A stretch of 27,682 nt of DNA from Stentor roeselii (lineage: Eukaryota; Ciliophora; Heterotrichea; Heterotrichida; Stentoridae): NCBI GenBank assembly GCA_006503475.1, contig RSEH01000393.1, positions 1-27,682 of the forward strand, in the 5' to 3' direction. Made by a program: the position numbers and the translations under genes. Under the pieces are notes generated by a model, which was not told where the DNA came from, ran no database searches, and saw only the letters and a program-made list of their open reading frames with translations. Of this stretch, positions 1 through 27,682 are shown one piece after another (positions within the stretch are counted from its first letter, which is position 1; each line of letters begins with the position of its first letter).

Positions 1-246
1 TTCTAAATATTGATCTAATTACTTAACTGTAAAAGTTGCTGATAGTAAACTTCTTCAAACCTTCGAATATGTTTTTACTAATTTGAACTTTTCTTCCTTG
101 AAAATTTTTGATATTTTTAACTGATTCTTTTGTTTGAACAAACCAATCGATTGCTTTAATCAAATTTTCTCTTTTAAACTTGAGCTCAGCTATTGAAATA
201 CTCCATTGTGAAGCTTTTGGACCACTTGAAATTTTCGAAGGTTTTG

Positions 247-312
247 AAATTTGAGTTTAAAGTTTTGAAAGTGAAAGTCTTGAAGGTTTTGAAAGTTTTG
301 AAAGTTTTAAAT
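247..312 (-). repeat. Short tandem repeat of a GAAAGTTTT-type 9-mer inside the nuclease gene linker
   Basis: On the + strand GAAAGTTTT, GAAAGTGAAA and GAAGGTTTT units follow one another. On the coding strand they give a low-complexity Ser/Lys/Leu linker between the nuclease core and the conserved tail. The right copy has a different 9-mer repeat at the same place. Confidence 0.6.
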
Positions 313-1462
313 CTTTTTCTTTTCCGAAATAAATTACCCTGATAACAAAATTTGTATATTGTTTATTTGTATCCATTATATTTTTTGCATAATCTTCTTC
401 AAATATCTGAATCAAGCCTTTATTTATCGTATAATTCTTATTGTTGTTACCTTGTTTTTTAACTTCGATAATATAAATAGTATTCTTACTGTTTTTAGGC
501 TTTATTAAAAGATTGATTCTCTTACCAACCAAGGTATTATATTCTAATTCCGCAGTAAATTCATCTGTAATTACACTAAAATAAAGCATGACTTGAAAAT
601 AAAACTCTGGATAATGCTTTTCTTTAGAGTTTTTTAGAACTCTTTCTTGAAAAACTTTGATTAAGATTTTTGGATTTTCAAATTCATTTTGTTTGAGTTT
701 TACATCAAAGAGTCTGAATTCTTCTTCGGTTAACCAAGCACGAACGAAGTGTTTATAGTATTCATATCTCACCTCGTTATTTGGGATGCGGAATACATTT
801 TCCCTATTAGTTGAAGTTAAAAACCCTGCATCTAGCATCAATGTCAAGAGTGAATCTTCACTAAAATGAAGCTCATCAAGTATAATTCCTTTAGTAGGTA
901 TGAAATATACTTCTTCTGATTTGATTAAAGTATCAATTTTACATTTTGTATGCTCATTTTTTGTTTCTTGTTTATTTTTTCTATTTTGTTGAAGCGCTTT
1001 TATCAGAAATTGCGGATTACCACTATTCAACCAATATTTCTCATAAGGCGATGGTTTTTTGGCGGCGATACGGCAGAGGCAATTCATCACTGACCAAGGA
1101 TTATGTATCATAGTATTATCAATCTTATACCTATTATACAACCGAGCCATATTTTCTTTTATAATTTCTTCACTATCGGCATCATTCGTGATTTTTTTAA
1201 CTTTTTTTATCAATTCATCAACTTCCAGCTCAGTGAACCCATAATGTTCAGTATAGTGCGGGTGCCAAACTGAATCGTGATAGAAATTATTAAGTCCGGA
1301 AAAAATATCTTCTTTGGATATTTGAGTTATCCCAGTGAAAACTGACAGTTGAACTAGTGGGGCCTGATGTTTAATGAATTTAAAAAGGCTCACAAACTGG
1401 TTGATTGTAAATTGGTATAGATCAGGTCTTAATGTATTTATTTTTACCAATAAACTGTCGTA

Positions 1463-1531
1463 TTTTAATCACGAAAATTGTTTGAAGGATGGTACTTTAG
1501 TAACAAGCCACTAACATGTCCTGCAATCGTA
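1463..1531. mobile_element. 69-bp insertion with 5-bp direct repeat, IES-like
   Basis: Compared with the right copy, the left nuclease gene carries 69 extra bases exactly after the Walker B codons. The insert is bounded by the direct repeat TCGTA (1458-1462 and 1527-1531 on the + strand), which contains a TA dinucleotide. Leaving out one repeat plus the insert leaves the DEYDSLLVK reading, matching DEYDRLLVK in the right copy. It cannot be a normal spliceosomal intron because no choice of boundary starts with GT. Precise TA-bounded insertions of this size are typical of ciliate internal eliminated sequences; a small transposon or a simple duplication-insertion remains possible. Confidence 0.5.
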
Positions 1532-2230
1532 TTCGTCCACAAGTAATATTGGTTTCCTATTATGATGATCATTTAAAGATTCTACAAGGTGAAGCAGATG
1601 ATTATCAATCCTTTTTGCCAGAAGAAGTTCATCATGTTGACCTAAATACAATTGAAATAGTTGTTTATGGCTAGGGTTCTCTACTTTCGGTGAATCCTTT
1701 AAGTATTTATGAGCCTTAATCGCAAATCTGATTGCATCTATAAATTTCAATTTAATACGGTCTTCAGATATTTCTTCGATGCCATCAAAAGTTATAGGAA
1801 TCACGGGTATTGTTCCTTGTAAATCGATAATCTTGGTCTTTTCTACCTTTTGTGTTATTGGATTTTCGAGTAATTCTTGATTGCCGATAAGCATCTTAGA
1901 AAATTTTTTCTTTTTTTCATCATCAACGATAATTTCCCCTTCTGATGTGAATTTCGGCTGAAAAAAACTCTGTATCATCTGTAAGTTGAGCGATTTACCC
2001 CACCTCCTTGGCCTTGTTATGAGCACAGTTCTTCTGTCGATAATATCTTTTATTAGCAGTGATTTATCTACTACAAGCTTGCGTCCATTTAGAATATCAT
2101 TAAAGTCCTCAAACTCGGGTAGAACCTTAATAGGCACTTCTGGGGAAGAATTATTTTTTGAAAACGTCTTTCTGATTGCTTTGATAGACGAGATCGCTTT
2201 CCTAGCATTCCAAGTGAGCCAATTAATCAT

Positions 2231-2310
2231 TATAAAGATGTCTGATATCAAAAATTATATTATTCTACCTTATAAAAATATATTTAAGTTTCATTATTTC
2301 TTAAGAAATC
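2231..2310 (-). promoter_or_regulatory. Upstream region shared with the right nuclease copy
   Basis: The bases just before the ATG at 2230 match those before the ATG at 25670: both read CAGACATCTTTATAATG, and further out both have a GGTAGAA(T/A)AATATAATTT-like stretch. The 5' non-coding sequence was therefore duplicated with the gene and probably contains its promoter. A TATAATG element overlaps the start codon, implying a very short leader. Confidence 0.4.
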
Positions 2311-2787
2311 CAGGAATATTCGAAAATTTTGGGTGAGAATTGATTCTCACTTTATTATTTTAAGGTTTTATTGAAATAGACTCAGAAAAAAATTGATCTT
2401 ATCAGGTTTTTTTACTAACTCTAGAGATGTGAAATTTGATTTGCAAATTATTGTAATTTGAGAATCAGTTGGCTGATAAACTAAAAGAATTTAATTCTGA
2501 ACACATTTGAACATCTTTGATTAAGATTTAGAAATAGAAACTTGGGTGTTACATCATCATAAAAAAACTTTAGACTTCTTTTGTAATCATTGATATGCTT
2601 AGTGGTTATGAAGTAGTGATTAGCAAAAAGAGAATCAATAAACCCTTGGAGTTTAAAAGCCATGAGGTTCAATTTTATTTTAGAACTACTTCAAATATCC
2701 TAATATATAATTCAGAGAGCTAAACTCTCATTAAGAAATTTTATTATAAAAGAAGCTGATGAACTATTACATTATTGCGTACGTAGT
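2311..2787. other. Non-coding, AT-rich stretch
   Basis: Apart from the hairpin at 2333-2350, I see only short open frames. The longest, on the minus strand at 2481-2672, resembles no family I recognise and is not shared with the opposite flank. No tRNA-like or long repeat structure was evident by eye. Confidence 0.5.
2333..2350. other. Perfect 8-bp inverted repeat with 2-nt loop
   Basis: GTGAGAAT-TG-ATTCTCAC forms a short perfect hairpin about 100 bp upstream of the left nuclease gene. No counterpart was found upstream of the right copy. Its function is unknown. Confidence 0.35.
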
Positions 2788-2889
2788 GCATATAACAGAC
2801 TTTTAGTGAAAATAATAACTACTAGTCCCGATTCATATGAATATGCAATCGAACTCTATCGTAACATATTTTCTATTGTAAAAGAATGA
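2788..2889 (+). pseudogene. Fragment of a third AAA-ATPase-like family member
   Basis: The plus strand reads YNRLLVKIITTSPDSYEYAI and continues ELYRNIFSIVK before a TGA. This lines up with the segment right after Walker B in the right copy (YDRLLVKINTLRPELYEYAI...FSFIK). It is on the strand opposite to the neighbouring left copy. No P-loop or nuclease core remains nearby. The following 100 bp contain open codons (AKVEDLKKILKVKSDEDEYR) that may or may not belong to the same relic. Confidence 0.6.
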
Positions 2890-2987
2890 GTATTACTAAA
2901 TTTAGTAATAAAAAATCAATATTTGGGTTCACGAGCGAAAGTTGAGGACTTAAAAAAAATCTTAAAAGTTAAGTCGGATGAAGATGA

Positions 2988-3414
2988 ATACAGAAGGCAT
3001 TGAAGAGGCGTAAAGATAATAATGTAGCAGTTATAATACTTAAAGGAGCGATTTAAAGTTAAAATGCTCTTATTTCTAAAATTTCACGTAAGAAAAAGAG
3101 GTATCTATTGAAAGCTGCGGAACTTAATTAAGAAAGTAAGTCTTTATTCTTGAAAAATTCTAAATTCTCAAAGTTCATCAAGATCATATAATCAACAATT
3201 ATCCTTCTTAAATACTTATCAAATCCCCTTAAATTTATTTTAAAATCATATAAAATTATCCTGCTTAAAACTTGCAGGTTTTTAAGTATTTTAGTTAGAC
3301 TTATTTTTGCATTTCTTCTCCAGACATCAAGAGATTTAAATCTCACAATTATTAACTTTAAAAGGGTAGCAAAATTATATAATGGCCCGCAGAGCACTTA
3401 TCAGCAAACACATT
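2988..3414 (+). repeat. Left arm of long degenerate inverted repeat
   Basis: This segment is the approximate reverse complement of 23184-23582. Matching blocks include ATACAGAAGGCAT, AAGAGGCGTAAAGATAATAA, TTGAAAGCTGCGGAACTTAA, the AGCAAAATTATATAATGGCC block and CTTATCAGCAAAC. The inner end lies inside the first 11 codons of the gene starting at 3382; identity fades after about 3414. Both arms carry small indels and stops, so neither is an intact gene. A codable remnant on one strand reads KRRKDNNVAVIILKG and LLKAAELN; I do not recognise it. Confidence 0.75.
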
Positions 3415-5310
3415 GTATTGACAACGCAACCCCATTCAAGCCGTCCAACATACGGCATAATTCTAATAGAAGGCGAGCTAATCCACGACGTAGTAATAAT
3501 CGAATCCTCAATTCCAGTATCCTCCTTAATGTCCAAATACGAGTCCTGGAACCCTGAAAACCTTGAAAACCTTTACATATCTCCAGGAATAATAGACCTA
3601 AACACCCGTTTAGAGTTCGAGACCTGCACAGAACTAACAAAAGCAGCTCTTTCAGGAGGTGCAACATTTGTTCTGCTAGAATCAGGTTACTACAACGACA
3701 CAGTAATAACCGGAGAATCCTTCTGCGACGTGGGAAAAGTAGCGACATTAGAAATATCAACAATAGATTCAATCGGGTTCTTAAAAGAACAAGGTTACTT
3801 CGCAATCAAAGGGTACCTCTACCCCCCCCACATGACTGTGCAGTGTATTCCAGCGAATTTACTTCCTGTTTTGCAGGAAGTGGAAAAAACAGGTCTTCCT
3901 TTGATTTTAGACCCGAATTTGCCTGATCCTCGGCAACATCATATGGTTTCGCCATTTAGACTCAGACCTTTAAAGGACCGGCTTCAAGCCGGTCATAAAG
4001 AAACTCAAAGTTTTTCTGCTGCTTTTCCTGATCTTATCGAGGAGGAAGAAGAAGAGTCGCCTGTTCCTAAAATCAATGTCAGAAGAAGCATGGCTGTTGA
4101 TATAGGAAAAAAGGAAAAACAAGTTAAAGATGAACGGTCGAATTCTTTTGAAGGGGAAAAGACGAATGTTAGGAAAACGACTGAACTTTTTCTGGATATT
4201 GATGAGATTAAAGAAGAAGATGAGGATTTTAATAGATTGAAACAATTGAGAAAAGCGAATAATCCACTTTTTGATGATCTTGATAAACGGATTAAGCAAA
4301 GTCAGATGAGTATTACGAATATTAGCTTGGCAGAAATTGAGAGTTATAAGAAATCTGGAGTTACTCATTTTGCGAGTCCTTCGGGATTACTTCCAAATCC
4401 ACTTAATTTCCCGATTTCTCCAATTTCAGATGCTTCTAGTGCAACTAACTCAGTGCCTAGTAGTCCTAAGCCTTCCTTGCTGCAGAGAAGGAAATTGGCT
4501 GGGTCTTTGTCTTTGGTTGTTAATCATCCTGATACACCGAAAGAACAACTTTACTGTTATCATATGGCTAACTATTCGCAGACTTGGGAAATGGCAGGGA
4601 TTAACAAACTTATTGAAGCACTTAAAAAATCATCATGTCGAGTGCACATCTGCAACATTTCCTCAGCATCAAGTATAAACCGAATCCGCCAAGCAAAAGA
4701 ATGGACGAAAAGATTGACCTGCGAGATCCCAGCGACTCATCTATCCTTCTCAAGCATGTCAATAGGCGAGTCAGACACGCGGTTCAAGTCACATCCTCCG
4801 ATTCGAAACCAGGCAAACACCAACCTTCTCTGGGACCTTTTGAAGCTGAAAGGAATCGACGTGATTTCCTCAGGTCATGCAAGTGTTCATCCGAACTTCA
4901 AGCTGACAAAGGGAGATTTTCAAAAGGCAGCCAACGGGCTGCCTTGCATCGGGTTCAGCCTTTTGGCGGTTTGGACAACTTTGAATGGACCAGCTTCCAG
5001 TTATTCTCATCTTGATCATTATATTGTAAGACTTGCGAAATGGCTGAGCTTGTACCCTGCGGAAGTTTTGAATATTGCCTCGACTAGAGGAAGTATCTCG
5101 AAGGGAAAGTTCGCTGACCTAGTAATTTGGAACCCATTCGAAAAACAAACAATATCACAAGACTTTTCCCCATTCCCTGAGTGTTCACCATTCATAGGAA
5201 GCGAGCTGTACGGCAAGATCTTCCAAGTCTACCTAAGAGGCAACCTTGCATACGACCAAGGAAGATTAAAACAACGAGGAAGAGTAGTTTACCGTCTCTC
5301 ATCTAGCTAA
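3382..5310 (+). CDS. Allantoinase/dihydropyrimidinase-like protein, probable pseudoenzyme with long insert
   Basis: This 642-residue protein has the cyclic amidohydrolase fold signature: YISPGIIDL at 65-73, a GGATFV strand at 92-97, VHICNISSA at 421-429, the HPPIR/NLLWDLL region at 471-488, and the closing GSISKGKFADLVIWNP segment near 570-585 that is typical of allantoinases. Key ligands are missing: the family HxH is NTR (74-76), the later H of CH(V/L)SS is N425, and the catalytic Asp of SDH is Gly in SSGHAS (496-501). An acidic, Ser-rich, probably disordered insert of about 180 residues (roughly 200-385) splits the barrel; allantoinases are usually about 450-480 residues. It is therefore probably non-enzymatic, like the metazoan CRMPs. 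The start codon and upstream sequence lie in the left inverted repeat arm. It converges on the DnaJ gene with a 9-nt gap. Confidence 0.75.
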   Translation: MARRALISKHIVLTTQPHSSRPTYGIILIEGELIHDVVIIESSIPVSSLMSKYESWNPENLENLYISPGIIDLNTRLEFETCTELTKAALSGGATFVLLESGYYNDTVITGESFCDVGKVATLEISTIDSIGFLKEQGYFAIKGYLYPPHMTVQCIPANLLPVLQEVEKTGLPLILDPNLPDPRQHHMVSPFRLRPLKDRLQAGHKETQSFSAAFPDLIEEEEEESPVPKINVRRSMAVDIGKKEKQVKDERSNSFEGEKTNVRKTTELFLDIDEIKEEDEDFNRLKQLRKANNPLFDDLDKRIKQSQMSITNISLAEIESYKKSGVTHFASPSGLLPNPLNFPISPISDASSATNSVPSSPKPSLLQRRKLAGSLSLVVNHPDTPKEQLYCYHMANYSQTWEMAGINKLIEALKKSSCRVHICNISSASSINRIRQAKEWTKRLTCEIPATHLSFSSMSIGESDTRFKSHPPIRNQANTNLLWDLLKLKGIDVISSGHASVHPNFKLTKGDFQKAANGLPCIGFSLLAVWTTLNGPASSYSHLDHYIVRLAKWLSLYPAEVLNIASTRGSISKGKFADLVIWNPFEKQTISQDFSPFPECSPFIGSELYGKIFQVYLRGNLAYDQGRLKQRGRVVYRLSSS

Positions 5311-5319
5311 CACTAAACC

Positions 5320-6486
5320 TTATTTGTAAAAAGTCTTGAATTTGTTAAAAAATCCTCCAGGACTCGGATTTTCATCTTCCAAAGCCAACTGTTCAAATAT
5401 CTTCCTTTCCTTTTCACTAAGACTTCTAGGAATCTGTATCCTTAAAGTAACAAAATGATCTCCTCTCTTATTCTGATTAGGTGGCAAGTAAGGTACTCCA
5501 AATCCTACAATTTTTTTCTGTTCTCCTGAATTAGTTCCTGAATCAACAGTGATTTTCGATGACCCATTCAAAGTCTCAACATAAAGAACCCCTCCAAGTA
5601 CTGCTTGTGTGACTGAAATAAAAACCTCTGACAAAATATCCTGCCCTGACCTTTTAAAAGTCTTATGTGGAATGACTTGGATTTTTAACAGCAAGTCGCC
5701 TTGAGGTCCTCCAGTTTCAGAGCAATGGCCTTTGTTAGTGATTCGAAGTGATTGGCCTTCAGCGACTCCTGCAGGAATCGAGATCACTTCAGAGACTTGA
5801 GAATAGCCCAGGCCTGTTCCTTTGCAAGGCACACAAAAAGACTTGATGATTGTTCCTGTTCCTTTGCATTTAGAACAAGAGGTCTGTAGTGACAACGGGC
5901 CTTTTTGAATAAGCACCACGCCTCTCCCTCCACAGTTCAAACATTTCGAAGGAGAAGTTCCTGGCTTTACTTTCGTTCCGTGACAAGTGGAGCAAAGGTC
6001 TCTTCTTTCAAATGATAATGTTTTTTGCACTCCTTTCACTGATTCTAAAAAGGAAAGTTCTAAGACTAAAGAAATCTCTTCACCTTTATAGTTGGCTTTT
6101 TGTTTACGACTGTTGAAGAAGTCTTCAGTGAAAGTTTCTTGAAAGTTCTGAAAATTGGAATAAATGTCGAATGGGTTGAAGTCATTTTTTTCGAAATCGG
6201 AGGATTTTGACTGGTCTTGCTCGTCTCCTGTCATTCCAGTTGTGTCGTATTTTTTGCGTTTTTCTGGGCTTCCTAGTGTTTCGTATGCTGTGCTTATCTC
6301 TGAGAATCTTTCTTTCGCATCTGGCTCTTTGTTTATGTCAGGGTGGTACTTTTTTGCTAGGGAAAAGTAAGCTTTTTTTATTTCTTGCTCGGATGATGAA
6401 CGAGGCACTCCCAGGATTGAGTAATAGTCTTTTTTCGAGAAGAGCAATGATGATGCACGGAATGCTCTTTGACTTCGAAAAAACAT
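5320..6486 (-). CDS. Mitochondrial type I DnaJ (Hsp40) co-chaperone
   Basis: The 388-residue protein starts with a basic, Ser/Arg-rich presequence ([19 protein letters not shown]) typical of mitochondrial import. A J domain follows at about 20-85 with HPD at 48-50. Four CxxCxG zinc-finger repeats lie at about 165-225 (CSTCHG, CLNCGG, CSKCKG, CVPCKG). The C-terminal substrate-binding domain contains [13 protein letters not shown]. The Gly/Phe-rich linker is weak, reduced to an Asn/Phe-rich stretch near 101-120. It would stimulate mitochondrial Hsp70 ATPase in protein folding and import, like Mdj1/DNAJA3. The start codon is the only Met before the presequence and the J domain. Confidence 0.9.
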
Positions 6487-6871
6487 TGAACTTTAGAAAG
6501 ATTTATTAAATTTAAGAATTTTTTAAGATTATTTATTCCGTTGAGAGAAATTTATGGAAAATCTTGAATTTTCTTATATTTAAAAAGTCTCAAAAGTCAT
6601 AAAGTTACTGACAGTGAATCCTATAAGAATTATTTAAATTTTTCCATTTATTTTCCTTGGTCTTTTCTAATTTATCTTAATTCCTCTGTTCTTCCTAAAC
6701 CATTTCAAATCTAATCCATCATTCTCCAATATTCACTAATCCCAATATAATTTTTTTCAAACCTAATTCTTCTTATCAAATCAAAATCAACAACCTTAAA
6801 CATTTAATCATTTTTACCATTACCTACTCTTTCCTTCAGTCTTTCTGATTACTTCAACAGGTGGAATAAAA
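6487..6871. promoter_or_regulatory. Divergent intergenic region between DnaJ and MFS transporter
   Basis: These 385 bp separate two divergent start codons and must hold both promoters. On the + strand the right half is strikingly pyrimidine- and A/C-rich (runs such as TTCCTTGGTCTTTTC and CCTAAACCATTTCAAATC). No open frame, tRNA or clear repeat was seen. Confidence 0.5.
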
Positions 6872-8290
6872 ATGGAGGTGAAAAAGGCGAGCGAATATTT
6901 AGAAGAAATCGGCTGGGGCAAGTACAATCTAAAGATTTTCATCCAATGTGGATTTGTAACACTTACTTAGGCCTGGTCAACCGACATGTTATGGTCGAAC
7001 AACGTTGCCTACATCCTGGAAGGCTCTCGTGAGGATTTCGGATTGTCAGGCATTGAAGTAGGTCTTCTGGGTGCTTGTTTTCCCTTCGGCCTGATGGTCG
7101 GTGCGTTTGTTTGGGGAGTGACGGGTGACCGTTACGGAAGAATGTACGCTTTTAAGACAACTGTCGTGATAGCAACTATATTTTCATTAATCCTAACAGT
7201 TTCAGTCCACCCTGCAATGAGCGCCATTTGTTTGTTTTTCTTAGGAGCTGGCATGGGAGGAGAACTTTCATTGGGAGGGACAGTCTTTTGTGAGTTTTGT
7301 CCACCTTCCAAATTGTACTACTTGACCAGAATGGCTACTTTTTGGGGAGCTGGAGGAACTCTTTCGGCTTTGGTCGCACTTATTGTGGTACTCACGAATA
7401 ATACTGGAATTAGCAGTTGGAGGTTTATTGTCGGAAGTGCTTTTGTTGTCGAATTACTTTGTATGATTTTTAGGTTTTCACTTGAAGAGACTCCAGCGTT
7501 TTGTCAGGAATCTGGGCAGGTCAATAGGATGGAAAATATTTTGAATAATGTTTCGAAGGAAAATACTTCGAATGAACTTGTTTTTGATACTAGGATGAAA
7601 TCTACTTTAAAGGATTCCGTGACTAGTATTGAGCAAGTTCGTGATACCGATTCATGGACATTAATTAAACGTCTATTCGCTTCGGGAAACCTAAAGAAAG
7701 TGTTAATATTCGGCCTTGTAACCTTAACATAGATGTACAGTTCTGCAGCCTTTGCCTATACCAGTATCCTTTACTTCATGCCAGTATTCCTGGCAAAGTT
7801 AGACCTCGCGACAGCCTACGGAATAATTTTACTTCAACAAGGCCTGGGTGTTCCTGGAACAATGATCGGAAGTTGGTTAGTCGAAACAAGACTAGGTCGT
7901 AAATTTACCATCACCTTTTCCTTCGCCCTTGCAGGAGTCTGTTGTTTTTTATTTTACATCGAAGCCAATATCTACTCAGTAACCTTTACTTAGATTATCA
8001 TCAACACCTCAATAATGAACCTGGTGGCGATCATGGGTTACAGCGCAGTTTACACCATCACTCCCGAGTCTTATTCAACTGACGTGCGAAATATGGGAGT
8101 CGGAGCTGCCAACATCTGTGCTCGAGTCTCAGGAGTCATCTGCCCGATCTTCACCGGCTGGCTTTTGACTGAAAAAGGCGGGTTTGAATTAGCGATTACT
8201 TTATTCGCGATACTCTTCGGAGTAACAGCGGTTTCTTCAATTCCGCTGAAAGAAACAAGGCCAAGTCGAGAAAATAAGACTTTGATTTAA
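6872..8290 (+). CDS. MFS transporter of SV2/SVOP type with three 15-nt introns
   Basis: Four exons (6872-6955, 6971-7717, 7733-7978, 7994-8290) join to a 457-residue membrane protein. Without splicing, each intron places a TAG in frame. Joined, the junctions read GF-AWSTDMLW, FGL-MYSSAAF and YS-IIINTS, as expected for membrane helices. The MFS signature GDRYGR lies after helix 2, the acidic LEETPAFC motif follows helix 6, and the SVOP-like ITPESYSTDVRNMGVG segment lies in the C-terminal half, where families of organic-ion transporters have PE-YPT-RA-G. The substrate cannot be read from sequence. The start ATG at 6872 precedes a 28-codon first exon (MEVKKASEYL...). The next gene begins 34 nt after the stop. 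Confidence 0.88.
6956..6970 (+). other. 15-nt spliceosomal intron 1 of the MFS gene
   Basis: GTAACACTTACTTAG separates the codons for GF and AW in phase 0. Skipping it avoids an in-frame TAG and gives a normal MFS helix 1. Confidence 0.85.
7718..7732 (+). other. 15-nt spliceosomal intron 2 of the MFS gene
   Basis: GTAACCTTAACATAG separates FGL from MYSSAAF in phase 0 and removes an in-frame TAG. Confidence 0.85.
7979..7993 (+). other. 15-nt spliceosomal intron 3 of the MFS gene
   Basis: GTAACCTTTACTTAG separates YS from IIINTS in phase 0 and removes an in-frame TAG. It differs from intron 2 at only two positions. Confidence 0.85.
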
Positions 8291-8324
8291 CAATAGTTAA
8301 TTTCTCAGATATAATAAAACGGAC

Positions 8325-11300
8325 ATGCTTTTATTGATCATCATCAGCTTTTCAACTTGTAATTCAATTGACTTGTATACTTCGAACAAGTACGTCGTTG
8401 AATTTTCTTGTGAAGAAAATAAAGAGTTATGTGGACATTGTTCTGCTGATTTGATTTACAAGGTTGAGGATAAAGTTCTATTTGAAATTGAAGGACACTT
8501 GTCGACAACGATAGAAATTGTTAAAGATTTGATTAAAGACCTGCAAGGTTTTTTACAGGCAGACGAGTGGTTTCTTTCTCTTGATTCTCAGAACTTTTGT
8601 TTGAACCTGAAAGAAATTGAAAGTGAGGACTTCCCAGGACTACTAAAAACTTTTCTTGATATTGAGTATTCTGACTACCGTCTTCCAGAAATAGAGAAAA
8701 ATTCAGAACTGAAGCAAGTTTTCGTAATAACTGAAACTGGAGCCTCTTCAAATTACTTAACTTCAAGTATTAAAATCGACTACTCATTAAGCAGCAGCTT
8801 TTTAGTCGCTGATCAGGTTGACTTGAAAGGAAAGGAAAAACGTTTGGATTTGTTTCATGGGCAAGGAGTGACTTTTTATTCAGGAGTCGCTGAAACTTCA
8901 GTCCTTTCCCCGAATTTCTTTTTAAACTTTCCTTACGGAACTGAACCTGATAAAGTCGAGGTCTTGATTGAAACAAAATCTGAAGTCCTTCTAAGCAGCT
9001 GGTATAATTCAACTTATTCCAATGCAGGATGTGAAAATGTCCCAAGTCCCACTGGTCTTGACTCAGTTCATCAACTTCCAGTCAACAAAAGTTTTTTAAT
9101 CTTCAAAGTTTCCTCTACTTTAACATTAGAAAGCTTTTCAAGTCAAGTCTTTCCTCCAGACTTTTCAACATATCCAGGAATTTTTTTGTATGATGTCGAG
9201 GCTCTTATGACTGTCAGTGGAAAATGTGGACTTTTAGTTCAAGCTTTTTGGGAAAATGAAAAAATCTGGAATGTAAGTTTATATGCACAGGAAAATCAAG
9301 AGTTTTATTTAAATGCACGACTTTTTAATGCACCTTTTGAATTGGAAATGATGGAGTTTTCTGAGATTTTAGAAAGTTTTTATGTGAATTTTTCAGGGAT
9401 TTTTCCTCAGTATTTAAATGATTCGCAAGTTTTAGAGAAGATTAATGAGTTGGTGTTGCAAAGTCCTTTAGTTGTTATTGGATTTAATCCTGAAGCGAAT
9501 GTTGAAATGACGAGTGCAGCAAAGTTGGAGGACTCTGGAGATGTGGAGGTTTTTTTGAATACTTTTAGAAGAAACTCGGTGGTTCAGACAGTTGGAGAAA
9601 TAAAGACTCGAAAGGTTTATGAATTGTTTGGAATTAGTCAACTTTCTGATAATGAATTTCATCTTGATTCAGTAAATCTCGCACTTGATGGAGTCAATTT
9701 GAATGTAAATGTTTCAATGTCTTTAAACTGCAGAAATTCAGCTGTTTGTCTGGCAGTGGAAAACTCGTTAAATGATTCAGTTCTTACGAATTTAACTGGA
9801 ATTTACCTTCCAGAAGACTTTTTAGTTATTCAAGATGTTGAAAGTGTTGAAATTGTTGGACTGGAAATTGATTCTGCACAGGTTTTAATCAATTTCACTG
9901 AAAACTCGGTAAATCTTAATGGAAGTGTTTTTATTAATTTAGGAGCTCAGAAACTTACTTTGTATGAATGTTTTGTTTATAGTGATCAGGGATTAGCGAA
10001 ATTTTATGGGGTTCAGGATAAGGAGTTTAAAGGAATGATGGGATGTGGAAATTTGTTTTTGTTTTACTCTGAGTTTTTACAGGGAGCTACTTTTGAAGAT
10101 ATTGTTTATGATCAGGTGTTTGGAATTTGTGGGTTTAAGGGAATTGAGGAAAGATGGACTGGAGATTTGACTTTGGAACTTACGGGGTATGAGACTGAAA
10201 GATATGCATGTTCCCTAAAATATGCTCCGATAAACACAGTCGTGAAATACTTAGCAGGTATGACAGATCCAGACTCTCTAATCTCATACCTAGACTTCCC
10301 ATACGGTATCACTCTATCCTACGAAGAAGACTTTACAATCGAAGAGCCCTTAACCATCTTAGGTTCCCCTTCCAAATCCTTCTTAAAAACACTTTACCTT
10401 CCCAACACCTTAAAATTTTCCCTGACCCTTCACGACTTTTCAACAGCTCACGGGAACATAAACTTATCATCAATATCAGGATCTCTAGAAATCTATTCAT
10501 CCTACTCTCAAGCAAGCTTTTTCAGCCTTATCAACCTTTGGAGTATTTCACAAGAATCAACCCTTTTCATCTCCTCCTCTTCTCTTTCCTTTTCACTCAC
10601 AGGGTACCCATTCAAAGGTATTTACAGCACAATTCTTTCTGTATCAGCAGATCTTTCCACATTCGACTTAGCTGAATGGAAAGTAAAGTTTTCTATAAGC
10701 TCTTCTTACATTGAAAGCCTTTCTTCTTCAGTAAATTCCAGTCTTGAGAACTGGGTGTTAGAAGGACAGTCAACTTTAGAAAAAGGTCGTATTTTGGTTA
10801 ATTCCTGGAAAGATCTGATGATCTCTTCTTCAGAAGACTTATGTGATGAAACATGTGGAAGTCACTTTTACTGTACTTCGAAATGGGAAGAAAAATGCAC
10901 TGAAAAGGCGAAAGTTTATAACTGCTCTGAAGAAATTCCTAGTTGTAACGCTGAAGTCACTTGTAAGTCCTACAAAAAGTCTTGTCTTGACGAAGAATGT
11001 TCTTCCTCCGTGTATTACTGCGAAGAGTACCTTGAAACATGTAGATATTCCAACAACACCCAATGCATCTCAGAATCTCTCATTGAAATCGGACCCGAAT
11101 GTTTAAATCACGAGTATCTCTGTGATTCTCAATCATTTCCAGAAGAATCCTGCAGAAGTAAATGCAATTTTTACTCAGATATAAACAGTTACTACAACCG
11201 ATGCTTTGAAATGGTGAACTCAAGTTACTATGAAAGTCTAGAAAACCTGGAAGGCTTTCTACAGATGTCAGGAGAATTATTCGAGATCTTCCAGATATTC

Positions 11301-11561
11301 GGAGAAATTCCTTTAAACCAAAGCGGGTTGGGACCTGGCGACATTCAACTACTTGTCGAGTTTCGTTTCTGGAAAGACGGGTCCTTTGAAAACATTTCCG
11401 AGTTAATCAACTGGGACTTCTTCGACGACAGGTCAAACGCGGAGACTCTTTTAAAAGTGATAAAATCCTCAATAGTAAAGAACAGTCACAGTCTAACTGA
11501 CGAACTAGTCAACAAGACCCCGGCAGAGGTTTACTCTGAAAGTCTTTCTCAGGTGGAATAA
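8325..11561 (+). CDS. Large secreted protein with Cys-rich C-terminal domain, family not recognised
   Basis: The 1078-residue product starts with a short hydrophobic signal peptide (MLLLIIISFSTCNS). It contains many N-x-S/T glycosylation sites and alternates beta-strand-like hydrophobic/Ser stretches along about 800 residues. A dense Cys block occupies about 840-965 (CDETCG, CSKW-type spacings, CNAEVTCKSYKKSC, CSSSVYYCEEYLETC, CRSKC), suggesting disulfide-bonded small domains. No transmembrane helix or catalytic motif is evident, so it is likely a surface or extracellular protein. The promoter must fit in the 34 nt after the MFS stop (ATATAATAAAAC precedes the ATG) or lie inside the MFS gene. 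Base composition of the + strand flips sharply inside the gene near 10,205. Function unknown. Confidence 0.75.
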   Translation: MLLLIIISFSTCNSIDLYTSNKYVVEFSCEENKELCGHCSADLIYKVEDKVLFEIEGHLSTTIEIVKDLIKDLQGFLQADEWFLSLDSQNFCLNLKEIESEDFPGLLKTFLDIEYSDYRLPEIEKNSELKQVFVITETGASSNYLTSSIKIDYSLSSSFLVADQVDLKGKEKRLDLFHGQGVTFYSGVAETSVLSPNFFLNFPYGTEPDKVEVLIETKSEVLLSSWYNSTYSNAGCENVPSPTGLDSVHQLPVNKSFLIFKVSSTLTLESFSSQVFPPDFSTYPGIFLYDVEALMTVSGKCGLLVQAFWENEKIWNVSLYAQENQEFYLNARLFNAPFELEMMEFSEILESFYVNFSGIFPQYLNDSQVLEKINELVLQSPLVVIGFNPEANVEMTSAAKLEDSGDVEVFLNTFRRNSVVQTVGEIKTRKVYELFGISQLSDNEFHLDSVNLALDGVNLNVNVSMSLNCRNSAVCLAVENSLNDSVLTNLTGIYLPEDFLVIQDVESVEIVGLEIDSAQVLINFTENSVNLNGSVFINLGAQKLTLYECFVYSDQGLAKFYGVQDKEFKGMMGCGNLFLFYSEFLQGATFEDIVYDQVFGICGFKGIEERWTGDLTLELTGYETERYACSLKYAPINTVVKYLAGMTDPDSLISYLDFPYGITLSYEEDFTIEEPLTILGSPSKSFLKTLYLPNTLKFSLTLHDFSTAHGNINLSSISGSLEIYSSYSQASFFSLINLWSISQESTLFISSSSLSFSLTGYPFKGIYSTILSVSADLSTFDLAEWKVKFSISSSYIESLSSSVNSSLENWVLEGQSTLEKGRILVNSWKDLMISSSEDLCDETCGSHFYCTSKWEEKCTEKAKVYNCSEEIPSCNAEVTCKSYKKSCLDEECSSSVYYCEEYLETCRYSNNTQCISESLIEIGPECLNHEYLCDSQSFPEESCRSKCNFYSDINSYYNRCFEMVNSSYYESLENLEGFLQMSGELFEIFQIFGEIPLNQSGLGPGDIQLLVEFRFWKDGSFENISELINWDFFDDRSNAETLLKVIKSSIVKNSHSLTDELVNKTPAEVYSESLSQVE

Positions 11562-11573
11562 TTACTTCTATAA

Positions 11574-12596
11574 ATGGCTTTGAAAGCTCTTGCCCTCGCT
11601 GCAGGTGTCACTGGTGTTAACTTGATTTACCCGCTGCCCATCGTGGTGAATTTGGTGGTCTTCACACTTGTTCCTATCTACGTCGGCTCTCTTAGGTCAA
11701 GGAAGCTCAGCCCTTGGTGGACTGAAAAAGACCCTGACGAAGAAGAGCTTTCAGTCCTTGATCAAGAAGAAGCTGTCAAGTTTCCTTTAGTCGCTTCTGC
11801 TGTTTTAGTCTCGCTTTACCTTTGCATAAAGTTCTTTGGAAAAGAAATCATTAACTTTCTTATTTCCACTTATCTGGTACTTATCGGAGCTTATGCCGTA
11901 AAGTACTATTTTTACTTGATTGTGAAAAAAATGCAAATTGCTTCGAATGAAAAGATTTTTTCTAAGGAAATTAAAATTCCTGTAGTTATGAAACAACCAC
12001 AGAAGTTTGAACTTACTTGGCAAGATGTTTTGGCTTATTTTCTTTGTTTTCCGTTGTTGGCTGCGTATTTTTTGACACAGTTCTGGGTTATTAATAATGT
12101 TTTTGGAATCGCACTCGCTGTACATGCTTTGGAAAATCTTCCGGTTAAGAACTTTAAGATTTTGTTTGGATTACTTGCTGCATTGTTGTTTTATGATGTG
12201 TTTTTTGTGTTTGGAACTGATGTTATGCTTACTGTTGCGAAAAATATTGATGGACCGATTAAGTTGTTGTTTCCTAAACCGATTGGAGGATTTTCGATGA
12301 TTGGGTTAGGAGATATTATCATGCCGGGGATTTTAATTGCTATGACTATCAGATACGACCTCTACCGTAAACACAAAAGAGAATCCGATTCAAACCTCTA
12401 CCTCTTCAGTTCACTCTCAGGTTACATCTTCGGGATAATCCTAACAACCCTCGCAATGCTCCTAATGGAAAAAGAGCAGCCGGCACTTCTCTACCTAGTC
12501 CCATCCACAATAATCTCAGTCCTCCTTCCAGCATTATTCTCCGGAGAACTCTCTCATCTCTGGCTATACTCAGAAGAAGTACTTGAAAATAATTAG
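11574..12596 (+). CDS. Signal peptide peptidase (presenilin-type intramembrane aspartyl protease)
   Basis: The 340-residue multi-pass protein has the three hallmarks of the family: FYD with the first catalytic Asp at about 208, GLGD with the second Asp at 247, and QPALLYLVP (302-310), the PAL motif. These enzymes cut leftover signal peptides within the ER membrane. Length is close to the usual 340-380. The ATG (CTATAAATGG) is only 12 nt after the stop of the secreted-protein gene, so either a very small promoter lies inside the upstream gene or the two are co-transcribed. Its TAG stop overlaps the TAA stop of the convergent esterase gene. Confidence 0.93.
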   Translation: MALKALALAAGVTGVNLIYPLPIVVNLVVFTLVPIYVGSLRSRKLSPWWTEKDPDEEELSVLDQEEAVKFPLVASAVLVSLYLCIKFFGKEIINFLISTYLVLIGAYAVKYYFYLIVKKMQIASNEKIFSKEIKIPVVMKQPQKFELTWQDVLAYFLCFPLLAAYFLTQFWVINNVFGIALAVHALENLPVKNFKILFGLLAALLFYDVFFVFGTDVMLTVAKNIDGPIKLLFPKPIGGFSMIGLGDIIMPGILIAMTIRYDLYRKHKRESDSNLYLFSSLSGYIFGIILTTLAMLLMEKEQPALLYLVPSTIISVLLPALFSGELSHLWLYSEEVLENN

Positions 12597-14182
12597 TTAC
12601 CTAACAATTCTAAAATCTGTTCTTCAGCATCTTTAACAAAATCCTGAAAGACTGGAATGGCAGAAGGTGTTGAAAGGTTAAGTGCTCCATGAATATACTC
12701 CGGGTACAACAACACCCTGACATCTGCCCCAGTCCTTAAAAGTCTTTCAACGAATCTCAAAGAATCAGAGCGAAGAGGGTCTTTAGAGGTGATCATGAAC
12801 CGTGATTTTGGGAAGTCTTGAATGAGAGAATCAGGACATTGAACAGGCGAGACCAGGTAAGACTTCAGGTCTTTTGGATCCGAGACGTAATGTTTGCAGA
12901 CTTCGAAGAAAGTCGCGTAAGTAAGGACTGGCTCTTCAAGACTGTAAAAAGCTCCAAATGAGACAAATTCGACGTCCATGTTCAAAGCTGGGTAAATGAT
13001 TAACATGCTGTCAGGTCCTCTGAATCCACATTCTTTTGCCTTTAATGCAAGAGAAGTTATGAAGTTACCGCCTGCTGAGTCTCCGATTAATAATATTTTT
13101 TCAGGAATAATACCTAAAGTCTCGGAATTTAATACTAACCATATGTATGCTTGCCAAGCGTCGTCTAGACCTTCAGGAAATTTGTGCTTTGGGGCTAAAC
13201 GGTAGTCGATTGAAAAAATTGGAAGTTTTAAATGGTTTGACCATTTTCGGAGATATGGCTGGTGACTGAAAGTTGATTGGCCGATGAAACCACCGCCGTG
13301 AATGTGGATTATTAGCTTGGTGTACTTTCGATCGGTTGTTAAGGTTTTCTTGGAAGATGAGAGGATGTTGACTGGGATAGTGTTTTCATTAAAAACCTCA
13401 CTGAACTTCGAACCTTTAACTAAAGAAGGATCAGGAAACCGTCCTTTTTCAGTGATTTTCACAGAATTTCTAGGAATAAAAATATATTTACTCATCTTAA
13501 TCCTCGGAAAAATCAACGGAAACATCTTCCTCATCAAAGGGGATTCAGTAAGATCCCAAATCATTTTCATGGCGTCGATTTTTCCAATAACATTGTAAAG
13601 TTTCGCATATTTTTCCCTTTCCTTTCGATTTAAAGTAAAGTAAACAATCCAAGCAGTAGTCCAAATATTTCTAAAACCATTTGGCCGAAACTGGCAAGTC
13701 TTAAGAAAAGCAGCTTTAAGACAATCATACTTGATTAAAAACTCTTTTGTTTGTTTCTGAACAATCTCTGGGTGCTTGTTTTTTATTTCAATTATCGAGT
13801 TCAATGCTTGCTTCCGCGGGTGAGACTCGTCTAAACATTCCAGGTCGTCTTCGGGAAGACTGTAGCTGAAAGGAAGGCAGTTTATTAGAAGCTTTAATTT
13901 GTCGATTAAACTACGGAGGTCGACTTTTTCAATGCTTTTTAAAGGCGATGAACATGAAGATAGAAGATTATTGATTTGATTTAAGTAGTTGTTGATTAAA
14001 GTTTGAGAATAGCTGCCGAAGGTCTGGTTACCTGATGAGAGGTGAGATGAGGTGTTGAAGGAGTGAAGGGAATTTGAAAGAACTTTGAAGGAGATTTGGA
14101 TTGATTCGGGAACTTTTTTGGAGTCTTGAAGAGTTTCGATTGATTTGCATAGGGATAGGTTTTGAGTTGAAAGTTCAGCCAT
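12593..14182 (-). CDS. Hormone-sensitive-lipase-type esterase/lipase (alpha/beta hydrolase)
   Basis: The 529-residue protein has an HSL-family catalytic domain: HGGG oxyanion hole at 295-298, DYRLAPKHKFPEGLDDAW at about 326-343, the nucleophile S369 in GDSAGG, a likely acid at D468 (SKDPLRSDS) and a likely base H498 (YIHGAL). The N-terminal 230 residues are mostly helical and may correspond to the HSL N-terminal domain (ALN...KAAFLKTCQFRPNGFRNIW). It is predicted to be a cytosolic acylglycerol or ester hydrolase; the exact substrate is unknown. No signal peptide is visible. The start is the first ATG. A decayed relative lies at about 23,890-24,775. Confidence 0.9.
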   Translation of the reverse strand: MAELSTQNLSLCKSIETLQDSKKVPESIQISFKVLSNSLHSFNTSSHLSSGNQTFGSYSQTLINNYLNQINNLLSSCSSPLKSIEKVDLRSLIDKLKLLINCLPFSYSLPEDDLECLDESHPRKQALNSIIEIKNKHPEIVQKQTKEFLIKYDCLKAAFLKTCQFRPNGFRNIWTTAWIVYFTLNRKEREKYAKLYNVIGKIDAMKMIWDLTESPLMRKMFPLIFPRIKMSKYIFIPRNSVKITEKGRFPDPSLVKGSKFSEVFNENTIPVNILSSSKKTLTTDRKYTKLIIHIHGGGFIGQSTFSHQPYLRKWSNHLKLPIFSIDYRLAPKHKFPEGLDDAWQAYIWLVLNSETLGIIPEKILLIGDSAGGNFITSLALKAKECGFRGPDSMLIIYPALNMDVEFVSFGAFYSLEEPVLTYATFFEVCKHYVSDPKDLKSYLVSPVQCPDSLIQDFPKSRFMITSKDPLRSDSLRFVERLLRTGADVRVLLYPEYIHGALNLSTPSAIPVFQDFVKDAEEQILELLGN

Positions 14183-14494
14183 TTATTATGAACATGAGAA
14201 GTTTAGAGAATTGGAAAAAACTTCTAGAATCATGTTTATGATAACCTTAAAGATCATCCTACCTCATTAATAGTTAGTACGTTCAAAACAATAAAGAAAA
14301 TTTTATTCACCAACTAAAAAGATCTTATCTCTATAGTCTAAAAAACCACTACAACCACAAAAATCCAAAACAATTAAATTTTTCCTAAACCATTCTAAAT
14401 TCCTAAATAATCAAACCAAACATCTCAAATCCCTAAAATCCTTTATTCCCTTCACTCCAATCCTGATATCTCTACCACTTCTAATACATTGAAA
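14183..14494. promoter_or_regulatory. Divergent intergenic region between esterase and PDI
   Basis: These 312 bp separate divergent start codons. The + strand changes from G/T-rich (through the esterase 5' end) to strongly A/C-rich (14,340-14,490, with runs such as ACCACTACAACCACAAAAATC). No gene or repeat was seen; it presumably holds two promoters. Confidence 0.5.
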
Positions 14495-15913
14495 ATGGCA
14501 GCAGTCTTATTCCTCTCAATAATGATCTACTCCGTTCAAAGTTCAATTCCAAAAATCGAAGGCGTCTGGGAACTAGACCCAAAAACCCTTGAAGAAGCTT
14601 TAAAAGTCCAGCCTGACCTTCTTGTCGAGTTTTACGCTCCCTGGTGCGAACACTGTCAGCGATTTGCTTCAGAGTACTCAAAACTAGCTTTTAAACTTGA
14701 TTCCCTTTCTCCTCCAATAAACATCGGGCGAATCGATGCAAGTAAATACGAAGAAATTGCCTCAACTTACAAGATTTCCGGGTTTCCAACTTTAAAATTC
14801 TTCACAAAAGGTAAAGTTCTTGACTACACAGAAAGCAAAGCATCAGAAGACCTTTTTGAATACATCTTAAGACGAAGCCGGTCAAACGTCAAGTATTTTA
14901 CAAGCCATTCTCAGTTAAAAGAACTAAAATCGACGAATACTGTCAATGTAGTCCTTTTTTCTTCTAATGAAACTGAACCACTACAGCTTCTTGAAGATCT
15001 TTCTAAAGACTTTCCAAAAATCGGCTTTTTTTTCACTGACTTGCTTGAATTGGCTGATGAATTCGGAGTTTCTCAGCCGAAAGTAGTGATTTTAAAAGAC
15101 TTTGATGAGAAAAGAGCTGATTTTTCTGGGGACTTTACTGAAGACTCTCTGAAAAATTTCATAAAAACTCATAAAAAACCTTTGGTGATGGAATTCACGA
15201 TGCAGACAGTTGAATTGTTATTCAAGGAAAGTACTCCAGGAGTCTTTTTACTGACACAGAACTACGAAAAATATCAGAGCATCTTTTTGAAAACTGCTGA
15301 AAAGTACAAAAATGACCTGCTTTTCATTCAAGATGATCTAAACACGGCCTTTGAAGGGAAACTTGCCATGTTCTTCGGTCTTGACCCAAAAGAACAGCCT
15401 TTGGTGATGTTGATCGACCCTCCGAACGAGATGAAAAAGTATCGACTTGCTGAAACCATCAGTTTGGCTTCTTTGGACTCGTTTTTAAAATCGTGGAAAG
15501 ATGGAAGTTTAACTCCTGCTCCTAAGTCTCAACCTGTGCCTTTAAAGCCAGATGATAATGGCGTTGTTGTTGTTGTTAGAAGTACTTTTAAGAAGATTGT
15601 CTTGGATGATACTAAAGATGTCTTGGTCGAGTTCTATGCACCTTGGTGTGGACATTGCTCGGCTTTTAAACCTGAATATGAGAAACTCGCTGAAAGCTTT
15701 AAGGAACATCCTACTGTTGTTATTGCGAAGATTGATGCTACTGAGAATGAAATTGATGGAGTGGAAATACAGGGATTTCCTACTTTTATTTTTTATCCTT
15801 GTGATATTAAGAGAGGAGTCGCTTTTACTGATGAGCGATCAGTCGCTAATTTGACTTCATTTATTAAAACTTATGCAAGGTATTATGTTGACTTGGGAAG
15901 GGGCCACATTTAA
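14495..15913 (+). CDS. Protein disulfide isomerase, four thioredoxin-like domains (a-b-b'-a')
   Basis: Starting from the ATG at 14495, the 472-residue protein has a signal peptide (MAAVLFLSIMIYSVQSS). A first thioredoxin domain has FYAPWCEHC (active-site Cys 51 and 54) and the cis-Pro segment ISGFPTLKFF. Two inactive thioredoxin-like domains follow. The last domain has FYAPWCGHC (Cys 385 and 388) and IQGFPTFIFY. It would form and rearrange disulfides of secreted proteins in the ER. The first motif is CEHC rather than the usual CGHC. The C-terminus (LGRGHI) is not a KDEL/HDEL retention signal, and the stop codon abuts the minisatellite that follows, so the tail may have been altered. Confidence 0.92.
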   Translation: MAAVLFLSIMIYSVQSSIPKIEGVWELDPKTLEEALKVQPDLLVEFYAPWCEHCQRFASEYSKLAFKLDSLSPPINIGRIDASKYEEIASTYKISGFPTLKFFTKGKVLDYTESKASEDLFEYILRRSRSNVKYFTSHSQLKELKSTNTVNVVLFSSNETEPLQLLEDLSKDFPKIGFFFTDLLELADEFGVSQPKVVILKDFDEKRADFSGDFTEDSLKNFIKTHKKPLVMEFTMQTVELLFKESTPGVFLLTQNYEKYQSIFLKTAEKYKNDLLFIQDDLNTAFEGKLAMFFGLDPKEQPLVMLIDPPNEMKKYRLAETISLASLDSFLKSWKDGSLTPAPKSQPVPLKPDDNGVVVVVRSTFKKIVLDDTKDVLVEFYAPWCGHCSAFKPEYEKLAESFKEHPTVVIAKIDATENEIDGVEIQGFPTFIFYPCDIKRGVAFTDERSVANLTSFIKTYARYYVDLGRGHI

Positions 15914-16460
15914 TGCCTTTATTAATTAGGGTTCATCATTATGACGATTAAATTTAATTAAGGTCAATACTATGACTAATAACTTTAACTAATAAGGGTT
16001 CATTATTATGATAACTATTGAATGCCTTAACTAAGGGTTCATCATTATAATGACTATTAATGACTTAACTAATTAGGGCCCATCACTATGAAGATTATCT
16101 TTAATGCTCAAACGAATTAGGGTCTATCATTGTGACTACACTTAACTAATAAGGGTCAATCATTATGATGACTATTGAATACCTCAACTAATAAGAGTCA
16201 ATCATTATCACGAATTTTTAATGCCTAAACGAAATAGGGTCTATCATTATTACTACAATTAATTCCTAAACTATTAATGTCCATAATTATGACTACTATT
16301 GAATACCTCAACTAATAAGGGTCAATCATTATGATGACCATTTAATACCTTAACCAATAAAGGTCAATGATTATGAAGACTATTTAATACCTAAACTAAT
16401 TACGGTCCATACAATAAAATCTCCATTAAATCCTAACTACCAATAAGTGTCCATCGTTTT
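15911..16460. repeat. Degenerate minisatellite, about 14 units of roughly 35-46 bp
   Basis: The + strand repeats a unit like AACTAATAAGGGTCAATCAT followed by TATGATGACTATTGAATACCT, with scattered substitutions and length changes. Units can be recognised from the PDI stop codon to past the Trm10 stop codon, filling the whole convergent intergenic gap. The last recognisable unit (ACCAATAAGTGTCCATCG) is part of the Trm10 coding end. No open reading frame crosses it. Confidence 0.85.
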
Positions 16461-17206
16461 GGAATACTCATCAAAAAAGCCTCCTCACATGACTTCCCAG
16501 AAGCTAAAAAGTGAATAAAAGAAACCACAGTATTAATATTGAAAACTCTCCTTTCTGGCTTTATCAATCCTGTCCCATGTTCTTGTAAAGGAAGTCTCAT
16601 AATTTTAACCCCCAAAGCTTTTCCACGTTCAAAGCTCTGACAACTTTGAATAGTTCTATCAACAAGTCCTCCAATAACATAAACCGCCTGAGAATCAATA
16701 GAAACAAGTGGCTCTTCACCTTCAGGCGACAGATAAATCAAATTCTTTCCTTGCACAGGCGGAATTTTAGCAAGATCCTCTTCAAAGACCTGAACTTGCC
16801 ATTTCTGGCAGCCCCTTCTCGATAATTTCTCAGTCATCGCTGAAGGGACATTAGAGCAAAAAAGCGAGAAGTACTGCGGATGTTGCTTTCTTAAAAAACC
16901 AACTGATGCTGATATTTGAGACTGAAGAGAACCTAACTCGACAGAAGTCATCAACTCACAATAGCTGAAGTCAAAAATCAAAGGAATTCCTTCTTGTGAC
17001 ACTCGCATTGTCTCTTGAATCATAAGCGATTGGACCTCGTGTTCTTTTTTTATGAAGTCTTCACGGGCTTCATCGGAAAGAGATGATAAGAAAGTACTTC
17101 TTTTTTGACGTTTTAGAAGATGTGATCGTTTTCTTTTTTCTTTTCTGGTTTCTTTGTTGTGAAGAATTTTTAGTTCTTTTTTTTCTTGTTTGCTGAGTTT
17201 TTGCAT
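16433..17206 (-). CDS. TRM10: tRNA (guanine-N1-)-methyltransferase, Trm10 family
   Basis: The 257-residue protein begins with a Lys/Arg-rich coiled N-terminus (about 1-55), as usual for Trm10, then the SPOUT-type catalytic domain: IPLIFDFSYCELM near 75, the LIYLSPEGEEPL motif, the SAM-binding knot YVIGGLVDR and the LPLQEH segment, then FNINTVVSFIHFL. It would methylate N1 of G (or A) at position 9 of tRNAs. The C-terminus keeps the family SIPKRW pattern, but its last codons coincide with a unit of the flanking minisatellite. It is followed upstream by IFT20 on the same strand, 69 nt away. Confidence 0.9.
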   Translation of the reverse strand: MQKLSKQEKKELKILHNKETRKEKRKRSHLLKRQKRSTFLSSLSDEAREDFIKKEHEVQSLMIQETMRVSQEGIPLIFDFSYCELMTSVELGSLQSQISASVGFLRKQHPQYFSLFCSNVPSAMTEKLSRRGCQKWQVQVFEEDLAKIPPVQGKNLIYLSPEGEEPLVSIDSQAVYVIGGLVDRTIQSCQSFERGKALGVKIMRLPLQEHGTGLIKPERRVFNINTVVSFIHFLASGKSCEEAFLMSIPKRWTLIGS

Positions 17207-17275
17207 ATTTCTTTATCTTTGGTAAGTTTTCTTTAAAAAAAATTGGATTTCTGATTGTATTATTCAAATTATCTA

Positions 17276-17668
17276 CTAAGCTTCATTATTTCTAAGTCTT
17301 TCAATGAGCTTTCTCTGCTCTTCTTCGACCTTGGTCAAGCTTTCAAGTTGGTATAAGTATCTTTCGAGTTCTGCCCTTTTTTCATTGATAACAACTTCGA
17401 GTTCTAATTGTTTTTTTTTCCTGTTTTCGGCTTCGTTTTCCATTTGGTTTCTGATCCCCACAGCTCTTAACTTTTCTTGCTCGATCTTGACTGCTTGACC
17501 ATCTAGAACCTCCACAAGTGAACCGACCATTTCTTCGAATTTCTTCATTTTATTGATGAATTCGTAGGACTCTGATTGCATCGTTTGACAGTCGTTGAAT
17601 AGTGATGCTTCTAGAACTCTGATGTTATTGTTTTCGTCGAAAGTGATTGAGACTTTCTCTGCCGCCAT
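17276..17668 (-). CDS. IFT20: Intraflagellar transport protein IFT20
   Basis: This 130-residue protein is predicted to be mostly coiled coil. Its pattern follows IFT20 over the full length: ITFDENNNIRVLEASL near 8-23, EFINKMKKFEEMVGSLVEVLD, KLRAVGIRNQME, and a C-terminal ELERYLYQLESLTKVEEEQ segment matching the family (human IFT20 is 132 residues). IFT20 is an IFT-B subunit linking Golgi-derived traffic to cilia, as expected in a ciliated cell. The start codon lies in ACTATAAATGG, the same context as the signal peptide peptidase gene. The upstream gene's stop is 38 nt away on the same strand. Confidence 0.85.
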   Translation of the reverse strand: MAAEKVSITFDENNNIRVLEASLFNDCQTMQSESYEFINKMKKFEEMVGSLVEVLDGQAVKIEQEKLRAVGIRNQMENEAENRKKKQLELEVVINEKRAELERYLYQLESLTKVEEEQRKLIERLRNNEA

Positions 17669-17706
17669 TTATAGTCAAGAACTACGAAATTAAACATAAG
17701 CCAGTT

Positions 17707-18846
17707 CTAAACAACTGGAAAGCAAGTTGACTGTGGCCTAAGCCTCAGTTTCATCATATGATCCAACATTGCAGTCCTCGTCATAAGGTGCGACTTATCA
17801 GTCTTCTTACAATCAATAGTAAGATGACGTCTGTGACTCTTCAACAGACAAGAAGACGATCGAGGGCGTAACTCAGGGTCATTCTTCGAAATGAACTCTT
17901 CAATATTTTCAAATCCGCCTCCGACTCTACATAAAAGATTTCCTTGTTTCAAAGAAATCAGAAGTTTTTTATTCCCAAACATGAAGTTATTGCTTGAGTC
18001 TTTTTTAATAAGACCTGCTCTGTTTGTTTCTTTTAAATACCTTCGAAGTGCTCTGTCTGTTTCTTTTAAAGTCTTTTGTGAACCTGTCAAGTAAAGACTT
18101 GGCTTTTGACTTGGAAGCTTCTTGTGACTTGACTTTAAAAGACTTGCTATTGTTGCAAGGTTTGAGTCGAAACTTGCGGGAGAGGTTGAAAGGGTTCTTT
18201 GAGGCTTGCCTTGTAAAGGGTTTTCTTTTTCTGGGTGGTTCTCGAGACAGATACTTAGACTTTTTAGCTTTTCGCTTACTTCATTGCATTTTTTACGCTC
18301 TTCTTCGAATTTGAATTTGTAAAAATCTAGCTCTTTTTTGCAGTCTGAGAGAAGAGAGGAGAACTTTTTTACTAGGAGTTTGTTTTTTTCGTTCTCGGCT
18401 GTGAGGAGATCAAAATTATTTTTCGCTTCTTTTAAATTTTTACTCATTTCCACCATCAACCTATTCTTCTCACTCTTAATAGCTTCACAATTTTCACAAT
18501 CATTTTCCGAGCTTTCATCAATCTGATGCAAAAAGTCATTAGAAACCATGAGTAAAATTTTCGGACTTTGGACTTCTTCAGGAAAAGCAGTGAAAGTGAC
18601 ATCCAAAGTATTTAAAGGAATCCACTGAAACCCTTCTTTCGGCAGCAAAGAAGTATGAAAACTTGAAAAAAGTTCAATATTCATATCATTGAGTTTACAA
18701 GAAACCCTAAGTATTCCCGAGTGTTTAACCAAGTAAAAACTCTCCAACTCATTAAAATTCTGTATTAAAATCGAGTTATCAAGTTTAAAGCAATACTGCG
18801 GGTCTTCCAAAAGTCCTTCATATCGAATGATGCTGATTTGGATCAT
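17707..18846 (-). CDS. C2-like N-terminal domain plus coiled-coil protein, function unknown
   Basis: The first 110 or so of 379 residues look like a beta-rich, C2-type domain (ISIIRYEGLLEDPQYCFKLD...LFSSFHTSLL...LDVTFTAFP). A strong coiled coil follows at about 120-205 (MVEMSKNLKEAKNNFDLLTA, FKFEEERKKCNEVSEKLKSL), then a Ser/Lys/Arg-rich, probably disordered tail with basic segments near the C-terminus (KSHRRHLTID, MKLRLRPQS). This layout recalls basal-body or membrane-associated scaffold proteins, and it neighbours IFT20, but that link is only suggestive. The start is 41 nt from the divergent ankyrin gene. Confidence 0.7.
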   Translation of the reverse strand: MIQISIIRYEGLLEDPQYCFKLDNSILIQNFNELESFYLVKHSGILRVSCKLNDMNIELFSSFHTSLLPKEGFQWIPLNTLDVTFTAFPEEVQSPKILLMVSNDFLHQIDESSENDCENCEAIKSEKNRLMVEMSKNLKEAKNNFDLLTAENEKNKLLVKKFSSLLSDCKKELDFYKFKFEEERKKCNEVSEKLKSLSICLENHPEKENPLQGKPQRTLSTSPASFDSNLATIASLLKSSHKKLPSQKPSLYLTGSQKTLKETDRALRRYLKETNRAGLIKKDSSNNFMFGNKKLLISLKQGNLLCRVGGGFENIEEFISKNDPELRPRSSSCLLKSHRRHLTIDCKKTDKSHLMTRTAMLDHMMKLRLRPQSTCFPVV

Positions 18847-18887
18847 ATTTCAATAATAATAAGAATTGATAACGTTTATAATAATTC
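18847..18887. promoter_or_regulatory. Minimal bidirectional promoter region, 41 bp
   Basis: Only 41 bp separate divergent ATGs. The interval is almost pure A/T, with TTATTATTATTG toward the minus-strand start and GTTTATAATAATTC toward the plus-strand start. Both 5' leaders and any core promoters must fit here or extend into the coding regions. Confidence 0.6.
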
Positions 18888-19334
18888 ATGTCAGACTTAA
18901 AAGACAAGATCAAGTTAGCCATCATCAGTAACAAGCCAGACGAAGCGATTTCTCTAATTGACCAGTACTTGAAACAAGGAGGCAACATCAACGACTACCT
19001 CGCCTCGCCCCCTGAATCAGAAAAGAACTGGAATGTCTTGTTCTGGGCTTGTCTTTGCGACACTGACGAGGTGCTCAAGTACCTGCTGAGGATCAAGGGT
19101 CTCAATATCAACGCCGTTGATACAACTGGATACACTCCTTTACATCTCGCAGCTTTTCATGGAAAGATAGCTTGTGTCAAACTTCTTGTTGATAGTGGAG
19201 CTGACCTCACTTCTGCAAGTAACTTTGGAGAGACTTTACATGAACTCGTCATTGAAAGACCTTACTTGCCTGGTGATAGTCTTGAGTTGAAAGAATATAT
19301 TCAGCAGAAGTTGGAAGGGATTAGGAATAATTAA
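18888..19334 (+). CDS. Short ankyrin-repeat protein
   Basis: The 148-residue protein has a helical N-terminus (MSDLKDKIKLAIISNKPDEA) and ankyrin repeats: a degenerate one around NWNVLFWACLCDTDEVLKYL, a canonical one GYTPLHLAAFHGKIACVKLL at about 84-103, then DSGADLTSASNFGETLHEL. There is no signal peptide or other domain, so it is probably a small cytosolic binding protein. It is divergent from the C2/coiled-coil gene. Confidence 0.8.
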   Translation: MSDLKDKIKLAIISNKPDEAISLIDQYLKQGGNINDYLASPPESEKNWNVLFWACLCDTDEVLKYLLRIKGLNINAVDTTGYTPLHLAAFHGKIACVKLLVDSGADLTSASNFGETLHELVIERPYLPGDSLELKEYIQQKLEGIRNN

Positions 19335-19608
19335 GTAGTTTGATGTTGATTTTTAATTTAGGGTTAAAATGATTGATTTTTTTGGATTTTCAACTGATAG
19401 TTCAAGGAATTCATTTATTTCATTAAGAATTTTTTCACTTAAGCTTTACGACGATTTTCATCTGAAAAACTTACAATTCTTGATTTTCTTGTAAAAAAGA
19501 CGTCAAGCTTGATATCTTCTTTTTAATCTTCAATCAAATAATCAACATTGAAGCTTCCAAGACTCAAGAAGAATCAACCGCATCCACTAAAAATAAAATT
19601 TTTTATTA
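19335..19608. other. Intergenic, AT-rich
   Basis: This 274-bp gap lies between same-strand genes. It shifts from G/T-rich (to about 19,400) to A/C-rich (after about 19,530). No gene or repeat was seen. ATTTTTTATTAATG precedes the next start codon. Confidence 0.4.
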
Positions 19609-20322
19609 ATGAGCCTCGATTCCAAGTCGAACCCTTTATTTTCAAGCGAGTCATTCAACCAGTCAACACCCAAGAAGGCATCTTCAGGAGTCCCAAGCTC
19701 TCCATTCTCGCAGTTTTGCATGTCTTCATTATCCCCTATTCCCGCTAACAGTCATTCCCCCGAGATTTCGCCAGTCTTCCGACGAGCTTTATTCCCATCA
19801 TCCAGGCCGAGCCGTTCAATCCAAATGATCAATTTTTCAGAAATTCACTCAAAAGTGCACATTCAGGCTTCCTGTGTGCCTGTCGACATCATCATCGTCC
19901 CTGACTCGCCCAAGCTTCCCAAGGCCCGACCAAGAAAAAAGCAAGAAAAAAGCGTTTGTTGCAACTGTCAGAAGACAAGATGCCTTAAAATGTACTGCGA
20001 CTGTTTCGCTGCCAAACAATACTGCAACGAATGCTCTTGTGTTGAATGTCTGAATGTGCCTGGAAATGAAGAGTCCCGCAAAGATGCCATGTCAAGTATT
20101 TTAGAAAAGAATCCTGATGCTTTTAAACCCAAAGTAACCAGTGAGAACTCGCTTTTGAGGCATTATAAAGGATGTAATTGTAAAAGAAGTGGATGCTGCA
20201 AAAGGTACTGCGAATGTTTCCAGATAAACATTCGCTGCTCTGACATCTGCAAGTGCACAGGATGTGGGAATAAAGAAGAAAATAATGCAGGGAAGAAGAA
20301 AAGACGAAGAGATTGTAAATAG
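19609..20322 (+). CDS. Tesmin/TSO1-like CXC (CRC) domain protein, LIN54-type DNA-binding factor
   Basis: The 237-residue protein has a Ser/Pro-rich N-terminus and two tandem CXC motifs: residues about 121-153 (CCNCQKTRCLKMYCDCFAA) and about 188-221 (CNCKRSGCCKRYCECFQ). They are joined by a linker containing EKNPDAFKPK, the family's RNPxAFxPK element. The KxxxCLKxYCxCFxA/Q signature, including the Tyr that inserts into the DNA minor groove in LIN54, is present in both motifs. The C-terminus (GKKKRRRDCK) is a likely nuclear localisation signal. It is probably a nuclear regulator of cell-cycle genes like LIN54/TSO1. It converges on the acyltransferase gene with 32 nt between stop codons. Confidence 0.9.
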   Translation: MSLDSKSNPLFSSESFNQSTPKKASSGVPSSPFSQFCMSSLSPIPANSHSPEISPVFRRALFPSSRPSRSIQMINFSEIHSKVHIQASCVPVDIIIVPDSPKLPKARPRKKQEKSVCCNCQKTRCLKMYCDCFAAKQYCNECSCVECLNVPGNEESRKDAMSSILEKNPDAFKPKVTSENSLLRHYKGCNCKRSGCCKRYCECFQINIRCSDICKCTGCGNKEENNAGKKKRRRDCK

Positions 20323-20354
20323 GGATGTATTATAATTTTGGGTGTTAGCTATTT

Positions 20355-22289
20355 TTAGTGTGTGGGTCGAAGAAGTAACTTTTCAAGAGCAAGGACAGGA
20401 CTTTCAACTATGAGAGTCGCAAGAGTCGCCCAGAAGACCGAGTAAAGAACTGTGCTTGGCCAGGTGTAGATATAGTTAAAGTGACTTATAAAGTAACTGT
20501 CTGGACGATTGAACACGAACAACAAGATGATTATCGGGTGGATCAGGTAAAAACTAAAAGAAATCTTCGCTGGTATCGAGAAAAACTTATGAGACAAGAA
20601 CCGAAACATCCACCCTCCATATCCTTCTGTGAAAGGAATGAGCCAAGCTATAAAAATCAGTGCAAAACCAATGTGCTCAGAAGCTAAATAAAAAGCTTTC
20701 ACTGACTTCGCCCAGTAGTCAGGGCCATTGTTGTCAAACTTGTAAGTGAAGAAAGGATAACAGAGCATAATTGCTGAAGTCACAGTGATCACCACGTTTC
20801 TGTACTGTTTCACATGCACCCATTCAGTAAGTGTTATTTCAAGTTGAGTGACTTTACATCTTTCTTGTAAAAGTCCTTCACTAGTGCTGTTTATTTCATT
20901 CAACTCGATTTCTCCAGAGTTTTTTCTCATGATCTGGTCGACGTAAGTTCGATAAACAAGTCCAAAAAGCATTCCTATCAGATAAGGTCCGACTCTATTA
21001 AAAGGTCTTTGATAACTTTTCACAAACTGCTCATCTTTCGAGATTCCATGAATGACTCCCGGGTTATAATCATTTATAAAGCTTTGAATCAAAGTGATGA
21101 AAAAGTTCGTTAAAATAAGAATCAAAAGTAAAGCAAAACCTTTAGTTTTGCTTTTGTAGTGAACTGCTAAAATGAATGGAGACAACAGGTGGAATTGCAT
21201 GTCATTCGAGATGAACCATGACCAGCCCATGCAGGCGTGCTTGTCAGGAGGGTAGATGTTCGAGATAAATAACACGTTAGTCCACCAGTAGTCACAAGGT
21301 TCTTCGTACTTCGAGGTAAACATCGGCCACAGAGCTCCTCTTCCCATGAATTTCATCAAATTGATGAAAAAAAGAAGGACCAAGAAGTATATCGGGCAAA
21401 TGCGTATTAATCTATGTACAACAAACATGAACCAGTTGTATTTTCCTCTTTTATTCTGTAAGTCTTTTATCACCAGATATGATACTAAAAAACCGGAAAT
21501 GATGAAAAACATGTCAACCATGTATAAAGGGAATGTTGCAAGATGTGACCAGAAATCTTTTGTTATGTCGATCGCCCTTGTTGGGTTTACTGTCGGACCT
21601 GAAAAGGAATAAACGTAGTTGTGGCTGTAGCAGATGAATAACATTGAAAATACTCGAATTCCGTTTAAAACGTGAAGGTTGTCGAAGTCTTTTGGGTAGG
21701 TCAGTAGTTTGGAAAAGTTGGATTTTAGAGAAAAACAGAGGAGGATTTTTGAGAGATTTTTTGGAGTGGATCCGGAGTAGTGGTGGGAACATTCGATTAT
21801 TGTGCCGATTAAGGTTAATGAGGATAGTGATAGGAAAATAATCAGGGTGGTCATTGCTTGCCATGTTAGAGAACGTGAGTTGTGTTCTTCCACATCAACA
21901 ACCTCAATAGAATCATTCATTAAAATTTTTTGGCTTGCAGGATACTTCTGAAGTAGAAAGGCTGTAAGTTCATTGCTCATTTCCTGGAAGTCTTTAACAA
22001 AGCACTGATCGGGTGCGCAAATTCCAAGTCCAGCAGAAATAAACTTCAATTTTACAATAAACACAAAAAATCGAGTTCCTTTCATTTTTTGACACTCGTA
22101 CATATCTCCAAAGTCATTCACATCATTTCCTGAGTAGTAGATCAATTTCGCTAGTTTAGCTTCATCTTTAAAAGCAATTTCATTATAGGCACCTAGACAA
22201 ACATGATCTTTTGCCCATGAAAAAGCTATGAAACAAACGAAAAAGATCCAATACTTGGACATATTCATTATATCCTCTAATTTAAACAT
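20355..22289 (-). CDS. NRF-6-type membrane acyltransferase (acyltransferase 3 family)
   Basis: The 644-residue protein starts with a signal peptide (SKYWIFFVCFIAFSWA), then an extracellular NRF-like domain with paired Cys (HVCLGAYNEI, GICAPDQCFV). A multi-pass acyltransferase_3 domain follows: LNGIRVFSMLFICYSHNYV at about 210-228, DMFFIISGFLVSYLV, HRLIRICPIYF, and MGWSWFISNDMQFHLLSPFI. This is the layout of C. elegans NRF-6/NDG-4-like proteins, predicted to move acyl groups or lipids across membranes. There are two candidate starts: ATG 22289 (MFKLEDIMNMSK...) and an internal Met nearer the signal peptide. I kept the first, although the second gives a more typical signal peptide. Confidence 0.87.
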   Translation of the reverse strand: MFKLEDIMNMSKYWIFFVCFIAFSWAKDHVCLGAYNEIAFKDEAKLAKLIYYSGNDVNDFGDMYECQKMKGTRFFVFIVKLKFISAGLGICAPDQCFVKDFQEMSNELTAFLLQKYPASQKILMNDSIEVVDVEEHNSRSLTWQAMTTLIIFLSLSSLTLIGTIIECSHHYSGSTPKNLSKILLCFSLKSNFSKLLTYPKDFDNLHVLNGIRVFSMLFICYSHNYVYSFSGPTVNPTRAIDITKDFWSHLATFPLYMVDMFFIISGFLVSYLVIKDLQNKRGKYNWFMFVVHRLIRICPIYFLVLLFFINLMKFMGRGALWPMFTSKYEEPCDYWWTNVLFISNIYPPDKHACMGWSWFISNDMQFHLLSPFILAVHYKSKTKGFALLLILILTNFFITLIQSFINDYNPGVIHGISKDEQFVKSYQRPFNRVGPYLIGMLFGLVYRTYVDQIMRKNSGEIELNEINSTSEGLLQERCKVTQLEITLTEWVHVKQYRNVVITVTSAIMLCYPFFTYKFDNNGPDYWAKSVKAFYLASEHIGFALIFIAWLIPFTEGYGGWMFRFLSHKFFSIPAKISFSFYLIHPIIILLFVFNRPDSYFISHFNYIYTWPSTVLYSVFWATLATLIVESPVLALEKLLLRPTH

Positions 22290-22363
22290 AAATAACCAGA
22301 ATTTTTATAAAAATCTCTCTATTTATTAGACTGGTTTAATTTCAATCATTTGCGTTCAAAAAA
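22290..22363. promoter_or_regulatory. Bidirectional promoter region, 74 bp
   Basis: This is a short A/T-rich interval between the divergent acyltransferase and ankyrin starts. It contains no repeat or gene. Confidence 0.45.
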
Positions 22364-23059
22364 ATGGAACTTGACCTAATCAGCAGCTCAGAAGACTCAA
22401 ACTCAGCGTTAAACTCCAAATCTCAATGCACAACTCCAGGTAAAAAGCGTTGGGTGTTGTTGAAAAACGTTTTAACAGCTTCCTTTTTATTCAAAAACCA
22501 CGAGGTTCAAGTGATCAGCGACCTTGACGCTCTGGTCGAAGACGTGAAGTCCAGTCCTACAAAAGTTCAGTTGGGAAGGTCGCGAACCTTGACAAGTGAG
22601 TTGATAAACGACCACAAGACAACTGAAAAGCTTTTTTTTCATATTTCCAGGTCAGATTCCGACGATTTAATCGAAATCAATGATTTGATAGAAAATGACC
22701 CAAGAAGGTTCGCTCGGAGCAAGTCTGATCCTGAGTCTTTTGTGAATAAAGCAAATATTAATGGAATTCGCCCTTTGTATGAAGCTTGTAAGAATGGATA
22801 TTTGAAAACTGTTCAGCTTTTACTGGACCATGGAGCTAATCCTCATCTTTTAAGTGAATTGGAGGTTAATGATGTGGAAAGCTGTCTTGATGTCAGCTCC
22901 AGGTGGAATCATTTTGCTGTTGTTAAATGTTTGCTTAGCAACTCCAGCTGGACTAATTCTGAAATCAAAAAGGCTTGTAGAGCTACTAGAAATAAGAAAA
23001 TTAAAGAAGTGCTTATTTTAGCTTTGAGTACGAAGGGAAAAGGAATTTGTGGGTGTTGA
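22364..23059 (+). CDS. Ankyrin-repeat protein ending in TGA
   Basis: The 231-residue protein has an N-terminal Ser-rich region, a helical stretch and ankyrin repeats in the second half: INGIRPLYEACKNGYLKTVQ, LLLDHGANPHLL, then a diverged SCLDVSSRWNHFAVVKCLL unit. It ends KGICGC followed by TGA at 23057-23059. This is the only intact gene here that uses TGA. Reading TGA as Trp would add about 22 residues of AT-rich, non-ankyrin sequence ending at a TAA, which argues for the standard code. It lies just inside the right inverted repeat arm. Confidence 0.75.
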   Translation: MELDLISSSEDSNSALNSKSQCTTPGKKRWVLLKNVLTASFLFKNHEVQVISDLDALVEDVKSSPTKVQLGRSRTLTSELINDHKTTEKLFFHISRSDSDDLIEINDLIENDPRRFARSKSDPESFVNKANINGIRPLYEACKNGYLKTVQLLLDHGANPHLLSELEVNDVESCLDVSSRWNHFAVVKCLLSNSSWTNSEIKKACRATRNKKIKEVLILALSTKGKGICGC

Positions 23060-23183
23060 ATAGTTTTATATTTAATTAATGATGATAATATATGATGTGA
23101 TTTGGAAATTACACAAATCTCAAGAATACATTGAAAAAATTAAACATTATGATCTTCGATTATTTTATACGCTTGAATATCCA
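23060..23183. other. Intergenic sequence before the right inverted-repeat arm
   Basis: AT-rich sequence; the short open frame beginning at 23079 shows no recognisable family and runs into the repeat arm. Confidence 0.4.
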
Positions 23184-23582
23184 AATGAGTTTGCTGATAA
23201 GCTCTCTGCAGGCCATTATATAATTTTGCTATCCTTTAAAATTATTAATTGTGAGATTTAATCCCTTAATGCCTGGAGAAGAAATGCAAAAATAAGTCTG
23301 ACTAAAATACTTAAAAACCTCCAACTTTAAAGTAGGATAGTTTTAATGATTTGATAAGTATTTAACAAGGATAATTGTTAATTATATTATCTGGATTTTA
23401 GTATTCAAAAATGTTTCAAGAATAAGAACATACTTTCTTTATTAAGTTCCGCAGCTTTCAATAGAAATCTCTCTCTACATACAAATTTAGAAAAAAAGCA
23501 TTTTAACTTTAAAATTTCTCCTTTAAGTATTATAACTGCTACATTATTATCTTTACGCCTCTTTGATATGCCTTCTGTATTG
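23184..23582 (-). repeat. Right arm of long degenerate inverted repeat
   Basis: This is the approximate reverse complement of 2988-3414. It includes a minus-strand copy of the upstream region and first 11 codons of the allantoinase-like gene (ATG at 23216, reading MACRELISKLI against MARRALISKHI). That reading runs to a stop after 18 codons. A minus-strand remnant (RRKDNNVAVIILKG, LLKAAELN) is more open here than in the left arm. Confidence 0.75.
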
Positions 23583-23889
23583 TATGTGAGTGCAAGTGAT
23601 AGGGTAATTATACACAACAAAACTAGTAAAATTCAAGAAATTCGATTTTTCAAGCTCTACAAAGTGCTATAGCTCCATTCACATCTTTTCTCACATACTA
23701 GACTTCAAACTTCGCCTTTAAGATGACAGGTTTCAACGTATTACATAACCTCCTCTACCCGCGAGACCTGAAGTAGGTTTTCCGTGAATTCGAGATAACA
23801 AAAGAGCATGAAAGTTTGATTTTAATCTGAAACTCGAACGAGTCTAAACAAAAGATCTTGCACTAACCTTTCCAAGCATCGCCCAAAAT
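23583..23889. other. Non-coding stretch between the right arm and the esterase pseudogene
   Basis: There is no intact frame. Weak codable fragments after about 23,700 could be the further decayed 5' part of the esterase pseudogene, but I cannot align them with confidence. Confidence 0.4.
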
Positions 23890-24775
23890 ATTTTCATATT
23901 CATTTCTCGTCTTTTTCATCAATACTAGATGAAGGCCAGTTCAATCTTTGGAAGTCATTCAAGTCATTCAGTTATTTTCAGATTCAACAGAGCTTGAAGT
24001 GCCAATCCGGGTATTGAGTCCTTGGAACGTTGTTCTTGCTGAGATAAAGACTGAGGTAAATGAGATAGCGGCTATAATCATAGAATTCCACAAAATGCTG
24101 GCCCTAAGCACTTTTTCTCATCAAACCTACTCAATTAAATGCGCGTGCCAACTTATCCTGCCGCTTTTAGGATTTTGGAGGCCCCTGGTGCCCACTGGTA
24201 GACCCAGGGTAGACCTGTCTTCTCAGTCGAATATCGACTTGCTTCTAGTTACAAGTCCCTGTAGGACTTGAAGACGCTTGGCAGGCGTATCGTTAGTTGG
24301 TCAGCCACACAAAGCTTATCTGCAGATAAAGCCACCAAAAGTGAACTTGACAAGAGATTCAGCTGGGGCAACTCATAATCGCCGTTTGTCTCAAAGCTAT
24401 TCAGTTAGAATCCATGTACCTGACGGAAAACTCGCTTATTATCCTTGTCCTTATTGAGATATCTCTCGAGTCTCCTTTTTGTGTTGCTCAGGACTGCAGG
24501 ATGATCTGCTTACTGATAAGCTTTTTTAAAGAGTTTTCCAGGTATTATGTGAATGATCTGAAAGAAATGAGGAATTTTATTGTCTCGCTTTTGGAATATT
24601 CTCATGATCGAAGCCTTAAAAAATTCACTAGAACCAGGGTACTGCTGACTGTAGATGACACTTATGATACTTTAGGGTTTGTGGATAAGCTTATCAGGAA
24701 TCGAGTTGATTTCGAGATTTTTTAGTATCCTGGGTTCATTCATGGTAGCTATGCTTTGAAAATCATTTAAATATC
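23890..24775 (+). pseudogene. Decayed HSL-type esterase pseudogene
   Basis: Pieces of the esterase encoded at 12593-14182 can be followed in order across several frames. They are: VPIRVL (against IPVNIL); IIIEFHKMLALSTFSHQTY (against IIHIHGGGFIGQSTFSHQPY, so the HGGG is lost); LEDAWQAYR followed by TAG at about 24,264-24,296; the DSAG nucleophile motif near 24,358; LKAIQLESMYLTENSLIIL; FSRYYVNDLKEM; and GFVDKLIRNRVDFEIF, then TAG and YPGFIHGSYAL near 24,725. In-frame stops and frameshifts make it non-functional. It is a diverged paralogue fragment, not a recent copy. Confidence 0.8.
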
Positions 24776-24875
24776 CCTGCTCATTAGACATGTATGATGA
24801 TAGTGTTTTCATGCTCAGGTAACTTGCTTTTGAATAGCAAACTTTAATAAAATAAAGTTTATAGTTTTAGGGTTT

Positions 24876-25020
24876 ATGGATTCGAAAGATTTCTTTAAAG
24901 GCATTTATGGTGATATTGAATTTAATGATATTCGCCAGGGATGGTTGGATACATTATATTTGTAATGCAGAAGAATCTGCCAAATTAAGAGTTCTAAAAA
25001 ATTCTCTTCTTACTCAGGTA
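24876..25020 (+). pseudogene. Possible calpain-type cysteine protease relic
   Basis: An ATG-initiated piece reads MDSKDFFKGIYGDIEFNDI followed by RQGWLDTLYL and a stop. A shifted frame then reads ICNAEESAKLRVLKNSLLTQ. The DI-QG-LGDC-F segment of the calpain catalytic core has this pattern, but the catalytic Cys is missing. The match is short, so the call is tentative. Confidence 0.35.
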
Positions 25021-25669
25021 TCCTGCTTGATATAATATTTAGCTTTATACTAAAATTATTTACCTGTTGAAAGGTGTAAAACAGTTCGAAATGCTCATCT
25101 TGATATATTCTACTATAAATAATACGATTCAATAATGAGCAATCATTGAAATATAGGTTCATTATTGAAAGATTGAAGAAATGCCAGATTGATTTACTTT
25201 TGAATTTTGAAGTTGAATGATCTCTCATAATAATTGGTATAAATTTATTTTATTTCAATGAATAGACTATTACTTCAGTCTATTAAAATTTGCAAGCATA
25301 CAAAATAGAATGAACACATAAACAAATTAAAATTCAATTTGAAGTAACTTTACCCTTAAAGATTTTGCTCCAATTAAAGATAAAGAATTAAATTCTTGTA
25401 ATTATTAAGGCCTGACTAGTTAAACTGATTGAAAATAGAAGGATACGTGAATCAATCAAATTTTTGAAACTTTAAATCCGGAAATAACCAAATAAATTCA
25501 AAATTTTTCCAAAGTCAATTCAACAAACTAGAAAACTTAAAATGCTTAATCAAGAATCAATGCTTACTTCAAATTTTTTGCTATTGTTGCATTCCTTAAG
25601 AACCAATTTTACTTATCTCTACTTATATACGGTAGAAAAATATAATTTCGGAGATCAGACATCTTTATA
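25021..25669. other. Non-coding AT-rich stretch before the right nuclease copy
   Basis: No gene was recognised; the minus-strand frame at 25010-25228 has no family signature. The last 70 bp (about 25,600-25,669) resemble the sequence upstream of the left nuclease copy, including GGTAGAAAAATATAATTT and CAGACATCTTTATAATG, and probably contain the duplicated promoter. Confidence 0.5.
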
Positions 25670-27682
25670 ATGATTAATTGGCTGACTAGGCATACAAGGA
25701 AGGCGATCTCCTCTGTAGAAGCCATCAGAAGGACCTTCTCAACGAATGATGCTAACCTCGATAAACCTTTGGATATATTTCCTAGCATTCAGACTTTTGA
25801 TTATATTCTAAATGGGAACATCCTTCATGTAGATAATCACTGCTGATAATGGATATAATCAACATGAAACTGTTTTAATAACAAGGCCAAGGAGGTGGGG
25901 TAAATCACTAAACTTAAAAATGCTAGAGAGTTTTTTCCAGCCGAAATTCTCATTACAAGGGGATATTATCGAAGATCCTATAAAAAAAGAAAAATTTTAT
26001 CATATGTTAATTGGCGATAAAGAATTGCACATAAATCCACTTACAAGAGAATTAGGAAATACCAAGATAATCGATTTACAAGGAACAATACCCGTGATTC
26101 CTATTACTTTTAATATCATCAATAAAATATCTGAAATCAAAATTAAATTAGAATTTATAGAGGCAATCAGAAAGGGAATCATACCTCATGAGTACTTAAT
26201 TAATTCACCGAAAGTAAAGAACTCTGGCCATAAAAAAATATTTAAAATGTATCAAGGGCAAGATAAGGAACTTTTACTTACAAAAAATATTGATGATCAT
26301 CTTCTTTACTTAGTAGAATCTTTAAATAACCATCATAACAGGAAGCCGATCATACTTGTGGACGAATACGACAGACTCTTGGTAAAAATAAATACTTTAC
26401 GTCCTGAGTTATATGAGTATGCAATTGACATGTTTATAAGGATTTTTTCATTCATTAAAAATTGTGCTGATATAGTTCAACTCTCAGTTTTCACCGGGAT
26501 AACTCGAATCGCAAAGGATTTTTTTTCTGGACTCAATAATCTCTGTCACGATTCAGTTTTTGAGCCATACTATACTGAACATTTTGGGTTCACTGAGCTC
26601 GAAGTTGATGGATTGATAAAAAAAATTAAAAAAATCACAAATGATATTGAAAGCGAAGATATTATCAAAGAAAAAATGACTCGGATGTATAATGGGTATA
26701 GGATTGATAAGACAATAATATATAATCCTTGGTCAGTGATGAATTGCGTCTGCCGTCTGGCCACCAAAAAATCATCGCCTTATAATAAATATTGGTTGAA
26801 TAGTGGTAATCAGCGATTTCTGAAAAAAGCGCTTCAAGAATATAGAAAAGATAAAGAAGAAAAAAAAAATAAGGAATGTAAAATTGAAACTTTAATCAAA
26901 TCAGGAGAAGTGTACTTCGAACCTGGTGAAGGAATAGAAATTGATAAGCTTTATTTTAGTGAAGATTCACTCTTGACACTGATGCTAGATTCAGGGTATT
27001 TAACTTCAACTGATAGGGAAAATGTATTTCGCATCCCAAATAACGAGGTGAGATACGATTACTATAAACATTTGGTTCGTGCTTGGTTAACCGAAGAAGA
27101 ATTCAGAATCTTTGATGTTACACTCAAACAAAATGAATTTGAAAATCCAGACACTTTAAAAAAAAATTTTCAAGAAAAAGTTCTCAATTATACTAAAGAA
27201 AAGCATTATCCAGAGTTTTATTTTCAAGTCATGCTTTATTTTAGTGTCGGAACAAATGATTTTCCTGCGGAATTGGAACACAAAACTACGGATAGCAAAA
27301 GAATTGATCTCTTAATACAGCCTAAAAACAGTATGGATACTATTTATATCATTGAAGTTAAAAAAAAGATAGGAACAACAAGGATTATGACATAAATAAA
27401 GGCTTGAATCAAATTTTTGAAAAATATGCAGATTATATCATCAATAAAAAGAAACAATTTACAACTATTGTTATCAGGGTAGTTTATTTCGAAATGAATA
27501 AAGACTCAAAGGATTCAAATGATTCAAAAGATTCACAATGGAGTATTTCAATAGCTGAGCTCAAGTTTACAAGAGATAACTTGATTAGAGCAATCGATTA
27601 CTTTGTTCAAACAAAAGAACAATATAAAGAAAATCAAGCTGCTAAAGGAAAAGAAAAATCAAATTATCAAAAATTATTCGAA
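25670..27682 (+). pseudogene. AAA-ATPase-like / PD-(D/E)XK nuclease family gene, frameshifted, 3' end outside window (right copy)
   Basis: From the ATG at 25670 the protein matches the left copy (MINWLT, AISSVEAIRRTF) but shifts frame near 25,838. The second frame contains the P-loop RPRRWGKSLNL and Walker B IILVDEYDRLLVK, then the conserved YTEHFGFTELEVDGLIKKIK block and the nuclease core SKRIDLLIQP...IIEVKK, with the core Asp, Glu and Lys all present. A second shift occurs in a run of eight A at 27360-27367, after which the third frame continues to the window edge with the conserved tail (QWSISIAELKF). By comparison with the left copy only about a dozen codons are missing beyond the window. 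The two shifts may be real or assembly errors in homopolymers. Its nuclease centre is better preserved than in the left copy. Confidence 0.8.
27498..27540 (+). repeat. Tandem GATTCAAAN 9-mer repeat in nuclease linker
   Basis: About four GATTCAAA-type units encode KDS/NDS triplets between the nuclease core and the conserved QWSIS tail, at the position where the left copy has SKL/SKPS repeats. Confidence 0.6.

Follow-up and report, generated by a model that had tools for sequence, protein, structure and literature searches.

We found that the 69-nt insert which splits an AAA-ATPase/PD-(D/E)XK nuclease gene in the analysed window has a similar counterpart of 78 nt at the identical nucleotide of a distant paralogue, C252 (insert at 7670-7747). 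The new result is this C252 insert, at the same nucleotide as the window insert. Partial copies of the family end at this place as well and, judging from the compared sequences, the Walker B stretch of the nuclease family is a recurrent insertion-and-break site. As long as the insert is present, the protein of either gene would terminate soon after Walker B. Our tentative first choice is a candidate short eliminated-type (IES-like) element that is now kept in somatic DNA. This reading is placed ahead of break repair with copying between paralogues, which we consider nearly as likely.

Window and genome assembly

The window is the whole stretch of DNA that was analysed, namely the entire contig C337 (27,682 bases), and the genome assembly searched has 44,391,514 bases (44.4 Mb) in 522 contigs. 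A pattern search of the whole genome for telomere repeats, with three tandem CCCTAACA units, gave 547 overlapping matches (220 forward and 327 reverse), compared to 0 for the reversed control. Among the matches listed, those on C26, C40, C48, C56 and C70 begin within the first 8 bases of the contig and others are at high contig coordinates. According to the excerpted text of PMC9942806, CCCTAACA is the telomere unit of Blepharisma. In the window, a sugar-transporter gene is interrupted by two 15-nt introns (7718-7732 and 7979-7993) and an IFT20 gene was found. Tiny introns are typical of Stentor. Taken together, the telomere unit, the 15-nt introns and IFT20 fit a heterotrich ciliate, and the assembly looks macronuclear. 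An irregular tandem repeat with several 42-nt steps lies at 15906-16452 of the window.

The insert in the window copy

The interrupted gene is read on the reverse strand. Its N-terminal half, a stop-to-stop frame at 1527-2254, matches AAA-ATPase_like (PF09820, E 4.6e-19) through Walker B, and its C-terminal half with PDDEXK_9 (PF08011, E 8.9e-07) extends over 257-1457, ending at TAA 257-259. The insert occupies 1458-1526, as placed by alignment to the right copy and to the other copies of the family. The right copy (25646-27682, forward strand) has no insert at the site; according to alignment and frame reading, it carries frameshifts near 25838-25868 and 27362-27368. The gene is thus present in inverted copies at both window ends (257-2254 and 25646-27682), and more inverted stretches are found further inside, at 3003-3414 and 23184-23563. 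Genome-wide the family is large, with at least 46 PF09820 matches and both intact and broken members. Very similar inverted family copies, both cut 56 nt past the insert site, lie at the two ends of contig C393 (L045 and L046) and are probably an unresolved assembly repeat.

An earlier note on this DNA had described a precise 69-nt insertion directly after the Walker B codons, having two in-frame stops. All of this was borne out. The alignment to the right copy has one clean gap of 69, LVDEYD (Walker B) immediately precedes the insert, and TAG (1511-1513) and TGA (1469-1471) are in the gene frame of the reverse strand within it. The 69-nt stretch is confirmed as a real insertion. The flanking repeat was given as TCGTA; a TA-containing repeat exists, but the true repeat is the 7-bp TCGTATT (AATACGA on the gene strand), found at 1458-1464 and, with an offset of 69, at 1527-1533. 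Every 69-nt register inside this repeat is equivalent as an insert boundary. By a rough formula, the chance of a 7-bp flanking repeat is approximately 5e-4. Of the 22 TA-containing repeats whose removal keeps the frame of the window copy open, the longest is the one that bounds the 69 nt.

Omission of the insert was also said to give the same reading as the undisrupted right copy. Although the right copy is indeed without the insert, its two frameshifts do not allow it to be called undisrupted. Deleting the 69 nt opens the frame across the site, but the TAA at 257-259, a third in-frame stop of the reverse strand by frame reading, persists ahead of the conserved C-terminal tail and still stops the window copy. 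Past this stop the frame continues through the tail, which is conserved among the relatives.

The similar insert in C252

The junction set comprised 42 copies. C509b breaks before the site, leaving 41 copies that reach it, and the right copy brings the number to 42 again. Two of these 42, the window copy and C252, have an insert at the site and the other 40 do not. Two TGA stops open the C252 insert, and the stretch that was read (6947-9299) is otherwise free of stops. The two inserts begin alike after GAATACGA; in a gapped alignment, 50 of the 58 aligned letters are equal, with 8 mismatches and 16 gap columns.

The score of the insert pair was reached by 0 of 2000 shuffles, and by 0 of 40,389 and 0 of 40,306 overlapping windows taken from 21 loci of the genome. 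However, the two initial alignment scorings had been picked after both insert sequences were known, and we therefore redid the test in a global and a local mode, each with ten scorings. Nine of the ten global scorings had at most one of 28,843 windows (overlapping, from 21 loci) at the observed value, and the tenth had 59. In local mode, five scorings had no window at the observed value; the other five, which have harsh gap costs, gave p values of 0.00059, 0.00097, 0.015, 0.043 and 0.32. The score anchored at the 5' end was 44, compared to a maximum of 31 in the 28,843 windows. Neither blastn nor nhmmer detected the likeness between the window and C252 inserts, a single-sequence model built from the window insert scores C252 at 3.9 bits (E 2.4), and the MAFFT alignment of both inserts is poor.

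DNA searches of the genome with each insert matched the query only and missed the other insert. Two patterns derived from both inserts found no third place in the 44.4-Mb genome, with 0 matches for the reversed controls; as the patterns were derived from the inserts, the absence of a third place is their only informative result. The patterns matched only the window and C252 inserts. We accordingly rejected a dispersed repeat or transposon within the limits of the searches, where diverged copies could escape because the DNA searches with either insert missed the other one. An origin of the insert from duplicated gene sequence was rejected too, since the matches were at chance level only.

The 78 nt of the C252 insert have no flanking repeat of their own in the sequence. 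There are 19 TA-containing repeats in C252 that leave an open frame and none removes exactly 78 nt, so that each of them either takes gene letters or leaves insert letters. At about 7660-7800 of C252, the 7-bp repeat TACGATT occurs twice, 123 nt apart, spanning the insert and 45 nt of the gene. The frame stays open when this stretch is taken out; the repeat probably comes from repeated Tyr-Asp codons.

History and constraint of the two genes

A tree built from 31 copies places the window copy together with C158a and C158b (support 100), with C379a and C379b next to them; C252 pairs with C476d (support 92) inside the C476 group (support 100). In the assembly, the sister copies of both genes are without the insert. 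At silent sites, the window and C252 genes have a dS of 1.20, with 41 of 84 four-fold sites equal, and diverge more than the inserts do. In the flanks, the two copies are as different as their groups, with 43 of 60 upstream compared to a group mean of 42.4 of 60, and 31 of 60 downstream compared to 31.9 of 60. Since the flanks are no more alike than the groups and the inserts are alike, either the insert reached both genes without flanks or constraint has preserved it. That a neutral insert was inherited vertically from a common ancestor is unlikely, because the silent sites are less alike than the inserts and the sisters are without insert. We also rejected gene conversion with long flanks, of which there was no sign in the 60 nt on either side.

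Only codons with agreement between two references were counted, a choice that favours conserved codons in every row. The terminal-branch pN/pS of the window copy was then 0.32-0.36 (0.25-0.41 for the part before the insert, 0.30-0.40 for the part after it), and seven relatives without insert span 0.24-0.57, a range that includes these values. By the same measure C252 had 0.54-0.56, and 0.59-0.76 after the insert, where constraint looks somewhat relaxed. Outside the insert, no frameshift was found in the window copy or in C252, though several indels separate the inserts themselves.

Breakpoints of partial copies

We compared each of 16 damaged or partial copies to its nearest intact relatives. 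Six of them run through the site, C121 has diverged too far, and two (C188 and the copy near 24 kb on C144) were too decayed to be placed; these nine were set aside, which left seven partial copies whose DNA edge is clear. Three of the seven end approximately 10 nt or less from the insert site. The edge of C520 is at -6 compared to C181 and at +7 compared to C70, that of C422 is at +10, and that of C365 is at +9 compared to C70 and at +40 compared to C476c, its junction being nearer by eye. The edge of C509b is at -47 to -49, and those of C266, the C476 copy near 97 kb and C360 are at least 183 nt from the site. With an even spread over 1,900 nt, the probability of three or more of seven is 4.6e-5 in this test, which was set up post hoc; without C520, which was the source of the idea, the probability of two or more of six is 1.8e-3 under the same spread and with the same post hoc standing. 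The sequences upstream of the broken C520, C422 and C365 were tried as versions of the insert and rejected as not significant, with 32 to 464 of 500 shuffles reaching the score.

Discussion

On the IES-like reading, the TA within the conserved Tyr codon would have been the entry point of the element, and its removal in macronuclear development may still go on or may have ceased only recently. A later change of its 3' boundary would have caused it to be kept in C252; it would also be kept in the assembled form of the window copy. The window insert with its 7-bp repeat containing TA, the similar C252 insert at the same nucleotide, the absence of dispersed copies in our searches, the partial copies that break at the same place, the pN/pS of the window copy, including the part after the insert, the lack of frameshifts outside the insert in both genes, and an assembly that looks heterotrich and macronuclear all speak for this reading. 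So does size, since 69 and 78 nt are both within the 65-115 bp range of short Blepharisma IESs; the likeness in size which the earlier note had drawn for the 69 nt is upheld by the excerpted text of PMC9942856. Against it are the lack of an exact TA-bounded cut in C252, the extra stop in the window copy, and the inserts being more alike than the silent sites of the genes. As the genes are more diverged at silent sites than the inserts, a neutral IES that was simply inherited would not give this pattern. Insert-free sister copies of both genes, the failure of blastn, nhmmer and the single-sequence model to detect the likeness, the somewhat relaxed constraint of C252 past its insert, and searches for PF13843 and PF13358 without a match also count against it. 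The earlier proposal of a retained IES is partly supported, by the TA repeat of the window copy, by size and by a site common to two paralogues, and is weakened by the C252 boundaries and the extra stop.

Repair of breaks comes close behind and involves no programmed removal. The Walker B stretch would be prone to double-strand breaks, a filler of about 70 nt would have been copied to the second paralogue by repair, other breaks would have led to the truncations, and both genes would be young pseudogenes. Pseudogenes with filler DNA or paralogue-templated repair have a flanking repeat, broken copies and a redundant family. The present genes are like them in all three, and differ in that a similar insert is at one nucleotide in two distant paralogues which share no flanks. 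That two inserts and three of seven breakpoints meet at one place fits repair well, as do the abundance of broken copies in the family, the additional TAA at 257-259, inserts more alike than their host genes, and C252 having no exact TA-bounded cut. Repair accounts less easily for the lack of a common flank, the 60 nt up and down being as different as the groups, or for genes which, outside the insert, have no frameshift and few stops (none in the stretch read of C252 and one in the window copy), yet whose inserts have diverged. A further, unlikely reading is homing-like spread of a tiny non-coding element, where the conserved Walker B sequence of the nuclease family would be cut repeatedly and insert-bearing copies would serve as the repair template. 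One of the family's own nucleases, or else the machinery of developmental excision, would perhaps be the cutter; the insert would destroy the cut site and failed repairs would leave truncated copies.

We regard as very unlikely that the insert is dealt with at the RNA or translation level, as an unusual intron or by ribosomes passing it, although this would explain the constraint after the insert in the window copy. Spliceosomal removal had been declared excluded. This holds for a GT-AG removal of exactly 69 nt, which is impossible, but the frame of the window copy stays open after any of five other GT-AG removals. One of these five, of 57 nt, spares all gene letters ahead of the site, with four additional codons' worth of insert retained. 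Neither gene, however, has an exact GT-AG solution, and no intron giving the reading of the relatives was found. C252 has one GT-AG solution, of 153 nt, i.e., 75 beyond the insert. AT-AC pairs give 19 and 45 solutions, too numerous to mean much, and among the first 15 listed per gene none matches between the window copy and C252. Both introns placed in the window have only 15 nt, folding is not clearly above shuffles (z 1.07, 0.18, 0.07 and -0.93), and nothing scored above the cut-off of any Rfam family, on which ground a known structured RNA as the insert was rejected as well. Least probable of all, by a little, is that the inserts are unrelated and share the site by coincidence, or that one of them is an assembly artefact. 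The low score of the single-sequence model, the miss of C252 by blastn and nhmmer, genome searches that match the query only and local scorings with harsh gap costs (p up to 0.32) would agree with coincidence, but an insert at the identical nucleotide in two of 42 copies and gapped scores beyond background, above all the 5'-anchored one, do not.

Compared to the short TA-bound IESs of Blepharisma stoltei, as described in the excerpted parts of PMC9942856 (where short IESs are approximately 65-115 bp and TA-bound ones make up 30,212 of about 40,000 IESs), the present inserts are alike in a heterotrich-type genome, a size of 65-115 bp, a TA in the repeat, a position in coding sequence and non-repetitive content. 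They differ in being known from assembled DNA, in the missing exact TA-bounded solution of C252, and in lengths of 69 and 78 that are off the peaks of 65, 72 and 110 named there. In Paramecium, according to the excerpted PMC3464196, excision errors comprise both retained IESs and losses of neighbouring DNA. Its macronuclear TA-indels resemble our case in that retained inserts and losses from alternative boundaries meet at one place; in Paramecium these are minor forms in reads, whereas ours belong to the assembly itself and to paralogues that have diverged. No described Stentor IES was found in the literature searched, including the excerpted texts of PMC9942806, PMC9942856 and PMC3464196. Two loci of one assembly with similar inserts at one codon provide a cheap test case for eliminated sequence and, if they are not eliminated sequence, a nuclease family would have here a natural hot spot of breakage and repair.

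A PiggyBac-type domesticated transposase is the candidate excisase in Blepharisma and Paramecium. In the genome searched here, PiggyBac (PF13843) had 0 matches, with a control that was equally silent, and DDE_3 (PF13358) had 0 matches, with a control that responded in 3. The IS1595-type domain (PF12762) had 12 matches. Six of these are without stops, in open frames of 385-473 aa, and it is possible that these six genes are domesticated transposases.
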